NCBI RefSeq assembly: GCF_001685355.1
Contig: NZ_CP016438.1
Coordinates: 9,052,001-9,116,000, forward strand
Direction: 5' to 3'
Length of the DNA stretch: 64,000 bases
Source of the DNA: Streptomyces lincolnensis
GTDB lineage: Bacteria; Actinomycetota; Actinomycetes; Streptomycetales; Streptomycetaceae
Made by a program: the position numbers and the translations under genes. Below are positions 1 through 64,000 of this stretch, piece by piece (position 1 is the stretch's first letter; each line of letters starts with the position of its first letter). Under the pieces are notes generated by a model. That model worked only from the letters and a program-made list of their open reading frames with translations, searched no databases and was not told the origin of the DNA.

Positions 1-1
1 G

Positions 2-475
2 AACTACGGCCTGATCGCCAACGTGCCCGAACAGAAGGGGAGATGGCGGGTGCGGGCCCTGCCCCGCTTCACCAAGGGCGGCGGAGTGACCGCCGCGCTG
101 GGCGGCACCGGATTCGGCGTCGTCAAGGACAAGGCCAACACGGTGGCGGCCACCGACTTCCTGCTGAAGACCTGGCTCACCCACGACGGCCAGGTCCGCC
201 GCTTCACCGAGACCGGCTACCTGCCCACCCGCCGCTCCGTCTACGCGGACCCCGGACTCAACGCCACCACCGACGACTTCTGCGGCGGCCAGCACCTCTT
301 CCGCCTCTACCGCTCGCTGCTGCCCGACGTGCCGGCGTTCCACCAGAGCCCCGACCAGTCGATCCTCTTCGACGTCCTCGCCGGCAACCTCCTGCGCGCC
401 TACCGCGGCGACGCCACCCCCCGCCAGGCACTCAAACAGACCGCGGCCGACTACCGCGACCAGGCCGGACGCTAG
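2..475 (+). CDS. Sugar ABC transporter substrate-binding protein, C-terminal part (5' truncated)
   Basis: Partial gene cut by the window edge; about 157 C-terminal residues are visible, reading in frame from base 2. It looks like the C-terminal lobe of a family 1 extracellular solute-binding protein: a KGGGVTAALGGTGFGV stretch is followed by a helical region (TDFLLKTWLTHDGQVRRF, then TGYLPTRRSVY) where these proteins describe the window of residues kept during maturation. The assignment rests mainly on context, because two binding-protein-dependent sugar permeases follow 11 bp downstream. Its inferred job is to capture an oligosaccharide outside the membrane and hand it to the permeases. The signal peptide and lipobox lie outside the window, so membrane anchoring cannot be checked. 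Confidence 0.8.
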   Translation, partial: NYGLIANVPEQKGRWRVRALPRFTKGGGVTAALGGTGFGVVKDKANTVAATDFLLKTWLTHDGQVRRFTETGYLPTRRSVYADPGLNATTDDFCGGQHLFRLYRSLLPDVPAFHQSPDQSILFDVLAGNLLRAYRGDATPRQALKQTAADYRDQAGR

Positions 476-486
476 GAGGCCCCGCC

Positions 487-1428
487 ATGACCACCGCCGT
501 AGCGGGCCCCACCCGCACCGATGACCAGCGCGCGAAAGCGGACACCGCCGCCCGCCGTCCGCGCCGCCCCTGGGCGCCGTACCTGTTCATCTCGCCCTTC
601 TATCTCCTCTACGTCCTGTTTCTGCTGGTCCCGGTCGCCGTCTCGGTGTGGCTCAGCCTGACCGAGTGGGTCGGCCTCGGCACCCCGCACTGGGTGGGCC
701 TGCGCAACTACCGGCTCCTCGCCACCGACATCAGCTTCCACCGGGCCCTCGGCAACACGGCCGTCTTCGTGCTCGTCGCGGTCTGCGTCGTCGTCCCGCT
801 CGCCCTGCTGATCGCCCAGGCCCTCAACACCCGCGGCCTGCGTGCCCGGGACCTGTGGCGCACCGCCTACTTCGTGCCGATCGTCGTCTCCCCGATCCTC
901 GTCGCGCTCATCTTCGGCCTGCTCTTCGACCGGCAGTTCGGGCTCGTCAACTCGGTGCTGCGCGCCCTGTTCGGCACCGGCGGCGTCGACTGGCTCGGCG
1001 ACCCGAGCCTGGCCAAGGTGAGCATCGCGCTCGTCATGCTGTGGCGCTGGACCGGCTACCTCACCGTGTTCTTCCTCGCCGGACTCCAGAGCGTGCCACG
1101 GGAGTTGTACGAGGCCGCCGCCATCGACGGCGCCGGACGGCTGCGCACCTTCACCACCGTCACCCTCCCGGCGCTCAAGCCGGTGACGGCGTTCGTCGTC
1201 GTCACCTCCTTCATCGGCGCGGCCCAGATCTTCGAGGAGCCCTACCTGCTGACCGGCGGCGGCCCGGCCGAATCCACGCTCTCGGTGACGATGTTCATCT
1301 ACCGGGCCGCCTTCCAGCGCCAGCAGTTCGGCTACGCGGCCGCCGCGGCCGTCGTCCTGTTCGTCCTGGTCTTCGGTCTCAGCCAGCTCTTCAACCGCCT
1401 CCTCGGCATCGGGAGGGCCACCTCATGA
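487..1428 (+). CDS. Sugar ABC transporter permease (MalF/UgpA type)
   Basis: 313-residue inner-membrane component of a carbohydrate importer. A basic N-terminus (RRPRRPW, about 21-29) precedes six predicted membrane segments starting near residue 33. The permease signature loop EAAAIDGAG begins near residue 209 and is the contact site for the ATPase. The ATG at 487 has an AGGAGG-like ribosome site right after the binding-protein stop. The stop overlaps the next start (ATGA), so the two permeases are translationally coupled. No ATP-binding gene is present here; Streptomyces carbohydrate importers commonly share the MsiK ATPase encoded elsewhere. The substrate is inferred to be a beta-galactoside from the downstream GH42 enzyme. 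Confidence 0.93.
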   Translation: MTTAVAGPTRTDDQRAKADTAARRPRRPWAPYLFISPFYLLYVLFLLVPVAVSVWLSLTEWVGLGTPHWVGLRNYRLLATDISFHRALGNTAVFVLVAVCVVVPLALLIAQALNTRGLRARDLWRTAYFVPIVVSPILVALIFGLLFDRQFGLVNSVLRALFGTGGVDWLGDPSLAKVSIALVMLWRWTGYLTVFFLAGLQSVPRELYEAAAIDGAGRLRTFTTVTLPALKPVTAFVVVTSFIGAAQIFEEPYLLTGGGPAESTLSVTMFIYRAAFQRQQFGYAAAAAVVLFVLVFGLSQLFNRLLGIGRATS

Positions 1429-2243
1429 CACGCGCACGCATCCCGCTCTACGGCGTTCTGGTCCTGCTGCTCCTGGCCTTCCTGGCCCCGCTGCTGTGGG
1501 CGCTGAGCGGCTCGTTCAAGCCGCGCGGCGACATCTTCGGCTATCCGCCGCAGCCGGTCCCCGACCCGTTCACCCTCGACAACTACCAACGCCTGTTCTC
1601 CGGGCAGCCGTTCTGGCGCTGGTTCCTGATGAGCACGGTGGTCGCCCTCGTCGCCACCACCGTCTCGGTCTTCGTCTGCGCCCTGGCCGGCTACGCCTTC
1701 GCCAAGTTCCGCTTCGCGGGGAAGGAACTGCTGTTCGGCGTGATGTTCAGCTCGCTGTCGATCCCCTTCGCGGTGATCCTCGTGCCGCTGTTCGTGATCC
1801 TCGTCAAGACCGGCCTCGGCAGCCCCTGGTTCGCGCTGATCGTGCCGTGGGTGGCGCCCGCCTTCGGGATCTTCATGATGCAGCAGTACATCGTGCAGTC
1901 CGTCCCGGACTCGGTCCTGGAGGCCGCCCGCATCGACGGGGCGAGCGAGTTCGGCATCTTCCGCACCATCGTGCTGCCCCTGCTGCGGCCCGCGCTCGGC
2001 GCGCTCGCCGTCTGGCAGTTCCTCCAGAGCTACAACAGCTTCCTGTGGCCGCTGGTGCTGGTCTCCGACAGCTCCCGGTACACCCTGCCGCTCGGACTCC
2101 AGACCCTGTTCGTGTCGGAGCAGCGGCAGTACGACCTCGTGCTCGCCGGCGCCGTCATCGCCGTCGTGCCGGCCGTCGCCCTCTTCGTCCTGCTGCGCAA
2201 ACAGCTCCTGGAGGGGCTGTCCACCGGCGCGGTCAAGGGCTGA
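1425..2243 (+). CDS. Sugar ABC transporter permease (MalG/UgpE type)
   Basis: 272-residue second permease of the importer. It has a membrane segment at about 8-28 with almost no N-terminal extension, then an external loop and five further hydrophobic segments. The EAARIDGAS signature near residue 165 is the coupling loop. The terminal STGAVKG motif is typical of the MalG-type subunit. Its start overlaps the preceding stop by four bases, and the GH42 gene follows after 29 bp, so all four genes read as one operon. Function and cell location follow from the family; specificity is inferred from the operon. Confidence 0.93.
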   Translation: MTRARIPLYGVLVLLLLAFLAPLLWALSGSFKPRGDIFGYPPQPVPDPFTLDNYQRLFSGQPFWRWFLMSTVVALVATTVSVFVCALAGYAFAKFRFAGKELLFGVMFSSLSIPFAVILVPLFVILVKTGLGSPWFALIVPWVAPAFGIFMMQQYIVQSVPDSVLEAARIDGASEFGIFRTIVLPLLRPALGALAVWQFLQSYNSFLWPLVLVSDSSRYTLPLGLQTLFVSEQRQYDLVLAGAVIAVVPAVALFVLLRKQLLEGLSTGAVKG

Positions 2244-2272
2244 CGCCCACTCAACCATCGTATTGGAGAAGG

Positions 2273-4354
2273 ATGTTCGAGCTTCCACCCCGGGTCCTGT
2301 TCGGCGCGGCCTACTACCACGAATACCAGCCGCGGGAGCGTCTCAAGGACGACCTCGACCTGATGGCCGAGGCCCGCTTCAGCGTGATCCGGGTCGGCGA
2401 GTCCGTGTGGTCCACCTGGGAGCCTACGAGCGGCCGCTTCGACCTCGACTGGCTCCAGCCCGTCCTGGACGGCGCCCACGAGCGGGGCATCTCGGTGATC
2501 CTCGGGACACCGACGTACGCCGTACCGCCGTGGCTGGCCCGGCAGTACCCGGAGATCACGGGGGAGACGCGCACCGGCGAGCGCATCGGCTGGGGCGCCC
2601 GGCAGGAGGTGGACCTCACCCACCCGGCGTTCCGCTTCCACGCCGAGCGGATCATCCGCAGGATCGTCGCCCGGTACGCGGGCCACCCGGCCGTGATCGG
2701 CTTCCAGGTCGACAACGAACCGGGCCTGCATCTCCTGCACAACCACGGCGTGTTCCAGCGTTTCACCGACGAACTCCGCGACCGGTACGGGGATGTGGAG
2801 ACCCTCAATCGTGAGTGGGGCCTGGTCTACTGGTCGCACCGGCTGTCCACCTGGGCCGACCTGTGGCGGCCCGACGGCAACGTCCAGCCGCAGTACGACC
2901 TGGCCTGGCGGCGCTTCCAGGCCCGTCTGGTCACCGAGTTCATCACCTGGCAGGCGGACATCGTCCGCGAGTACGCCCACCCCGGCCAGTTCGTCACCAC
3001 CTGCATCTCCTACGACCGTCCCGGCGTCGAGGACGACCACCTGACCGAGCGGCTCGACGTCACAGCCGGCAACCCGTACTACACGATGCAGGACGCCCTC
3101 GAACTCCCCGACAAAGGCGCGGCCGGGCAGAACTGGACGACCAACGGCACCTGGGCGCTGTACCGCAGCGCCGACCGCATGTACTCCTCCCGCCAGGAAC
3201 CCTTCCTGGTCACCGAGACCAACGCGCAGGCCATCGGATATCCGTGGGACAACCGGCCGGCCTACGACGGCCAGTGGCGCCAGGCCGCCTGGGCCCTGGT
3301 CTCCCGCGGCGCCTCGATGATCGAGTACTGGCACTGGCACACCCTGCACTTCGGCGCCGAGACCTACTGGGGCGGCATCCTCCCCCACCACGGCCGCCCC
3401 GGCCGCGTCTACCGCGAACTCGCCGCACTGGGAGCGGAGTTGGAGAAAGCGGGCGACCTGGTCGCATCCCTCACCCCGGACGCCGACGTCGCCTTCCTCT
3501 ACGACGCCCCCAGCAAGTGGGCGCTCCAGGCCCAGCCGCCGCTGGCCACCGCCGACGGGGGCCCGGACGGGCGGTCGTACGAGAGGGTCTTCGACGCCTT
3601 CTACCGGGGCGCCTTCGACGCCGGTCTCCAGGCACGCGTCCTCCACCCCGGCCAACTACCCTCAGACGACCTGCCGTCGGCGCTGGTCGTGCCGGCCTAC
3701 TACGCCGCCGACGACGAGACCCTCGACCGACTCACGGCCTACGCCGAGGCGGGCGGCCACCTGGTCTTGGGCCCGCGCACGGGCTACGGCGACACCGAGG
3801 CCAGGGCCCGCACCGACGCCCAGCCCGCCCGGCTGGCCGAGGCGGCGGGCGTGACCTACGACGAGTTCAGCAACCTGAGCACCCCGCTGACGGTGACCGG
3901 CACGGACACCCTGCCCCTGCCGCCCGGGGCACGGGCCCTGCACTGGGCCGACGGCCTCCGGCCACGAGGCGCCGAGGCGGTGGCCGCCTACGAACACCCC
4001 CACTTCGGCCGCTGGCCCGCCGCCACCACGCACCGCCACGGCGCCGGACGCGTCACCTACGTCGGCACGGTCCCGGACCCGGAGTTCGCGGCGGCCCTGT
4101 TGCGCTGGGCGACCCCGACGGACGGCACCTGGCGGCCGGACCACCCGAGCGTCACCGCCACTTCGGCCACCTCCCGGGACGGCCGCCGCGTCCGCTTCCT
4201 GCACAACTGGTCCTGGGAACCGGTCTCCGTCCCCGTCCCGCGGCCGGTCCGGGACGCGCTGTCGGACACGGCGTACACCGAGGAAGTGCCGCTCGGCCCC
4301 TGGGACGTCAAGGTCCTCACGGAGGAACAGCACCAAGGAGCGGAACAGCCCTAG
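2273..4354 (+). CDS. Beta-galactosidase, glycoside hydrolase family 42
   Basis: 693-residue cytoplasmic enzyme, normal length for GH42; no signal peptide. The N-terminal (beta/alpha)8 barrel carries the acid/base glutamate in FQVDNEPG (E149) and the nucleophile in VTETNAQ (E315). It is followed by the trimerisation domain (LVVPAYY, about 480 onward) and a C-terminal beta domain (FLHNWSWEP). The ATG at 2273 has a GGAGAAGG ribosome site. It is the last gene of the importer operon, so the imported substrate is probably a beta-1,4-galacto-oligosaccharide or similar, cleaved inside the cell. Its TAG stop is shared as a CTAG palindrome with the stop of the convergent regulator gene. Confidence 0.95.
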   Translation: MFELPPRVLFGAAYYHEYQPRERLKDDLDLMAEARFSVIRVGESVWSTWEPTSGRFDLDWLQPVLDGAHERGISVILGTPTYAVPPWLARQYPEITGETRTGERIGWGARQEVDLTHPAFRFHAERIIRRIVARYAGHPAVIGFQVDNEPGLHLLHNHGVFQRFTDELRDRYGDVETLNREWGLVYWSHRLSTWADLWRPDGNVQPQYDLAWRRFQARLVTEFITWQADIVREYAHPGQFVTTCISYDRPGVEDDHLTERLDVTAGNPYYTMQDALELPDKGAAGQNWTTNGTWALYRSADRMYSSRQEPFLVTETNAQAIGYPWDNRPAYDGQWRQAAWALVSRGASMIEYWHWHTLHFGAETYWGGILPHHGRPGRVYRELAALGAELEKAGDLVASLTPDADVAFLYDAPSKWALQAQPPLATADGGPDGRSYERVFDAFYRGAFDAGLQARVLHPGQLPSDDLPSALVVPAYYAADDETLDRLTAYAEAGGHLVLGPRTGYGDTEARARTDAQPARLAEAAGVTYDEFSNLSTPLTVTGTDTLPLPPGARALHWADGLRPRGAEAVAAYEHPHFGRWPAATTHRHGAGRVTYVGTVPDPEFAAALLRWATPTDGTWRPDHPSVTATSATSRDGRRVRFLHNWSWEPVSVPVPRPVRDALSDTAYTEEVPLGPWDVKVLTEEQHQGAEQP

Positions 4355-5199
4355 GGGGCTCGCACGGCGAGCGACTGGGTGCCGAGGACCGAGATCAGTT
4401 CCAGCTTCTCGGCGTCCTCGGTGCCCGGCTCGGCCGAATACACCAGGATGTGCAGGTCGTTGCCCTCCACCCTGAGCAGATCGCAGTCCAGCGTCAGCAG
4501 ACCCACCTGCGGATGCTCGATGGTCTTCCGGGAGGCCTCCAGCCGGCCGACCACACCCGCGTCCCACAGCCCGGCGAACCGTTCGCTCCTGGTGCGCAAC
4601 TCCGCTACCAGACGCCGCAGCCGGCCGTCGCCGGGATAGCGCCCGAGGGTCGTGCGCAGCTCGCCGACCATGCCGATCTCGAAGGCACGCCGCTGCTCGG
4701 GGGTGTGCCGGGCCCGGGTGTGGGCGCCGGTGAAGTTCCGCCAGACACCGTTGCGTTGGAAGCCGCGCAGGCTCGACTGGTCGCCCATCAGCGCCGCGTA
4801 CATCGGGTTGGCCACGAGCAGCGTCATGGCGGCGTCGGAGACCCCGACGGGTGTGCCCACCAGCCGGTCCAGCAGCCGTTGGACGCTGGGCGTGATGTAC
4901 CCGGGCACGGTGTCGGGACCCGGCCGGGCCAGTCCGGCCAGCCGGAACAGGTGCGCCCGCTCGTCCCCCGACAGCCGCAGCGCGCGGGCCAGGGCCTCCA
5001 CGACCTGGAGGGACGGATTGGCCGCCCGGCCCTGTTCGAGGCGGGTGACGTAGTCCACCGAGATCCCCGCCAGCAGGGCCAGTTCCTCCCGCCGCAGTCC
5101 GGCGGCCCGCCGCTGTCCGCCGACGGGCATTCCGGCCGAGTCGGGGGAGACCCGGTCGCGCCAGCGTCTGAGCGCCTGTCCGAGTTCCGTCGCCGTCAT
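4351..5199 (-). CDS. XRE-family transcriptional regulator with MmyB-like ligand-binding domain
   Basis: 282 residues. An N-terminal helix-turn-helix (about 10-75; RREELALLAGISVDYVTRLEQGR) is followed by a PAS-like C-terminal domain of the MmyB type (VANPMYAALMGD ... NFTGAHTRARHTPEQRRAFEIGMVGELR). This class is very common in Streptomyces next to short-chain dehydrogenases, which is exactly the layout here: it diverges from the SDR gene at 5302 across 102 bp, so it probably controls that gene. The start was chosen at ATG 5199 because the longer open frame upstream overlaps the SDR gene and is not conserved-looking. The ligand is unknown. Confidence 0.9.
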   Translation of the reverse strand: MTATELGQALRRWRDRVSPDSAGMPVGGQRRAAGLRREELALLAGISVDYVTRLEQGRAANPSLQVVEALARALRLSGDERAHLFRLAGLARPGPDTVPGYITPSVQRLLDRLVGTPVGVSDAAMTLLVANPMYAALMGDQSSLRGFQRNGVWRNFTGAHTRARHTPEQRRAFEIGMVGELRTTLGRYPGDGRLRRLVAELRTRSERFAGLWDAGVVGRLEASRKTIEHPQVGLLTLDCDLLRVEGNDLHILVYSAEPGTEDAEKLELISVLGTQSLAVRAP

Positions 5200-5301
5200 G
5201 CTCCCCAGTGAACACCGTTCCGGCACCGGGCGCCTGGTACTCGTAGTCCCAGGAAGGAGGGGATCCTGGCTGACCGGACGGCCCGGCGGGAACGTGGAGG
5301 C

Positions 5302-6009
5302 ATGACAACGACACTGATCACCGGAGCGAACAAGGGCCTCGGATTCGAGGCCGCCCGACAGCTCGTCGCCGCGGGCCACACCGTGTACATCGGCGCCCGG
5401 GACACCGCACGCGGACGTCTCGCCGCCGAGCAACTCGGCGCCCGGTTCGTCCAGCTGGACGTCACCGACGACGCCTCCGTCCAGGCCGCCGCCAAGACCG
5501 TCGAGGCCGACGGCGGGCTGGACGTGCTGGTCAACAACGCCGGTATCGAACTGCGCGGCGAGGACAACAGCGTGCCCGGGGCCGCCGACCTCACCGCGGA
5601 CCAGATGCGGACGGTGTTCGACACCAACGTCTTCGGCCTGGTCCGGGTCACCCACGCGTTCCTGCCGCTGCTGCGCCGCTCGGCCGCGCCGGTCGTGGTC
5701 AACGTCGGCAGCGGCCTCGGCTCACTGACCAGGCTCTCCGACCCGGACCACCCCGGCTACGCCTATCCCGGCGTCGCCTACCCGGCCTCGAAGACCACGG
5801 TCAACGCGCTCACCGTGCAGTACGCGAAGGCGTTCCCGCAGCTGCGGATCAACGCCGTGGAGCCCGGGTTCACCGCGACCGACCTCAACGGCAGGACGGG
5901 CGTCCAGACCGTCGAGCAGGGCGCCGAGATCATCGTCCGCATGGCCCAGGCGGGCCCCGACGGACCGACCGGCACCTACGTCGACGCCGCGGGCCCGCTT
6001 CCCTGGTAG
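5302..6009 (+). CDS. Short-chain dehydrogenase/reductase (SDR)
   Basis: 235-residue classical SDR. The NADP(H)-binding motif TGANKGLG is at residues 7-14, NNAG at about 78-81, a catalytic Ser in the NVGSGLGS segment, and the YxxxK active site as YPASK near residue 155. The residue after the first strand (GARD) suits NADP preference. The substrate is not evident. It is divergent from the XRE/MmyB regulator and likely its target. Confidence 0.92.
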   Translation: MTTTLITGANKGLGFEAARQLVAAGHTVYIGARDTARGRLAAEQLGARFVQLDVTDDASVQAAAKTVEADGGLDVLVNNAGIELRGEDNSVPGAADLTADQMRTVFDTNVFGLVRVTHAFLPLLRRSAAPVVVNVGSGLGSLTRLSDPDHPGYAYPGVAYPASKTTVNALTVQYAKAFPQLRINAVEPGFTATDLNGRTGVQTVEQGAEIIVRMAQAGPDGPTGTYVDAAGPLPW

Positions 6010-6064
6010 GCGGAGTCACCGCAGGGAGGGGGCACTGTCAGACCCGCCGCCTAGCATGCCCACC

Positions 6065-6898
6065 ATGACCGAAGACCTGCTCGACCACTCCCGTCCGGGG
6101 CCGTTCACCCGGTTCCGCGCCGAGCAGTCGGCGACCATGGACGGCCTGCCGGACGACCCGGTCGGCATCTGCGCCGCCGTGCACAGCCTGTTCATCCAGC
6201 CGTTCGACGCCGTCCCGCTCGGCATCCCCGAGGAGCGGATGGCGGAGCGGAACATCCGCCCGGCGAGCGACCTGGTGGACAGGCTCACGGCACTCGACCC
6301 CGCCCCGCTGCACCGGACGCGGACACCGGAGGAGAGAGTGGTGGGCACCTGCCGTCACTGGGCGATCCTCGCCTGCGCGCTGCTGCGGGCGCGGGGGATA
6401 CCCGCCCGGGCGCGCTGCGGCTTCGGCACCTACTTCGAGGCGGGGCGCGGGTTCGACCACTGGATCACCGAGTACTGGAAGTCCGAGGAGCGGCGCTGGG
6501 TGCGCGTCGACGTGGAGCATCTGGACAAGGACCACGTCGAGCACCCCGAGGACCTGGCGCCCGGCGAGTTCCTGACCGGTGGCGAGGCCTGGACGCGGTA
6601 CCGCGCCGGTCTGATCGACCCGCAGACCTTCGGCGTCCCCGGCACCGACCATGCCTGGGGGCCCGCCGAGATCAGCGGCAACACCGTCCGCGACCTCGCG
6701 GCACTGGGCGGCCGGGAGATGCTGCCCTGGGACGAGTGGGGCCGGATGACCGAGGCCTACGACGGCCTGACCGGACCCGAGTACGACGACCTCCTCGACG
6801 CGGTGGCCGAAGCATGCGCCGGGCAGGACCCGGCGGCGCTGACCCGTTTGCTCGGCCACCGCGACCTGGCGGTCCCGGCGGACATGGCCGGCGGCTGA
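6065..6898 (+). CDS. Transglutaminase-like (papain-fold) domain protein
   Basis: 277 residues. The transglutaminase core is visible with the full catalytic triad: Cys96 in GTCRHWA, His132 in GFDHW and Asp149 in VRVDVEH. Members of this family are usually cysteine peptidases or amidases rather than cross-linking enzymes; the substrate is unknown. There is no signal peptide. I chose ATG 6065 over ATG 6056 because a TAGCAT -10 element ends seven bases before it, the usual spacing for a leaderless Streptomyces transcript. It is convergent with the CoA-transferase gene. Confidence 0.8.
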   Translation: MTEDLLDHSRPGPFTRFRAEQSATMDGLPDDPVGICAAVHSLFIQPFDAVPLGIPEERMAERNIRPASDLVDRLTALDPAPLHRTRTPEERVVGTCRHWAILACALLRARGIPARARCGFGTYFEAGRGFDHWITEYWKSEERRWVRVDVEHLDKDHVEHPEDLAPGEFLTGGEAWTRYRAGLIDPQTFGVPGTDHAWGPAEISGNTVRDLAALGGREMLPWDEWGRMTEAYDGLTGPEYDDLLDAVAEACAGQDPAALTRLLGHRDLAVPADMAGG

Positions 6899-6909
6899 GC
6901 GCCGCCCGC

Positions 6910-8103
6910 TCAGATCACCGCGTCGGCGCGCAGCGCCGCGATGTCGGTGGCGTCGCGGCCGAGTTCCCCGAGGATCGCCTCGGTGTGCTCGCCCACCGCC
7001 GGCACCGGGCCCATGCGCGCCGGCAGACCCGCCAGATCGGCCGGCGGCAGCAGTGCCCGCACCATGGCCCCGCCGGGGACGGCCACGTCCTGCCAGCGGT
7101 CACGCGCGGCCAGCACCGGGTGGTCCAGGAACGCGGCGACGTCGTTGACCCCGGCACAGGCGATGCCGATGCCCTCCAGATCCTTGAGGATCTCGGTGGC
7201 GTCGGAGCGGGCGACGCGCTCCGCGACGACGGCGTTGACCTCGTCGCGGTGGGCGACCCGGGCGGAGCCGGTCGCGAAACGCGGATCGTCGGTCAGCTCG
7301 GGCCGGCCCAGGAAGTCGGCGCACAGGACGGCCCACTCGCGCTCGTTCTGGATGGAGAAGAGCACGTCCTGTCCGTCGGCGGCCGTGAAGGTGCCGTACG
7401 GCGCGATCGTGGCGTGCTGAGCACCCAGCCGTGGCGGCTGGGTCCCGCCGTGCTCGGTGTAGTAGGCGGGCTGGCCCATCCACTCCGCCAGCGCCTCGAA
7501 GAGGGAGACCTCCACCGGGTGCGCCGTGCCCGTGGTGGCCCGGGTGAAGAGTGCCGTGAGGATGCCGCTGTAGGCGTACATCCCGGCGGCGATGTCGGCG
7601 ACCGAGATCCCGGCCCGCGCGGTCTCCTCGGCCGTCCCGGTCAGCGACACCAGGCCGGTCTGGCACTGCACCAGCAGGTCGTATGCCTTGCGGTCGGCCC
7701 ACGGTCCGGACGTGCCGTACCCGGAGATGGTGCACGGGATCAGCCGCGGGTAGCGGCCGGTGAGCGCCTCGACGTCCAGGCCGAGGCGGTCGGCCGCGCC
7801 CGGCGCGAGGTTCTGCACGAACACGTCCGCGCCGCCGAGGAGTTGGTGGAGTACCTCGCGGCCCCGCGGGTCCTTCAGATCGAGGGTGAGCGACTCCTTG
7901 GAGCGGTTCAGCCAGACGAAATAGCTGGAGTGGCCGTGCACGGTCGTGTCGTAGCGGCGTGCGAAGTCGCCCTCGCCCGGCCGCTCCACCTTGATCACCC
8001 GGGCGCCGAGATCGGCGAGCTGCCGGGTGGCGAAGGGCGCGGCCACGGCCTGCTCCAGGCTGACCACCGTGATCCCGGACAAAGGCCGTTGCGGGAGGCT
8101 CAT
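6910..8103 (-). CDS. Class III CoA transferase (CaiB/BaiF family)
   Basis: 397 residues, typical length. The family fold is visible: LADLGARVIKVERPGEGDFAR near the N-terminus (CoA-binding Rossmann part), LDLKDPRGREVLHQLL, and the conserved Asp142 in RKAYDLLVQ, the position of the catalytic aspartate in formyl-CoA transferase. These enzymes move CoA between carboxylic acids; the acid pair cannot be told from sequence. The start at 8103 is supported by a strong promoter whose -10 ends eight bases upstream, implying a leaderless mRNA. It is divergent from the quinone-oxidoreductase-like gene. Confidence 0.9.
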   Translation of the reverse strand: MSLPQRPLSGITVVSLEQAVAAPFATRQLADLGARVIKVERPGEGDFARRYDTTVHGHSSYFVWLNRSKESLTLDLKDPRGREVLHQLLGGADVFVQNLAPGAADRLGLDVEALTGRYPRLIPCTISGYGTSGPWADRKAYDLLVQCQTGLVSLTGTAEETARAGISVADIAAGMYAYSGILTALFTRATTGTAHPVEVSLFEALAEWMGQPAYYTEHGGTQPPRLGAQHATIAPYGTFTAADGQDVLFSIQNEREWAVLCADFLGRPELTDDPRFATGSARVAHRDEVNAVVAERVARSDATEILKDLEGIGIACAGVNDVAAFLDHPVLAARDRWQDVAVPGGAMVRALLPPADLAGLPARMGPVPAVGEHTEAILGELGRDATDIAALRADAVI

Positions 8104-8111
8104 GGGGCCCA

Positions 8112-8141
8112 TTTGTACGGGCGGGCCGGAGCGGCTGTCAA
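8112..8141 (-). promoter_or_regulatory. Strong vegetative-type promoter of the CoA-transferase gene
   Basis: A perfect -35 TTGACA (8136-8141) is separated by 18 bp from -10 TACAAA (8112-8117). The ATG at 8103 lies eight bases beyond the -10, so transcription should start at or next to the start codon. Confidence 0.75.
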
Positions 8142-8226
8142 CGGTAGGGCCTGGCCCCTGACCTGTACGTTTCCCGAGCCCGCGGCTGATCGGTGCCGGC
8201 GTTCGGCATGTGATTGCATGGGGGGC

Positions 8227-9150
8227 ATGAAGGCCATCGCACTGCATCAGTACGGACAGGACCTGAAGCTGGTGGACCACCCCGAGCCCAAGGTGGCTCC
8301 GGGGGAGGTCCTCATCCGAGTGAAGGCGGCCGGGGTGAACCCGGTGGACTGGAAGATCGGCGAGGGGTATCTCGACCCCATCATGGAGGCCCACTTCCCA
8401 CTGATCCCGGGCTGGGACGTGGCCGGAGTCGTCGAAGGGGTCGGTCTGGACGTCGAGGAGTTCGCGCCCGGCGACGAGGTGTTCGGCTACATCCGCAAGG
8501 ACTGGGTGCAACTCGGCTCCTACGCCGAGTTCGCCGCCGCCCACGTCCGCATGATCGCCCACAAGCCGGCCTCCCTCAGCTGGGAGGAGGCCGCCGGAGT
8601 GCCGCTCGCCGGACTCACCGCCTACCAGTGCATCAAGCGCGTCGGCGTCGAGGCCGGCCAGACCGTCCTGGTCCACGCAGCGGCCGGCGGGGTCGGCATG
8701 TTCGCCGTGCAGATCGCCGCCGCGCTGGGTGCGCGTGTCATCGGCACCGCGAGCGAGCGCAACCACGACTTCGTGCGCGGCCTCGGCGCGGAGCCCGTGA
8801 CCTACGGCGACGGACTCGTCGACCGCGTCCGCGCGCTCGCACCCGACGGCGTCGACGCGGCCTTCGACTTCGTGGGCGAGGGAGCGGTGGAGGTCTCACG
8901 GCAGGTCCTGAAGAGCCCCGACCGCCTGGCGTCCGTCGTCGACCCGGAGGCCGCCGAGAAGGGCGGCAAGTATGTCTGGCTGCGCCCCGATCCGGTCGAC
9001 CTCACGGCGCTGGCCGAACTGGCCGACCAGGGACGGCTGTCCGTCGCCATCGACCGGGTGCTGCCTCTCGCCGAGGCCGCGGAGGCCTGGCGCCTCAGCC
9101 GCGAGGGCCACACCCGGGGGAAGCTGGTCCTGACGGTCGGGGAGCGCTGA
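8227..9150 (+). CDS. NADPH-dependent quinone-oxidoreductase-like enzyme (zinc-free MDR family)
   Basis: 307 residues. The GroES-like N-terminal domain (MKAIALHQYG ... GVNPVDWKIGEG) and the Rossmann domain (HAAAGGVGMFAVQIAAALGARVIGTAS, about 157-184) are those of quinone reductase/enoyl reductase MDR proteins; zinc-ligand cysteines are absent. It is expected to reduce quinones or alpha,beta-unsaturated carbonyls with NADPH in the cytosol. The ATG at 8227 fits the family N-terminus better than the in-frame ATG nine bases upstream. It is convergent with the MarR gene across a hairpin terminator, and that regulator may respond to related electrophiles (inference). Confidence 0.9.
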   Translation: MKAIALHQYGQDLKLVDHPEPKVAPGEVLIRVKAAGVNPVDWKIGEGYLDPIMEAHFPLIPGWDVAGVVEGVGLDVEEFAPGDEVFGYIRKDWVQLGSYAEFAAAHVRMIAHKPASLSWEEAAGVPLAGLTAYQCIKRVGVEAGQTVLVHAAAGGVGMFAVQIAAALGARVIGTASERNHDFVRGLGAEPVTYGDGLVDRVRALAPDGVDAAFDFVGEGAVEVSRQVLKSPDRLASVVDPEAAEKGGKYVWLRPDPVDLTALAELADQGRLSVAIDRVLPLAEAAEAWRLSREGHTRGKLVLTVGER

Positions 9151-9165
9151 GGGCCGTCTCCGTGT

Positions 9166-9187
9166 CCCGGGGCTGTGTTCCCCGGGG
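9166..9187. terminator. Bidirectional hairpin terminator
   Basis: Inverted repeat CCCGGGG / CCCCGGG with a seven-base loop between two convergent genes. No T-tract, as is usual in Streptomyces. Confidence 0.6.
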
Positions 9188-9188
9188 C

Positions 9189-9647
9189 TCAGGCGGGAAC
9201 GCGGAGCGTCTCCACCGCCCGGACGAGCGGCGCCAGTTCGGGGTTGAGCGCGGCATGGTCGAGGGCCTCGCGCAGCGCGGCCTCGTTGGTGGGGCGGGCC
9301 TCCTTGAGCAGGTCGAGGCCCGCCTCGGTCACGTCGGTGTAGATGCCGCGGCGGTCCGTGGGGCACAGGTAGCGGGAGAGCAGTCCGCGGTCCTCCAGGC
9401 GGGTCACCAGCCGGGTCGTGGCGCTCTGGCTCAGCACCACCGCGTCGGCGACCTGCTTCATCTGAAGGTGACCGCCCGGCCCGTCGTGCTGACGGCTCAG
9501 CACGTCCAGCAGCGAGTACTCGCGCACACTCAGGTCGTGCTTCGCCTGAAGAGCCCGCTCGATGTGGGCCTCGATCCTGCCGTGCAGCAGGGACAGCGCG
9601 CACCAGCCCTGCGCGAGGGCGGTGAGTGCGGGGTCTGTGGCGGTCAT
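9189..9647 (-). CDS. MarR-family transcriptional regulator
   Basis: 152 residues. Winged-helix core with LSVREYSLLDVLSR, the recognition helix region LSQSATTRLVTRLEDRGLLSR and the wing CPTDRRGIYTDVTEAG, standard for MarR. A helical dimerisation region flanks it. The upstream side (9650-9720) contains a GAAATTTC palindrome at 9699-9706 that could be an operator. The regulated gene is unknown. Confidence 0.9.
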   Translation of the reverse strand: MTATDPALTALAQGWCALSLLHGRIEAHIERALQAKHDLSVREYSLLDVLSRQHDGPGGHLQMKQVADAVVLSQSATTRLVTRLEDRGLLSRYLCPTDRRGIYTDVTEAGLDLLKEARPTNEAALREALDHAALNPELAPLVRAVETLRVPA

Positions 9648-9775
9648 GGGGGCTGCTCCTCCGTCCCGAGGTGACGTCCTCCAGGATAGGGTATCGGTGA
9701 AATTTCCAGCGCGCGCACATATAGGGCGTGTGCAAGTAATGTGGGTGGGTGCAGCGATCAGTGGGGGACTCCGAC

Positions 9776-9898
9776 ATGACCGGCCGGTTTCGTCACCCGC
9801 TTCGAAGTCGACACGGAGTTCCTCGCCCGGTACCCCATCCAGCAGGCAGGCAGGCGATCCAGGAACTGTGGGTGCCGGCCGAGGAACTCGACGAGTGA
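9776..9898 (+). pseudogene. Remnant of a small conserved-looking protein with two frameshifts
   Basis: ATG at 9776 after a GGGGGA ribosome-like site. The coding trace runs MTGR in one frame, then FVTRFEVDTEFLARYPIQQAG in a second, then IQELWVPAEELDE and a stop in a third. The first shift is explained by one extra T in a TTT run near 9788. The second falls in a tandem GGCA repeat at 9844-9855, a classic slippage site. I recall similar short Streptomyces proteins with a FxTRFEV...LWVPAEEL pattern but cannot name a function. It may be a real decayed gene or a chance alignment. Confidence 0.4.
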
Positions 9899-9910
9899 CG
9901 GCCCTGGCGG

Positions 9911-10894
9911 CTATGGCCGCGCCAGATGCCGCATCGTCAGCGCCAGGTGGAGGCGGAGGCGGCCCTGAGGGGTGCGCAGGGGCCAGCCGAGGAGGTGCTC
10001 GGCGTGGGCCAGGCGGTCCTGGAGCGTGGAGTGGTGGACGTTGACCTCGGTGGCCGCCGCGCGCAGGCTCGCCGTCGAGGCCACGGCGTACAGGGTGGCC
10101 AACAGCCAGGGCGTGGTCGCTGCGGCCGACTCCAGGACCTGGACGTCCGGCGGCGGTTCGGCGCCCGGAGCGACGAGTTCGCCCAGGAGGGCGACGCCGC
10201 CCAACTCCTCGGCACGCACCACCCGCGGTCCAGGGTCCCGCGCGGTGCCCTCCGCCGTGAAACGCAGCGCTGTCCGCGCCGCGGCCCAGGAATCAGGCAG
10301 GTCGAGCACCGGTACGGCCGGACCGACGCCGAGGCGTCCGGCGGGCGGTTCGGCGTCGGCGGGGACGATCCGGGGACGGCCCTCCCGCAGGGCCAGGACG
10401 CGCGCCGGAGCGGCGACGTCCAGGCCCAGCCGGCGCGCCGCGTGCAGTCGCGCCGCCTCCGGAGCCGTGGCGTCCAGCACCGTCTCCACCAGCGCCGGGT
10501 CGTCGGCGGGCGCCCGGCCCCGAGTGCGGTCCAGCACCAGACGTACGGCGCCGGCGGCCCGCTCCAGGATCACCGCGTCCACCACACTCGGTGCCGCCTC
10601 CGAGCGCTCCAGCCACAGTGCCGGGGCACCGCCCGGGGCCAGCGCCGCGCACGGCCAGGCGGCGTCCGGCGGTACGTCCGAGTCGCGGCGCGTGCCGTCC
10701 GCCTCGATGCGAACCCGCACCCGACGCTCCGCGTCGGCCAGCCGGGCGGGCACCCCGGCCAGCACCGCCGCCCCGCGCACCAGCGCCTCCAGGCCGGCCC
10801 GGGACTCGGCCAGTCGGTCGAAGTAGGCGATGACCTGGACGGCGGCACCGGCGTCCGGATCCAGCGCGGTCAGACGCCCGGCCAGCTCTTTCAT
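9911..10894 (-). CDS. PucR/CdaR-type transcriptional regulator
   Basis: 327 residues. The C-terminus carries the PucR-type helix-turn-helix (TLYAVASTASLRAAATEVNVHHSTLQDRLAHAEHLLGW, about 265-305), and the N-terminus begins with the usual helical MKELAGRLTALDPDAGAAVQVIAYFDRL. The middle region is GAF/GGDEF-like in length but without recognisable ligand residues. I prefer ATG 10894 to the ATG 18 bases upstream because the family N-terminus starts here. No gene close by points to its effector. The gene is unusually GC-rich even for this window. Confidence 0.8.
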   Translation of the reverse strand: MKELAGRLTALDPDAGAAVQVIAYFDRLAESRAGLEALVRGAAVLAGVPARLADAERRVRVRIEADGTRRDSDVPPDAAWPCAALAPGGAPALWLERSEAAPSVVDAVILERAAGAVRLVLDRTRGRAPADDPALVETVLDATAPEAARLHAARRLGLDVAAPARVLALREGRPRIVPADAEPPAGRLGVGPAVPVLDLPDSWAAARTALRFTAEGTARDPGPRVVRAEELGGVALLGELVAPGAEPPPDVQVLESAAATTPWLLATLYAVASTASLRAAATEVNVHHSTLQDRLAHAEHLLGWPLRTPQGRLRLHLALTMRHLARP

Positions 10895-11274
10895 ACCCCC
10901 ATGGTGCGCCATCCGCTGCGATCCGGGGAGCCCGGCGAAGCGGCGGAGGCGGTGCGGGAGAAAGCGCGAGCGACGGCGCCGGTCCCGAGGGAGAGCTCCG
11001 GCCCCGCCCGTCTGGGGTCGGAGGGGGAGCTCCCCGGCTCGGCTCCTTCGGGACCGGGGGTGGCGGCGTCGGGGGGCTTGCCCGTCTGTGTCCCGCGGGA
11101 GAGGCTCCGCCTTGGCGCCCTGTCCGGGTCCCGAGGGACGCCTCGGCCGGCGCCGGGGCTGAGGAGGGCCGCCTCGGGGCTCCGCAGCCGTGGGACTGGC
11201 TCAGCCTGTCGCACCCCCTGCCGGCCCCGACGCCACGCCGCGCCCCCGCCCCGCCCACCCTCGTACGACGGACA
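10895..11274. other. Gene-free GC-rich intergenic region with inverted repeats
   Basis: 380 bp between the 5' end of the PucR gene and the 3' end of the esterase gene. No credible coding sequence. It holds a 12-bp perfect palindrome GGGGAGCTCCCC (11024-11035) nested between near-complementary arms at 10981-10993 and 11041-11055, and a third partial copy of the GGTCCCGAGGGA arm near 11124. These may form a terminator for nothing obvious or mark a dispersed repeat. Confidence 0.6.
10981..11055. repeat. Nested inverted repeat
   Basis: Outer arms GGTCCCGAGGGAG (10981-10993) and CTCCTTCGGGACC (11043-11055) pair with one mismatch. The loop contains the palindrome at 11024-11035. Confidence 0.6.
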
Positions 11275-12246
11275 TCAGGCCAGCAGCCTGCGCAGCCACT
11301 CCAGTTGGGCGGTGCGGGCCGCCTGGGAGAGGGCGGCTTGAGGGGCGAAGCCGTCGAAGCCGTGGAAGCCGCCGGGCCAGACGTGGAGTTCGGCCACGCC
11401 GCCGGCCTGCCAGATGCGGGAGGCGTAGGCGACGACCTCGTCGCGGAAGGTCTCCGCCGAGCCGACGTCCAGGAAGGCGGGCGGCAGCCCGGAGAGGTCC
11501 TCGGCGCGGGCCGGTGCCGCGTACGCGGGCACGTCCGGGCCGCCGCGTGCCTCGCCGAGCAGGGCCGTCCAGCCGGTCTCGTTCGCCGTACGGTCCCAGA
11601 CGCCGAGGCCCGCCATCTGGTGGCAGGAGACGCTCTCGTTGCGGTCGTCCAGCATCGGGCACATCAGCAGCTGGCCGATCGGACGGGGACCGCCGCGGTC
11701 CCGGGTGAGCAGGGCCAGTGCCGCACTGAGGCCCCCGCCCGCGCTGGCCCCCGCGAGGACGATCCGCTCCGGGTCGCCACCGATCTCCTTGGCGTGCTCC
11801 GCGGTCCACACCAGACCGGCGTACACATCCTCGATCCCGGCGGGATACGGCTGCTCCGGCGCCAGCCGGTACTCCACCGACACCACGACGGCGCCCAGTT
11901 CCTTCGCCCAGGCCAGCGGACCGTCCACGCCCACCCGGTTGTTGCCGAGGATCATGCCGCCGCCGTGCACGTGGTACACGACCGGCAACGGGCCCTGCGT
12001 TTCCGGGCCGGCCGGGCGGGCGATCAGGAGGGAGATGTCGGGGGCGCCCTCGGGCCCGGCGACCGTGCGGTCCTCGATCTCGAAGAACCCGCCCACGGTC
12101 AGGTCCAGCTCGGCCAGCATCTCGATGCCCGGCCCCTGCCGGACGACGTCGATGTCGTCCATCGTCAGGCCGGGCGAGATGACCTCCTTGATCAGTTCCA
12201 GGGTGGCGGCCAGCTCCGGGTCGAACGGGGGCGGGACGTGACTCAT
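11275..12246 (-). CDS. Alpha/beta hydrolase, hormone-sensitive-lipase family esterase
   Basis: 323 residues, cytosolic. HSL-family features are complete: oxyanion motif HGGG (VYHVHGGGMILGNNR), nucleophile elbow GASAGG (Ser), acid Asp in LDVGSAETFRDE and catalytic His in GGFHGFD. It is expected to hydrolyse short-chain esters; the natural substrate is unknown. The start ATG 12246 lies next to the structured 5' region shared with the divergent terC-like gene. Confidence 0.92.
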   Translation of the reverse strand: MSHVPPPFDPELAATLELIKEVISPGLTMDDIDVVRQGPGIEMLAELDLTVGGFFEIEDRTVAGPEGAPDISLLIARPAGPETQGPLPVVYHVHGGGMILGNNRVGVDGPLAWAKELGAVVVSVEYRLAPEQPYPAGIEDVYAGLVWTAEHAKEIGGDPERIVLAGASAGGGLSAALALLTRDRGGPRPIGQLLMCPMLDDRNESVSCHQMAGLGVWDRTANETGWTALLGEARGGPDVPAYAAPARAEDLSGLPPAFLDVGSAETFRDEVVAYASRIWQAGGVAELHVWPGGFHGFDGFAPQAALSQAARTAQLEWLRRLLA

Positions 12247-12310
12247 GGCATCTCCTCACACACAGGTGCGGCGGCTCGTGACGTCATGTTCCGCCGGGCG
12301 ACGGCCGTCC

Positions 12311-12361
12311 GGGGCGCCGCCGGACGGCGGAACCTGCCCGCCGTCCGGCGGGTGGCGCCCC
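12311..12361. promoter_or_regulatory. Very strong hairpin in a divergent intergenic region
   Basis: A perfect 14-bp inverted repeat, CCGCCGGACGGCGG (12317-12330) and its exact complement (12338-12351), surrounds a 7-base loop. It is extended by GGGGCG/CGCCCC (12311-12316 / 12356-12361). A third segment, GCCGTCCGG (12304-12312), can pair with the left arm instead, so two folds are mutually exclusive. It lies upstream of both flanking genes, so it is not an ordinary terminator; a riboregulator or operator role is inference. Confidence 0.5.
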
Positions 12362-12384
12362 GTCGTTTCCGGCCGGACATCCCG

Positions 12385-12444
12385 ATGACCTGCTGTTTTT
12401 TACCAGGACATGACCCGTTCTTCACCTGTCGTAGGTGGAAGTGA
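12385..12444 (+). CDS. Possible leader peptide with a TTA codon (low confidence)
   Basis: A 19-codon frame beginning at ATG 12385 encodes a Cys- and aromatic-rich peptide (MTCCFLPGHDPFFTCRRWK) with a rare TTA leucine codon at 12400-12402, the bldA-dependent codon in Streptomyces. It sits across the inverted repeat upstream of terC. There is no convincing ribosome site, so it may be chance; it is recorded because a TTA codon in a short leader frame is a known way to link expression to development. Confidence 0.2.
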   Translation: MTCCFLPGHDPFFTCRRWK

Positions 12445-12456
12445 TCTGATGTCCTG
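12404..12456 (+). promoter_or_regulatory. Second inverted-repeat element upstream of the TerC gene
   Basis: CAGGACAT (12404-12411) pairs perfectly with ATGTCCTG (12449-12456). An inner hairpin uses TTCACCT (12421-12427) with AGGTGGAA (12433-12440). It would form a two-tier stem 38 bases before the GTG start if it is transcribed as a leader. Confidence 0.4.
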
Positions 12457-12494
12457 ACCACGCTGTCGATGCCCCCCATGCATCAGGAGTACCA

Positions 12495-13463
12495 GTGAAC
12501 GTCTCTCTCAGCGTCTGGCTGCTGACCATCGCAGCCCTGTGCGCCCTCGTCGCCGTGGATTTCTTCATCGGCAGAAAACCCCATGACGTCTCGATCAGAG
12601 AGGCCGGGATCTGGACCGTCGTCTGGGTCGTCCTGGCCTGTCTCTTCGGCGTCGGGCTGCTCGTCTTCGGCGGTGCCAAGCCCACCGGTGAGTTCTTCGC
12701 CGGGTACATCACCGAGAAGTCCCTGAGCGTCGACAACCTCTTCGTCTTCGTCCTGATCATGGGGAAGTTCGCGGTCCCGACCCAGTACCAGCAGCGCGTG
12801 CTGATGGTCGGCGTGATCATGGCGCTGGTGCTGCGCGCCGCCTTCATCGCCGCCGGCGCCGCGATCATCTCCACCTTCTCGTGGGTCTTCTACATCTTCG
12901 GCGCCTTCCTGATCTGGACCGCGTGGAAGCTGGTCCAGGACGCCCGCAAGGGGGCACACGAGGAGGAGTACGAGGAGAACAAGCTCCTGAAGATGGTCGA
13001 GAAGCGCTTCGGGGTGGCCGACCGCTACCACGGCACCAAGCTGTGGATCGAGGAGAACGGCAAGCGGATCATGACCCCGATGCTGGTCGTGATGCTCGCG
13101 ATCGGCTCCACGGACGTCCTGTTCGCGCTCGACTCCATTCCCGCCATCTACGGTCTGACGCAGGACCCGTACATCGTGTTCACCGCCAACGCGTTCGCGC
13201 TGATGGGTCTGCGCCAGCTGTACTTCCTCATCGGCGGACTGCTGAGGAAGCTGGTCCACCTCAGCTACGGCCTGTCGATCATCCTCGGGTTCATCGGCGT
13301 CAAGCTGGTCCTGCACGCGCTGCACGAGTCCGGTGTCCATGTCCCGGAGATCAGCATCCCGGTCTCCCTCGGCTTCATCGTGCTGGTGCTGGCCATCACC
13401 ACGATCACCAGCCTGCGGGCCTCCAAGAAGCAGGAGGCCGCCGAGGCGGAGCGGGCGCTGTAA
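12495..13463 (+). CDS. TerC-family integral membrane protein
   Basis: 322 residues with about eight to nine membrane segments. The family signatures are clear: FFIGRKPHDV after the first helix, the acidic EKSLSVDNLFVFVLIM motif (about 75-90) and STDVLFALDSIPAIYG (about 209-224), where the conserved acidic residues lie inside the membrane. TerC/Alx proteins are linked to tellurite resistance and, in Alx-type members, to manganese export. The GTG start at 12495 is fixed by AGGAG six bases upstream. It has its own terminator at 13484-13527. Confidence 0.93.
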   Translation: MNVSLSVWLLTIAALCALVAVDFFIGRKPHDVSIREAGIWTVVWVVLACLFGVGLLVFGGAKPTGEFFAGYITEKSLSVDNLFVFVLIMGKFAVPTQYQQRVLMVGVIMALVLRAAFIAAGAAIISTFSWVFYIFGAFLIWTAWKLVQDARKGAHEEEYEENKLLKMVEKRFGVADRYHGTKLWIEENGKRIMTPMLVVMLAIGSTDVLFALDSIPAIYGLTQDPYIVFTANAFALMGLRQLYFLIGGLLRKLVHLSYGLSIILGFIGVKLVLHALHESGVHVPEISIPVSLGFIVLVLAITTITSLRASKKQEAAEAERAL

Positions 13464-13483
13464 CGCTCCTCGTCTCTTTCGTG

Positions 13484-13527
13484 GCGTCCCCCGCCCGCGG
13501 CGTCTGCGTGCCGCGGACGGGGGACGC
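13484..13527 (+). terminator. Hairpin terminator after the TerC gene
   Basis: GCGTCCCCCG (13484-13493) pairs with CGGGGGACGC (13518-13527). Inner CCGCGG repeats can extend the stem. Confidence 0.75.
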
Positions 13528-13556
13528 TTGACTTCGAGAGCGCTCGAACGTCTAGC
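13528..13556 (+). promoter_or_regulatory. Promoter with embedded palindrome upstream of the LLM oxidoreductase
   Basis: -35 TTGACT (13528-13533) is followed by TTCGAG-AGCG-CTCGAA (13533-13548) within the spacer and a weak -10 (CTAGCG, about 13552-13557). A palindrome between -35 and -10 is the usual place for a repressor operator. Confidence 0.45.
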
Positions 13557-13597
13557 GTCACCGGCGTCGGCGACGAATCCCGTGAACGGAGACGGAC

Positions 13598-14479
13598 ATG
13601 CGGGTGGGCGTACACATCAACCGGTTCGACCACAGCGGAGGCGGACCCGCGCTCGGCGTGGAACTCGCCGCGGCGGGTGCCGCCGCCGAGGCCGCGGGCG
13701 TGAGCTGGCTGTCCGTCATGGACCACTACTTCCAGATGGAGTTCAACGGCGGCGCCGAGGACCCCATGCTGGAGGCCTACACGACCCTCGGCTTCCTCGC
13801 CGCGCACACCTCCACGATCCGGCTCGGCGCCCTGGTGACCGGGGTGACCTACCGGCACCCCGGCCTCCTCGCCAAGATCGTCACCTCACTCGACGTGCTC
13901 TCCGGAGGCCGGGCCACCCTCGGCATCGGGGCCGCCTGGTACGACCGTGAGCACGAAGGACTCGGGGTGGCGTTCCCGCCGGTCGCCGAGCGCTTCGAAC
14001 GGCTGGAGGAGACCCTGCGGATCTGCCTCCAGATGTGGGACCCGCAGGACAACGGCCCCTTCGAGGGCACCCACTACCGCCTCGCCGAGACGCTGTGCGT
14101 GCCCGCGCCGGTGAGCAGCCCGCGGCCCGAGATCATGATCGGGGGCGGCGGGGAGCGCAAGACGCTGCGGTTCGTGGCCAGGTACGGCGATGCCTGCAAC
14201 CTGTTCGCCACGACTCCGGAAGAGATCACGCACAAGCTCGACGTCCTGCGCGGCCACTGTGAGACGGAAGGGCGGGACTACGACGAGATCCGCAAGACCG
14301 TGCTGCACTCGGGCGAGGCGCTCACCGAAGGCGACTTCGACGCCTTCGTGCGGGACGTGGGCCGGTACACCAAGCTCGGCATCGACACCGTGATCCTCTC
14401 GCCGAGCGTCGGCGAGCCGGCCGCCTGGATCGAGCGGTCCGCCGCGCCCGTCGTTCAGCGGCTGGCCGAGCTCGACTGA
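13598..14479 (+). CDS. LLM-class F420-dependent oxidoreductase
   Basis: 293 residues, luciferase-like TIM barrel. MRVGVHINRF at the N-terminus, VMDHYFQMEF (active-site entrance), LGALVTGVTYRHPGLLAKIVTSLDVLSGGRATLGIGAAWYDREH and IMIGGGGERKTLRFVARYGDACNLF are the typical core. This subgroup normally uses cofactor F420; the substrate is unknown. A GGAGACGG ribosome site precedes ATG 13598. Its 3' end overlaps the convergent small zinc-ribbon gene by 25 bp. Confidence 0.9.
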   Translation: MRVGVHINRFDHSGGGPALGVELAAAGAAAEAAGVSWLSVMDHYFQMEFNGGAEDPMLEAYTTLGFLAAHTSTIRLGALVTGVTYRHPGLLAKIVTSLDVLSGGRATLGIGAAWYDREHEGLGVAFPPVAERFERLEETLRICLQMWDPQDNGPFEGTHYRLAETLCVPAPVSSPRPEIMIGGGGERKTLRFVARYGDACNLFATTPEEITHKLDVLRGHCETEGRDYDEIRKTVLHSGEALTEGDFDAFVRDVGRYTKLGIDTVILSPSVGEPAAWIERSAAPVVQRLAELD

Positions 14480-14691
14480 CGGGGCCGGGTGGCGGCGGGG
14501 CGGCTGCGGGAGACGATCCGCATCCCCCGTTCGTCGATCGTCCTGATCTGCAACGAGCCGCAGCCGCACCGGGTCCAGACCGTGCGTCCCGCCGCCGTGC
14601 AGTGCCGGGACACCACCTGGAAGGGCTCGGCACCGTCCGGCCGGCCGCAGTGCGGGCAGGCGTCGCCGGTGGTGCCGGTCGTGCTGGTCAT
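14455..14691 (-). CDS. Small zinc-ribbon-like protein
   Basis: 78 residues. A metal-binding pattern is visible: CPHC at 12-15, HC near 30-31 and CGC near 44-46, followed by a basic Ser-rich tail. The start ATG 14691 has an excellent ribosome site (GAGGAG, five-base spacer), which supports a real gene. The function is not recognised; it may be a nucleic-acid- or zinc-binding accessory protein. The tail overlaps the end of the LLM gene. Confidence 0.6.
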   Translation of the reverse strand: MTSTTGTTGDACPHCGRPDGAEPFQVVSRHCTAAGRTVWTRCGCGSLQIRTIDERGMRIVSRSRPAATRPRQSSSASR

Positions 14692-14793
14692 GGTGACTCC
14701 TCGTGCCGGGTTGTGGATGGCTGACCGTCGCGACACAGCCAGGGTGCGTCGGAAGGTTCATGCACGTCCAGGTTGACTTTGTGGACCTCACCT

Positions 14794-14809
14794 TGAAGCG
14801 TGGGCTTCA
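14794..14809. promoter_or_regulatory. Perfect palindrome at the lysR start codon
   Basis: TGAAGC-GTGG-GCTTCA ends on the A of the ATG at 14809. It fits an autoregulatory operator for the LysR protein. Confidence 0.4.
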
Positions 14810-15714
14810 TGATTGACCTGCGTCGGCTTCATGTTCTGCGGGCGGTGGCTCACTACGGAACGGTCACCGCCGCGGCCCGTGCCCTGCACTTCACGACCTC
14901 CGCCGCGTCCCAGCAGATCCGGCAGCTGGCCCGGGATCTGGAGGTGGACCTGCTCGAACCGCAGGGGCGGGGCGTGCGGCTCACCCCCGCCGCCGAGAGC
15001 CTGCTGGCGCATGCCGATGCGATCCAGGCGCGGTGGGAGCAGGCGGAGCTCGATCTCCGGGCCGACCGGGGGGAGCCGGGCGGGCCGCTGCGGGTGTGCG
15101 GATTCCCGGTGGCCATCTCGGTGCTGCTGGCGCCCATGGCGGTGCGGCTGCGGGAGCGGTACGCGCGGCTCGCCGTGCGGATCCAGGAGTCGGGGGTGCC
15201 GGAGAGCTTCGATCTGCTGTTTGAGGGGGAGGTCGATCTCGCGGTGGTGGAGGCCACGCCGCACAATCCACCGCTGAGTGACGCGCGCTTCGACCAGCAG
15301 CCGTTGCTGGACGATCCTTTCGACCTCGTCGTACCCGAGGGGCATCGGCTGGCGGGCCGGGAGCGGGTGGGGCTGGCCGACGCGGCGCGGGAGGCGTGGA
15401 TCGCGCCGGTGCCGGACAGTCCGTGCCGTCCGCATGTGCTGTCGGCGTGCGGGGAGGCGGGGTTCAGTCCCGATGTGGTGCACCACGCGCTGGACTGGAA
15501 TGTCACGGCCCACCTGGTGGCCCACGGTCTGGGGGTCGCCCTGGTCCCGCGGTTGGCGCAGTTGACGCCCCATCTGCCCATCGTGCGGGTGCGGTGCTCG
15601 GGGAACCCGCACCGCAAGCTGCTCACCTGCACGCGCAGGGGCGGCCGGAACCGGCCGGCGGTGGAGGCGGCGCTGGAGGAACTGCGCGGACTGGCGGCCA
15701 CGGCCGTGGCGTGA
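14809..15714 (+). CDS. LysR-family transcriptional regulator
   Basis: 301 residues. N-terminal winged helix (RRLHVLRAVAHYGTVTAAARALHFTTSAASQQIRQLARDL, about 4-45) and a periplasmic-binding-like effector domain from about 90. Start ATG 14809 gives the canonical MIDLRRLHVLRAV N-terminus; an in-frame GTG nine bases upstream is less likely. The next gene on the same strand, 94 bp on, encodes a signal-less amide-binding-like protein with its own promoter, so the pair may be functionally linked. Confidence 0.9.
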   Translation: MIDLRRLHVLRAVAHYGTVTAAARALHFTTSAASQQIRQLARDLEVDLLEPQGRGVRLTPAAESLLAHADAIQARWEQAELDLRADRGEPGGPLRVCGFPVAISVLLAPMAVRLRERYARLAVRIQESGVPESFDLLFEGEVDLAVVEATPHNPPLSDARFDQQPLLDDPFDLVVPEGHRLAGRERVGLADAAREAWIAPVPDSPCRPHVLSACGEAGFSPDVVHHALDWNVTAHLVAHGLGVALVPRLAQLTPHLPIVRVRCSGNPHRKLLTCTRRGGRNRPAVEAALEELRGLAATAVA

Positions 15715-15771
15715 CGCGGCTGCCCGAGGGAGGTTTCGTGCGGCAGGGCGGTTCGGCGGACACATAACCGC

Positions 15772-15801
15772 TTGCCGGGGAGTGATCGCTGCGGATGCAA
15801 T
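15772..15801 (+). promoter_or_regulatory. Leaderless-type promoter
   Basis: -35 TTGCCG (15772-15777), 18-bp spacer, -10 TGCAAT (15796-15801), then seven bases to ATG 15809. This spacing supports the chosen start of the amide-binding-like gene. Confidence 0.55.
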
Positions 15802-15808
15802 GTCCGGC

Positions 15809-16921
15809 ATGCGTACGCCACCCTCGCCGCCCGGAGCGGAGCGGACCGCCGGATCGGCCGTCCGGATCGGCGCCCTCGCGCCCCTGACCCGGCCCGGCTG
15901 GGTCGAGGCGGGCCACCACCTGCTCGCCGGACTGGAACTGGCCGTCGGCGAAGTCAATGACACCGGCGGGATCGACGGCAGACCGCTCGACCTGGTGGTC
16001 CGGGACACCGCGGCCGATCCGGAGCGGGCCGCGGCGGCCGTGGACGAACTGGCCCACCTGGGCGTGGCCGCCCTGGTGGGGGAGTACCACAGCGTGGTCG
16101 CCCGTGCCGCGGCCTCCAGGGCGGACGCGCTCGGACTGCCGTACCTGTGTTCGTCGGCGGTGCTCGACGCGCTGACCGAACAGCCGACGCCATGGGTCGC
16201 GCGTCTCTCCCCGCCGCAGTCGCGCGGCTGGCGGAGCTACGCGGACTTCCTCCTGGACGCGGGCCACCGCGGCATCGCCGTGGCGGCCCAGCCGAGCGTC
16301 TACTGGGCGACCGGGACCCGCATCCTGCGGGACCACCTCGCCGCACACGGCGGCACCGTCGTAGAACTCGACGCGTCCGCGCTCACCCCCACGGCCGTGT
16401 GCGACGCACTCGCCGAGAACGGCGCGACCGCCCTGCTTCTGCTGGCCGGTCATCCGGAGCCGGCTGTGTCGATCGTCCGGTCAGTCCGTCGCGACCCGCG
16501 CCTGGCCGACCTCCTGATCGGTGCCCCGGCCGGGCAGCCGGAACTCGCCTCATGGGCGGCGGAGTTGGGCGACGACGGCGCCGCGATCCCCTTCCTCCGA
16601 TACCTGCCCGAGCGGTTCGGTCCCCTCGGCGCACGGGTCGAGACGGCCCTGCGGGAGCGGCTGGCCGCGGCGCCGTCGTTCGTCGCCTTCGAGGGCTACG
16701 ACACGATCGCCGTCCTCGCCGAGGTGCTGCGTTCTCACGGCGCGGACCGGGCGCGCATCGCGGAAGCCTGGCCGCGCGTCGCGGTCGAGGGCACCCGCGG
16801 GACGATCCGGTTCTCCCGCACCCCCGGCATCGGCGTGTGGCAGTGGGCCGGGCCGCCGGTCCAGGTCGTCGACCGGGATCCGGCCCGACCGGACCGCTTC
16901 CGGGTCCTTCACTCCGGCTGA
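15809..16921 (+). CDS. AmiC/UrtA-like binding protein without signal peptide
   Basis: 370 residues of type I periplasmic-binding fold: VRIGALAPLTRPG ... AVGEVNDTGGIDGRPLDLVVRDTAADPERAAAAVDEL and the GEYHSV / LCSSAVL segments resemble the short-chain amide and urea binding family. It lacks a signal peptide or lipobox, so it should be cytoplasmic. In Pseudomonas AmiC, such a protein senses amides and controls a transcription regulator. Here it follows a LysR gene, making a sensor role plausible, although direct partnership is not shown. A second paralogue with the same property lies at 53934-55052. Confidence 0.75.
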   Translation: MRTPPSPPGAERTAGSAVRIGALAPLTRPGWVEAGHHLLAGLELAVGEVNDTGGIDGRPLDLVVRDTAADPERAAAAVDELAHLGVAALVGEYHSVVARAAASRADALGLPYLCSSAVLDALTEQPTPWVARLSPPQSRGWRSYADFLLDAGHRGIAVAAQPSVYWATGTRILRDHLAAHGGTVVELDASALTPTAVCDALAENGATALLLLAGHPEPAVSIVRSVRRDPRLADLLIGAPAGQPELASWAAELGDDGAAIPFLRYLPERFGPLGARVETALRERLAAAPSFVAFEGYDTIAVLAEVLRSHGADRARIAEAWPRVAVEGTRGTIRFSRTPGIGVWQWAGPPVQVVDRDPARPDRFRVLHSG

Positions 16922-16932
16922 GAGCGTGCGGG

Positions 16933-16960
16933 AGGGGCCGGAGCGAACGCTCCGGCCCCT
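16933..16960. terminator. Bidirectional hairpin terminator
   Basis: AGGGGCCGGAGC (16933-16944), four-base loop, then the exact 12-base complement (16949-16960), between two convergent genes. Confidence 0.85.
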
Positions 16961-16982
16961 CTGCCGCGTCCGGTGCCGTGGG

Positions 16983-17546
16983 TCAGGCGGCGGCGGTCTC
17001 GTCGGCGTGGGTGTGCAGACGGGCGACGACCTCGGAGAGCTGCGCGGCGACCTCGGCGTCGTCGGCCGGGTGGGTCTCGGCGAAGCGGACGACGGAGCCG
17101 GGGATGGAGAGCTTGACGTCCTCCAGGACCTTGCCGCCGGCGATGCCGACGGACTTGCGGGTCTCGTCCTGGGCCCAGACGCCGCCGTACTGGCCGAAGG
17201 CGGTGCCGACCACGGCGACCGGCTTGCCGGCGAAGGCGCCGGCGCCGTAGGGACGCGACAGCCAGTCGATGGCGTTCTTGAGGACGGCCGGGATGGTGCC
17301 GTTGTACTCGGGGGAGAAGAACAGGAAGGCGTCGGAGGCCTGGGCGGCCTCGCGCAGCTTGGCGGCCGGAGCCGGGACGCTGCCCTCGACGTCGAGGTCC
17401 TCGTTGTAGAACGGGATCTCGGCCAGGCCCTCGAAGAGGTCGACGTCGGCGCCCTCCGGGGCGAGCTTGACGGCCGCCTCGGCGAGCTGACGGTTGTGCG
17501 AACCGGCACGGAGGCTGCCGACGAGCGCGAGGATGCGAACAGACAT
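16983..17546 (-). CDS. NADPH-dependent FMN reductase (flavodoxin-like)
   Basis: 187 residues. Flavodoxin-like fold with the phosphate-binding GSLRAGSHNRQLAEAA near the N-terminus and the family motif SPEYNGTIPAVLKNAIDWLSRP (about 78-99), which contacts FMN. These enzymes reduce FMN, quinones, azo dyes or chromate with NADPH. ATG 17546 has GGGAG seven bases upstream. It is divergent from a TetR gene with two matching operators between them, so it is almost certainly the repressed target. Confidence 0.93.
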   Translation of the reverse strand: MSVRILALVGSLRAGSHNRQLAEAAVKLAPEGADVDLFEGLAEIPFYNEDLDVEGSVPAPAAKLREAAQASDAFLFFSPEYNGTIPAVLKNAIDWLSRPYGAGAFAGKPVAVVGTAFGQYGGVWAQDETRKSVGIAGGKVLEDVKLSIPGSVVRFAETHPADDAEVAAQLSEVVARLHTHADETAAA

Positions 17547-17583
17547 GCGAAAACTCCCAGGGCTGAAACACGGCGACAATAAT

Positions 17584-17597
17584 CGGACCGGGGTCCG
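17584..17597. promoter_or_regulatory. TetR operator copy 1
   Basis: Perfect inverted repeat CGGACC-GG-GGTCCG, in the divergent region between the FMN reductase and tetR genes. Confidence 0.7.
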
Positions 17598-17619
17598 TTT
17601 AATGTTGTAGCACTCCAAA

Positions 17620-17633
17620 CGGACCGCGGTCCA
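17620..17633. promoter_or_regulatory. TetR operator copy 2
   Basis: CGGACC-GC-GGTCCA, one base off perfect symmetry. Centre-to-centre distance to copy 1 is 36 bp. Confidence 0.7.
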
Positions 17634-17663
17634 GTTTTCTTCCTCGTGCTTTACGCTGTTTTC

Positions 17664-18314
17664 ATGTCCGCCTTCCCGCCACCCCTCGCCGACCAGCCCG
17701 AACCGCCCGTCGACGAACCCCAGTTGCTCCAGCTCGGCGCTCCCGAGGATGAACCCTGCCTGCGCGCCGACGCCGCCCGCAACCGGGCCAGGCTCCTGGA
17801 GGCCGCCGCGCGACTGGTGGCCGAGCACGGGGCGGCCGGGGTGACGATGGAGGCGGTGGCTGTCGCGGCGAACGTGGGCAAGGGCACGGTCTTCCGGCGC
17901 TTCGGTGACCGGACCGGCCTGCTGACGGCGCTGCTCGATCACTCCGAGCGGAAGTTCCAGGCCGCCTTTCTGAGCGGTCCGCCGCCGCTCGGGCCGGGTG
18001 CGCCCCCCGTGGAGCGGCTGCGGGCGGTCGGGCACGCCCTGCTGCGCCGCTCGGTGGACGAACTGGATCTGCAACTGGCGGCCGAGCCGAGCCCGGAGCG
18101 GCGGTTCTCCGTTCCGGCGCGCCGGCTGCTGCGCGGCCATCTGGCGCTGCTGCTGCGGCAGGCCGTACCGGACGCGGACAGCGAGCTGCTGTCCCACACC
18201 CTGACGGGGTATCTCAGCCCCGTGCTGATCCACCATCTGACCAGGCAGTGCGGGATGCCACTGGAGCGGCTGGAGGCCGGGTGGGACGACCTGGTGGACC
18301 GTGTGACGAGCTGA
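17664..18314 (+). CDS. TetR-family repressor
   Basis: 216 residues. After an acidic, proline-rich N-terminal extension (about 1-32) comes the TetR helix-turn-helix (RARLLEAAARLVAEHGAAGVTMEAVAVAANVGKGTVFRRFGDRTGL), followed by a helical ligand domain. I chose ATG 17664 because TACGCT sits six bases upstream in -10 position; an in-frame GTG at 17646 is the alternative. The two GGACC-N2-GGTCC operators upstream imply control of both itself and the FMN reductase, probably in response to a quinone-like or electrophilic ligand (inference). Confidence 0.9.
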   Translation: MSAFPPPLADQPEPPVDEPQLLQLGAPEDEPCLRADAARNRARLLEAAARLVAEHGAAGVTMEAVAVAANVGKGTVFRRFGDRTGLLTALLDHSERKFQAAFLSGPPPLGPGAPPVERLRAVGHALLRRSVDELDLQLAAEPSPERRFSVPARRLLRGHLALLLRQAVPDADSELLSHTLTGYLSPVLIHHLTRQCGMPLERLEAGWDDLVDRVTS

Positions 18315-18346
18315 GCCGGGGACGGGTGCACCCGGGGGTGTGAATA

Positions 18347-18360
18347 GTTGAGCCTGCAAC
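18347..18360. promoter_or_regulatory. Candidate LacI-type operator (lacI side)
   Basis: GTTGAGCCTGCAAC. Its reverse complement matches the site at 19555-19568 in 13 of 14 positions, pointing to one regulator for both promoters. Confidence 0.6.
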
Positions 18361-18414
18361 TGAGTTCCCCCAGTCGTAAGCTTGAGCACAGATTCTGCAA
18401 AGATGCGGTACGTC

Positions 18415-19449
18415 ATGGTGCAGATACCGAAAACGCCCGTTCCCGCGTCGCCCGTACCGCGCTCTGTCCCCACGAGCGCCGATGTGGCCCGCCTGGCCGG
18501 CGTCTCGCGCGCGACCGTCTCCTACGTCCTCAACAACACCAGCGCCGTCCGGATCAGCGAGCCCACGCGCCGTCGCGTCCGTGAGGCCGCCAAGGAACTC
18601 GGGTACGTGCCGCACGCGGCGGCCCGCAGCCTGCGCGCCGGACACAGCCGTATGGTGCTGATGCCCGCACCGGACTTCCCGGTGGGCCCGCTCTACAGTC
18701 GGTTCCTCGATGAGCTCCAGTGGGCACTGGGGCGCCTCGACTACACCGTCGTGCAGTACGGCGCGGTCGGCGTCCGCGGTGACGAGGCCGCCCGCGCCTG
18801 GGCCGAGCTGCGGCCGGTCGCGGTGCTGGTGCCGGGGTCGGACCTCGGCACGAAGGGCGTGACGGTGCTCAAGCGTTCCGGGGCCCGGGCGGTGGTCACC
18901 CTGGCCTCGGAGTCCGTGGAGGGCGCCCATGCCCTGCTCCTGGACCACGAGGCCGTCGGCCACTGCGCGGGCGCGCACCTGTACGCCCGCGGCAGACGCC
19001 GTATCGGAGTCGTCGTGCCCGAGGAGTCCGGTCTGGAGTCCTTCTCCGCTCCCCGTCTCGCAGGCGTACGGCGCGCCCTGCGCGGCACGGACGCCACGGT
19101 CGTCGAACTGCCCCTCGCCTACGAGGAGTCGGCCGCCGCCCGGCTCGCCGCCCGCTGGCGCGAGCTCGGCCTGGACGCCGTGTTCGCCTACAACGACGAG
19201 TACGCGATGCTGCTCATGCGGGCCCTCCAGGACGAGGACATCGACATACCCGGGCACACGGCGGTGATCGGCGCCGACGACCTGATGCTCGGCCGCCTGC
19301 TGAGACCCCGGCTCAGTACGGTCCACGTCGAACTGCCCTCAGGGCGCGACCTCGCCGAGCTGGTCGACCGCGCGGTGCGCAACCCCGGCGCCGCGACCGA
19401 GACCCACACGGTGCTGGGCGCCTCGATGGTGCATCGCGAGTCCAGCTGA
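18415..19449 (+). CDS. LacI-family transcriptional regulator
   Basis: 344 residues. LacI helix-turn-helix and hinge (TSADVARLAGVSRATVSYVLNNTSAVRISEPTRRRVREAAKELGYVPHAAARSLR, about 18-72), then a periplasmic-binding-like effector domain. Possible starts are TTG 18382, ATG 18403 and ATG 18415; the last leaves a short tail before the DNA-binding domain and is preferred. The same operator-like sequence occurs upstream of this gene and of the downstream aldehyde dehydrogenase, so it probably represses both. The ligand is likely an aldehyde-pathway metabolite rather than a sugar (inference). Confidence 0.9.
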   Translation: MVQIPKTPVPASPVPRSVPTSADVARLAGVSRATVSYVLNNTSAVRISEPTRRRVREAAKELGYVPHAAARSLRAGHSRMVLMPAPDFPVGPLYSRFLDELQWALGRLDYTVVQYGAVGVRGDEAARAWAELRPVAVLVPGSDLGTKGVTVLKRSGARAVVTLASESVEGAHALLLDHEAVGHCAGAHLYARGRRRIGVVVPEESGLESFSAPRLAGVRRALRGTDATVVELPLAYEESAAARLAARWRELGLDAVFAYNDEYAMLLMRALQDEDIDIPGHTAVIGADDLMLGRLLRPRLSTVHVELPSGRDLAELVDRAVRNPGAATETHTVLGASMVHRESS

Positions 19450-19474
19450 CCCGGGGACGGAGCCGGAAGCGGCT

Positions 19475-19501
19475 CAACTCCCTTGAAAGGTAGGGGAGTT
19501 G
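19475..19501 (+). terminator. Hairpin terminator after lacI-like gene
   Basis: CAACTCCC (19475-19482) pairs with GGGAGTTG (19494-19501) across an 11-base loop, just after the stop codon. Confidence 0.6.
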
Positions 19502-19554
19502 GGTTACTTCTCGGTACGACATGCGCTGCATTCCCGGCAGGGCGTGGCTAGGAT

Positions 19555-19568
19555 GTTGCATGCTCAAC
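19555..19568. promoter_or_regulatory. Candidate LacI-type operator (aldehyde dehydrogenase side)
   Basis: GTTGCATGCTCAAC begins right after a TAGGAT -10-like element (19549-19554), where bound repressor would block transcription start. It is the near-exact counterpart of 18347-18360. Confidence 0.6.
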
Positions 19569-19604
19569 AAGTTGGGAAGCCGTACAGGGCTTCCGCCTGT
19601 TGAG
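19563..19604 (+). promoter_or_regulatory. Structured 5' leader of the aldehyde dehydrogenase gene
   Basis: CTCAACA (19563-19569) pairs with TGTTGAG (19598-19604), and inside it GGAAGCC (19575-19581) pairs with GGCTTCC (19588-19594). The stem sits 30 bases before the start codon. Confidence 0.45.
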
Positions 19605-19633
19605 TCCCGCCGGTGACGAACGGAGAGCCGAAC

Positions 19634-21070
19634 ATGCCTTTGCTCGACCCCAAAACCTGGCAGCCCCGAACCCTGGGGGGACCCGAACACGCCGTCACCG
19701 AGCCCGCCACCGGCGACTCGCTCGGCGTCGTGCGCCTCGCCACGGCGGAGGACGTCGCCGTGGCGGCGGAGACCGCCCGGGGCGCGCAGAGCGACTGGGC
19801 CCGCGTCCCGCACTTCGTCCGTGCGGGCGTGCTGCGCAAGGCCGGTGACCTGTTCACCGCGCACGCCGAAGAACTGCGCGAGTGGCTGGTCCGGGAGTCC
19901 GGATCCATTCCCGGCAAGGCCGACTTCGAACTGCACGTCGCGGCCCAGGAGTGCTACGAGGCCGCCGCACTCGCCTCCCGCCCGGCCGGACAGGTCCTGC
20001 CCAGCGAGGCGGCCCGGCTGTCCTACACCCGTCGGGTCCCGGCCGGCGTCGTCGGCGTGATCTCCCCCTTCAACGCCCCGCTGATCCTCTCCATCCGCTC
20101 CGTCGCCCCGGCGCTCGCCCTCGGCAACGCGGTCGTCCTGAAGCCGGACCCGCGGACGGCCGTCTGCGGCGGGCTCTCCCTCGCCGCGATCTTCGCCGAA
20201 GCCGGCCTGCCGGAGGGGCTGTTCCACGTCCTGCCGGGCGGACCCGACGCCGGTCAGGCCCTGGTCGCCGACCCGCGGATCCTCATCATCTCCTTCACCG
20301 GCTCCACCGCGGCGGGCCGCGCCGTCGGCGAGGCGGCAGGCCGCCACCTCAAGCGCGCACACCTGGAACTGGGCGGCAACTCCGCCCTGGTCGTGCTGGA
20401 GGACGCCGACATCGACGCGGTCATCTCCACGGCCGCCTGGGGCTCCTTCTTCCACCAGGGCCAGATCTGCATGACGACCGGCCGCCACCTGGTCCACAGC
20501 TCCCTGTACGACGAATACATCGAGCGGCTGGCGGCGAAGGCCGACTCCCTCGCCGTCGGCGACCCGCACCGCGAGCAGGTCCATCTCGGCCCGATCATCG
20601 ACGACGGCCAGCTCGCCAAGGTGCACGGCCTGGTGGAGGCCAGCACCGCCCGCGGCGCCAAGCTGGCCGCCGGCGGCACCCACGACCGCCTCTTCTACCG
20701 GCCGACGGTCCTGGCCGACGTGGACGACGCCACCCCCGCGTACGCGGAGGAGGTGTTCGGTCCCGTGGCGCCCGTACGGTCGTTCAGCACGCCCGACGAG
20801 GCGGCCGCCCTGGCGGCGGCCGGCCCCTACGGCCTCTCGCTCGGCATCGTGACCCGGGACGCCGCCCGCGGCCTCGACCTGGCCGAGCGGATCCCGACCG
20901 GCATCGTCCACATCAACGACCAGACGGTGAACGACGAGGCCGTCGCCCCCTTCGGAGGCATCGCCGCGTCCGGCACCGGCGCCCGCTTCGGCGGCGAGGC
21001 CAACCTGGAGGCCTTCACCGAGCTGCGCTGGACGACGGTGCGCTCGGACGTGGCGCCGTACCCGTTCTAA
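19634..21070 (+). CDS. Aldehyde dehydrogenase (benzaldehyde/vanillin dehydrogenase type)
   Basis: 478 residues, normal for the NAD(P)+-dependent ALDH superfamily. The transition-state Asn is in SPFNAP (N147), the NAD-binding glycine motif is FTGSTAAGR, general base Glu245 is in LELGGN and nucleophile Cys279 in GQICMTT. The overall pattern (MPLLDPKTWQPRTLGG start, FHQGQICMTTGRHLV) is that of aromatic aldehyde dehydrogenases annotated as benzaldehyde or vanillin dehydrogenase; the exact substrate is unproven. ATG 19634 follows a GGAGAG site. It is probably repressed by the upstream LacI protein. Confidence 0.9.
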   Translation: MPLLDPKTWQPRTLGGPEHAVTEPATGDSLGVVRLATAEDVAVAAETARGAQSDWARVPHFVRAGVLRKAGDLFTAHAEELREWLVRESGSIPGKADFELHVAAQECYEAAALASRPAGQVLPSEAARLSYTRRVPAGVVGVISPFNAPLILSIRSVAPALALGNAVVLKPDPRTAVCGGLSLAAIFAEAGLPEGLFHVLPGGPDAGQALVADPRILIISFTGSTAAGRAVGEAAGRHLKRAHLELGGNSALVVLEDADIDAVISTAAWGSFFHQGQICMTTGRHLVHSSLYDEYIERLAAKADSLAVGDPHREQVHLGPIIDDGQLAKVHGLVEASTARGAKLAAGGTHDRLFYRPTVLADVDDATPAYAEEVFGPVAPVRSFSTPDEAAALAAAGPYGLSLGIVTRDAARGLDLAERIPTGIVHINDQTVNDEAVAPFGGIAASGTGARFGGEANLEAFTELRWTTVRSDVAPYPF

Positions 21071-21089
21071 GGTCCGTCGCTACGGCCGA

Positions 21090-21476
21090 CTACTGGCCGC
21101 TCTGCTCGGCCTGGGCCTGCTGCTCGGCCACCGACTTGCGCACCTCGTCCATGTCCAGCTTGCGAGCCTGCCCGATGACGTCCGTGAGGGCGGCCTCGGG
21201 CAGGGCGCCCGGCTGGGCGAACACCGCGACCTGGTCACGGACGATCATCAGCGTGGGAATCGACTGGATACCGAAGGCCGCGGCCAGCTCCGGCTGCGCC
21301 TCGGTGTCCACCTTGCCGAACACCAGGTCCGGATTGGCCTCGGCAGCCTTCTCGTAGACCGGCGCGAACTGCCGGCACGGACCACACCACTCCGCCCAGA
21401 AGTCGATCAGCACGAACTCGTTGTCCGTGACCGTCTGGTCGAAGTTCTCCTTGGTGAGCTCCACGGTGCTGCTCAT
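21090..21476 (-). CDS. trxC: Thioredoxin
   Basis: 128 residues with the redox site WCGPC (Cys31, Cys34), the cis-Pro loop IQSIPTLM, and a short acidic, Gln-rich C-terminal tail (MDEVRKSVAEQQAQAEQSGQ) seen in actinobacterial thioredoxins. It reduces protein disulfides in the cytosol. ATG 21476 has a GAGGGA site; the longer frame upstream would overlap the divergent gene. A sigmaR promoter lies upstream, and it is divergent from a flavoprotein disulfide reductase. That layout matches what I recall for trxC in Streptomyces, hence the symbol (medium certainty). Confidence 0.9.
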   Translation of the reverse strand: MSSTVELTKENFDQTVTDNEFVLIDFWAEWCGPCRQFAPVYEKAAEANPDLVFGKVDTEAQPELAAAFGIQSIPTLMIVRDQVAVFAQPGALPEAALTDVIGQARKLDMDEVRKSVAEQQAQAEQSGQ

Positions 21477-21521
21477 GGCGTGATCCCTCTTCCTCGTATC
21501 GGGGGCGAAGCCGTCGGCCAC

Positions 21522-21547
21522 AACACGGCCGACCGGGTAGGTATTCC
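21522..21547 (-). promoter_or_regulatory. SigmaR (disulfide-stress) promoter of the thioredoxin gene
   Basis: On the minus strand GGAAT (21543-21547), exactly 18 bp, then GTT (21522-21524). This is the published Streptomyces sigmaR consensus GGAAT-N18-GTT, about 45 bp before the thioredoxin start. Confidence 0.8.
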
Positions 21548-21597
21548 GCGCGCGTACCCATGTGGCCTGAGCGCACACCACCCACCAGACTGGCCCC

Positions 21598-23031
21598 ATG
21601 ACGGAAACGGAATCCATCGCCTACGACGTCGTGGTGCTCGGTGCCGGGCCCGTGGGGGAGAACGTCGCCGACCGCACCCGTGCGGCCGGCCTCTCCACCG
21701 CGGTCGTGGAGAGCGAACTGGTCGGCGGCGAATGCTCGTACTGGGCGTGCATGCCCAGCAAAGCCCTGCTGCGCCCGGTCATCGCCCGCGCCGACGCCCG
21801 CCGCACACCCGGACTCAAGGAGGCGGTCCAGGGACCTCTCGACACGGAGGCGGTCCTCGCCCACCGCGACTACTACACCTCCCACTGGAAGGACGACGGC
21901 CAGGTCCAGTGGCTCGACAGCATCGGGGCCGACGTCCACCGCGGCCACGGCCGCCTCTCCGGACCCCGCACGGTCACGGTCACCGGCCCCGACGGGACAC
22001 AGAAGGTGCTCACCGCCCGGCACGCCGTCGCCGTCTGCACCGGCACCCGCGCCGTCCTGCCCGGACTGCCGGGCCTCGCGGACGTGCGGCCCTGGACGAG
22101 CCGCGAGGCCACCAGCGCCAAGGCGGCGCCCGGCCGGCTGATCGTCGTCGGCGGGGGAGTGGTCGCCACCGAGATGGCCACCGCCTGGCAGGCCCTCGGC
22201 TCGCAGGTCACCCTCCTCGTCCGCGGCAAGGGCCTGCTGAACCGGATGGAGCCCTTCGCGGGCGAACTCGTCGCCGAGGCGCTCGGCGAGGCGGGTGTCG
22301 ACGTCCGCACCGGCACGTCCGTGGAATCCGTCAGCCGGCAGAACGGCACGGTCGTGGCGGTCACCGACACCGGCGACCGTATCGAGGCCGACGAGATCCT
22401 CTTCGCCACCGGCCGGGCCCCGCGCACCGACGACATCGGCCTCGACACCGTCGGCCTGGAACCCGGCTCCTGGCTGGACGTCGACGACAGCCTGCGCGTC
22501 ACCGGCAGCGAATGGCTGTACGGCGTCGGCGACGTCAATCACCGCGCCCTCCTCACCCACCAGGGCAAGTACCAGGCCCGTATCGCGGGCGCCGCCATCG
22601 CCGCCCGCGCCTCCGGCACCGACCGGCTGGAGTCCGAGCCCTGGGGCGCCCACACGGCCACCGCCGACCACGGCGCCGTCCCCCAGGTCGTCTTCACCGA
22701 TCCCGAGGCGGCCTCCGTGGGCCTCTCCCTGGCGGAGGCGGAACAGGCCGGCCACCGCGTCCGCGCCGTCGACTACGACCTCGCCTCCGTCTCCGGCGCC
22801 GGCCTCTACGCCGACGGCTACCGCGGCCGCGCCCGCATGGTCGTCGACCTCGAACGCGAGATCCTCCTCGGCGTCACCTTCGTGGGCCCCGGCGTCGGCG
22901 AACTGATCCACTCGGCCACCATCGCGGTCGCCGGCCAGGTACCGATCAGCAGGCTGTGGCACGCGGTGCCGTCGTATCCGACGATCAGCGAGGTGTGGCT
23001 GCGGCTGCTGGAGGCCTACCGGGACAACTGA
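21598..23031 (+). CDS. FAD-dependent pyridine nucleotide-disulfide oxidoreductase
   Basis: 477 residues, group I flavoprotein disulfide reductase. FAD-binding GAGPVG at 15-20, redox-active disulfide CSYWAC (Cys46, Cys51; the C-x4-C spacing of lipoamide dehydrogenase and mercuric reductase), NAD(P)-binding GGGVVATEMA, and FAD motif ATGRAPRTDDIGLD with LYGVGDVN. The C-terminal dimer domain ends VPSYPTISEVWLRLLEAY; the usual HPxxxE pair is replaced by VPSYPTISE, so the catalytic His is missing and this is not a standard dihydrolipoyl dehydrogenase. The physiological electron acceptor is unknown. It is divergent from trxC. Confidence 0.88.
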   Translation: MTETESIAYDVVVLGAGPVGENVADRTRAAGLSTAVVESELVGGECSYWACMPSKALLRPVIARADARRTPGLKEAVQGPLDTEAVLAHRDYYTSHWKDDGQVQWLDSIGADVHRGHGRLSGPRTVTVTGPDGTQKVLTARHAVAVCTGTRAVLPGLPGLADVRPWTSREATSAKAAPGRLIVVGGGVVATEMATAWQALGSQVTLLVRGKGLLNRMEPFAGELVAEALGEAGVDVRTGTSVESVSRQNGTVVAVTDTGDRIEADEILFATGRAPRTDDIGLDTVGLEPGSWLDVDDSLRVTGSEWLYGVGDVNHRALLTHQGKYQARIAGAAIAARASGTDRLESEPWGAHTATADHGAVPQVVFTDPEAASVGLSLAEAEQAGHRVRAVDYDLASVSGAGLYADGYRGRARMVVDLEREILLGVTFVGPGVGELIHSATIAVAGQVPISRLWHAVPSYPTISEVWLRLLEAYRDN

Positions 23032-23084
23032 CGTGCAGATGCCGCCGCACCCTGCTTGACCTGCACGATCCCGCTGCTGCGGCA

Positions 23085-23118
23085 AGGCCCGGCATACCGG
23101 CTTGAGGGTGCCGGGCCT
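23085..23118. terminator. Bidirectional hairpin terminator 1
   Basis: AGGCCCGGC (23085-23093) and GCCGGGCCT (23110-23118) between convergent genes. Confidence 0.7.
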
Positions 23119-23123
23119 GTCCG

Positions 23124-23145
23124 CCTGCTGTATTCGGACAGCAGG
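23124..23145. terminator. Bidirectional hairpin terminator 2
   Basis: CCTGCTGT (23124-23131), six-base loop, ACAGCAGG (23138-23145), in tandem with terminator 1. Confidence 0.7.
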
Positions 23146-23162
23146 CCAGTGCCAGCCACCGC

Positions 23163-24617
23163 TTATCCCTCCCTCCGTTCCTTCATCCCGAGGCTCTGGT
23201 CTGCCGACTGCCGTGCGTGGGCGGGGATGACAGCCGGTCGCGTCCGGCGAGCCAGCGGGGTCAGCAGCACGGCGGCGGCAAGGGTCGAGGCCGCCGTGAC
23301 CGCGGCCGAGATGTGCAGCCCGCGAACGAACCCGTCGGCGAAACCCTCGGTTCCCGGCCCGGCACCGGCACTGGTGGCAACGATGAGTCCCAGGACGGCG
23401 ACCCCCAGCGCGGTGCCCACCTGCCGGGTCGTGCTGATGGTCGCGGCGGCCAGCCCCGACTGCCGCACCGGCAGTGCGGCCACCCCGGCGAGCTGCGTGG
23501 GACCGATGGCCGCGCCCATGCCCGCACCGAGGACGACGGAGACCACGGCGAGGGTGCCCAGCCCCGTGTCGACGTCGAGCAGGAGGAGACCGGCGAGCCC
23601 CGCCGCCGACACCAGGTAGCCGACCACCATGACGCGGATCGCTCCGAACTTCGCGCACAGTGTGCTGGCGACAGGCGCCACGGCGCAGATGGACAGTGTC
23701 AGGGGGAGGAAACGCAGCCCCGTCTGGATGGCCGAGCGTCCCTGGACCTGCTGGAGGTAGAGCGAGAGCAGGAAGAACACCGCGCTGGTGCCGAAGCCGA
23801 GGACGAACGAGCAGACGTTGGGCACGGTGAATCCCCTGTCACGGAAGAGCCGCACCGGCAGCATCGGGCGGGGACTGCGCCGTTCCCACCAGATGAAGAG
23901 CACCAGCGCGGCGAAGGCCGTGAACAGCGGTGCCACCGTGTGCGCGGAGGCCCAGCCGTGTGCGTGGCTCTCGATCAGTCCGTAAGTGAGGGTTCCGAGC
24001 AGTACCAGGGCGAGGACCTGGCCGGTGAGGTCGAGGTGGGCGTGGTCCGGATCGGAGGTCTCCGGCAGGGACCGGGCACCGAGCCAGAGGATGAGCAGCC
24101 CGACCGGCAGGTTGATCAGGAAGATGCTTCGCCAGCCGACGCTGTCGACCAGCACACCGCCGAGCAGCGGCCCGATCACGATCGCGGATCCGCCGACGGC
24201 GCCGTTCAGGCCGATGATCCGGGCGCGTTCACGCGGCTCGGGATACGCCTGGGCAAGGTTCGACAGCGTGCCGGTGAAGACGAGCGCGGCCGCGGCCCCC
24301 TGGACAGCGCGGGCGGCGATCAGGGCACCGACGGATGGGGCGAGCGCGCAGCCGAGCGAGGCGAGGGTGAAGACGACGATGCCCGTCAGGTAGGTGCGCT
24401 TGCGGCCGCACCGGTCGCCGAGCACTCCGCCGGCCAGCAGCAGCGCGGACAGGGGCAGGGTGTAGGCGTCGACGACCCACTGCATGCCAGAAGTGCCTGT
24501 GTTCAGATCGGATCCGATGTCGGGCAGTGCGACGGTCACGATCGAGACGTCCAGCAGGGCGATGAACGCGCCCAGCATCAGTCCCAAGGGCAGCTGCCAT
24601 CCAGGGCGTTGAGACAT
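23163..24617 (-). CDS. MFS drug-efflux transporter (DHA2, 14-TMS EmrB/QacA type)
   Basis: 484 residues with about 14 membrane segments. Motif A appears as GVLGDRCGRKR, motif C-like GPLLGGVLVDSVGWRSIFLINLPVG is characteristic of the DHA2 family, and motif D1 (LDVSIVTVALPDIG) is in the first helix. It exports small hydrophobic compounds by proton antiport. ATG 24617 has an AAGGA site; an in-frame ATG at 24644 has none. It is divergent from a MerR gene with an operator between them, so expression is probably drug-inducible. Confidence 0.92.
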   Translation of the reverse strand: MSQRPGWQLPLGLMLGAFIALLDVSIVTVALPDIGSDLNTGTSGMQWVVDAYTLPLSALLLAGGVLGDRCGRKRTYLTGIVVFTLASLGCALAPSVGALIAARAVQGAAAALVFTGTLSNLAQAYPEPRERARIIGLNGAVGGSAIVIGPLLGGVLVDSVGWRSIFLINLPVGLLILWLGARSLPETSDPDHAHLDLTGQVLALVLLGTLTYGLIESHAHGWASAHTVAPLFTAFAALVLFIWWERRSPRPMLPVRLFRDRGFTVPNVCSFVLGFGTSAVFFLLSLYLQQVQGRSAIQTGLRFLPLTLSICAVAPVASTLCAKFGAIRVMVVGYLVSAAGLAGLLLLDVDTGLGTLAVVSVVLGAGMGAAIGPTQLAGVAALPVRQSGLAAATISTTRQVGTALGVAVLGLIVATSAGAGPGTEGFADGFVRGLHISAAVTAASTLAAAVLLTPLARRTRPAVIPAHARQSADQSLGMKERREG

Positions 24618-24664
24618 GAACCATCCTTCGGCAACGGTTTTCATTGCGAGGTGTTCAGCCTCCG

Positions 24665-24684
24665 ACCTAAAGTCGACTTCATGT
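24665..24684. promoter_or_regulatory. MerR-type operator
   Basis: Perfect core AAGTCGACTT (24670-24679) within a looser 20-bp inverted repeat, between the divergent MFS and merR genes and touching the merR start codon. Confidence 0.55.
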
Positions 24685-25145
24685 CAACCAGGACCCCGGC
24701 GTCCCCCGGCCGGAGCATCGGCGAAGTCGCGGGCCGCTTCGACGTCGCCGTGTCCACCCTGCGCTGGTGGGAGCGGTGCGGTCTGCTCACCCCGGCCCGA
24801 CTCTCCGGGCGGCGCGTGTACGACGACGCCGACATACGCCGTATCGCACTGATCCAGCTCCTGCAGAAGACCGCGATGATGAGCCTGCCGGAGATCTCCG
24901 CCCTGCTCGACGGCACCGGCAAGGACCAGGACTGGCGTACGGCGGTGGGAGCGCGCGTCGCCGAGTGCGAGGCGCAGCTCGCCCGGCTGACCGCTGCCCA
25001 CGCCTACCTCACCCATCTGCTGTCCTGCCCGAACGACCACCCCACCGACCAATGCCCGCACCTGGCCGAGGAGATCGGCACCTACCTCGCCACCGGCCGC
25101 GTACCGGCGCCGCCGGACAGTGCCGGTGACACGCCTGTGGCGTGA
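24681..25145 (+). CDS. MerR-family transcriptional regulator
   Basis: 154 residues. N-terminal winged helix (SIGEVAGRFDVAVSTLRWWERCGLLTPARLSGRRVYDDADIRRIALI, about 11-60), coiled-coil helix, and a C-terminal CPNDHPTDQCPHL segment whose Cys and His residues could bind metal or be redox-active. This subgroup is common in actinobacteria next to efflux pumps. Start ATG 24681 is next to its likely operator, so the mRNA may be leaderless. Its stop abuts the convergent def gene with no gap. Confidence 0.9.
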   Translation: MSTRTPASPGRSIGEVAGRFDVAVSTLRWWERCGLLTPARLSGRRVYDDADIRRIALIQLLQKTAMMSLPEISALLDGTGKDQDWRTAVGARVAECEAQLARLTAAHAYLTHLLSCPNDHPTDQCPHLAEEIGTYLATGRVPAPPDSAGDTPVA

Positions 25146-25793
25146 CTACGGAAGGTCGAAGCCCAGCGACTCCGCCGCCTCCCGGGGCGTCGGCTGGGTC
25201 CACCGCTCCGCCATCGCCCGGCTCGACGACAGGGACCGCAGGTCCGCGCGGTCGAGGTAGAGCGTGCCGTCGAGGTGGTCGGTCTCGTGCTGGACGATCC
25301 GGGCGGGCCAGCCGCTGAAGACCTCGTCCACCGGCCGGCCGCTCTCGTCCTCGCACGTCAGCCGCACCTCGGCGGGCCGGGCCACCACCGCCTGCCAGCC
25401 GGGCACACTCAGACAGCCCTCGAAGAACGCGGCCCGGACGGTGCCCAGCGGCTCGTAGGACGGGTTGACCAGCACCCGGAACGGCTGCGGCACCCGTCCG
25501 CGGGCCAGCCGTACCTCCTCGGGAACCGGCGCGGGATCCTCGATGACCGCGATACGCAGCGGCACCCCCACCTGGGGCGCGGCCAGGCCCACGCCCGGCG
25601 CCGCGTGCATCGTCACGCGCAGGGCCTCGACGAAGCGGGCGAGGAGGGCGGGGTCCAGCTGGCCGTCGAAGGGCTCGGTGCCGCGCCGCAGCACGGGCTC
25701 CCCGGCCTCGACGATGGTCAACGGCCCGTCCGTGGAGAGGAGTTCCTCGACGAGGTCGGCGACGGGGACGTGATCACGGGGAGAGGAAACCAT
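25146..25793 (-). CDS. def: Peptide deformylase
   Basis: 215 residues. All three deformylase motifs are intact: GVGLAAPQ (67-74), EGCLSVPG (Cys127 is the metal ligand) and QHETDHLDG (His169, Glu170, His173). It removes the formyl group from nascent proteins in the cytosol. An N-terminal extension of about 25 residues before LTIVEAGEPVLRR and a C-terminal tail make it somewhat longer than E. coli Def, as in other actinobacterial paralogues. Streptomyces usually has several def genes; this one is monocistronic, so it may be an accessory copy. Confidence 0.93.
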   Translation of the reverse strand: MVSSPRDHVPVADLVEELLSTDGPLTIVEAGEPVLRRGTEPFDGQLDPALLARFVEALRVTMHAAPGVGLAAPQVGVPLRIAVIEDPAPVPEEVRLARGRVPQPFRVLVNPSYEPLGTVRAAFFEGCLSVPGWQAVVARPAEVRLTCEDESGRPVDEVFSGWPARIVQHETDHLDGTLYLDRADLRSLSSSRAMAERWTQPTPREAAESLGFDLP

Positions 25794-25940
25794 CGCGCCA
25801 GCATGCCACGGAGCCTCACCGGACCCCGCACCACCATGTGACGCAGGTCACTCGCATGCGCGGGAACTCGACACCGCCTTCCCCCGACATCTGGAAGGCC
25901 ACAACCGAGAAACGTCCCCTGCCCAGGGAGAACCCCGCCG

Positions 25941-27344
25941 ATGTCCACCGCTCCCTCGCCCACCACGGACGAGGCCCCGCAGCCCGCCGCCGAACCGGCG
26001 TCGACCCGCAGCAGATGGGCCCCGCTCCGCCCGCTGATCCTGCGGCTGCACTTCTACGCGGGAGTGCTCGTCGCTCCGTTCCTGCTCGTCGCGGCCCTCA
26101 CCGGCTTCCTGTACGCCGGCTCGTTCCAGGCGGAGAAACTCGTCTACGCCGACGAGCTGACCGTCTCCGCCGTCGGCGACGCCAAGCTGCCGATATCCGA
26201 ACAGGTGACAGCCGCCCGCAAGGCACACCCCGAGGGCTCGGTCGCGGCAGTACGGCCCTCGCCCGCGGACGACGCGACCACCAGGGTGCTGCTGTCCGGC
26301 GTCGAGGGCGTCGACCCGACCCACACGCTCGCCGTGTTCGTCGACCCGTACACCGCGCAGGTCAAGGGTTCGCTCGAACAGTACGGCTCGACCGGCGCGC
26401 TCCCCCTGCGCACCTGGATCGACGAGTTCCACCGCGATCTGCACCTGGGCCAGACCGGCCGCCTCTACAGCGAACTCGCCGCCAGCTGGCTGGCCGTGAT
26501 CGCGCTCGGCGGGCTCGCGCTGTGGTTCTCCCGCCGCCGTGCCCGGCGCAAGCTGCGCGGCACCAGCGGCCGCCGCCGCACCCTCGGGCTGCACGGCACC
26601 GTCGGGGCCTGGGCGGCGACCGGGTTCCTGTTCCTGTCGGCGACCGGACTGACCTGGTCGACCTACGCCGGGGCGAACATCGACGAGCTGCGCACCTCGC
26701 TCGGGCAGGCCACCCCGTCGGTCACGGCGACGGCCGGCGGCGACCACACGGGCCACGGAGCCTCCGCCACGGCCGGGGACGCCGCCCACGGGGTCGGCCT
26801 CGACAAGGTCCTGTCCGCCGCCCGTGCCGAGGGCCTGGGCGACCCCGTCGAGATCGTCCCGCCCGCCGACGCCTCGTCCGCGTACGTCGTCAAGCAGGTC
26901 CAGCGCAGCTGGCCCGAGAAGCAGGACGCGGTCGCGGTCGACCCGGCCACCGGCGAGGTCGCCGACGTCCTGCGGTTCGCCGACTACCCTCTGCTGGCCA
27001 AGCTGACCCGCTGGGGCATCGACCTGCACACGGGAACCCTCTTCGGCCTGGTCAACCAGATCGCCCTGATGCTCCTCGCGCTCTCCCTGATCCTGCTGAT
27101 CGTCTGGGGCTACCGCATGTGGTGGCAGCGTGGCCGCGGCTCCGCCTTCGGCCGCCCGATCCCACGCGGCGCCTGGCAGCAGGTACCCCCGCAGATCCTG
27201 CTGCCGTGCGTGGCGGCCATCGCCGTCGTCGGCTACTTCGTGCCGCTGCTGGGCATTCCGCTGGCTGCGTTCATCGCGGTGGACGTAGTCCTTGGGGAGA
27301 TCGCCCATCGGCGGGGGCGGGCGAACGGGGTCGGCGTGGGGTGA
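25941..27344 (+). CDS. PepSY-associated transmembrane protein
   Basis: 467 residues. Four main membrane segments (about 37-60, 185-205, 230-250, 375-400) plus a C-terminal hydrophobic pair. PepSY-type external regions lie between them (EQVTAARKAHPEGSVAAVRPSP, DPYTAQVKG; later VDPATGEVADVLRFADYP). Motifs HFYAGVLVAPFLLVAALTG, HRDLHLG and GLHGTVGAWAATGFLFLSATGL supply the conserved membrane histidines of this family, often linked to ferric-siderophore reduction. A His-rich stretch (GGDHTGHGASATAGDAAHG) may bind metal. A role in iron or copper handling is inference. Confidence 0.88.
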   Translation: MSTAPSPTTDEAPQPAAEPASTRSRWAPLRPLILRLHFYAGVLVAPFLLVAALTGFLYAGSFQAEKLVYADELTVSAVGDAKLPISEQVTAARKAHPEGSVAAVRPSPADDATTRVLLSGVEGVDPTHTLAVFVDPYTAQVKGSLEQYGSTGALPLRTWIDEFHRDLHLGQTGRLYSELAASWLAVIALGGLALWFSRRRARRKLRGTSGRRRTLGLHGTVGAWAATGFLFLSATGLTWSTYAGANIDELRTSLGQATPSVTATAGGDHTGHGASATAGDAAHGVGLDKVLSAARAEGLGDPVEIVPPADASSAYVVKQVQRSWPEKQDAVAVDPATGEVADVLRFADYPLLAKLTRWGIDLHTGTLFGLVNQIALMLLALSLILLIVWGYRMWWQRGRGSAFGRPIPRGAWQQVPPQILLPCVAAIAVVGYFVPLLGIPLAAFIAVDVVLGEIAHRRGRANGVGVG

Positions 27345-27365
27345 CGGGGCCTGCTCGGGACGTGG

Positions 27366-27401
27366 TTCGAGCCCGGCTCCTGTTCGGGGGCCGGGCTCGA
27401 A
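27366..27401. terminator. Bidirectional hairpin terminator
   Basis: TTCGAGCCCGG (27366-27376) with its exact 11-base complement (27391-27401), between convergent genes. Confidence 0.85.
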
Positions 27402-27450
27402 ATGACGCGTGGGACCGTGACGACGGGTGCTTCGAACTTCAGGGACTTCT

Positions 27451-27798
27451 TCAGAGCTGCTCGAAGTCGCCCGCGAGCGCGGAGGCGAGGCGCAGATGCG
27501 GCTCCGCCTCCTCCCGCCGACCCTGTCGCTCCAGGGTGCGGCCGAGCATCAGCCGCGCGTAGTGCTCCACCGGGTCCCGCTCGACGATGACACGCAACTC
27601 GGTCTCCGCGCGGCGCAGTTGGGCCGAGTGATAGTAGGCGCGGGCCAGCAGCAGCTGTGGGCCGGTCTGTTCCGGCACCTCCTCGACCAGGCCGCCCAGT
27701 ACGCGCGCCGCGGCGGCGTAGTCCTTGGCGTCGAAGAACATCCGGGCACGCTCCCAGCGCTCCGCCGGTGTCCCGTGGTCGTAGTACGTCGTGTTCAC
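27451..27798 (-). CDS. Tetratricopeptide-repeat protein
   Basis: 115 residues made mainly of three TPR-like helical pairs (AERWERARMFFDAKDYAAAARVLGGLVEE; GPQLLLARAYYHSAQLRRAETELRVIVER; EHYARLMLGRTLERQGRREEAEPHLRLA). It is probably a small protein-protein interaction module; the partner is unknown. GTG 27798 is preferred because AGGAGG lies seven bases before it; the ATG further upstream has no site. Confidence 0.85.
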   Translation of the reverse strand: MNTTYYDHGTPAERWERARMFFDAKDYAAAARVLGGLVEEVPEQTGPQLLLARAYYHSAQLRRAETELRVIVERDPVEHYARLMLGRTLERQGRREEAEPHLRLASALAGDFEQL

Positions 27799-27865
27799 CG
27801 CTGACCTCCTTCGCGTGCTCCAACCGTGCGAGACGGTGGAACATTCCACTGTCCCGCCGCTGCTG

Positions 27866-28312
27866 CTACCGGGACAGGGCGGCCAACTCCTTGTTCGCCC
27901 GCTCGGTGACCAGGGTCAGGACACGCCCGGCCGCGGCCAGATCCTCGGCGGGGATTCCGGCGTAGATCCGGGCGGAGATCTCTGCCGTCTCGGCGGAGGT
28001 CGCGGCGTACAGGTCCCGCCCGCTGTCGGTGACCCGCACGAGGGACGCCTCCGGCGCCAGCAGCCCCTTGGCGATCAGCGCCTCTACGGCACCCTGCGCC
28101 TCGACCGGGTCGACCTTGAGGCCGTCTACGACCTGGCGGACCAGTTCGTCACGCTCGACGGGGGCGTCGGCAACCGCGGCCGGGCGCAGGGTGACCAGCT
28201 GCTGGAACGTGACGCCGTAGCGGGGCAGCAAGGACTCCACGATCGCGCGGCCGGCGTAGTGGGCAAGGCCGATGACGCGGCCGTTGACGGTGGGGGTGGT
28301 GGCGGTGGTCAT
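27866..28312 (-). CDS. MarR-like winged-helix regulator
   Basis: 148 residues. The RVIGLAHYAGRAIVESLLPRYGVTFQQLVTLR start and the EAQGAVEALIAKGLLAPEASLVRVTDSGRDLYAA wing are MarR-like. It has a good GAGGAG site before ATG 28312. It is divergent from the pirin gene across an AT-rich island with a direct repeat, and probably controls both genes. Pirin-MarR pairs are often tied to quinone or flavonoid stress (family knowledge, weakly applied). Confidence 0.82.
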   Translation of the reverse strand: MTTATTPTVNGRVIGLAHYAGRAIVESLLPRYGVTFQQLVTLRPAAVADAPVERDELVRQVVDGLKVDPVEAQGAVEALIAKGLLAPEASLVRVTDSGRDLYAATSAETAEISARIYAGIPAEDLAAAGRVLTLVTERANKELAALSR

Positions 28313-28363
28313 GAGGACTCCTCGACGACTGGCTTGGGATACCCGGTCAGGTCATTTACTGTA

Positions 28364-28389
28364 CATGGCGATTATATCCATGGCTATTA
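28364..28389. promoter_or_regulatory. Direct-repeat operator and -10 in the marR/pirin divergent region
   Basis: CATGGCGATTA (28364-28374) is repeated as CATGGCTATTA (28379-28389), 15 bp apart. The first repeat contains, on the minus strand, a consensus TATAAT (28371-28376), the likely -10 of the marR gene. This is an AT-rich island in GC-rich DNA. Confidence 0.5.
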
Positions 28390-28408
28390 AATGGTGACGG
28401 CTCGTCGG

Positions 28409-28438
28409 CCTGACGCGGAAGAGCGCACGGGGCTAGGT
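28409..28438 (+). promoter_or_regulatory. Leaderless-type promoter of the pirin gene
   Basis: -35-like CTGACG (about 28409-28414), 18-bp spacer, -10 TAGGTT (28433-28438), then eight bases to ATG 28447. Confidence 0.5.
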
Positions 28439-28446
28439 TGAGCGGC

Positions 28447-29412
28447 ATGAGCAATCTTGATCGGGCGCCGGTTCCCGCCCTGTGCGGCGGCCGCGGTTTC
28501 GTGGTGGCGGAGCCGGTGCGTGAACTCCTCAGCCCGCGCCGCGTCAAGCTCGGCGAGTCCACCGAGGTCCGCCGACTGCTGCCCAACCTGGGCCGACGCA
28601 TGGTGGGCGCGTGGTGCTTCGTGGATCACTACGGCCCCGACGACATCGCCGACGAGCCCGGTATGCAGGTGCCACCCCACCCGCACATGGGGCTCCAGAC
28701 GGTGAGCTGGCTGCACGAGGGAGAGGTGCTGCACCGCGACTCCACCGGCAGCCTCCAGACCATCCGCCCCCGCGAACTGGGCCTGATGACCTCCGGCCGG
28801 GCGATCAGCCACTCCGAGGAGAGCCCCGGGTCGCATGCCCGCTTCCTGCACGGCGCCCAGCTCTGGGTCGCCCTCCCGGACGGCCACCGCCACACCGAGC
28901 CGCACTTCGAGCACCACGCCGAGCTGCCCCACATCACGGCACCGGGCCTGACGGCCACGCTCATCCTCGGCTCCCTCGACGGCGCCACCTCGCCCGGTAC
29001 GGCGTACACCCCGATCGTCGGCGCCGACCTCACCCTCGCCCACGGCGCCGACGTACGCCTGCCGCTGGAACCGGACTTCGAGTACGCCGTGCTCTCCATG
29101 TCCGGCGAGGCCCACGTGGACGGCGTGCCGCTTCTGCCGGGCTCGATGCTCTACCTCGGCTGCGGCCGCACCGAACTGCCCCTGCGCGCCGTGTCGGACG
29201 CGGGCCTGATGCTCCTGGGCGGCGAGCCGTTCGAGGAGGAGCTGATCATGTTCTGGAACTGGATCGGGCGGACCCAGGAGGAGATCGAGCAGGCTCGTCG
29301 GGACTGGATGGAAGGGTCGCGGTTCGGGGAGGTGAAGGGGTACGACGGGGCTCCACTGCCCGCACCGGACCTGCCTCCGGTGCCGTTGAAACCGCGGGGA
29401 AGGATGCGATGA
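28447..29412 (+). CDS. Pirin-family protein (bicupin)
   Basis: 321 residues. The N-terminal cupin holds the pirin metal ligands in PPHPHMGLQTVSWLHEGEVLHRDS (two His, then His and Glu further on), and the RAISHSEE motif follows. The C-terminal cupin is degenerate. Bacterial pirins have been described as quercetinases, redox sensors or regulators of pyruvate metabolism; the role here is open. ATG 28447 is chosen from promoter spacing. It is divergent from the MarR gene. Confidence 0.9.
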   Translation: MSNLDRAPVPALCGGRGFVVAEPVRELLSPRRVKLGESTEVRRLLPNLGRRMVGAWCFVDHYGPDDIADEPGMQVPPHPHMGLQTVSWLHEGEVLHRDSTGSLQTIRPRELGLMTSGRAISHSEESPGSHARFLHGAQLWVALPDGHRHTEPHFEHHAELPHITAPGLTATLILGSLDGATSPGTAYTPIVGADLTLAHGADVRLPLEPDFEYAVLSMSGEAHVDGVPLLPGSMLYLGCGRTELPLRAVSDAGLMLLGGEPFEEELIMFWNWIGRTQEEIEQARRDWMEGSRFGEVKGYDGAPLPAPDLPPVPLKPRGRMR

Positions 29413-29438
29413 CCTGCGGAAACGCGTCAGCGTTGGTG

Positions 29439-29478
29439 GCGGCAGGGCGGCAGGGCGGCAGGGCGGCAGGGCGGCAGG
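29439..29478 (+). repeat. Tandem repeat, 5 x GCGGCAGG
   Basis: Five perfect head-to-tail copies of an 8-bp unit, 27 bp after the pirin stop. Copy number is likely to vary between strains. Confidence 0.9.
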
Positions 29479-29742
29479 GCGGCAGGTGGTCGGGTGGTTC
29501 TCGCTGTCTTCCACCTGCTTGTCGGAAGGCGTCCAAGCAGCCGGCCGGCTCAGGCCGGTGCGGTTCGCGATTCCACGGTGTGGCTGTCTGTGGGCGGCTG
29601 AGGCAGGACTCATGCTGAACTGATACTGACTTTGCTGACGCCTCGTCAGGCTTGGGTGAGGGGATCTTCTCCAAGCTTCGGGGCTCGCGCGCAGGTGTTT
29701 GCGGGTTCTGTGGTGGCCGGATCGATGCTGACCTGGCCGGCG

Positions 29743-30165
29743 GTCGGCTCGGGCGTTGCGGAGGGACGGCGCTGCTCGCATGTGTTCGGCGCGGTCCTGG
29801 ACACCTTGAAGGTGCCCCGGCCGGCGTGGGACGTCCGCGCTCCAGACTCGAAGCCGTCATCGCGCACAGGGCGTATTCGTCGCGGGGGATGCGCCAGGTC
29901 CTGCGCCGGCGTGGCATCCGGGCGGTCGTCCCGGAACGGACAGACCGGAAAGCCGACCGGGTCCGGCGTGGACGGGTCGGTGGCAGGCCCCCGGCCTTCG
30001 ACCGCAAGCTCTGCAAGGCCCGCAACGCCGTCGGACGCTGCTTCGCCCGGTTCAAGTGGTTCCGGGCGATCGTGACCCGCTTCGACGAACTCGCCGCCCG
30101 CTACCGGGCCGGACTGCACCTCGTCCCACTCATCCTCTGGCTCCGCGAACCCCACCAAGATCATG
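29743..30165 (+). pseudogene. Inactivated IS5-family (DDE) transposase remnant
   Basis: Only the C-terminal half is recognisable. One frame gives VFGAVLDTLKVPRP; after a frameshift near 29825 the next gives RSRLEAVIAHRAYSS, RRRGIRAVVPERTD, GRVGGRPPAFDRKLCKARN and FDELAARYRAGLHLVPLILWL, the standard IS5-type C-terminus. The catalytic glutamate of the third DDE motif (normally RNxVERCFxRLK) is replaced by glycine (NAVGRCFARFK). The N-terminal catalytic part is gone and no terminal inverted repeats were found. It is therefore long dead. Confidence 0.8.
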
Positions 30166-30440
30166 TGCCGGGTGGGCCTGGCGCCGTGCGCTCAACTCGC
30201 CTGGAGCGGCGTGGCATTGACAACACCTTGTGCGCTCTGTCGCGTTTCAGGTTGATCACGCAGGCAGCAGCCCGGACGACGCCGGTCTGCCGTGCCCAGC
30301 GCCGGCCGCAAGGTGGCCAAGGCGCTGCGCTCCCCGTCCGCACGCCAGTTGGCACACTGACGTCGAACCGTTGACATGGGGGCCCGTATCTTCTCCGCGC
30401 CATGGTCGTTGGGAAACCCGGTCGTGGTTGGTCCGGTTGC

Positions 30441-31061
30441 ATGGGGGAGGCGGGGGTGGAGGTCAGGGATGTGCATCATGCCTACCGTCAGCGTGTGGTC
30501 CTGCGGGGCATTGACATACGGCTTCGGGCAGGGACGTTGTGTGGGATCGTCGGGGAGAACGGCGCCGGCAAATCAACTCTTCTGAAGATCCTTTCCGGTG
30601 AGATGCGGCCCTCACGCGGCACGGTCCGTCATGGTGGTCGGTTCGGTTACTGCCCGCAGCACGTGGTCCTCAACGACGCGCTGACTGTCCGGCAGCACTT
30701 GAGGTTCTTCCAGAGGGCCTATCGGCTGACCGATCTGCGGTACGCCGAGCAGGTGATGGACGTGCTGGGGTTCGCCGGTTACGCCGATGAGCGGGCAGGG
30801 ACTCTCAGCGGCGGGACGCGGCAGAAGCTGAACGTGACGCTGGCGCTGATGCACGATCCGCAGGTGCTCTTGCTGGACGAGCCGTATCAGGGGTTCGACT
30901 GGGACACCTACCAGCGATTCTGGGATCTCGCCGTGCGGCTGCGCGATGCGGGACGTTCGGTCCTGGTCGTCTCCCACCTGGCGTACGACACCGAGCGCCT
31001 GGACGAGTTGTGGCGTCTGGACGCCGGGGTACTCCGCCCGGACCAGGCGGTGACCACGTGA
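30441..31061 (+). CDS. ABC transporter ATP-binding protein (export-type)
   Basis: 206 residues, one ATPase domain. Walker A GENGAGKST, signature LSGGTRQK, Walker B LLLDEPYQG and an H-loop in VVSHLAYD are all intact. The short length resembles CcmA/drug-export ATPases. Start is ATG 30441; GTG 30456, after a GGGAGGCGGGG site, is an alternative. Its stop overlaps the GTG of the membrane gene. Together with that gene and the prenyltransferase fusion it forms a three-gene operon, so it probably powers movement of a product or lipid-linked intermediate made by the fusion protein (inference). Confidence 0.9.
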   Translation: MGEAGVEVRDVHHAYRQRVVLRGIDIRLRAGTLCGIVGENGAGKSTLLKILSGEMRPSRGTVRHGGRFGYCPQHVVLNDALTVRQHLRFFQRAYRLTDLRYAEQVMDVLGFAGYADERAGTLSGGTRQKLNVTLALMHDPQVLLLDEPYQGFDWDTYQRFWDLAVRLRDAGRSVLVVSHLAYDTERLDELWRLDAGVLRPDQAVTT

Positions 31062-31927
31062 GGTTTCACTTGACCCGGTTCGCTCTCGCCACCGGATTCG
31101 CGCTGACCGAGCACGGCCGCAACCGGTTCGCCATGGCCCTCGTGACCCTGTTCGTCCCCCTGTGGACGACCCTTGCCTACCTGGCCATGCCCAACACCCG
31201 GGCGCACATGCGCCTGCGTGCCACCGGGGAGACGCTGGCGCCCCACGGCAACGAACTGACCGAGATCAGCGGCGCGCTCAACGCGGTCACCCTGATCACC
31301 GGATTCATGATGTTCGCCGCCACCTTCTCCGGAAACCGCTTCGACCGCCGACTGGCGATGGCCGGCTACCCCCGCGCCCACCTCGTCCTGGCCAAGGTCA
31401 CCGCACTGGCTCTGGTCTCGGCGGCGGTCGCCGCCTACGCCACGGCGGTGACCTGCCTGGTCTGGACCCCCCGGCAGCCTCTGCTGCTCGCCGCCGCGCT
31501 GTTCAGCGCCGGGCTCACCTACGGCGCCCTCGGCGTCGGCTTCGGCTCGGTGCTGCGCCGGGAGGTCGAGGGCATGTTCGCCATCGTGATGACCAGCATC
31601 ATCGACCTCGCGCTGCAGAACCCGGTCACCAGCTCCGGGGCCGACAACCCGGTCATGCGCTACCTGCCCTCCTACGGAGCCATGCAGGTCAGCACGGCGG
31701 CGGGGTTCTCCACACACCCGGTGCCGCGCCATCTGGCCATCCAGCTCACCTGGTTCGCGGGAGCTGCCCTGATCGCCCTGATGGGCTTCTGCCGCAGCAC
31801 CCGCAGCGCCCTGCCCGTCACCACACAGTCCCCTGAGCCTGTGCCGGGAAGCGGTGCCGGCTCCCTTCCCGCGCCGCGCCGAACTGCCGCGCCATCGGCT
31901 GCGGCGCCCGACACGGAAGCACCCTGA
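31058..31927 (+). CDS. ABC transporter membrane protein
   Basis: 289 residues with about six hydrophobic segments (for example AMALVTLFVPLWTTLAYLAM, LITGFMMFAATFSG, VTALALVSAAVAAYATAVTCLVW, LIALMGF) and a hydrophilic Pro/Ser-rich C-terminal tail from about residue 250. It resembles ABC-2-type permeases in topology but I do not recognise a named subfamily. It is translationally coupled to the ATPase gene (GTGA overlap) and followed after 15 bp by the fusion gene. Predicted partner: the 30441 ATPase, with which it would form a homodimeric exporter. Confidence 0.8.
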   Translation: MRFHLTRFALATGFALTEHGRNRFAMALVTLFVPLWTTLAYLAMPNTRAHMRLRATGETLAPHGNELTEISGALNAVTLITGFMMFAATFSGNRFDRRLAMAGYPRAHLVLAKVTALALVSAAVAAYATAVTCLVWTPRQPLLLAAALFSAGLTYGALGVGFGSVLRREVEGMFAIVMTSIIDLALQNPVTSSGADNPVMRYLPSYGAMQVSTAAGFSTHPVPRHLAIQLTWFAGAALIALMGFCRSTRSALPVTTQSPEPVPGSGAGSLPAPRRTAAPSAAAPDTEAP

Positions 31928-31942
31928 GGTCCACGTCCCGAG

Positions 31943-33814
31943 ATGCGCAAGAAAACGCAGCCCACCCGCGCGCCCCTCGACACGGCCACGCACGCGTGGC
32001 GGGGCCGAGCCACCACCCGTGCGCTGATGGGCGAAGACCCCGTCCTGCGGGCGGCCTACCGGCTGTGCCGCCGCACCACACGAGCGCACGATCCCGGGAT
32101 CTACGCCCTCATCCAGCTCATGCCGGCCATCCTGCGCCCGGCGGGCTGGGCCTTGTGGGCGGCTGCCAGCGTCCTTGACGACCTGGCAGACGAACGCGGC
32201 GCGGAGTGGGCCGAGCGCTCGGCGCGCGTCGAGGCGTGGACCAGGGCGCTGAAGCACGATCTGGCGGCGGGCACGAGCACCGATCCGATTCGGTACGCCT
32301 TGGTGGACACCGCCGGTCGATGGCGTCTGGACCTGTCCAACCTGGAGGGCGCGATGGCCAGGGCGCGAGACGACGACCACGGTCTGCGTCTCCCCGACTG
32401 GGCCGCGTGGCGGGCCTGGAGCAACGAAGAAATCGTGCCCTGGGTCGATCAGGTACGGCAGCTGTTCGAGCAGGCCGGCGCACCGATGACGCTACGGCTG
32501 GACCGGCAGGCCGACTACGAACACTTCGTCGACGGCGCCCAGCTCACCGACGTTCTCACCGACCTGAGCACCGACCTCGCCGACGGCCACCTCCTCGTGC
32601 CGCAGGAAGCGTTGGAACCCTTCCCCGGCGCGGAAGCGGACCTGGTGCAGGGGCGCTGGAGTCCGGCCGTGGCGGCGTTGGTCGCCGAACTGACCGCCCT
32701 TGCGCGCCGACGGGTGACCAGGCCCGCCATGACGAGAGGAATGCACCCGGGTGCCGCCACCGTGCTCGACACGGCGGCAGAACTGATGCGCGCCCAACTC
32801 GACGCCATCGACGCGGCCGGTCCCACGCTGCTGAAACGCGCTCCGCGCCCGTCCGTCGTGGCCCGCGTCCGCGTGCTGGGACCCGCCCGCCTCCGCTCGG
32901 CCCTGGCCTGGAGCCTGACCCCCCTGACCGTGCCGGGTCCTCGACCACCTGTGGTGGGCGTGAGGGGTCCGAGCCCGGAAGCCGGTGGCGTCGCCGGGCT
33001 CCGGCCTCCGCCACCGCACCGCGACGGCGTCCGGCCCCCGCAGATCGCCGCTCACCACATGCCCTGCCACGTGGCGGTCATCATGGACGGCAACGGCCGC
33101 TGGGCAGAACAGCGCGGCCTGCCCCGTCATGAAGGCCACCGCGTCGGCACCGCCGTCGCGCACGAGATGGTCTACGGCGCCCTGGAGATCGGTCTGCGCC
33201 ACCTGACCCTCTACGCGTTCTCCACCGAGAACTGGCAACGCGGCACAGAGGAGATCACCACGATCCTGGCGGCATTCCAACGCGAACTCGACGAGGGCCC
33301 CCTCCGTGACCTGGACGTGCGCCAGCGCTGGTCCGGCCGGCCCGACAAACTGCCCGAGGAACTCGTCCATGCCCTCAGGCGCGAAGAGCACCGCACCCGT
33401 GACCGCACCGGACTGACACTCACTATCTGCCTCAATTACGGCGGCCGCGACGAGATTGCCCGGACAGCCGCGGCACTCGCCCAGGCAGCCCGAGAAGGTG
33501 AAGTAGACCCCCGCCTCCTCGGCGAGGACGACTTCGCCCGCCATCTGCCCCACCCCCACATGCCGGACGTGGACCTGCTGTGGCGCACCGGCAACGAACA
33601 GCGCACCTCCAACTTCCTTCCCTGGCACGCCACCTACGCTGAGCTGTACTTCACCCCCGGCTACTGGCCCGACAACGACCGACGTGACCTGTGGCAGGCC
33701 ATCACCGAGTACAGCCGACGCCAACGCCGCCACGGCGCCGTCCCCTCCTCCTCTCCTCCCCCGAAAACCACCGTCCGTCCCCTCGCGCCCGACCTGACCC
33801 CTGGGTCGCGCTAG
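31943..33814 (+). CDS. Fusion: squalene/phytoene-synthase-like domain + cis-prenyltransferase (UppS family)
   Basis: 623 residues, two enzymes in one chain. Residues about 30-300 resemble the squalene/phytoene synthase family: first aspartate motif DDLADE (79-84) and second motif in QLTDVLTDLSTDLADGHLLVP (Asp207, Asp211), the counterpart of LTNIxRDVxEDxxxGRxYLP. A Pro-rich linker (about 328-370) leads to a full cis-prenyltransferase: MDGNGRWA (catalytic Asp382), RHEGHRVG, YAFSTENW, LNYGGRDEI and WRTGNEQRTSNFLPW, then a Ser/Pro tail. All key residues of both halves look intact. It would make a cis-prenyl diphosphate and possibly condense or rearrange it. Unrelated folds fused this way are unusual; the product is unknown. 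Confidence 0.88.
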   Translation: MRKKTQPTRAPLDTATHAWRGRATTRALMGEDPVLRAAYRLCRRTTRAHDPGIYALIQLMPAILRPAGWALWAAASVLDDLADERGAEWAERSARVEAWTRALKHDLAAGTSTDPIRYALVDTAGRWRLDLSNLEGAMARARDDDHGLRLPDWAAWRAWSNEEIVPWVDQVRQLFEQAGAPMTLRLDRQADYEHFVDGAQLTDVLTDLSTDLADGHLLVPQEALEPFPGAEADLVQGRWSPAVAALVAELTALARRRVTRPAMTRGMHPGAATVLDTAAELMRAQLDAIDAAGPTLLKRAPRPSVVARVRVLGPARLRSALAWSLTPLTVPGPRPPVVGVRGPSPEAGGVAGLRPPPPHRDGVRPPQIAAHHMPCHVAVIMDGNGRWAEQRGLPRHEGHRVGTAVAHEMVYGALEIGLRHLTLYAFSTENWQRGTEEITTILAAFQRELDEGPLRDLDVRQRWSGRPDKLPEELVHALRREEHRTRDRTGLTLTICLNYGGRDEIARTAAALAQAAREGEVDPRLLGEDDFARHLPHPHMPDVDLLWRTGNEQRTSNFLPWHATYAELYFTPGYWPDNDRRDLWQAITEYSRRQRRHGAVPSSSPPPKTTVRPLAPDLTPGSR

Positions 33815-33836
33815 GACATGGTGCCGGCGCGGCCCC

Positions 33837-33983
33837 TCACCAGGGGGTTGGGTGCCGATGGGGGTGCCCCATCACGAACTTGGCGTGCGGCGCGTCGCGG
33901 TCTCTGATCAGGTTGGCGCCGCCGACATGATCGAGGTGGGAGTGGTACCAGCAGTCGACGCAGGAGAGCCGAGAGGAATGTGT
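33837..33983 (-). pseudogene. Fragment of a metallo-beta-lactamase-fold hydrolase
   Basis: The minus strand reads WYHSHLDHVGGANLIRDRD and continues AKFVMGHPH before a stop. HSHLDH is the HxHxDH metal-binding motif and the following VGGANLIRDR is family-like. Both ends of the protein are missing, so this is a relic, not a gene. Confidence 0.6.
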
Positions 33984-34119
33984 GCGGAGGCACTGGCAGC
34001 GCCCCGGCGTGGTGGCGAACGGCGTGACCCTGGTCGATCTCTACGACCGCACCCGGGCCCTGGGGGAACGCGTCACCAGAGCCGAGCAGCGTGCCGCGTC
34101 TCCACCACCCCCTGACTGA
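33955..34119 (+). pseudogene. Unidentified C-terminal gene fragment
   Basis: An open stretch without a start reads RRHWQRPGVVANGVTLVDL then YDRTRALGERVTRAEQRAA and ends at TGA 34117. The helical, well-formed composition suggests the C-terminal end of a former gene; the family is not recognised. It overlaps the edge of the metallo-hydrolase fragment, marking a recombination joint. Confidence 0.35.
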
Positions 34120-34220
34120 CCCAGGTGTGGTGACCGCGTGTCGAACCCGTCCCGTGCCTCAACGCCACCACGGTTTCGGCCGCCTCGGTCTCTTATGGTC
34201 GGGCCGAACAGTGAGGCGGT

Positions 34221-34829
34221 GTGGCTGAAGTGTCTGAAACAGAGGATGTGCGGTCGGCGTGGGGGCGGACAGCGTACTGGCTGACGGTGAACGCGCCGGT
34301 CAGCGCGCGGGCGCTGGGCGGGCCGGCGACGGATGAGGACATCGCGGGTCTGCGTGAGGCGTTGGGGTTCGACGTGCCCCATGTGCTCGAGGCGTTGCTG
34401 CGGATGAACAACGGCAGCACGGCGAAGGACACCTCGCGGGTGCTTCCCGACGGGCGGGTGATTCCCGTCCGTCATCTCGACTCGGCGATCTTCCCCTACG
34501 GAAGGATTCTTCTGGGATGCGCGGAGATCGCCAGGGAGTATGCCAAGTGGCGGCGGACGGAGGAAGAGAACGGCCTGGACGGCTACTGGAGGGTTTCCTG
34601 GGTCCCAGTCGTCCAGGACGTCGAAGGGCAGTACTACGGATACGCCGTGGACGCTTGCGGGGCGTCCGGTTTCTCCGTGCTGGAGTACGGCGAGGGCTCT
34701 GTTCCGCGCGAGGTCTTCCCCTCGCTGGGGACGCTGCTGGCGTCGTTCGCGCAAGCCCTGGAGAGCGGCAGCTGGGACGGGTGGCCCGCGCGGGTGGACA
34801 AGGGGTCGCTCAGCTGGGGTGAGGAGTGA
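34221..34829 (+). CDS. SMI1/KNR4-family (SUKH) protein
   Basis: 202 residues. The SUKH fold is suggested by PATDEDIAGLREALGF (start helix), VPHVLEALLRMNNGST, then the acidic-aromatic stretch SWVPVVQDVEGQYYGYAVDA and a C-terminal FPSLGTLLASFAQALESG helix. In bacteria these are frequently immunity proteins against polymorphic toxins or regulators; no toxin gene is seen beside it. Its start may be GTG 34221 or GTG 34230. Codon usage is less GC-biased than neighbours (gaagtgtctgaaacagagga near the 5' end), consistent with transfer. Confidence 0.8.
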   Translation: MAEVSETEDVRSAWGRTAYWLTVNAPVSARALGGPATDEDIAGLREALGFDVPHVLEALLRMNNGSTAKDTSRVLPDGRVIPVRHLDSAIFPYGRILLGCAEIAREYAKWRRTEEENGLDGYWRVSWVPVVQDVEGQYYGYAVDACGASGFSVLEYGEGSVPREVFPSLGTLLASFAQALESGSWDGWPARVDKGSLSWGEE

Positions 34830-35343
34830 CCGTGTGCGGCCGAGGCGCCGATCCGCTTCTCGTACGCGTGTGGGGCCGCCTCCTCCGGGAAAGCCCCACG
34901 CTGGTTCGTGCCGTGTCAGGTTCCAGGTGTCAGTTGGTCGCCGTCAGGGTGCGCTTGACGGACGTCGAGACGGAGGGCGTGCCACAGTTCCCGGAGACGG
35001 CGGTGTCGAGCCAGTAGGCGTCCCGGCCCATCAGCCGGCGAAGGCCGGCCTGTCCCTGCCCGCTGGCCTCGTCGCCGACGACACCCCGTCGGACCGCTTT
35101 GAGAAGGCCGTACTCGACCAGGGCAGTCAGGTTCTGGGGGTCTTGCAGTACGGAGCCTGACCCGAGCGCCGTGGGGCAGGGGGCGAGGGCCCGGGGCCTC
35201 TTCTCATCCTCGAGTAGGAGAAGACCGGGTCAGGTGGTGCGACGGCACCAAGCGGCAATGCGAGCACGGGCACGATGTGCCGGCACCCGCCCTCCGGTCA
35301 GGCTGGGGATCCACCCCGACCCTGATCTGGAGATCCCTTTCCC
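34830..35343. other. Intergenic region with a decayed gene fragment and a hairpin
   Basis: 514 bp. The minus strand from about 35229 down to 34930 has a long coding-like stretch without a start. A hairpin TCTTCTC (35199-35205) / GAGAAGA (35218-35224) lies inside. The final 100 bp precede the MMPL gene; no promoter stands out. Confidence 0.55.
34930..35229 (-). pseudogene. Coding-like fragment, start lost
   Basis: The minus-strand reading includes ALAPCPTALGSGSV, QDPQNLTALVEYGLLKAVRR, GQAGLRRLMGRDAYWLDTAV and SGNCGTPSVSTSVKRTLTATN before TGA at 34930-34932. No ATG or GTG opens it and a stop blocks extension upstream of about 35229. The composition looks like a real protein C-terminus; the family is unknown. 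Confidence 0.4.
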
Positions 35344-37563
35344 GTGGCTACCTTGCTCTATCGGATGGGCCGTACCGCCTTCCAACGCCGTTGGCTCGTG
35401 GCGTTGTTGTGGGCGGTGGTGCTCGGCGCCGTCGGCGTCGGCGCGGCCAGTGCCCCCGCCGCCTCGGACGACGGCACGTCGTTCATGCCCGGCATCGAGG
35501 CGCAGAAGGCGTCCGACCTGATCGGCGAGCGCTTCCCCGGCTCGGACGCGAACGGCGCCGGCGCGCGAATCGTGTTCGTCGCCCCCGAAGGACAGAAGGT
35601 GACCGCGGCCGACCACCGCGCCGCCATCGGCGCATTCGTGGCGGACGCGTCCGACGAACCCCAAGTCGCCGATGTCGCCGACCCGTTCACCGCTCGGGCG
35701 GTGAGCGAGGACGGCTCCACCGCCTACGCCACGGTGAACTTCGAGGTGAAGGCCGGCGACCTCACCGACGCCGACAAAGCCGCCCTGGAGAAGGCGATCG
35801 ACACCGCCCGCGACTCCGGGCTCACCGTCGAGGTCGGCGGCAACGCGCTCGCCGAACAGCCCGCCGCGGGCGGCTCGTCGGAGGTCATCGGCATCGCCCT
35901 GGCCGCCGTGGTCCTGCTGATCACGTTCGGGTCCCTCGCGGCCGCCGGACTGCCCCTGCTCACCGCGATGGTCGGCATCGGGATCAGCATGGCCGCCATC
36001 CTGGCCGTGGGCAGCGTCTTCGGCCTGTCCCTGACCACCGGGACGCTCGCCACGATGCTCGGACTCGCCGTCGGCATCGACTACGCCCTGTTCGTGGTCT
36101 CCCGCTACCGGGAGGAACGCGCGAACGGCCATCCCGCCCGTGAGGCGGCCGGTCTCGCCGTCGGCACGGCCGGCTCCGCGGTGGTCTTCGCCGGACTGAC
36201 GGTCGTCATCGCGCTGGCCGGCCTGACGGTGGTGGGCGTGCCGATGCTGACCAAGATGGGCCTGTGCGCCGCGGGCGCGGTGGTCGTCGCCGTCCTGATC
36301 GCCCTGACCCTGGTGCCCGCCCTGCTCGGCATGTGGCCCGAGGCCGTCCTGTCCCGCCGTACCCGCAAGGGCGGTTCTGCGGACGGGGTGCGCGACAACG
36401 GCGGTACCCGGTGGGCGCGCTTCGTGCTGCGCCGCCCGGTGGCCGTCCTGGTGGTGTGCGTGGCGGGACTGGGGGCTCTCGCCCTGCCCGCCGCCCAGCT
36501 GGAGATGGGCATGCCGGGCGCCGAGTCCAAGCCCGTCTCCTCGACGGAACGGCGGGCCTACGACGCGCTCGCGGACGGCTTCGGCGCCGGGTTCAACGGG
36601 CCGCTGACGATCGTGGTGGACGCCAAGGGGGCGACGGACCCCAAGGCGGCCGCGGCCGACATCGCCCGGGAGATCGGCGCGACCCGCGGCGTCGTGTCCG
36701 TCTCGCCGGCGCGGTTCAACCCGGCCGGTGACACCGCGCTGTTCTCGGCGGTCCCGGCCACCGGCCCGAACGACGAGCGCACCAAGGACCTCGTGCAGAG
36801 CATCCGCGCCGAACGCCCCGGCGTCGAGCGGGAGACCGGGGCCACCTTCGAGGTCACCGGCAGTACGGCCATGGACATCGACGTCGCGCAGGCCCTTCAG
36901 GACGCGCTCGTGCCGTACCTGACCGTCATCGTCGTCCTGGCACTGATCCTGCTGCTGGTGGTCTTCCGTTCGATCCTCGTCCCCGTCAAGGCCGCCTTCG
37001 GGTTCCTGCTGTCGGTGCTGGCCGCCCTCGGCGCGGTCGTGGCCGTCTTCCAGTGGGGCTGGGGCGCACCACTGCTCGGCGTGGAGCAGACCGGTCCGAT
37101 CATGAGCCTGATGCCGATCTTCCTGGTGGGTATCGTCTTCGGCCTGGCGATGGACTACGAGGTGTTCCTCGTCGCCCGGATGCGGGAGGCGTACGTCCAC
37201 GGGGACGGCGCCCGCCAGGCGGTCGTCACGGGCTTCCGGCACAGTGCGCGGGTGGTCGTCGCCGCGGCCGTGATCATGATCGCGGTGTTCTCCGGGTTCA
37301 TGGGGGCCGACGAGTCGATGATCAAGACGATCGGTTTCGGTCTCGCCGTCGCGGTGCTGTTCGACGCCTTCGTCGTCCGTATGGCGCTGGTGCCCGCGGT
37401 CCTGGCCCTGCTCGGCGACAAGGCGTGGTGGCTGCCCGCCTGGCTCGACCGGCTGCTGCCCCGCGTCGACGTGGAGGGCGCCGGGCTCACCGCGCCGCCG
37501 GTGCCCGCCGTCGGACCGGCGGGGAGCGGGACGACCGTGCCGCAGGAACCGGCCCGTACCTGA
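35344..37563 (+). CDS. MMPL/RND-family membrane transporter
   Basis: 739 residues with the RND plan: one helix (about 17-35), a large external loop, five helices, a repeat of the same, and a hydrophilic tail. The paired proton-relay motifs are in GLAVGIDYALFVVSRYREE (first half) and FGLAMDYEVFLVARMREAY (second half). Actinobacterial MMPL proteins export lipids, glycolipids or polyketides. GTG 35344 is the start, with GGAGA about ten bases upstream. A terminator at 37593-37623 separates it from the following two-component system, which may still control it. Confidence 0.92.
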   Translation: MATLLYRMGRTAFQRRWLVALLWAVVLGAVGVGAASAPAASDDGTSFMPGIEAQKASDLIGERFPGSDANGAGARIVFVAPEGQKVTAADHRAAIGAFVADASDEPQVADVADPFTARAVSEDGSTAYATVNFEVKAGDLTDADKAALEKAIDTARDSGLTVEVGGNALAEQPAAGGSSEVIGIALAAVVLLITFGSLAAAGLPLLTAMVGIGISMAAILAVGSVFGLSLTTGTLATMLGLAVGIDYALFVVSRYREERANGHPAREAAGLAVGTAGSAVVFAGLTVVIALAGLTVVGVPMLTKMGLCAAGAVVVAVLIALTLVPALLGMWPEAVLSRRTRKGGSADGVRDNGGTRWARFVLRRPVAVLVVCVAGLGALALPAAQLEMGMPGAESKPVSSTERRAYDALADGFGAGFNGPLTIVVDAKGATDPKAAAADIAREIGATRGVVSVSPARFNPAGDTALFSAVPATGPNDERTKDLVQSIRAERPGVERETGATFEVTGSTAMDIDVAQALQDALVPYLTVIVVLALILLLVVFRSILVPVKAAFGFLLSVLAALGAVVAVFQWGWGAPLLGVEQTGPIMSLMPIFLVGIVFGLAMDYEVFLVARMREAYVHGDGARQAVVTGFRHSARVVVAAAVIMIAVFSGFMGADESMIKTIGFGLAVAVLFDAFVVRMALVPAVLALLGDKAWWLPAWLDRLLPRVDVEGAGLTAPPVPAVGPAGSGTTVPQEPART

Positions 37564-37592
37564 GCCCCCTGTCACAAGAGCACGCATCGTGG

Positions 37593-37623
37593 GTCGCGGC
37601 GCCCCGCACGACGGCGCCGCGAC
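37593..37623 (+). terminator. Hairpin terminator after the MMPL gene
   Basis: GTCGCGGCGCC (37593-37603) and GGCGCCGCGAC (37613-37623), nine-base loop. Confidence 0.75.
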
Positions 37624-37670
37624 CGGCGATGTGTGAGCATGTCAGTACTTCGGACCTCTCTCGGAGCGTG

Positions 37671-38873
37671 ATGAACACCAGCTGGCGGCATCGGGCGGCG
37701 CCCCATGTCAAAGCCGTCGAATCCGCGGGGCTGGTCCTGCTGTTCGCCTTCACCGTCGGCGGCGTCCTGCTCACCTGGGGGCTGTCGCCCAGGACACTGG
37801 CCCTGTGGCCCGGCATCGCCCTGTCGGCCCTCTCCTGTGTCGCGCTGCTCTGGCGGCGCGGCCACCCCTTGCAGGTCCTCACCGTGCTCACCGCGTTCAC
37901 CATGGCGGCGGGTGCGCTCGGTTACCTTCTGACGCCCTTGCTGATGGGACCGCTCCTGGTCGCGCAGTACGCCACGAGTGTGCGCGTCTCCCGCCGCGCC
38001 ACCTGGAACAGCGCGCTGATCGTCACCGGCTGCATGGTGGGCACCGGCCTGCTCCTTCCCTCCTTCCACAACTCCGTGCTCTTCGCCGTCGTCAACCCCG
38101 CGGCATGGATCCTGTTGTTCGCGGCCCTCGGCAGTTACGTCCGGGTGCGCCGCGAGTACGCCGTGGCCCGCGCCGAGCACGCCGACCGGCGGCGCGAGGA
38201 GGAGGCACGGCACCGGGTGATCCAGGAACGGATGCGCATCGCCCGCGAACTGCACGACGTCGTCGCCCACCACCTGACGTTGGCCGACGCCCAGGCCGCC
38301 ACCGCGAAGCACCTCGCGCGGACCCACCCCGACCAGGCCCTCGGGATCCTCGACAAACTGCCGGAGACCACGGCCGCGGCCCTGCGCGAACTCAAGGCCA
38401 CCGTCGGACTCCTGCGCGAGGACACCGACCCCGCCGACGACCTGGCCCCCGCGCCGGGACTGGACCGGCTGCCCGGCCTGGTCGACTCCTGCGCGACGGC
38501 CGGCCTGGAGGTCACTGTCACCGTGGCGGGACAGCAGCGCCCGCTCACCCCCGTCCTCGACCTGACGGCCTACCGGATCATCCAGGAGGCCCTCACCAAC
38601 GTCACCAAGCACGCCGCCACCCGCACCGCGCAGCTCAGGCTCGCGTACACACCGCGCTACCTGACCCTGACCGTCACCAACGACACCGCCGCCGGCCGCC
38701 CGAGCGCGCCGCCCGGCCCCGGGAGCGGTTTCGGCCTGCTCACCATGCGCGAGCGCGCCACCTCCGCGGGCGGCACCTTCCACGCCGGGCACCGCCCGCA
38801 GGGCGGCTTCCAGGTCGCCTGCACCCTCCCGCTCACCAGCCACGTCACCAGCGAGGAAAGCCCCGCCACATGA
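37671..38873 (+). CDS. Sensor histidine kinase (NarL-type two-component system)
   Basis: 400 residues. Four to five membrane segments in the first 160 residues serve as the sensor. A HisKA_3 dimerisation domain follows (ERMRIARELHDVVAHHLT, phospho-His in RELHD). The ATPase domain has N-box IIQEALTNVTKHA and G-box GSGFGLLTMRERA. The usual HHVS is HHLT here. ATG 37671 has GGAG upstream; ATG 37629 is a weaker alternative. It is coupled to the response regulator by an ATGA overlap. The signal is unknown; cell-envelope stress is common for such kinases beside MMPL pumps. Confidence 0.9.
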   Translation: MNTSWRHRAAPHVKAVESAGLVLLFAFTVGGVLLTWGLSPRTLALWPGIALSALSCVALLWRRGHPLQVLTVLTAFTMAAGALGYLLTPLLMGPLLVAQYATSVRVSRRATWNSALIVTGCMVGTGLLLPSFHNSVLFAVVNPAAWILLFAALGSYVRVRREYAVARAEHADRRREEEARHRVIQERMRIARELHDVVAHHLTLADAQAATAKHLARTHPDQALGILDKLPETTAAALRELKATVGLLREDTDPADDLAPAPGLDRLPGLVDSCATAGLEVTVTVAGQQRPLTPVLDLTAYRIIQEALTNVTKHAATRTAQLRLAYTPRYLTLTVTNDTAAGRPSAPPGPGSGFGLLTMRERATSAGGTFHAGHRPQGGFQVACTLPLTSHVTSEESPAT

Positions 38874-39553
38874 CCATCCGTGTCCTGCTCGCCGACGACC
38901 AGGCCCTGCTGCGGGCCACCTTCCGCATCCTCATCGACTCGGTCGAGGACATGACGGTGATCGCGGAGGCCGCCGACGGACAGGAGGCCGTCGACCTCAC
39001 CGCCACCCACCGGCCGGACGTGGTCCTCATGGACATCCGCATGCCGAACCTCGACGGCGTCGCGGCCACCGCCGCCATCTGCTCCCGGGCCGATCTGTCG
39101 GACACCCACATCCTCGTCCTCACCACCTTCGAGAACGACGAGAACGTCGCCAAGGCCCTGCGCGCCGGAGCGAGCGGCTTCCTCGGCAAGGGCGTCAGCC
39201 CCGAGGTCCTGCTGTCGGGCATCCGTACCGTCGCGGCCGGCGAAGCCCTGCTGTCGCCCGGCGCCACCCGCTCCCTCATCACCCGCTTCCTGGCCTCCCC
39301 GGACACCGACGGCCTCCTCGCGCTCCCCGAGGCCGTCAAGGCGCTCACCGACCGCGAGCGTGAGGTCATGACCCTGGCCGCGCACGGCAGGTCCAACACC
39401 GAGATCGCCGAACACCTCGTCCTCAGCCCGCTGACCGTGCGCAGCCACATCCAGCGCGCCATGACCAAACTCGACGCCCGCGACCGCGCCCAACTCGTCG
39501 TCGCCGCCTACCAGAGCGGACTGGTCAAACCGCGGCCGGACAACGGCGGATGA
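38870..39553 (+). CDS. Response regulator, NarL/LuxR family
   Basis: 227 residues. Receiver domain (LLADDQALLR acidic pocket; phospho-Asp in VVLMDIRMP; Thr and Lys of the switch in LVLTTFEND and GKGVSP) and a C-terminal LuxR helix-turn-helix (LTDREREVMTLAAHGRSNTEIAEHLVLSPLTVRSHIQRAMTKL). It starts inside the kinase stop codon, so the pair is co-translated. It probably regulates its own operon and the MMPL gene. Confidence 0.93.
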   Translation: MTIRVLLADDQALLRATFRILIDSVEDMTVIAEAADGQEAVDLTATHRPDVVLMDIRMPNLDGVAATAAICSRADLSDTHILVLTTFENDENVAKALRAGASGFLGKGVSPEVLLSGIRTVAAGEALLSPGATRSLITRFLASPDTDGLLALPEAVKALTDREREVMTLAAHGRSNTEIAEHLVLSPLTVRSHIQRAMTKLDARDRAQLVVAAYQSGLVKPRPDNGG

Positions 39554-39610
39554 GGGGAGCGGCGGATGAGGGCAGCGGCGGTCGTCGGATATGACCGCCG
39601 ACAGCTCCCC
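39554..39610. terminator. Bidirectional hairpin terminator
   Basis: Core CGGCGGTC (39576-39583) / GACCGCCG (39593-39600), flanked by outer arms GGGGAGC (39554-39560) / GCTCCCC (39604-39610), between convergent genes. Confidence 0.75.
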
Positions 39611-39625
39611 GGCCGGTGCCCGTGC

Positions 39626-40540
39626 TCATCCCCGGTGCTCCGTCACCTTCGATACGGCGGCGTCCGACCCGCCGCCGGTCCGGGCCTCCAGCGCGTGCAG
39701 TACGGCCACCATGTCCTCGCCGCCGTGGCCCTGCGCCACGGTCTCGCGGTACAGGGCGTGACAGGCGTCCAGCAGCGGGGACGCCAGCCCGGCCTTGCGG
39801 GCGGCCTCGGCGATCAGCCGGTTGTTCTCCAGGACGTTCGCGGCCGCGGCCTGGACCGCGAAGTCGCGGGACAGCAGCTTGGGCGCCTTCGCGCGGGAGA
39901 CGGCACTCGCCATCGGGCCCGCGTCCAGCACGTCCCGCAGCAGACGCTGGTCGAGCCCGTGCCGGTCGGCGAAGTGGAACGCCTCGGCCAGCCCGGTGGC
40001 CAGGGTGATCAGGAACAGGTTCACCGAGAACTTCATCAGCAGCGCCCCCGGTACCGCACCGCAGTCGAACAGCTCCCGGCAGACGGGAGCGAGCAGAGGC
40101 CGTACGGCCGCCACGGCCTCGGCGTCACCCGCCAGCATGCCGACCAGCTCGCCCCGCTCGGCCGGGACGCGGGAACCGGAGACCGGCGCCTCGACGTACC
40201 TCCCGCCCGCCGCCCGGATGTCGTCCTGGAGGCCGCCCGAGTACTCGGCCGAGGTCGTGCCCATGTGGACCACGGTGCGTCCGGCGACGCGCGCGGCGAA
40301 GTCCGGGGTGCCGCGCCCGACCACCTCGTCGACGGCGGCCTCGTCGGCCAGCATCAGGATCACGGTGCCGGCCCGGCCGAAGACCTCGGCGGGGCTCGCG
40401 GCGACCTCGGCCCCGGCGGCGCGCAGCGGCTCGCACCGGGCGGGCGTCCGGTTCCACACGACGAGAGGTGTCCCCGCGCGGGCGAGGTTGAGGGCCATGG
40501 GCTGTCCCATGGTCCCGAGGCCGACGAAACCGACGTACAC
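39626..40540 (-). CDS. NAD(P)-dependent beta-hydroxyacid dehydrogenase (3-hydroxyisobutyrate dehydrogenase family)
   Basis: 304 residues. Rossmann motif [17 protein letters not shown] at the N-terminus, substrate motif [25 protein letters not shown], and the catalytic-Lys region [33 protein letters not shown], as in the 3-hydroxyisobutyrate/tartronate semialdehyde family (some members are imine reductases). GTG 40540 is the start. It is divergent from a TetR gene with two perfect operators in between, so it is inducible. Confidence 0.88.
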
Positions 40541-40601
40541 GACGCACCGCCTTCTCTGGGCCGGGCGACGGCCGGACCGCCGCCGTCCACCCGGGCACTG
40601 G

Positions 40602-40619
40602 CTATGACAGCGGTCATAG
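40602..40619. promoter_or_regulatory. TetR operator A
   Basis: Perfect inverted repeat CTATGAC-AGCG-GTCATAG. Confidence 0.8.
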
Positions 40620-40629
40620 TAGGGGAATA

Positions 40630-40647
40630 CTATGACCGCGGTCATAG
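40630..40647. promoter_or_regulatory. TetR operator B
   Basis: Perfect inverted repeat CTATGAC-CGCG-GTCATAG, same arms as operator A; centres 28 bp apart. Confidence 0.8.
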
Positions 40648-40686
40648 GGTGGAACCAGGTACCGAGGCACGAGGTGGTGGTCGAGG

Positions 40687-41283
40687 ATGGCGGTGGCCGA
40701 ACGAGGGCCGCGCGAGCGGATGGTCTTCAGCGCGGCGCAGCTCATCCGGCGCGACGGGGTCGCCGCCACCGGGATGCGGGAGGTGGCCGCCCACGCCGAG
40801 GCACCGCGCGGCTCGCTCCAGCACTACTTTCCCGGCGGCAAGGAACAGCTCGTCAACGAGGCGGTGGGCTGGGCGGGCCGGTACGCGGGGCGACGGGTCG
40901 CCCGTTTCCTCGCCGCGCTGCCCGAGCCCACGCCCGGCGGACTGTTCGCCGAGATGGTGCGGCAGTGGACCGACGAGTACGAGACCGTCGGCTTCGAGGG
41001 CGGCTGCCCCGTGGCCGCCGCCACGGTGGACTGCGCCGAGGCCACCGTGTCCACACGGGAGGCGGCCGCCGCCGCGTTCGCGGCCTGGACCGAGCCGGTC
41101 GCCCGGGCCCTGGCGGACATGGGCGTACCGAAGGAGCGGGCCGGTGCGCTCGCCACCCTCATGATCAGCGCCGTCGAGGGAGCGATCCTGCTGGCCCGCG
41201 CCGAGCGGGACGTCCGGCCGCTGACGACCGTGGCCCGTGAGCTCGGCCCGCTCCTCGACGCGGCCGTCAGCAGGGAGGACTGA
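40687..41283 (+). CDS. TetR-family repressor
   Basis: 198 residues. N-terminal helix-turn-helix ([47 protein letters not shown]) and a C-terminal domain with [14 protein letters not shown], a pattern of the LmrA/YxaF-like TetR subgroup, members of which sense drugs or flavonoids. The two CTATGAC/GTCATAG operators between it and the divergent dehydrogenase indicate repression of both. Confidence 0.92.
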
Positions 41284-41295
41284 CCGGCCGCCGCC

Positions 41296-42480
41296 CTACC
41301 GCAGCGTGTCCAGGAACTTCCCGAGCCGCGCGATGCCCTCGCGCAGATCGCCGGCCGAGGCCGCGTACGACAGCCGCACATGGCTGTCCGCGGTGCCGAC
41401 ACCGAAGTCCCGGCCCGGTGTGAGGGCCACATGAGCCTCCCGCAGCGCCCGCTCGCAGAACTCCCACGAGGTCAGCCCGGTGTCGCTGACGTCGAAGTAG
41501 ACGTAGAAGGCACCGTCGGGCGGGACGGGCACCGGCAGTCCGACGCGCTCCAGACCGTCGAGGACGAGCGCGCGCCGCTCGCCGAACTCGACCCGGCGGG
41601 CCTCGCAGACCGCGAGCGACTCGGCGGTGAAGCAGGACAGGGCGGCGTGCTGGGCCGGAGTGGACGCGCACAGGAAGTAGTTCTGCGCCAGCCGCTCCAT
41701 CGCCGGGACCAGCACCTCGGGGACCACGCACCAGCCCAGCCGCCAGCCCGTCATGCCGAAGTACTTCGAGAAACTGTTGATGACGACGGCGTCCGGGTCG
41801 TACGACAGCGCGCTGCGCGGCGGCCTGCCCCGGCCGTCGTGGTCGCCGAGGTTGAGATAGATCTCGTCGACGATCCGCCACGCACCGCGCTCACCGGCCA
41901 GCTCGCACAGCGCCGCGAGCTCGTCGGCCGGTACCGAGGTGCCCGTCGGGTTCGACGGCGTGGCGATCATCAAACCGCGGGTGTCGTCCGTCCAGTGTGC
42001 GCGCACCGACGCCGTGTCCAGCTGGAACCGCGTCGCGGCCGTGGTCGGCACGAGACCGACCCGGGCGCCGAAGCTCTCGACGATCTGCCGGTTGCAGGGG
42101 TACGACGGGTCCGCGATCAGCACCCGGTCGCCGGGGTCGACGAGCGCGGCGGTGGCCAGCACCAGCGCGGCCGACGCCCCCGCCGTCACGACGACCCGGG
42201 CCGGATCGACCTCGACGTCGTGCTGATCCGCGTAGAACCGCGCGATCGCCTGCCGCAGCGCCGGCAGCCCGAGCGCCGCGGTGTAGGCCATGGGCCGCCC
42301 GTCCATGACTTCCCGCATCGCCTCCCGTACGGCGGGCGGCGCACCGAAGTCCGGCTCGCCCAGGTTGAGTCTGACGACGTGGTGGCCCTCGGCCTCCAGC
42401 GCGGCGGCGTGCTTGCCGAACTCCATGGCGTAGAACGGGGCGACGGCCTGGGCACGTCGCGAGATCCGTACGGTGCTCAT
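41296..42480 (-). CDS. PLP-dependent aminotransferase, class I/II
   Basis: 394 residues of the fold-type I aspartate aminotransferase group. PLP lysine Lys239 in SFSKYFGMTGWRLGW, NPTG motif in SNPTGTSVP, cofactor Asp-x-x-Tyr in DEIYLNLG, and the C-terminal Arg in SHVRLSYA that binds the substrate carboxylate. It transfers amino groups between an amino acid and a keto acid; the exact pair is not determined. It is convergent with the TetR gene. Confidence 0.92.
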   Translation of the reverse strand: MSTVRISRRAQAVAPFYAMEFGKHAAALEAEGHHVVRLNLGEPDFGAPPAVREAMREVMDGRPMAYTAALGLPALRQAIARFYADQHDVEVDPARVVVTAGASAALVLATAALVDPGDRVLIADPSYPCNRQIVESFGARVGLVPTTAATRFQLDTASVRAHWTDDTRGLMIATPSNPTGTSVPADELAALCELAGERGAWRIVDEIYLNLGDHDGRGRPPRSALSYDPDAVVINSFSKYFGMTGWRLGWCVVPEVLVPAMERLAQNYFLCASTPAQHAALSCFTAESLAVCEARRVEFGERRALVLDGLERVGLPVPVPPDGAFYVYFDVSDTGLTSWEFCERALREAHVALTPGRDFGVGTADSHVRLSYAASAGDLREGIARLGKFLDTLR

Positions 42481-42560
42481 ACCGCCACCTCCACCGGTGC
42501 GGGGCCGCTGCGCGCGAGTTGGTTCATGTCGTCTTCCTCGGTCGGCGATCAGAGGTGAGC

Positions 42561-43372
42561 TTACGCACCCGCCGCGATCAGCCGCCGGGCGGCGACCAGA
42601 GCACCGCCGGTGCGCATCGAGGCGGCGACGGTCCCGGCCCGCTCGGCCACCTTCGTCGCCGAGGGCGCGGCGGAGAGCGGTGAGGAGGGTGTCCGGCGGT
42701 GGGTGCTCCGGCAGGGTGTGCGCCGCCGATGCCGAGGTGGTCGACGCGGCGGGCGAAGCAGAACTGGTCGAAGCCCTGCGGGACGATCACCTGCGGCGCC
42801 CCGGACAGCGCGGCCGCGGTGGTGGATCACGGCGGCGACCCTGCGGAACAGTTCCCGCTGGTTCACCTCGCCGATCGGCAGACAGTCGGGAGCGTCCTCC
42901 CCGAGGGACAGCTCCGCCCAGCCGCTGGAGAGCACCAGGCGCAGCCCCAGCGCGCGAGCCGCGTCGAGCACGCTCTTCGTCACGCTCTCCCGAGCGCGCC
43001 CGCTGCCGAACCCGCAGTACAGGGGTGGTTCGCCGGCGTCGAGGAACCTCGTCGGCTCCCCGGAGAGCGGCCGGGTGTCCGGCAGCAGCCAGGCCCCGGT
43101 CTGGACGACGGCCGGCCCGGACGGCTGGAGCGGCCACGGTGCCGGCACCGGGTCGGCCGCCGGCCGGCCCCCCGCCTCCTACGACGACGTCGCAGCCCTC
43201 CGCCGCCGCGCCGACCGCCTCGAACCGCGCCGCGACCATGCCCCCGAGGATCCGGCGTCGCTGCTCGGCGGTGAGGACGGTCCCGGTGCTCTGCCGGGCA
43301 GTTCGGGGCCGACGGGTATATACGTGACGCCCAGCGGCTCGGCCCCCCGCTCAGCTGGGCGCCCCCGACCGC
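42561..43372 (-). pseudogene. Broken glycosyltransferase (GT1, vancomycin/macrolide type)
   Basis: A GT1 protein is spread over several frames: AEPLGVTYIPVGPELPG, then TAEQRRRILGGMVAARFEAV in a second frame, [11 protein letters not shown] and [22 protein letters not shown] (the start of the HHGGAGTT donor motif), then a shift and [20 protein letters not shown] (the PQxxDQ motif), and finally [13 protein letters not shown] in another frame. The N-terminal 60 or so residues are absent: the trace begins right after the stop of the GH36 gene. At least three frameshifts and the truncation make it non-functional. Confidence 0.85.
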
Positions 43373-43374
43373 TG

Positions 43375-45534
43375 TTACGACGTCAGACGGACGAGCAGCA
43401 CAGCGGGCGTACGCGGCAGCGACACCCGCAGTCCGTCCCCGTCCCAGAGCGCGGAGCCGCCGGCCGGGGCGGACGGGTACAGGACCTCCGCATGGACCTG
43501 ACGGCCCGCCACATGCCGTACAGGTAGCCGTAGTTCGTCCGTCCCGCCGCGGCGCCACACCAGCACGTACGACGCCCCGTCACCCGGCGCCCGCATCCCC
43601 AGGGCCAGCCACTCGTCCGTCCAGCCGGGCAGGCCCAGCGGCCAGAACGGGACGGCGTCCGGGAGGTCCGGGCGGATCGACTTGTAGACGGTCAACGCGT
43701 CCTTCACCAGGTCGAGTTGGTGCTCGGACATGCGGTCGAGATGGCCCGAGAGGTGGACGCGGCCGAGCAGGGCTCCGCCGAGGGTGAAGGCGATCAGGTC
43801 GTCGTCGAACTCGGGCTGCGGATAGGCCCAGACGGCACCCTGCTCGGGCGGGACGGCGGTGGGAGCGGCGGCGGAGACCGGCGGATAGAGCAGCGGGTCC
43901 TGCTGGTCGCTGGTGGACTGGAGCTGGGATACGGCGAGGGAGGCGCCGTCCATGCGCATGCCTCCCGACGCACAGTTCTCGATCACCAGCCCCGGGTACC
44001 GGTCGAGGACCTCGGACAGCCAGTCCAGGTAGGCCTGGGCGTGGCCGAGCAGCCCGGCGCCCGGCGCGATGTCCTCGGGGCCGCAGGTGCCGGGATCGAC
44101 CACGATGTTGTAGTCGAGTTTGAGATAGCCCACGCCCCAGTCGCCGACGATCCGGTCCACCGTCTTGTCGAGGTGGGCGCGGGCGGCCGGATGCCGCAGG
44201 TCGAGCTGGTGGCGGCCCTGCTCGGCGAGGCGCACGCCGTCCCGCTGGAAGAAGGCGTCCGGGGGCAGCTCCGCCACGAGCGGGCTGTGCACTCCGATGA
44301 CCTCCGGCTCCAGCCACAGCCCGGGCACCATGCCGCGCTCCTTGATGCGGTCCAGGACCGCCCGGAGGCCGCCGTCGGGAAAGCGCCGGGACGAGGGCTG
44401 CCAGGCGCCGACGCTGTTCCACCAGCCGCCGTCCGCCGAGTCGTCGTACCAGCCGGAGTCGATGCAGAAGTACTCCGCGCCGGCCTCGGCGGCCGCGTCG
44501 ATCAGCGGCAGCAGCTTCGCCGTGGTCGGGTCGCCCATCAGGGTGTTCATGTAGTCGTTGAAGACGACGGGCAGGGCGGTGTGGTCCGGGTGCGGGCGGC
44601 GTGCCGTGCGGCGGTACGTGGTCAGGGCGCCCATGGCGTCGTCGAACCCGGAGCCCAGGGCCAGCACCCCCGCCACCGTGGTGACCTCCTCGCCCGGCGC
44701 CAGCCGGACCCGCCACTGGTGCTCGGCGTCGGTCGGCCCGTTCAGCGCCAGATGCGTACCGCCGGCGTGTTCACCCAGGTCCCAGCGCCAGCCGGCCGGG
44801 GACTCGATCTGCCACAGCCAGGTCCGGCCCCCGTCCCGCTCCGTCAGCGCGCCCATCGGCAGATGGCCGTCGGTGGGCCAGCTGCCGCGCCCGGCCAGCG
44901 CGAGGGCGGCCCGGCTGTCGTGCTGGTGGGCGCCGACGTGGATGTCGGCGACGGTCGCCCGCAGCGGCTCGGTGTACCAACGGCACTCCGCCAGCCAGTC
45001 GTTGCGCGCCCGGTGGACGTCCAGGGCGTCGGGGGAGGGCAGGCCGCCGAGCAGCAGACTGCTGACGGACTGGACGACCAACGGTTCGATGCCTTCGTTG
45101 CGCAGCCGTACCCGGGAGCGCAGCACCGACAGTCCGACGGGGGACGTCAGCTCGACGAACGCCGTCAACCCGGTGTCCTCGTCGTGGAGTTCGACGGTCA
45201 GCCACTCCCGGTCGGCCGCACGGCCGGCGCGATGGCCCCGGTGTCTGAGCCGGTTGCCGAGGGCCGTGCCGGTGAACCGCGGGCCGGACCAGCCGCTGCC
45301 GTGCCCGAAAGCGGTCAACTCCACGAGAGGGAGCGCGGATTCGGGATCCACCCGGCCGTCGGGACCCACCCCGTCACCGGCATCCACCCCGTCCCCGGAG
45401 CCGTCCGGCCTGGTCAGCCGGACCAGCCGCAGCGTCCCGTCGGAGGCGGTGACGAACTCGGTCTCCAGGGCCGCGTGGCCCCAACTGAACGTGCCCGACG
45501 TGTCGTTGAGTGCCGCGTCCGCCATACCGGTCAA
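43375..45534 (-). CDS. Alpha-galactosidase, glycoside hydrolase family 36
   Basis: 719 residues, usual GH36 length, no signal peptide. An N-terminal beta-supersandwich precedes a (beta/alpha)8 barrel with FCIDSGWYDD, the nucleophile Asp474 in YLKLDYN, the ENCASGG motif and the acid/base in STSDQQDP (near 543), then a C-terminal beta domain. It releases alpha-linked galactose (melibiose, raffinose type) in the cytosol. A GGGAGAAG site fits TTG 45534 better than ATG 45525, so TTG is taken as start. It diverges from lacI across two perfect operators, so it is repressed without inducer. Confidence 0.93.
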   Translation of the reverse strand: MTGMADAALNDTSGTFSWGHAALETEFVTASDGTLRLVRLTRPDGSGDGVDAGDGVGPDGRVDPESALPLVELTAFGHGSGWSGPRFTGTALGNRLRHRGHRAGRAADREWLTVELHDEDTGLTAFVELTSPVGLSVLRSRVRLRNEGIEPLVVQSVSSLLLGGLPSPDALDVHRARNDWLAECRWYTEPLRATVADIHVGAHQHDSRAALALAGRGSWPTDGHLPMGALTERDGGRTWLWQIESPAGWRWDLGEHAGGTHLALNGPTDAEHQWRVRLAPGEEVTTVAGVLALGSGFDDAMGALTTYRRTARRPHPDHTALPVVFNDYMNTLMGDPTTAKLLPLIDAAAEAGAEYFCIDSGWYDDSADGGWWNSVGAWQPSSRRFPDGGLRAVLDRIKERGMVPGLWLEPEVIGVHSPLVAELPPDAFFQRDGVRLAEQGRHQLDLRHPAARAHLDKTVDRIVGDWGVGYLKLDYNIVVDPGTCGPEDIAPGAGLLGHAQAYLDWLSEVLDRYPGLVIENCASGGMRMDGASLAVSQLQSTSDQQDPLLYPPVSAAAPTAVPPEQGAVWAYPQPEFDDDLIAFTLGGALLGRVHLSGHLDRMSEHQLDLVKDALTVYKSIRPDLPDAVPFWPLGLPGWTDEWLALGMRAPGDGASYVLVWRRGGTDELRLPVRHVAGRQVHAEVLYPSAPAGGSALWDGDGLRVSLPRTPAVLLVRLTS

Positions 45535-45570
45535 GATGCTTCTCCCTCGTGAATCCCTCGTTACGTTCTC

Positions 45571-45599
45571 TTGACTACCTCAGTGTGACCGGTCACAAT
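45571..45599 (+). promoter_or_regulatory. lacI promoter overlapped by its operator
   Basis: -35 TTGACT (45571-45576), 17-bp spacer, -10 CACAAT (45594-45599), ATG at 45606: leaderless spacing. Operator 1 covers the spacer and -10. Confidence 0.7.
45584..45597. promoter_or_regulatory. LacI operator 1
   Basis: Perfect palindrome TGTGACCGGTCACA. Confidence 0.85.
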
Positions 45600-45605
45600 C
45601 CTGGC

Positions 45606-46637
45606 ATGAATGTGACCGGTCACACAAGGCGCCCACCGAGCATCCGGGACGTCGCGACCGCCGCCGGGGTCTCCTACCAGACCGTCTCCCGGGTGATCAA
45701 CGGCCATCCCAGCGTCAAGGAGGCCACCCGGGAGCGCGTCCTCGCCGCCATCGACGAGCTGGGCTTCCGGCGCAACGCGACCGCCCTCGCCCTGGCCAGC
45801 GGACGCAGCAGGGCCGTGACCGTCCTCACCGCCAACACCACCCACTACGGCTACGCCTCCATCCTCCAGGGCATCGAGGAGGCCGCCCGCGCCGCGTCCT
45901 ACGCGGTCGGCATCGGCGTCCTCGAATCGGCCGACGAGGCCGCCGTCACCGCCGAGGTGCGGCGGGCGGCGGACGCCGGCGGCGGACTGATCGTCATCGC
46001 CTACGACCCGGCCGGTGTCGGCGCCCTCGCCGCCGTCCCCGCCGAACTGCCCGTCGTCGGCGTGGTCGAGACCCCGGCGAGCCCGCCCCGCGGCGACCGC
46101 CCGTGGGTGTGGACCGACGACCGCGAGGCCGCCTACCAGGCGACCCGGCATCTGCTCTCCCTCGGCCACGCGACCGTGCACTACGTCGCCATCCCCTCCA
46201 GCACCCGCCGCACCAGCGCCCGCACCAGCGGCTGGCGGCAGGCGCTCAAGGAGGCCGGAGCACCGGAACCCAGCCCCGTACAGGGCAGTTGGGGACCGGC
46301 GGGCGGCCACGCGGCCGGACTGCGGCTCGCCGAGGACCCGGCCGTCACGGCGATCCTGTGCGGCAACGACGACCTCGCACTCGGCGTGCTGCGCGCACTC
46401 CACGACGCCGGCCGGTCCGTCCCCGGCGAGGTCAGCGTGGCCGGGTTCGACGACGCCCCGCACTCCGCCTATCTGACCCCCACCCTGACGACCGTGCGCC
46501 TGGACTTCACCGGTCTCGGACGCGCCGCGTTCGCCCTGCTGCACGGCGTGCTGGAGGAGTCCGCGCAGATCGCCCCGCATCCCGTCTCCGTACCGGAGCT
46601 GGTGGTGCGGGAGAGCTCGGGGCCGCCGTCCGCCTGA
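45606..46637 (+). CDS. LacI-family repressor of the galactoside locus
   Basis: 343 residues. Helix-turn-helix and hinge (PSIRDVATAAGVSYQTVSRVINGHPSVKEATRERVLAAIDELGF, about 9-54), then the sugar-binding domain with FDDAPHSAYLTPTLTTVRLDF. ATG 45606 is chosen by promoter spacing. Two identical 14-bp operators, one within its own first codons, point to autoregulation and control of the GH36 gene; the importer downstream is likely co-regulated, though no operator was seen directly before it. The inducer is probably galactose or an alpha-galactoside. Confidence 0.93.
   Translation: MNVTGHTRRPPSIRDVATAAGVSYQTVSRVINGHPSVKEATRERVLAAIDELGFRRNATALALASGRSRAVTVLTANTTHYGYASILQGIEEAARAASYAVGIGVLESADEAAVTAEVRRAADAGGGLIVIAYDPAGVGALAAVPAELPVVGVVETPASPPRGDRPWVWTDDREAAYQATRHLLSLGHATVHYVAIPSSTRRTSARTSGWRQALKEAGAPEPSPVQGSWGPAGGHAAGLRLAEDPAVTAILCGNDDLALGVLRALHDAGRSVPGEVSVAGFDDAPHSAYLTPTLTTVRLDFTGLGRAAFALLHGVLEESAQIAPHPVSVPELVVRESSGPPSA
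45611..45624. promoter_or_regulatory. LacI operator 2, inside the lacI coding start
   Basis: Identical TGTGACCGGTCACA, 27 bp from operator 1, covering codons 2-7 of lacI (encoding NVTGHT). Confidence 0.85.
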
Positions 46638-46757
46638 CCGCCCCGCGCCGCCCACGGTCCGACCCCGGCCACCCCGTGCCGCCCGCCCGAACTCCCCTCG
46701 ACGTACAGCGCAGTTGTGAGTCCCGCTCCCTGAACCACCTGTTTCGAAAGGCACGTG

Positions 46758-48086
46758 ATGAAGAGAAGAGCTCTCCCCGCCCTGGCGTTGATAGGCGCCC
46801 TCGGCCTGGCCGCCACCGCGTGCAGCGATCCCACCGCCGCGGACTCCGACTCCGACTCCGCGCCGAAGCAGACGGCGGTCGATCCGACCGCCCGCCTCGA
46901 CGGCGTGAAGCTGACCATGTGGACGGCGCAGAACACCGTCAACGCGCCCAAGCAGGTCATCGACGCCTTCGAGAAGGCCACCGGCGCCCAGGTGGAGACC
47001 CAGGCGATCCCGGACCTCTACGAGCAGAACGTCCCCACCAAGCTGGCCTCCGGCGACCGCCCGGACCTGATGTTCTGGCAGCCCTCCATCTCCACCCTGC
47101 CGTTCGTCCAGCCCAAGCAGAACCTCCTGCCCCTCGACGGCGAACCGTGGGAGGCCAAGCTGGGCGGCACCGAGAAGTCGCTCGGCGTGATCGACGGCAA
47201 GCGGTACGCGGCGATCGTCACCAGCCCCGCCATGCTCGGCGTCTACTACAACAAGGACGTCTTCCGGCAGGCCGGACTGAGCGAGAAGGACTTCCCCCAG
47301 TCCTACGACGACCTGCTGGCCCTCGGCCGGACCGTCGCCGACAAGACCGACGCGGCCGGCTTCTACGAGGCCGGCGGCGACCAGTGGCCCCTCCAGTGGC
47401 AGATGCAGGTCCAGCTCACCGACCTCGACCAGCAGTGGTGGGCGGACCTGAACGCGAACAAGAAGAAGTGGACCGACCCGGTCGTCGTCGGCGCGATCAA
47501 GAAGTACAAGGAGAAGCTGCTCGACGCCGGGCTGGCCCAGAAGAACTACAAGACCGGCACCTTCACCGGGCAGGCCGACGCCCTGTGGAAGGGCGAGGCC
47601 GGCATGGTCCTCAACGTCACCTCCTTCCAGAGCCAGTTGCAGGCCAAGTACTCCACCGCCCAACTGGACCGGAAGATCGGCTGGTTCCCGGTCGCCAACT
47701 CCTCGGCCACCGGCCTGTACTCGCCCGACCAGACCAACGGCGTCGTCGCCTTCAAGACCGGCGACGAGAAGCGGCAGAACGCGGCCCGGCAGTTCCTCGC
47801 CTTCTGGCTGGGCCCCGACTACGCCGACTACATCAAGACGATGAAGATCCCGTCCGTGCAGCCGTCCGTGCCCACCCCCGCCGGACTCCCGCAGACCTCC
47901 AAGGACCAGGTCGCGGCCCTGCCCAAGGCCATCGGCGTCTTCCAGGCCAAGGCGATCGTCGCCCCGGACACCCACCTCTACCTCGCCGACATGATCTACG
48001 GCAAGAAGAGCCCGCAGCAGGTCGCCCAGGCGATCCAGGACCAGTTCGCGCAGGTGGCCAAGGCCCAGGGCGCCCCCGGGTTCTGA
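46758..48086 (+). CDS. Sugar ABC transporter substrate-binding lipoprotein
   Basis: 442 residues. Signal peptide with lipobox LAATAC (Cys about 22), so a membrane-anchored lipoprotein. Family 1 solute-binding protein features include KLTMWTAQNTVNAPKQVIDAFEKATG, MLGVYYNKDVFRQAGL and the PDQTNGVVAFK / AARQFLAFWLGPD hinge-closing region. ATG 46758 is preferred to the GTG three bases earlier because of AAAGG spacing. It begins a four-gene operon with two permeases and a secreted glycosidase. Confidence 0.93.
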   Translation: MKRRALPALALIGALGLAATACSDPTAADSDSDSAPKQTAVDPTARLDGVKLTMWTAQNTVNAPKQVIDAFEKATGAQVETQAIPDLYEQNVPTKLASGDRPDLMFWQPSISTLPFVQPKQNLLPLDGEPWEAKLGGTEKSLGVIDGKRYAAIVTSPAMLGVYYNKDVFRQAGLSEKDFPQSYDDLLALGRTVADKTDAAGFYEAGGDQWPLQWQMQVQLTDLDQQWWADLNANKKKWTDPVVVGAIKKYKEKLLDAGLAQKNYKTGTFTGQADALWKGEAGMVLNVTSFQSQLQAKYSTAQLDRKIGWFPVANSSATGLYSPDQTNGVVAFKTGDEKRQNAARQFLAFWLGPDYADYIKTMKIPSVQPSVPTPAGLPQTSKDQVAALPKAIGVFQAKAIVAPDTHLYLADMIYGKKSPQQVAQAIQDQFAQVAKAQGAPGF

Positions 48087-49012
48087 TGATGGCGGACACG
48101 GTCGTACGTACACGCAAGCAGCCGCCCGCCCGCAGCACGCCGAAGGGCGTGGGGCGGCTGCCGCGGGCCGCCGTGCACCACCCCTGGTGGTTCGCGCTCC
48201 CCGCGGTCGTCGTCTTCGCCGGCTTCTTCCTGCTGCCGAACCTGCTCAACTTCTACTACCCGTTCACCAACTGGTCCTCCTACCACGCGGACATCGCCTT
48301 CACCGGCCTGGACAACTTCAGGACCATCGCCGACGACGGATCGCTGCTGCGCGCGATCCGCACGACCCTGCTGTACGCCCTGCTGGCGGCGCTCTTCCAG
48401 AACGGCTTCGGGCTGGTGCTCGCGCTGCTCCTGGAGGACGACAGCCGCTTCAACCGGTTCTTCCGCGCCGTCTTCTTCCTGCCGGTGCTCATCTCGGCCC
48501 TGGCCACGGGCTACGTCTTCCGGGCGCTCCTGGACCAGGACGGCGCCGTCAACTCGGTGCTGGGCACGGACATCCCGTGGCTCGGCTCGACGACCTGGAC
48601 GCTGGTCGTGGTCACCCTCATCCACGGCTGGAAGTGGATGGGCCTGGCCATGCTGATCTACCTGGCCGGGCTCAAGGGCATCCCCGGCGACATGCTGGAA
48701 GCCGCGCGGATGGACGGGGCCGGCCCGTGGCGGACCTTCTGGTCGGTGCGCTGGCCGATGCTCGCCCCGGCCGTCACCTTCAACGTCACCACGGCGCTGA
48801 TCGGTTCGATGAACACCTTCGACATCGTGCAGGCCACCACGGCCGGCGGGCCCGCGGCCTCCACCGAGGTCTTCAACATCTACATGTTCCGGATCTTCGG
48901 ACAGGGCCTGTACGCCCAGGCCTCCGCGATGAGCCTGATCCTCTTCCTGGTCGTGGTGGCCGTGGCGATCCCGCTGGTCGTCGGGCTCAGGCGAAGGGAG
49001 CAGACGCTGTGA
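48086..49012 (+). CDS. Sugar ABC transporter permease (MalF/UgpA type)
   Basis: 308 residues. A basic N-terminal tail (about 1-30) precedes six membrane helices; the ATPase-contact loop is EAARMDGAG. The start ATG overlaps the last base of the binding-protein stop (TGATG), and the stop overlaps the next permease's GTG. It forms the channel with the 49009 permease. The ATPase is not encoded here and is presumably the shared MsiK-type subunit. Confidence 0.93.
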   Translation: MMADTVVRTRKQPPARSTPKGVGRLPRAAVHHPWWFALPAVVVFAGFFLLPNLLNFYYPFTNWSSYHADIAFTGLDNFRTIADDGSLLRAIRTTLLYALLAALFQNGFGLVLALLLEDDSRFNRFFRAVFFLPVLISALATGYVFRALLDQDGAVNSVLGTDIPWLGSTTWTLVVVTLIHGWKWMGLAMLIYLAGLKGIPGDMLEAARMDGAGPWRTFWSVRWPMLAPAVTFNVTTALIGSMNTFDIVQATTAGGPAASTEVFNIYMFRIFGQGLYAQASAMSLILFLVVVAVAIPLVVGLRRREQTL

Positions 49013-49833
49013 CCGCGACCTGGCGGTACGGCCGCCCCGCCCTCGTCGTCCTCCTCGCCGCCCTCGCCGTCGGCGTCCCGCTGTGGCTGGTCGCCGTCAC
49101 CTCGGCCAAGCCGCAGGCCGAGGCCATCAAACCCAACCTGGACCTGCCCCGGCACTGGCAGCCCGGCGGCAACTACGCGGACGCCGTCAGCCAGGGCGAG
49201 ATGCTGCGCGGCTTCCTCAACTCGCTGCTCGTCGTGGTGCCTTCGGTGATCCTCGTGCTGATCCTGGGCGCGGGCGCCGCCTGGGTCTTCGCCCGCCGCA
49301 AGTCCAAGCTGGTCTCGGCGGCGTACGCGCTGTGCATCAGCGGACTGCTGCTGCCGCCCGCCGTCATCACCATCGTGATGGAACTGCGGCAGCTGGGTCT
49401 GGCCAACACCCGCCCCGGAATGATCGCCGTCTACACCGGCATGTACCTCTCCACGTCGATCTTCTTCATGACCGGCTTCATCCGCGCCATCCCCTTGGAA
49501 CTGGAGGAGGCCGCCAGGATCGACGGGGCGAGTCCGCAGCGGATCTTCTGGCGGATCGTCCTCCCGCTGCTCAGGCCGGTCATCGCCACCGCGACGATCA
49601 TGGTGATGCTCTATGCCTGGAGCGACATCTTCTACGCGTTCTTCGTCCTCGGCGGCGGAGAGCGGGCGACCCTGCCGCTCAACCTCTACCAGGTCGCCAG
49701 CGCCCAGCTCTACCTCAACAACTGGCACCTCGTCTTCGCGTACGTCGTGGTGATGAGCCTGCCCATGGTCGCCGTCTTCCTCGTCGGCCAGCGAAAGATC
49801 GTGTCCGGAATCACCAGTGGAGCCGTCAAGTGA
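49009..49833 (+). CDS. Sugar ABC transporter permease (MalG/UgpE type)
   Basis: 274 residues, six membrane helices, coupling loop EEAARIDGAS and the C-terminal SGAVK motif of MalG-type subunits. GTG 49009 overlaps the previous stop. Followed after 16 bp by the secreted glycosidase gene, so transporter and enzyme are co-expressed. Confidence 0.93.
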   Translation: MTATWRYGRPALVVLLAALAVGVPLWLVAVTSAKPQAEAIKPNLDLPRHWQPGGNYADAVSQGEMLRGFLNSLLVVVPSVILVLILGAGAAWVFARRKSKLVSAAYALCISGLLLPPAVITIVMELRQLGLANTRPGMIAVYTGMYLSTSIFFMTGFIRAIPLELEEAARIDGASPQRIFWRIVLPLLRPVIATATIMVMLYAWSDIFYAFFVLGGGERATLPLNLYQVASAQLYLNNWHLVFAYVVVMSLPMVAVFLVGQRKIVSGITSGAVK

Positions 49834-49849
49834 CCGGAGGTCCAGCCGC

Positions 49850-52390
49850 GTGATCACCCCCACCCGCACGAGATCCCGTACCGCCTTGCTAGCAGCCGCA
49901 CTTGGAGTAGCCGCCATGGCAGCCACCCTCCCGGCGACGCAGTCCGCGGCAGCAGCCGTCGACCCGCAGCGCCTCACCGTCGACCTCGCCGCCTCCGAGG
50001 GCCCGGTGATGCTAGGCGCCAACGGCGCGCTGTACGGGCTCAGCGACGACGGCGTGCCCAGCGACGCCGCCCTGGAACCCCTGAAGATCACCAGCATCTC
50101 GCAGAAGCCGGAGGGCGGTGCCCAGCACCCCAACGGCGACGCGCTCACCGTCTCCAGGTCGTTCTTCAGGAACGGCGGCGGCGAGATCAACGTGATGATG
50201 CAGGACATCTACGCCAAGTGGCCCTACGAGGATCTCGGCATCGACGACTACCTCCCCAAGGTCGACAAGATCACCAAGGAGGTGTCGGCCGACCCGAACA
50301 GCGACCGCTTCGTCTACATCCCGTTCAACGAGCCCGACCAGATCTGGTACAAGCTCGACGTCTCGGACCAGGCGCAGTACGAGAAGAACCGCGACCGGTT
50401 CTTCAAGGACTGGAAGACGGTGTACCAGCGCATCCGCGCGATCGACCCCGACGCGAGGATCGCCGGCCCCAACGAAGCCGCCTACCACAACCGCCTGCTC
50501 AAGGACTTCCTCGCCTTCGCCAAGCGGGAGAACGTCCTGCCCCAGGTGATGACGTGGCACGAGCTGGGCTCCGGTTCCCTGCGGGACTTCCAGGCCCACT
50601 ACGACGACTACCGCGCCCTGGAGCGAGCGGCCGGCATAGCTCCGCTGAAGATCAACATCGATGAGTACGCCAACCGCCGCGACCTGTCCGTGCCGGGGCA
50701 ACTCGTGCAGTGGGTCTCGATGTTCGAGCGGAACAAGGTGTACGCCAACCAGGCCTACTGGGACGCCGCGGGCAACATGGACGGCAACGTCGTCCGCTCC
50801 AACATCCCCAACGGCGGCTGGTGGTTCTTCCGCTGGTACGCGGGCCTGACCGGCAACACCGTGAAGGTGACCCCGCCGCAGGCCAACACCATCGACACCC
50901 TCCAGGGACTCGCCTCCCTCGACACCGCCCGACGCCAGGCCCAGGTCCTGCTCGGCGGCTCCGCCGGTGACTCCGACGTCGTCGTGCGCAACGTCTCCCG
51001 GTCCGTCTTCGGCCGTACGGTCACCGCGACCGTCGCCGAGGCCGCCTGGTCCGGCTACGAGGGACAGCACGCGACGCCCCGCGTCCTGGCCCGTACGAAG
51101 GTGAAGGTCGCGGCCGACGGCACGGTCACCGTCCCGCTGCGCGGCCTGCACAAGATGTCGGCCTACCGGATCGTCCTCACCCCCGGCGGCACCGGCACCC
51201 CGACCGCCCCCTCCGTCCCCTGGTCGGCGTCGTACGAGGCCGAGGCCGCGGCCATCACCGGCGGTCAGGTCTACACCCAGGGCACGGTCAGCAACGCCAA
51301 CGGCTACGCGGCCTCCGGCACCAAGGACGTCGGCTCCCTCAACCAGGCCTCCAGCAAGGTCGACTTCACGGTGACGGTGCCCGAGAACGGCACCTACGAC
51401 CTGGCGATCCTCTACGGCAACCAGTCCGGCGCCCCCGCCACCCAGAAGCTGTCGCTCGACGGCGGCACCCCGGTCACGGTGACCTATCCCTCCACGGAGA
51501 ACTGGACCTACCGCGCCAAGAAGGACGTCACCGTGGAACTGTCCGCGGGCACCCACGTCCTGAGCCTCGCCAAGGGGGCCGCCGAGGTCACGCTCGACCG
51601 TGTCGACCTGACCCGCAACACCGGTGCGCCGACCGCGAGGTACGAGGCCACGCTGGCGGACATCAGCGGCAGGCCGTCGTACGACTACACCTCCTCGGCC
51701 GGACTGGGCACGGGCGCGCTCGTCCTGCGCCGGGGTGACAAGGCGGTCTTCGACGTCTACGCCCCGCGCGACGGCTACTACACGGTGGTGCCCCGGGCGT
51801 CGGCGGCCGTGACGCTGGCCCTGCACGGGGAGAAGGTGGCGGCCGCTCCGGAGCGGCCGCTGCGGCTGTACCTGGTGGCGGGCAACAACCGCGTCGCGGT
51901 GACCGGCGGACACGCCGCCGTCCGTTCCCTCGACGTCTCGGGCGACGGCTCCACCGCGGGCACGCTGTCCTACGAGGCCGCCTCCGCCACCCTCGCGGGC
52001 GGCGCGAAGCTCGTCGAATCCGCCCACGCCTCGGGCGGCTCCTACATCGGCTCACTCGGCAACAGCCCCGACAGCACCGCCGAGTTCACGGTCGACGCGC
52101 CCCGCTCCGGACGCTATGTGCTGGTCGTGCACTACGCGCACAACGACCGGCGCGACAACGGCCACTCCTACAACACCGACATCATGTCCCGGACGGCGGA
52201 CATCACGGTGGGCGCCTCGGCACCCCGGACGGTCACCTTCAAGAACACCTGGAGCGCCGACGACTACTGGACGGTGGGCGTGCCCGTCGACCTGGAGAAG
52301 GGCGCCAACCGGGTGACCTTCGGCAACCCGGGCGCGTGGGCGCCGGACATCGACCGCATCGAACTGGGTCGGGTCCTGGGCCGGTCGTAG
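49850..52390 (+). CDS. Secreted clan GH-A glycoside hydrolase with carbohydrate-binding modules
   Basis: 846 residues. Signal peptide with an AQSAAAA-type cleavage region (about 1-36). The catalytic barrel (about 40-380) resembles GH39-like clan A enzymes: acid/base in YIPFNEP (Glu161) and candidate nucleophile in INIDEYAN (Glu272). A short beta domain follows, then a CBM35/CBM6-like module (SYEAEAAAITGG ... ENGTYDLAILYGN ... VTLDRVDL, about 465-595) and a second module near the C-terminus (about 710-845). Substrate unknown; with GH36 and the importer it suggests a galactose-containing plant or microbial glycan. GTG 49850 follows a GGAGG site. Confidence 0.8.
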   Translation: MITPTRTRSRTALLAAALGVAAMAATLPATQSAAAAVDPQRLTVDLAASEGPVMLGANGALYGLSDDGVPSDAALEPLKITSISQKPEGGAQHPNGDALTVSRSFFRNGGGEINVMMQDIYAKWPYEDLGIDDYLPKVDKITKEVSADPNSDRFVYIPFNEPDQIWYKLDVSDQAQYEKNRDRFFKDWKTVYQRIRAIDPDARIAGPNEAAYHNRLLKDFLAFAKRENVLPQVMTWHELGSGSLRDFQAHYDDYRALERAAGIAPLKINIDEYANRRDLSVPGQLVQWVSMFERNKVYANQAYWDAAGNMDGNVVRSNIPNGGWWFFRWYAGLTGNTVKVTPPQANTIDTLQGLASLDTARRQAQVLLGGSAGDSDVVVRNVSRSVFGRTVTATVAEAAWSGYEGQHATPRVLARTKVKVAADGTVTVPLRGLHKMSAYRIVLTPGGTGTPTAPSVPWSASYEAEAAAITGGQVYTQGTVSNANGYAASGTKDVGSLNQASSKVDFTVTVPENGTYDLAILYGNQSGAPATQKLSLDGGTPVTVTYPSTENWTYRAKKDVTVELSAGTHVLSLAKGAAEVTLDRVDLTRNTGAPTARYEATLADISGRPSYDYTSSAGLGTGALVLRRGDKAVFDVYAPRDGYYTVVPRASAAVTLALHGEKVAAAPERPLRLYLVAGNNRVAVTGGHAAVRSLDVSGDGSTAGTLSYEAASATLAGGAKLVESAHASGGSYIGSLGNSPDSTAEFTVDAPRSGRYVLVVHYAHNDRRDNGHSYNTDIMSRTADITVGASAPRTVTFKNTWSADDYWTVGVPVDLEKGANRVTFGNPGAWAPDIDRIELGRVLGRS

Positions 52391-52408
52391 AACAGCGGAC
52401 CACCTGCA

Positions 52409-52439
52409 GAACGGCGGCGGTGAACAGCCGCCGCCGTTC
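52409..52439 (+). terminator. Hairpin terminator after the glycosidase operon
   Basis: GAACGGCGGCGG (52409-52420) and its complement (52428-52439), seven-base loop. Confidence 0.85.
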
Positions 52440-52504
52440 ACCCGTACACCTTGCCGAAGCCCCGCAGACCGGGGGAGAAGACCGGACCGGATACGGAGAG
52501 GCAC

Positions 52505-52993
52505 GTGCCACACCAGCCGCAGCGAACAGGCGTCGGCCGTCGGAGGCGGGGCATCGCACTCGCCGCAAGCCTGGGAGTGCTCGCCCTGGCCACGGCGTGC
52601 GGCGGTGGCGGCGACGAGGGCAAGGCGTCGGTGAACACCAAGCCGACAAGCGTGTCCTCGGCCCCCGCGGCCGGGGTCGTGGCCCCGGCGAAGGTGGAGG
52701 TCATCGCCGGCCTGATCGGCTGCACGGCCTCGATCCGCATCGACGCGGACGAACTGCGCGAGGGTGTGTGCCAGAAGGGGAAGGACGGCTACCGCATCAC
52801 CACGTTCCCCGAGGAGAAGTACAAGGAGACCTGGCTGGAGTCCGCCAGCGTCTACGGAGGGAAGTACCTCGTCGGCATGCGCTGGGTCGTCAGCGCGAAA
52901 CCGGAACTGCTGGAACCCCTGCGCCCCAGGATCGGCGGGACGGTCCGCGAACTCCGGGGGATCGGCCCGAGCGCGGCGCCGAGCCCGTCGTAG
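52505..52993 (+). CDS. Small secreted lipoprotein of unknown function
   Basis: 162 residues. An RRRR-containing N-terminus, hydrophobic core and lipobox LATAC (Cys about 32) mark a lipoprotein. The mature part has two more cysteines (LIGCTASIR and EGVCQKG) that could form a disulfide, and a compact alpha/beta-like region ending at VREL. I do not recognise the family. GTG 52505 has a GGAGAGG site. It is convergent with the GntR gene and is not part of the glycosidase operon. Confidence 0.75.
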   Translation: MPHQPQRTGVGRRRRGIALAASLGVLALATACGGGGDEGKASVNTKPTSVSSAPAAGVVAPAKVEVIAGLIGCTASIRIDADELREGVCQKGKDGYRITTFPEEKYKETWLESASVYGGKYLVGMRWVVSAKPELLEPLRPRIGGTVRELRGIGPSAAPSPS

Positions 52994-53011
52994 CCCTGGC
53001 GTCGTGACGGC

Positions 53012-53749
53012 TCAGGGACGATCCGCGTTCAGGGCCATCCGGGTCAGGGAGCTGCGGGCGTGTTCCCGCACCTCGGCCGGAGACGCGCCGAGGTGGGAGT
53101 GCAGTGCCCGATGGGCCGCTTCGGGGCGGTCGTCGCGGAGGAGTTCCAGGATCCCGATGTGCTCGGAGACGGCAGTCTCCACCTCGTCGGGGGTGAGGAA
53201 GTCATGTCTTCGGACCTGACGGACGCGCCGGGCGGCCGTCGACAGCGCTTCGGTGAGCGCCGGGTTGCCGCAGGCGCGGGAGAGTTCGGTGTGGAACCGC
53301 TCGTCCTCGACGAGGAAGCCCGGACCGGGCTCCGGCGGCTGGTCGCGCAGCGCGTACCAGCGGTCCAGTTCGGCGGCGACGATCGCGGGATCGTGCCGTA
53401 GCGAGGGATCCTCGGCGGCCCGCGCGATGCCGCGCAGTTCCAGGGTGTTGCGGAGTTCGTAGAAGTCCCCGAGCTGGGCGAGGCTCGGGACGGCGACGAA
53501 GAAGCCGCCGTCCGCGCGCTCGATCAGGCCGTCCGACAGCAGCCGCGCGAGCGCCTCGCGCACCGGGGTGCGCGAGACACCGAAACGGGCGGCCAGGCGC
53601 AGTTCGGCGAGCCGGTCGCGTGGACCGAACGCCCCGTCGAGCACCGCGGAACGCAGCTGCGCGTAGACCGTCTCACGCAGAGAGGGCGAAGCCGGGACCG
53701 CCTGTGCGTCGGCGGTCGTGGCCCGCCCTGGATACAGCACCGAATCCAT
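53012..53749 (-). CDS. GntR-family regulator, FCD subfamily
   Basis: 245 residues. Winged helix (ETVYAQLRSAVLDGAFGPRDRLAELRLAARFGVSRTPVREALARLLSDGLIE, about 27-78) and an FCD domain whose metal-binding residues are suggested by ERFHTELSRACGN and SEHIGILELL / HSHLG. FCD regulators bind small carboxylates or related metabolites. A TAGCCT element eight bases before ATG 53749 implies a leaderless mRNA. It is divergent from the amide-binding-like gene at 53934 and may control it and the urea transport genes. Confidence 0.9.
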   Translation of the reverse strand: MDSVLYPGRATTADAQAVPASPSLRETVYAQLRSAVLDGAFGPRDRLAELRLAARFGVSRTPVREALARLLSDGLIERADGGFFVAVPSLAQLGDFYELRNTLELRGIARAAEDPSLRHDPAIVAAELDRWYALRDQPPEPGPGFLVEDERFHTELSRACGNPALTEALSTAARRVRQVRRHDFLTPDEVETAVSEHIGILELLRDDRPEAAHRALHSHLGASPAEVREHARSSLTRMALNADRP

Positions 53750-53933
53750 GGGCGCACAGGCTAGGAACCCGGTGTTTCCATGAAGTCCTCCGGGGGTGAA
53801 CGCCGTATTGCGAAGCCGCCTCGTCCCGCAGTACCTCGGCCGGCACCCCGCCGTGCCTACGAACATGCCTACGAATCGGTCTCGATCTCGGACGCGGCTT
53901 GGGCGGCCGGGACGGTCCGGCAATCATGAGCCC

Positions 53934-55052
53934 ATGCACCGGCCGCAGCTCCGCCTCTCCACCCCCGAGTGGTTCACGGCCGACGATTCGACCCTGAACG
54001 TCGCGCTCGTGTACCCGATGCAGGGGCCTGCCGGGATCTTCGGGCCCACCTGCGAGGCGTGCGCGCGGCTGGCCGCCGAGGAGATCAACAAGGCCGGGGG
54101 AGTCCTGGGCAAGGAGCTGCGGCTGCTGGAGGTCGACGGCGGCGGCGACCCCGAGCAGGTCGCCCAGGACGTCGAGGCCCTGGTGGCGGCAGGCGTCGTG
54201 CAGGGTGTCACCGGCTGGCACATCTCCTCGGTCCGGCAGGCCCTGGCCCCGCGGATCGCCCACCGGGTGCCGTATGTGTACACGGCGCTGTACGAGGGCG
54301 GCGAGCACACCGAGGGCGTCTTCATGACCAGCGAGACACCTTCCTGGCAGCTGCTGCCGGCCATGCGGCTGCTGTCGCAGGCCCGGGGTGTGCGCCGCTG
54401 GTTCGTCGTCGGGAACAACTACGTCTGGCCCCGGCGCACCGCCCGGGCCGCCCGCCGCTACGCGCGCGACTGCCGGGGCGTGGTCTGCGGCGAGGCGTAC
54501 CTGCCGCTGGGCGCCGAGGACTTCCACGACGTGCTGCGGCGCATCGAGCGGACGGACGCGGACGCCGTGCTGATGCTGCTGGTGGGCAGCGACGCGGTCC
54601 GCTTCAACCGGGCGTTCGCCGCCTTTGGGCTCGACCGGCGCAGCCTGCGACTGAGCACCCTGATGGACGAGAACATGCTGCTGGGCAGCGGCCCCGAGGC
54701 CACCGTCGACCTGTACAGCACGGCCGGGTACTTCGCCTCACTGGCGGACCAGAACACCATGGACTTCCACGGCCAGTACGCGGGCCGTTTCGGGACGGAC
54801 GCTCCCACCCCGGGTAGCCTGGGCGAGTCCTGCTACGAGGGAGTGCTGCTGCTCGCGGCGCTCATCGAACGCGCCCGCACGCTGGACGTCCTCGCCATCG
54901 GCGCGGCCGCCGGAAGCGTGTCGTACGAGGGGCCGCGCGGCCTGCTGGGCCTGGACGGCCGGCATGTCCGCCAGCGCATCTACCTGGCGCGGGCGGACGG
55001 GCTCGACTTCACCGTGCTCGCCCAACTGGACGCTCCGCACGACCTGTTGTGA
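53934..55052 (+). CDS. AmiC/UrtA-like amide or urea binding protein without signal peptide
   Basis: 372 residues, type I binding-protein fold closely resembling urea/short-chain amide binding proteins: LNVALVYPMQGPAGIFGPTCEACARLAAEEINKAGG, VTGWHISSVRQ and VYTALYEGGEHTEG. The N-terminus (MHRPQLRLSTPEWFTADDS) has no signal sequence or lipobox, so it should be cytosolic, like the amide sensor AmiC. It stands between a divergent GntR gene and the urtABCDE operon, so it may sense urea or amides for that locus (inference). The start is supported by leaderless-like spacing. Confidence 0.8.
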   Translation: MHRPQLRLSTPEWFTADDSTLNVALVYPMQGPAGIFGPTCEACARLAAEEINKAGGVLGKELRLLEVDGGGDPEQVAQDVEALVAAGVVQGVTGWHISSVRQALAPRIAHRVPYVYTALYEGGEHTEGVFMTSETPSWQLLPAMRLLSQARGVRRWFVVGNNYVWPRRTARAARRYARDCRGVVCGEAYLPLGAEDFHDVLRRIERTDADAVLMLLVGSDAVRFNRAFAAFGLDRRSLRLSTLMDENMLLGSGPEATVDLYSTAGYFASLADQNTMDFHGQYAGRFGTDAPTPGSLGESCYEGVLLLAALIERARTLDVLAIGAAAGSVSYEGPRGLLGLDGRHVRQRIYLARADGLDFTVLAQLDAPHDLL

Positions 55053-55500
55053 CACCACCCCGGCCGGTCGCGGTCCCGCCCTCCAGTGCGTCGGCCAGCC
55101 GGTCCAGCAGCAGACCCAGCCGCTCCCCGTCCATCTGGGCGAGGAGAGGCTCCAACTCCGCCCAGTCGGAGCGCACTTCGCGGGTCAGCAACTGCCAGCG
55201 CTGAAGACCCCTCGGGGTGAGATGGGCCAGGACGCGGCGCCGGTCGACGGGGTCGACCCGGCGGAAGACGAGGTTCTGGTCGACGAGTTGGTCGATCAGC
55301 TTGGTCAGGGTCGGCGCCGGCAGGAAGGCGTGGTCGGCCAGGGCCGACATGTGGTGTCCCTGGCCGTCGGAGAGCAGGTCCAGCACCCGCCACGCCTCGA
55401 CGGAGCAGTCGAACTCCTCAAGGACGGACTGAAGTCGGCGTACGGACAGCCGCTCGGCCCGTGTCAGCAGCTGGAGCAGATCCTGGGGCCGCCTCGCCAT
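55009..55500 (-). CDS. MarR-family transcriptional regulator
   Basis: 163 residues. Winged-helix core ([68 protein letters not shown]) with the DRR wing. ATG 55500 has GAGGAG four bases upstream. The last 44 bp overlap the end of the convergent binding-protein gene. It diverges from urtA with a 358-bp gap that holds a candidate operator near its own start, so it may regulate urea uptake. Confidence 0.9.
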
Positions 55501-55531
55501 CGCACTCCTCAGCTCGCGTCCGCGCCTTGGT

Positions 55532-55550
55532 GGATCAGTAAAACAGATCC
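55532..55550. promoter_or_regulatory. Candidate MarR operator
   Basis: GGATCAGTAAAACAGATCC, inverted repeat GGATC/GATCC, 32 bp before the marR start codon. Confidence 0.4.
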
Positions 55551-55639
55551 TTTCCCCAGGAAGCAATGAAGATGCCCTGGCGGCAGGCCCGCGACAGCGT
55601 TTCACCTGCGACGGCCCACTCTCCTCGGCCGAAATAAAT

Positions 55640-55677
55640 ACTTCCGCTGGAAACTGTTCTTCAATTGCGCCGAAACG
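55640..55677 (+). promoter_or_regulatory. Candidate GlnR nitrogen-control site upstream of urtA
   Basis: Two exact GAAAC elements (55651-55655 and 55673-55677) are exactly 22 bp apart, the spacing in the GlnR consensus gTnAC-n6-GaAAC-n6-gTnAC-n6-GaAAC. The two gTnAC halves are poorly matched (TACTT, TCAAT), so this is a partial match. Confidence 0.45.
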
Positions 55678-55858
55678 CAGGGGAAACAGTTCCCTCGCAG
55701 GCTGTGGACGCACTTCAGCACCAGCCCGGACGCCACCCCGGAACGGCTGGAATCCGTGCGACACCGCCGCCGTTCCTGAAGCGCGTCCCCTCTTCTTCGC
55801 TCCCTCCCGAGTCTTCCGCTCTTCTTCACATCGCCCTTTGTGGGCAAGGAGGTTCCGC

Positions 55859-57112
55859 ATGTCCGGGCTCAGTATCAGCAGACGTGGTCTTCTCGCGGGC
55901 GCATCGGCCCTCGGGGCGGGCGCGGCGCTCACCGCGTGCGGCGCCAAGACCGGCAGCACCGAGGCGTCCGGCTCCGGCGCCAAGGCCGACACCTCCGGCG
56001 ACACCGTCAAGGTCGGCCTGCTGAACTCGCTCTCGGGCACGATGGCCATCAGCGAGGTGACCGTCCACAACGCGCTGCTGCTCGCGGTCAAGGAGATCAA
56101 CGCCGCCGGCGGCGTCCTGGGTAAGAAGCTCAAGCCGATCAGCCAGGACGGCGCCTCCGACTGGCCGACCTTCGCCGAGAAGGCCGAGGCCCTGATCACC
56201 GACGACAAGGTCGTGGCCACCTTCGGCTGCTGGACCTCGGCCAGCCGCAAGGCCGTCAAGCCCGTCTTCGAGCGCTACAAGTCGCTGCTGTTCTACCCGG
56301 TGCAGTACGAGGGCCTGGAGCAGTCGCCGTACATCTTCTACATCGGCGCCACCACCAACCAGCAGATCGTGCCCGCCCTGGACTACCTGAAGAAGCAGGG
56401 GCTGACGCGGCTGTACCTGGTGGGCAGCGACTACGTCTTCCCGCGCACCGCCAACAAGATCATCAAGGCGTACGCGAAGGCCAAGGGCATGACGGTGGTC
56501 GGCGAGGACTACGCGCCGCTGGGCTCCACGGAGTTCAGCACCATCGTCAACAAGGTCAAGGACGCCGGCGCGGACGCCGTGTTCAACACCCTCAACGGCG
56601 ACAGCAACGTGGCCTTCTTCAAGGAGTACAAGTCCGCCGGGCTCACCGCCAAGAGCCTGCCGGTGCTGTCGGTGTCCATCGCCGAGGAGGAGGTCAAGAG
56701 CATCGGAACGCAGTACCTGGAAGGCCAGTTGACCGCCTGGAACTACTACGAGACCACCCCGGGCGCGGCCAACACGACGTTCGTGAAGGCCTACCAGGCC
56801 GCCTACGGCAAGGACAAGCCGACCAGCGACCCGATGGAGGCGGCCTACATCTCCGTGTACCTCTGGAAGGACATGGTCGAGAAGGCCGGCTCGTTCGACG
56901 TCGCCAAGGTCAAGGCGGCCTCCGGCGGCATCGAACTCGACGCCCCCGAGGGCAGGGTGACCGTCGACGGCGCCACCCAGCACGTCTACAAGACGGCCCG
57001 CATCGGCAAGGTCGGCGCGGACGGCCTCATCGAGGAGGTCTGGAACTCGGGCAAGCCGATCAAGCCGGACCCGTACCTGAAGGGCTACTCCTGGGCCTCC
57101 GGCCTCTCCTGA
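55859..57112 (+). CDS. urtA: Urea ABC transporter substrate-binding lipoprotein
   Basis: 417 residues. The N-terminus [27 protein letters not shown] has a twin-arginine SRRGLL motif and a lipobox, so a Tat-exported lipoprotein. The mature protein is the urea-binding type: [58 protein letters not shown] and SIAEEEV are characteristic of UrtA. AAGGAGG, six bases before ATG 55859, is a near-perfect ribosome site. First gene of urtABCDE; a hairpin after it probably lets it be made in excess of the membrane parts. Confidence 0.95.
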
Positions 57113-57125
57113 GCGTCCCCGGCAC

Positions 57126-57156
57126 GGGACTCGGCCTCACCAGGAGGCCGGGTCCC
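57126..57156 (+). promoter_or_regulatory. Intercistronic hairpin between urtA and urtB
   Basis: GGGACTCGGCCT (57126-57137) pairs with AGGCCGGGTCCC (57145-57156) with one mismatch. It probably stabilises urtA mRNA or partly terminates transcription. Confidence 0.6.
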
Positions 57157-57202
57157 GCCCCTGGCAGGCCCCGCACCCCCGTCCCCGACCCGGAGCCGCT
57201 TC

Positions 57203-58090
57203 ATGACGGTCGTCCTCAACCAGTCGTTCACCGGCATCAGCATCGGTGCCGTCCTTCTGCTCATCGCGCTCGGCCTGACCCTGACCTTCGGGCAGATGGG
57301 CGTGATCAACATGGCGCACGGCGAGTTCATCATGGCCGGCGCCTACACCACGTACGTGCTCCAGAAGTCCATCAGCGGCGCCGGCCTGTCCCTGCTGGTC
57401 GCCCTGCCCGTGGCCTTCCTGGTGGCCGGAGCCATGGGCGCGCTGCTCGAATGGCTCCTCATCCGGCGCCTGTACACCCGCCCCCTGGACACCCTGCTGG
57501 TCACCTGGGGTGTCTCGCTGATGCTCCAGCAGCTCGCCCGTGACATCTTCGGCGCCCCGAACGTGCAGACCGCCGCGCCCGACCTGCTCACCGAGAACAT
57601 CCCCGTCGGCGGCGCCATCACCCTCGCCAACAACCGGCTGTTCATCCTCGGCCTCGCCCTGCTGTGCGTGCTCGGCCTGACGATCGTCCTGCGGCTGACT
57701 CCGCTCGGCCGCCGGATCCGGGCCGTCGTGCAGAACCGCGACCTCGCCGAGGTGTCCGGCATCGCCACCGGCCGCGTCGACCGGATGACGTTCTTCATCG
57801 GCTCGGGTCTGGCGGGCGTCGCCGGTGTCGCGCTCACCCTCGTCGGCCCGATCGGCCCGACCATGGGCACCAACTACATCGTCGACGCCTTCCTCGTGGT
57901 GGTAGTCGGCGGCATCGGCCAGCTCAAGGGAAGCGTGATCACGGCCTTCGTGCTCGGCGTGCTCCAGTCGGTGCTGGAGTACTCCACGACGGTCAGCGTC
58001 GCCAAGGTCGTCGTGCTCGTCGCGATCGTCGCCTTCCTCCAGTGGCGACCCCAGGGACTGTACACACTGCGCACCCGGAGTCTGGCATGA
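57203..58090 (+). CDS. urtB: Urea ABC transporter permease UrtB
   Basis: 295 residues, LivH-type permease with about eight hydrophobic segments. Key family stretches: ALGLTLTFGQMGVINMAHGEFIMAGAYTTYV, TWGVSLMLQQLARDIFGAPNV (typical of UrtB), and MGTNYIVDAFLVVVVGGIGQLKGSV. It forms the inner-membrane channel with UrtC. The stop overlaps the urtC start (ATGA). Confidence 0.94.
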   Translation: MTVVLNQSFTGISIGAVLLLIALGLTLTFGQMGVINMAHGEFIMAGAYTTYVLQKSISGAGLSLLVALPVAFLVAGAMGALLEWLLIRRLYTRPLDTLLVTWGVSLMLQQLARDIFGAPNVQTAAPDLLTENIPVGGAITLANNRLFILGLALLCVLGLTIVLRLTPLGRRIRAVVQNRDLAEVSGIATGRVDRMTFFIGSGLAGVAGVALTLVGPIGPTMGTNYIVDAFLVVVVGGIGQLKGSVITAFVLGVLQSVLEYSTTVSVAKVVVLVAIVAFLQWRPQGLYTLRTRSLA

Positions 58091-59208
58091 CGACTACGAC
58101 CACCCCGACCACCACCGTCTCCCCGCCGCCGGTGTCCCCACGGGAACGCTTCAAGGTGCCGGGCGCCTTCCTGCTCGGCGCCATCCTGCTCGTCGGTGTC
58201 GCCCCGCTCGTCCTCTCGGACTTCCGGCTCAACCTTCTGGCCAAATACCTGTGTTACGCGATCGTGGCCGTCGGCGTGAGCCTCGCCTGGGGCCGCGGCG
58301 GACTCCTGGTCCTCGGCCAGGGCGTCTTCTTCGGCCTCGGCGGCTACGCCATGGCCATGCACCTCAAGCTCGCCGACGCCGCCGCCACAGGCCAGACCCT
58401 GCCCGACTTCATGCAGCTCTACGGCACCGGCGACGCGCTCCCCTGGTGGTGGCAGCCGTTCGCCAACCCGTTGTTCGCGCTCGCCATGACCGTGCTGCTG
58501 CCGATGGCGGTCGCCGCGCTGCTCGGCTTCCTCGTCTTTCGCCGCCGGGTCAAGGGCGCCTACTTCGCCATCCTCAGCCAGGCCCTCGCCGCCGCCCTGT
58601 CCATCTGGCTGATCGGCCAACAGGCGACGACCGGAGGCACCAACGGCCTGACCGGCATGCAGGGCTTCTTCGGCTACGACCTGAGCGACCCGGTGAACCA
58701 GCGGATGGTGTACTTCGTCATCGCCGCCGTACTGCTCCTGCTGATGGCGGCCGCCCGCCAGCTGTTCGTCAGCCGCTACGGCGAACTCCTCGTCGCCGTA
58801 CGGGACTCCGAGGAACGGGTGCGCTTCCTCGGCTACAACCCGGCCAACGTCAAGCTCGTGGCCTACGTCGTCGCGGCCGGCATGGCGGGCCTGGCCGGGG
58901 CGCTGTTCGTCCCGGCCGTGGGCATCATCTCCCCGGCCCTGATCGGGATCGTGCCGTCCATCGGCTTCGTCATCGGCGCCGCGGTCGGCGGACGGGCCTC
59001 GCTGGTGGGCGCGGTCCTCGGCGCGATCGCCGTCGCCTGGGCGCAGAGCACGCTCTCCGACGCCTTCCCCGCCGCGTGGACCTATCTCCAGGGGCTGCTG
59101 TTCGTCCTGGCGGTCGGCTTCCTGCCGGGCGGCCTCGCGTCCCTCGGTGTCGTCCTGCGCAGGCGACGCCCCCGCATCCGTACCACCCCGACAGGAGAGA
59201 CGGCATGA
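58087..59208 (+). CDS. urtC: Urea ABC transporter permease UrtC
   Basis: 373 residues, LivM-type permease. A Thr/Pro-rich hydrophilic N-terminus (about 1-25) precedes about nine membrane segments; motifs include CYAIVAVGVSLAWGRGGLLVLGQGVFFGLGGYAMAMHLKL and GGTNGLTGMQGFFGYDL, both characteristic of UrtC. The coupling region is RYGELLVAVRDSEERVRFLGYN. Start and stop overlap neighbouring genes by four bases. Confidence 0.94.
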   Translation: MTTTTTPTTTVSPPPVSPRERFKVPGAFLLGAILLVGVAPLVLSDFRLNLLAKYLCYAIVAVGVSLAWGRGGLLVLGQGVFFGLGGYAMAMHLKLADAAATGQTLPDFMQLYGTGDALPWWWQPFANPLFALAMTVLLPMAVAALLGFLVFRRRVKGAYFAILSQALAAALSIWLIGQQATTGGTNGLTGMQGFFGYDLSDPVNQRMVYFVIAAVLLLLMAAARQLFVSRYGELLVAVRDSEERVRFLGYNPANVKLVAYVVAAGMAGLAGALFVPAVGIISPALIGIVPSIGFVIGAAVGGRASLVGAVLGAIAVAWAQSTLSDAFPAAWTYLQGLLFVLAVGFLPGGLASLGVVLRRRRPRIRTTPTGETA

Positions 59209-59984
59209 GCGGCGAGGGACTGACCGTCCGCGACCTGCGGGTGACCTTCGACGGGTTCAAGGCCGTCGATGGCGTCGACCTGGACATCCGCCCCGGCGAC
59301 CTGCGCTTCCTCATCGGACCGAACGGCGCGGGCAAGACCACGCTGGTCGACGCGGTCACCGGCCTGGTGAAGGCCGCCGGCTCGGTGCGCTTCGGCGACG
59401 AGGAGCTCCTCGGCAGGCCCGTGCACCGCATCGCCCGCCTGGGCATCGGCCGCACCTTCCAGACGGCCACGGTCTTCGAGGAACTGACCGTCCTTCAGAA
59501 CCTCGACATCGCGGCGGGCGCCGGACGCGGCCCGCTGACCATGCTGCGGCGCCGCAAGAACGTCCCCGAGGCGGTCACGAAGGCGTTGGAGACCACCGGC
59601 CTGACCGACCTGCGCGACCGGCCGGCGGGCGTGCTGGCCCACGGCCAGAAGCAGTGGCTGGAGATCGGCATGCTGCTCGTGCAGGACGTGAAACTGCTGC
59701 TGCTCGACGAGCCGGTCGCCGGCATGAGCCACGACGAACGCGAGGCCACCGGCGCGCTGTTGCAGCGGGTGAGCGAGGACCACACCGTCGTCGTCATCGA
59801 GCACGACATGGACTTCATGCGCTCCTTCGCCCGCAGCGTCTCCGTCCTGCACGCGGGCCAGGTCCTCAGTGAGGGCACGGTCGCCGAGGTGCAGGCGGAC
59901 ACCAAGGTCCAGGAGGTCTACCTCGGGCGGGCTTCGGAACCCGAGCCGACCGTCGCGTCCCTGACCGTCCCCGAGGAGGCGTGA
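59205..59984 (+). CDS. urtD: Urea ABC transporter ATP-binding protein UrtD
   Basis: 259 residues. Walker A GPNGAGKTT, Q-loop region TFQTATVFEELTVLQNL, signature LAHGQKQWLEIG (the urea-transporter variant of LSGG) and Walker B LLLLDEPVAGMS. It hydrolyses ATP to drive urea uptake, paired with UrtE. Start overlaps the urtC stop by four bases. Confidence 0.95.
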   Translation: MSGEGLTVRDLRVTFDGFKAVDGVDLDIRPGDLRFLIGPNGAGKTTLVDAVTGLVKAAGSVRFGDEELLGRPVHRIARLGIGRTFQTATVFEELTVLQNLDIAAGAGRGPLTMLRRRKNVPEAVTKALETTGLTDLRDRPAGVLAHGQKQWLEIGMLLVQDVKLLLLDEPVAGMSHDEREATGALLQRVSEDHTVVVIEHDMDFMRSFARSVSVLHAGQVLSEGTVAEVQADTKVQEVYLGRASEPEPTVASLTVPEEA

Positions 59985-59989
59985 CGCCC

Positions 59990-60682
59990 ATGCTGGAAAT
60001 CAGCTCCGTCCAGGTCGGCTACGACCGAACCACCGTGCTGCACGGCGTGAGCGTCACCGTTCCGACGGACGGCGTCGCGACCGTCCTGGGCCACAACGGC
60101 GCCGGCAAGAGCACCCTGCTGCGCGCGGCCATGGGCCTGCTGAAGCCGAGGCGGGGGACCGTCCTACTGGACGGCGAGGACATCACCCACCTCGCCCCCC
60201 ACCAGCGCGTGGCCCGGGGAATGGCCTACGTCCCCCAGGGACAGCAGTCCTTCCCCCATCTGACCACCGCCGAGAACCTCCAACTCGTCGCGGACGGCCG
60301 CCCCGAGGGCAGGCAGGCCGTCACGGAGGCCCTGGACCTCTTCCCGGTCCTGCGGGAACTGTCCGGCCGACGCGCCGGCCTGCTCTCCGGAGGCCAGCGC
60401 CAGCAGCTCGCCATCGCCCGAGCCCTGATCACCCGCCCCAGGCTCCTCCTCCTCGACGAGCCGACCGAGGGCATCCAGCCTTCCGTCGTCGCCGAGATCG
60501 AGGAGACCATCCTCGCCCTGACCAGGCGGGGCGGCCTGTCCGTCCTCCTGGTGGAACAGCACGTCGGCTTCGCCATGCGCGCCGCCCAGCGGTACTACGT
60601 GCTGGAGGCGGGGCGTGTGACGTCCTCGGGCGAGGGCGGCACGGGCGCCGAGCAGACCGTACGGGCCGCGCTCAGCGTGTGA
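59990..60682 (+). CDS. urtE: Urea ABC transporter ATP-binding protein UrtE
   Basis: 230 residues. Walker A GHNGAGKST, MAYVPQGQQSFPHLTTAENL (typical of UrtE), signature LSGGQRQQ, Walker B LLLLDEPTEGIQPSVV, and H-loop VEQHVGFA. ATG 59990 is preferred; GTG 59981 overlaps the urtD stop and is an alternative. It ends the urt operon at a very strong terminator. Confidence 0.95.
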   Translation: MLEISSVQVGYDRTTVLHGVSVTVPTDGVATVLGHNGAGKSTLLRAAMGLLKPRRGTVLLDGEDITHLAPHQRVARGMAYVPQGQQSFPHLTTAENLQLVADGRPEGRQAVTEALDLFPVLRELSGRRAGLLSGGQRQQLAIARALITRPRLLLLDEPTEGIQPSVVAEIEETILALTRRGGLSVLLVEQHVGFAMRAAQRYYVLEAGRVTSSGEGGTGAEQTVRAALSV

Positions 60683-60687
60683 GAACT

Positions 60688-60719
60688 CCGGGCCGGTGCG
60701 GGTGTCCGCACCGGCCCGG
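60688..60719. terminator. Bidirectional hairpin terminator
   Basis: CCGGGCCGGTGCGG (60688-60701), four-base loop, exact 14-base complement (60706-60719), between convergent urtE and metE. Confidence 0.9.
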
Positions 60720-60726
60720 TGCTGTC

Positions 60727-63051
60727 TCAGGAACCGCCCGTGGGCAGGTCGTCCCGGATCTCACGGGCCGCCGTCACCAGGTTCTCCAGTGAGGCGCGCA
60801 CCTCGGGCCAGGCGCGGGTCTTCAGGCCGCAGTCGGGGTTCACCCAGAGCCGTTCGGCCGGGATCGCCTCAAGTCCCTTGCGGAGCAGGGCCGCTGCCTC
60901 GGCGGCACTCGGCACGCGCGGGGAGTGGATGTCGTAGACACCCGGTCCCGCCTCGCGCGGGTAGCCGTGGTCGGCCAGCTCCCGGGCGATGTGCATGTGG
61001 GAGCGGGCCGCCTCCAGGCTGATGACGTCGGCGTCGAGATCGTCGATGGCCTGGACGATGTCGCCGAACTCGGCGTAGCACATGTGGGTGTGGATCTGGG
61101 TGCCGGGCAGCACCCCGCCGGTGGTCAGGCGGAACGCCTCCGTGGCCCACGCCAGATACCCCGGCCGGTCGGCGGCCCGCAGCGGCAGGGTCTCGCGCAG
61201 CGCGGGCTCGTCGACCTGGATGACCGACGTCCCGGCCGCCTCCAGGTCGTTCACCTCCTCGCGCAGGGCGAGGGCGACCTGCCGGGCGGTGTCGGCGAGC
61301 GGCTGGTCGTCGCGGACGAAGGACCAGGCCAGCATCGTGACCGGGCCGGTGAGCATGCCCTTGACGGGGCGCGCGGTCAGCGACTGGGCGTACGTCGTCC
61401 AGCGCACGGTCATCGGCTCCGGGCGGGAGATGTCCCCGGCCAGGATCGGCGGCCGGACATAGCGGGTGCCGTAGGACTGCACCCAGCCGTGCCGGGTGGC
61501 GAGGTAGCCGGTCAGCCGCTCGGCGAAGTACTGGACCATGTCGCCCCGTTCGGGCTCGCCGTGCACCAGGACGTCGATGCCGGCCTTCTCCTGGAAGGCG
61601 ATCACCTCGCGGACCTCGGCCTCGATGCGCCGCTCGTACTCGGCGGCACCGATCCGCCCGGCCCGCAGGTCGGCGCGGGCGGTGCGCAGTTCACCGGTCT
61701 GCGGGAACGAACCGATGGTGGTCGTGGGCAGCGGCGGCAGGTTCAGCCGGGCGCGCTGGGCGAGCGTGCGTTCCGCGTACGGCGCGGAGCGGCGGGTGTC
61801 GGCCGCGGTGACGGCGTCCGTGCGGGCGCGCACGGACGGGTCCCGGGTGAGGGGGGAGGCGGCGCGGGAGGCCAGGTCGGCCCGGTTGGCGGCGAGTTCG
61901 GCGGCGATGGCGTGGGTGCCGTGGGCCAGGCCGCGCGCCAGGGTGACGATCTCGTCGGTCTTCTGCCGGGCGAAGGCGAGCCAGCGGGCGATCTGCGGTG
62001 CGATGTCAGGCTCGGCCGAGGCGTCGAGCGGGACGTGCAGCAGGGAGCAGGAGGCGGCGACGTCGACCCGGTCGGCGAGGCCGAGCAGGGTGCCCAGGAC
62101 GGACAGGGACCGCTCCAGATCGTTGATCCAGATATTGCGGCCGTCCACCACGCCCGCGACCAGCCGCTTCCCGGGCAGCCCGCCGACCGCCGCGAGGGCG
62201 TCCAGATGCGCGGCGGCCGGACCGGTGAAGTCCAGCGCGAGCCCCTCGACGGGCGCCTTGGCCAGCACGGGCAGGGCCTCGCCGAGCCGGTCGAAGTACG
62301 AGGCCACCAGCAGCTTCGGCCGGTCGGTGAGGGCGCCGAGCTCGCGGTAGGCGCGGGCGGCGGCGTTCAGTTCGGCCGGGGAACGGTCCTGGACGAGGGC
62401 GGGTTCGTCCAGCTGGACCCAGGCCGCTCCGGCGGCGCGCAGGTCGGCGAGCACCTCGGCGTAGACGGGCAGCAGCCGGTCCAGCAGGGTCAGCGGGTCG
62501 AAGCCGGGGGCGACACCGGGAGCGGGCTTGGCGAGCAGCAGGTAGGTGACCGGGCCGACCAGGACGGGCCGCGCGGTCAGACCCAGCGCGAGGGCCTCCC
62601 GCAGCTCACCGACCTGCTTCGCGGAGTCGGCGGCGAAGACGGTGTCGGGGCCCAACTCGGGTACGAGATAGTGGTAGTTGGTGTCGAACCACTTGGTCAT
62701 CTCCAGCGGCGCCACCTCCTGCGTGCCGCGGGCCATGGCGAAGTAGCCGTCCAGCGCGTCCGCCTCGACGGCGGCACGGTGACGGGCGGGGATCGCGCCC
62801 ACCATGACGGTGGTGTCCAGGACGTGGTCGTAGTACGAGAAGTCGCCGGTCGGCACCTCGTGGAGGCCGGCGTCGGCCAACTGCCGCCAGGTGGAACGGC
62901 GTAGCGCGGCCGCCGTCCGGTGGAGGTCGTCGGCGCCGACGCGGCCCTTCCAGTAGCCCTCGACCGCCTTCTTCAGTTCCCGGTTCGGGCCCTGGCGGGG
63001 ATGGCCGTACACGGTGGCCCGTGCTGCCGCGGCTGCGGACTTCGCTGTCAC
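60727..63051 (-). CDS. metE: Cobalamin-independent methionine synthase
   Basis: 774 residues, full-length MetE. The N-terminal barrel starts [21 protein letters not shown]. The C-terminal catalytic barrel carries the zinc ligands in HTHMCYAEF (His and Cys) and PDCGLKTR (Cys), with TTIGSFPQT and [11 protein letters not shown] binding folate and homocysteine. It makes methionine from homocysteine and methyl-tetrahydrofolate polyglutamate. GTG 63051 has an AAGGAGAG site. A B12 riboswitch in its leader shuts it off when cobalamin allows MetH to work, so a metH gene is expected elsewhere. Confidence 0.97.
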
Positions 63052-63125
63052 GGAACTCTCCTTCGCGAGCTGTTCACGTAGAACGACCCTGGCGACGGGG
63101 AGAGGCGGAGGAAACGGCCGACCGG

Positions 63126-63160
63126 GCGGACGCACGAAACCCGTGCCCGCCCGTGTCCGC
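63126..63160 (-). promoter_or_regulatory. Hairpin between riboswitch and metE start
   Basis: Nested arms GCGGAC/GTCCGC (63126-63131 / 63155-63160) and GCACG/CGTGC (63132-63136 / 63142-63146). Possible expression platform of the riboswitch; whether it terminates or only blocks is not clear. Confidence 0.4.
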
Positions 63161-63211
63161 GCCGACCCGCCCTCGGAGTCACCGGGATCTCCGCGTACGA
63201 GCCGGTCGTAC

Positions 63212-63415
63212 ACGGGCAGTGGCAGGTCTTCGGACTCACGGGCCCGCCTCGTGTCCCACGAGGCACCTACTGGCCGTCGCTTCCCGGATCCGCTTGCCGG
63301 ATCCAGTGCGTATGACGGCGGTCGTTCCCGTTCACCGCTGCGGGGCAGTCCCGGATTCCCACCGGGTTCCCTCTTGCGACGCGCCTGCCTGGGGGACAGG
63401 GCGAACCAGCTGCGC
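63212..63415 (-). ncRNA. Cobalamin (B12) riboswitch in the metE leader
   Basis: Read on the minus strand, the conserved core GGGAACCCGGTGGGAATCC, then GGGACTGCCCCGCAGCGGTGA, is followed downstream by a B12 box (AGTCCGAAGACCTGCCACTG, within 63217-63239). Order and spacing match the AdoCbl riboswitch, and metE is a classic target. Ends are approximate. Confidence 0.9.
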
Positions 63416-63462
63416 CGCCAGCTTATACAGCCGGGGCCGCCTTGTCCTCCACCCCTCTTACC

Positions 63463-63477
63463 TGCAATTAATATGCA
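63463..63477 (+). promoter_or_regulatory. Nur-like nickel-control box
   Basis: TGCAA-TTAAT-ATGCA matches the Streptomyces Nur motif tGCaa-N5-ttGCA except for one base, in a small AT-rich island 35 bp before the nikA-like start. Confidence 0.6.
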
Positions 63478-63511
63478 ACAACGGAATGACAGCAGTAAGG
63501 GTGTGAGGTTG

Positions 63512-64000
63512 ATGGGGACGAGCCGGATACGAGGAGCCGCCGTGGTGGCGGCGATGGTCACGGGGGCCGTCGCCTGCTCGGCACCCGGCGGGGGTGGAAG
63601 CGGGGGAGGGGCCGCCGACTCGGTCGTGATCGGGGTGGCCTCCGAGCCGGACACGCTCAGCCCGCTGCTCGGCTACGGCAAGGACGGCAACTCCAAGATC
63701 TTCGACGGCCTGCTGGCCCGGGACGCCGAGCTGAAGCTGAGACCCGCGCTGGCGAAGGCGCTGCCCGAGGTAGGCGACGGCGGCCGCAGGTACACCTTCA
63801 CCCTGCGCGACGGCGTCACGTTCAGCGACGGCCGGCCACTGACGGCCGCCGACGTGGTCTTCACCTACCGGACCGTCCTGGACGAGAAGACCAACAACCC
63901 CTCCAGGAGCGAACTGGACGCCGTCCGGGAGGTCCGCGCCGCCGGCGACGACAAGGTCGTCTTCACCCTCAAGTACCCCTACGCGGCCTTCGCCGGACGC
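63512..64000 (+). CDS. nikA: Nickel/peptide ABC transporter substrate-binding lipoprotein (3' truncated)
   Basis: The first 163 residues are visible; the gene runs off the window. Signal peptide with lipobox AVAC (about residue 22), a Gly/Ser linker, and then the family 5 solute-binding core: [72 protein letters not shown]. Family 5 proteins bind peptides or nickel complexes. The Nur-like box upstream points to nickel and to the nikABCDE importer, hence the symbol; this depends on the box being real. Confidence 0.75.

Follow-up and report, generated by a model that had tools for sequence, protein, structure and literature searches.

Phytoene-synthase-like (PSL) prenyltransferases are single-domain enzymes that work with short prenyl donors; in lavanduquinocin one of them, LvqB4, is paired with CLDS, an enzyme of the cis-prenyltransferase fold. 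The gene described here carries both folds in one protein. Its N-terminal domain shares the fold and both Asp motifs of the PSL enzymes (CqsB4, LvqB4, NzsG, NozPT, DmtC1), with about 20% identity; in contrast to them, it is joined to a cis-prenyltransferase, it mostly lacks Glu210, and no aromatic-acceptor pathway was seen nearby. The proposal made below, that a UppS-fold enzyme supplies the donor to an SQS-fold transferase, would follow CLDS and LvqB4; however, these two are separate proteins, and CLDS-type enzymes are distant from the UppS domain of the fusion (E about 1e-12). With CrtB, CrtM, HpnC and HpnD the N-terminal domain has in common the PF00494 family, the fold and the two Asp motifs, but Asn203 and Arg206 are wholly, and Arg76 and Tyr159 mostly, replaced (positions are those of the fusion protein). 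Actinobacterial UppS and the decaprenyl and dodecaprenyl synthases (Rv2361c, 7cpm) have the same full active site as the C-terminal half, as well as a similar lead-in peptide, whereas the UppS domain studied here is fused, forms a long-branch clade of its own and has a segment after STENW that is mostly shorter by two residues. Both domain families, and SQS-fold prenyltransferases as such, are already known; the novelty is their fusion. No characterised example or description of an SQS_PSY/UppS fusion was found among open-licence PMC papers, judged mostly from titles, which says little about its absence elsewhere.

The fusion gene (31943..33814, forward strand) lies in a window of 64 000 nt, the whole stretch of DNA that was analysed. 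The sequence-only reading had seen here a 623-residue frame with two domains, and this was borne out: the open reading frame is single and uninterrupted (623 aa, ATG start, zero internal stops), and both Pfam families matched above their cut-offs. The PF00494 (SQS_PSY) match at aa 47-302 (32081..32848, forward strand) had 58.7 bits (E 9.6e-16, cut-off 26), which removes the concern that the N-terminal half could be devoid of SQS/PSY similarity; the PF01255 (Prenyltransf) match at aa 380-598 (33080..33736, forward strand) had 224.2 bits (E 1.9e-66, cut-off 27). Conservation in aligned fusions marks two Asp motifs on the same strand: DDLADE, aa 79-84 (32177..32194), and LTDVLTDLSTD, aa 201-211 (32543..32575), the latter spanned by QLTDVLTDLSTD (aa 200-211). 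A Pro-rich linker (32924..33058, forward strand), with low pLDDT at aa 337-349, closes with a ‘PHxxGxRPP’ lead-in that resembles the one of stand-alone actinobacterial UppS.

As the fold search with the full-length protein was dominated by UppS structures (UppS-type structures only, among the 50 matches listed), the N-terminal domain was modelled separately. Its AF2 model, that of the domain alone, had pLDDT 92.4 and pTM 0.89, and by the superfamily test for PF00494 the domain has the all-alpha class I isoprenoid synthase fold. The same genome (10.3 Mb, one contig) carries two further PF01255 genes besides the fusion, as well as two adjacent PF00494 genes, ∼0.45 Mb from it, that look like an HpnC/HpnD pair; the fusion is therefore not the sole copy of either function.

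To collect relatives, GTDB species genomes were scanned with an alignment of six N-terminal domains; of the 140 relatives found, 80 were fetched. Six of these (L108-L113) were set aside, since by eye they resemble CrtB genes with CrtI-like neighbours; the family then has 74 loci. In 65 of the 74, a single open frame held both domains; a few of the 65 come from the same organism. Among the other nine, a contig end truncates four (L061, L068, L080, L089) and five are broken or masked (L041, L057, L075, L076, L105). The earlier claim that two unrelated folds are naturally fused, both of them apparently active, is thereby upheld, and the survey of architectures also disposes of the objection that a stop codon or frameshift might sit in the linker. 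Linker frameshifts do occur in relatives: in one genome (G009, contig C1, about 3105781-3105881) a frameshift in the Pro-rich linker puts the two domains in overlapping frames, and L057 is split likewise, with sequencing error, decay and recoding all possible; another relative (G027) is broken by loss of its N-terminus. These frameshifts are what could be said in favour of an assembly or sequencing artefact that joined two genes; against 65 separate loci with both domains in one open frame, we consider this explanation refuted.

The hosts of the family are Streptomyces, plus one each of Actinokineospora, Saccharothrix and Embleya. A survey of the genus with the whole-length protein was swamped by ordinary UppS genes, and a profile of the N-terminal domain was used instead; at 1e-50 at least 28 of 246 Streptomyces genomes matched, some with copies that are not intact. 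In the survey of the class at least 264 of 394 genomes matched at E 1e-20, mostly with what look like ordinary SQS/PSY genes; matches above 380 bits were seen in five of the 394, all Streptomyces, the next match having 164 bits. Eight first-look candidates per genome were scored in the genus survey and five in the class survey, so that the counts are lower bounds.

The N-terminal domains of 30 fusions made one clade (support 100/100), as did the UppS domains of 33 fusions (support 99/100, with a long branch); apparently the fusion arose once, as far as these trees can tell. Independent fusion events were considered for the UppS domains of L081, L082, L084 and L088, which have LLSTENL where most others show FSTENW; this type nests inside the fusion clade, and one origin was preferred. 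The variant motif may go with a shorter product. Comparing the fusion gene with 19 relatives (those that came first in a list of 65 partners), we obtained dN/dS of 0.28-0.41 in the N-terminal domain and 0.19-0.49 in the UppS domain; in 18 of the 19 comparisons the linker was above both domains. Judged by these ratios, both halves are under purifying selection.

The UppS domain keeps D382, R386, S427, N430, R433, R548, R554 and S556 in all 66 aligned fusions and H399 in 65 of them; with these catalytic residues its active site is complete and the domain is predicted to be active, in agreement with the earlier description of a complete UppS-type enzyme. Its nearest structure is 7cpm, the dodecaprenyl diphosphate synthase of Thermobifida fusca (48% identity). 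In 7cpm, and also in L001, PHPSGAR(A/P)P precedes the UppS core much as the lead-in does in the fusion; because the lead-in peptide of a stand-alone actinobacterial UppS has been retained, the comparison suggests capture of a whole UppS gene. The segment after STENW is 27 residues long in 52 of the 66 fusions (63 were measurable) vs 29 residues in seven of eight stand-alone genes, the eighth (L002) not fitting the pattern. Ala425, at a position linked to chain length, suggests that the product is not short-chain; the domain looks medium-chain.

In the N-terminal domain, both Asp motifs reported by the sequence-only reading are indeed present: D79, D83, D207 and D211, which make up two DxxxD motifs, are invariant in the 66 aligned fusions, and D80 is kept in 63. 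The assignment of this half to head-to-head isoprenoid synthases fared worse. In one alignment with 12 head-to-head-type references, a label that we gave to three rows by PDB name, to three lying beside CrtI-like genes, to the adjacent pair of this genome and to four by similarity, and that may be partly circular, Asn203 was seen in 11/12 references vs 0/30 fusions, Arg206 in 10/12 vs 0/30, Arg76 (before motif 1) in 12/12 vs 10/30 and Tyr159 in 12/12 vs 11/30. The fusions thus do not have the head-to-head residue set (Arg before motif 1, Tyr159, LTN-xx-R before motif 2); at position 203 they have Asp (65/66 aligned fusions; 29/30 in the alignment with references). The PSL group, consisting of CqsB4 and LvqB4, named by experiment, and of eight genes labelled by us, has Asp at this position in nine of 10 rows and Glu in one, with Arg76 absent in 10/10 and Arg206 absent in 9/10. 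The fusions show this PSL-like pattern (Asp203, Arg206 lost), a pattern that was defined here and is not a published criterion. Glu210, present in 10/10 PSL-group rows and 11/12 head-to-head-type rows, was found in only 4/30 fusions (8/66 in the wider set). L132, L134 and five rows of unclear function, together with L033, were kept as separate groups in the residue alignment.

By structure (Foldseek, VIA) the best matches of the N-terminal domain were LvqB4 and CqsB4, tied with CrtM-like proteins; YisP and terpene synthases were weaker matches than LvqB4, CqsB4 and CrtM. By sequence the best PDB match was HpnC, ahead of LvqB4, and both HpnC and HpnD were among the best matches, with scores far below the NCBIfam cut-offs (49.4 vs 278.6 bits for HpnD). 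A tree split grouping the fusions with PSL enzymes had support 89/91, and the AU test gave p 0.319 for the alternative, i.e. the grouping is not significant. In its residue pattern, then, the N-terminal domain resembles PSL prenyltransferases more closely than head-to-head synthases.

Two genes of the same direction precede the fusion: an ABC transporter ATPase (30402..31061, forward strand; PF00005, 97.2 bits), first gene of a likely operon, and an ABC-2 type permease (31058..31927, forward strand), whose PF12698 score of 29.1 bits, taken for the frame from 31010, is just below the cut-off of 31.6. The longest permease frame begins at 31010; with a GTG start at 31058 the permease overlaps the ATPase by 4 nt, and 15 nt separate its stop from the start of the fusion. 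This pair is directly upstream of the fusion in 29 of 74 family loci and absent there in 45. In other subfamilies the upstream genes are DUF6230 with DUF6114 (17/74) or, directly upstream, a YihY/BrkB-type gene (12/74). A P450 and a GMC oxidoreductase gene precede the fusion in eight of the 74 loci, six of which also have the DUF pair; all are in one subfamily, not that of the window. These neighbourhoods rest on approximate gene calls made with a simple codon-position script. No acceptor-making gene or aromatic-acceptor pathway was recognised beside the window gene, and the neighbour clusters that were annotated, a minority of all clusters, held no recognisable gene for a desaturase or a squalene cyclase.

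Some other features of the surroundings may be mentioned. A remnant of an IS5-family transposase (29652-30371 of the window) lies just upstream of the ATPase gene and suggests past mobility nearby. GC3 is 0.80-0.88 in the ATPase, permease and fusion genes vs 0.94-0.98 in four other window genes sampled; it is also low (0.85) in the gene of the SMI1/KNR4 (SUKH-1) family at 34221-34829, downstream of the fusion. In Streptomyces sp. B93 (L055, about 9038-11608) permease, SQS-like and UppS domains share one open frame of about 857 codons, possibly a natural triple fusion or else the result of a lost stop codon.

Searching with the window permease, we found matches in 59 of 246 Streptomyces genomes; 20 of the 68 matches listed were fetched, mostly the strongest ones not already in the set or known to lie beside a fusion. 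An unfused SQS-like gene lay no more than about 3 kb from the ABC pair in eight of the 20 loci (L160, L162, L163, L164, L166, L171, L172, L173), or in five of 17 without L171-L173, which had been picked for an SQS-like match seen previously in the same contig. Each of the eight also carries a gene of a trans-type polyprenyl synthetase, confirmed by PF00348 in six (L160, L162, L164, L171, L172, L173) and seen by tblastn only in L163 and L166; a UppS gene is present in L173 alone. Synthetase matches were weak in L156 and L157 (45 and 49 bits, with nothing else matched), and no SQS-like, synthetase or UppS match was obtained in L158, L159, L161, L165, L167, L168, L169 and L170 with the queries used.

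Two more loci have separate UppS and SQS-like genes. In L152 (5770-10398, genome G482) the ABC family of the window type, a polyprenyl synthetase, UppS and an SQS-like gene are all within 5 kb, and in L151 (7054-10915, genome G493) UppS, an SQS-like gene and an MMPL exporter are side by side. Both were found with an SQS-like query, so the SQS-like gene is there by construction; the UppS and exporter genes, and the synthetase gene of L152, are not. Unlike the fusion, the SQS-like genes of these loci (L132, L134) retain Asn and Arg in motif 2, and for this reason their chemistry may differ from that of the fusion. Over all these loci, the SQS-like gene is repeatedly accompanied by an exporter and by a prenyl diphosphate synthase of the trans or the cis type.

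What is observed, then, comprises the fusion itself, its conservation, the active-site residues retained and lost, the linkage to a transporter, and unfused SQS-like and synthase genes by related transporters. The sequence-only reading had proposed a chained reaction, and this part of it is still the best explanation, because a fusion of apparently single origin has been kept in many species and because unfused SQS-like genes stand beside a prenyl diphosphate synthase and a related transporter; its head-to-head coupling step is not supported. We prefer to see the protein as a bifunctional isoprenoid enzyme with its own transporter, which would make a Z-prenyl diphosphate, use it to prenylate an acceptor that is not itself a prenyl compound and have the product exported; the chance that this is right seems to us just short of even. 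There are strong grounds to think that the C-terminal domain would extend an allylic primer in cis with IPP units, giving a Z-polyprenyl diphosphate, probably of medium length. With moderate confidence, the N-terminal SQS-fold domain would bind this diphosphate with Mg2+ via the two Asp motifs and ionise it, and, again with moderate confidence and by analogy with PSL enzymes, the prenyl group would pass to a non-prenyl acceptor instead of being coupled head-to-head. Going by gene order only, the ABC-2 transporter encoded just upstream might carry the product across the membrane.

Several observations do not fit this proposal well: there is no recognised gene for an acceptor beside the window gene, the ABC pair is not directly upstream in the majority of family loci, and the partner of the SQS-like gene in the eight unfused loci is of the trans type, with UppS added in one only. 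The likeness to PSL enzymes has its own gaps, given the rarity of Glu210 in the fusions, a reference group with two experimentally named members in 10, a grouping that was not significant and HpnC ahead of LvqB4; also, the UppS domain looks medium-chain, and known PSL donors are short. L132 and L134, beside a separate UppS, keep the Asn and Arg of motif 2, which would suit another reading, that the N-terminal domain couples two prenyl diphosphates, head-to-head or irregularly, at least one of them cis-made by the UppS domain, to give a C30-C110 hydrocarbon. The PF00494 match, the intact Asp motifs, HpnC and HpnD among the best sequence matches and an AU test compatible with grouping among head-to-head enzymes all agree with such coupling; we nevertheless think it unlikely, as Asn203 and Arg206 are missing from 30/30 fusions, Arg76 from 20/30 and Tyr159 from 19/30, and the annotated neighbour clusters, with most clusters unannotated, showed neither desaturase nor squalene cyclase.

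The N-terminal domain might instead ionise one prenyl diphosphate and finish by water capture, as a YisP-like phosphatase that forms a polyprenol, or by cyclisation, as a class I terpene synthase with Z-prenyl diphosphate for its substrate. Here the weaker structural matches to YisP and terpene synthases, and oxidase genes (P450 and GMC) confined to a subfamily other than that of the window, tell against the idea, which we would likewise rate as improbable. One could also imagine that the domain has no catalysis of its own and determines where the UppS domain is located, how long its chains become or how stable it is. Loss of several canonical SQS-site residues, including the Glu210 kept by both reference groups, would be easy to understand in this case; yet none of the four motif Asp varies among the 66 aligned fusions, the dN/dS ratios stay well under 1 and SQS-like genes are also found on their own next to related transporters, which leaves a non-catalytic role with a very slight chance.

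Returning to the preferred reading of a prenyl transfer to a non-prenyl acceptor, one could go further and suppose that an ABC-2 exporter, an SQS-fold prenyltransferase and a cis or trans prenyl diphosphate synthase make up a Streptomyces module that has gone unrecognised, and that the gene is its fused version. Such a module would produce and export prenylated lipids of a new class, and the SQS-fold enzyme of the fusion would be the first to use a long Z-polyprenyl diphosphate from its own second domain; we put this forward tentatively, as a possibility that is rather more doubtful than probable. If it were true, about one in nine of the Streptomyces species sampled (the lower bound given above, with some copies not intact) would carry an undescribed isoprenoid pathway, and the adjoining transporter points to an exported product. 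With an SQS-fold enzyme and a cis-prenyltransferase fused by nature, one can ask directly whether enzymes of the SQS fold accept long Z-polyprenyl donors. An annotation of the ‘uppS’ type would hide the N-terminal domain from genome mining; in the one family record whose annotation was inspected, a degraded copy on an S. tendae plasmid, the entries are ‘uppS: polyprenyl diphosphate synthase’ and a hypothetical protein.

Apart from the fusion, the neighbours of these transporters and of SQS-like genes had features of their own. A polyprenyl synthetase is joined to CrtC N-terminal and Lipocalin_9 domains in L154 (5418-7733) and to a weak Lipocalin_9 match in L155 (9959-11365), in both cases adjoining the same ABC family; this is another isoprenoid fusion tied to a transporter of the window type. 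A protein of ∼200 aa recurs beside the ABC pair, whether the loci are fused or unfused (L036, L047, L081, L082, L084, L088, L161, L164, L165, L167, L168, L169, L172). Its N-terminus is signal-like, the two copies tested matched no Pfam family, and it may belong to the module as well. SQS-like (PSL) genes were also seen beside apparent cyclodipeptide synthase genes in L146, L147 and L149, an identity assigned by eye from a motif of these enzymes; methyltransferase genes lie beside the SQS-like (PSL) genes of L145, L147 and L149, and in L145 part of a UppS-like sequence was also seen some 2 kb away. L146, L147 and L149, and also L145, are candidate clusters for prenylated diketopiperazines.
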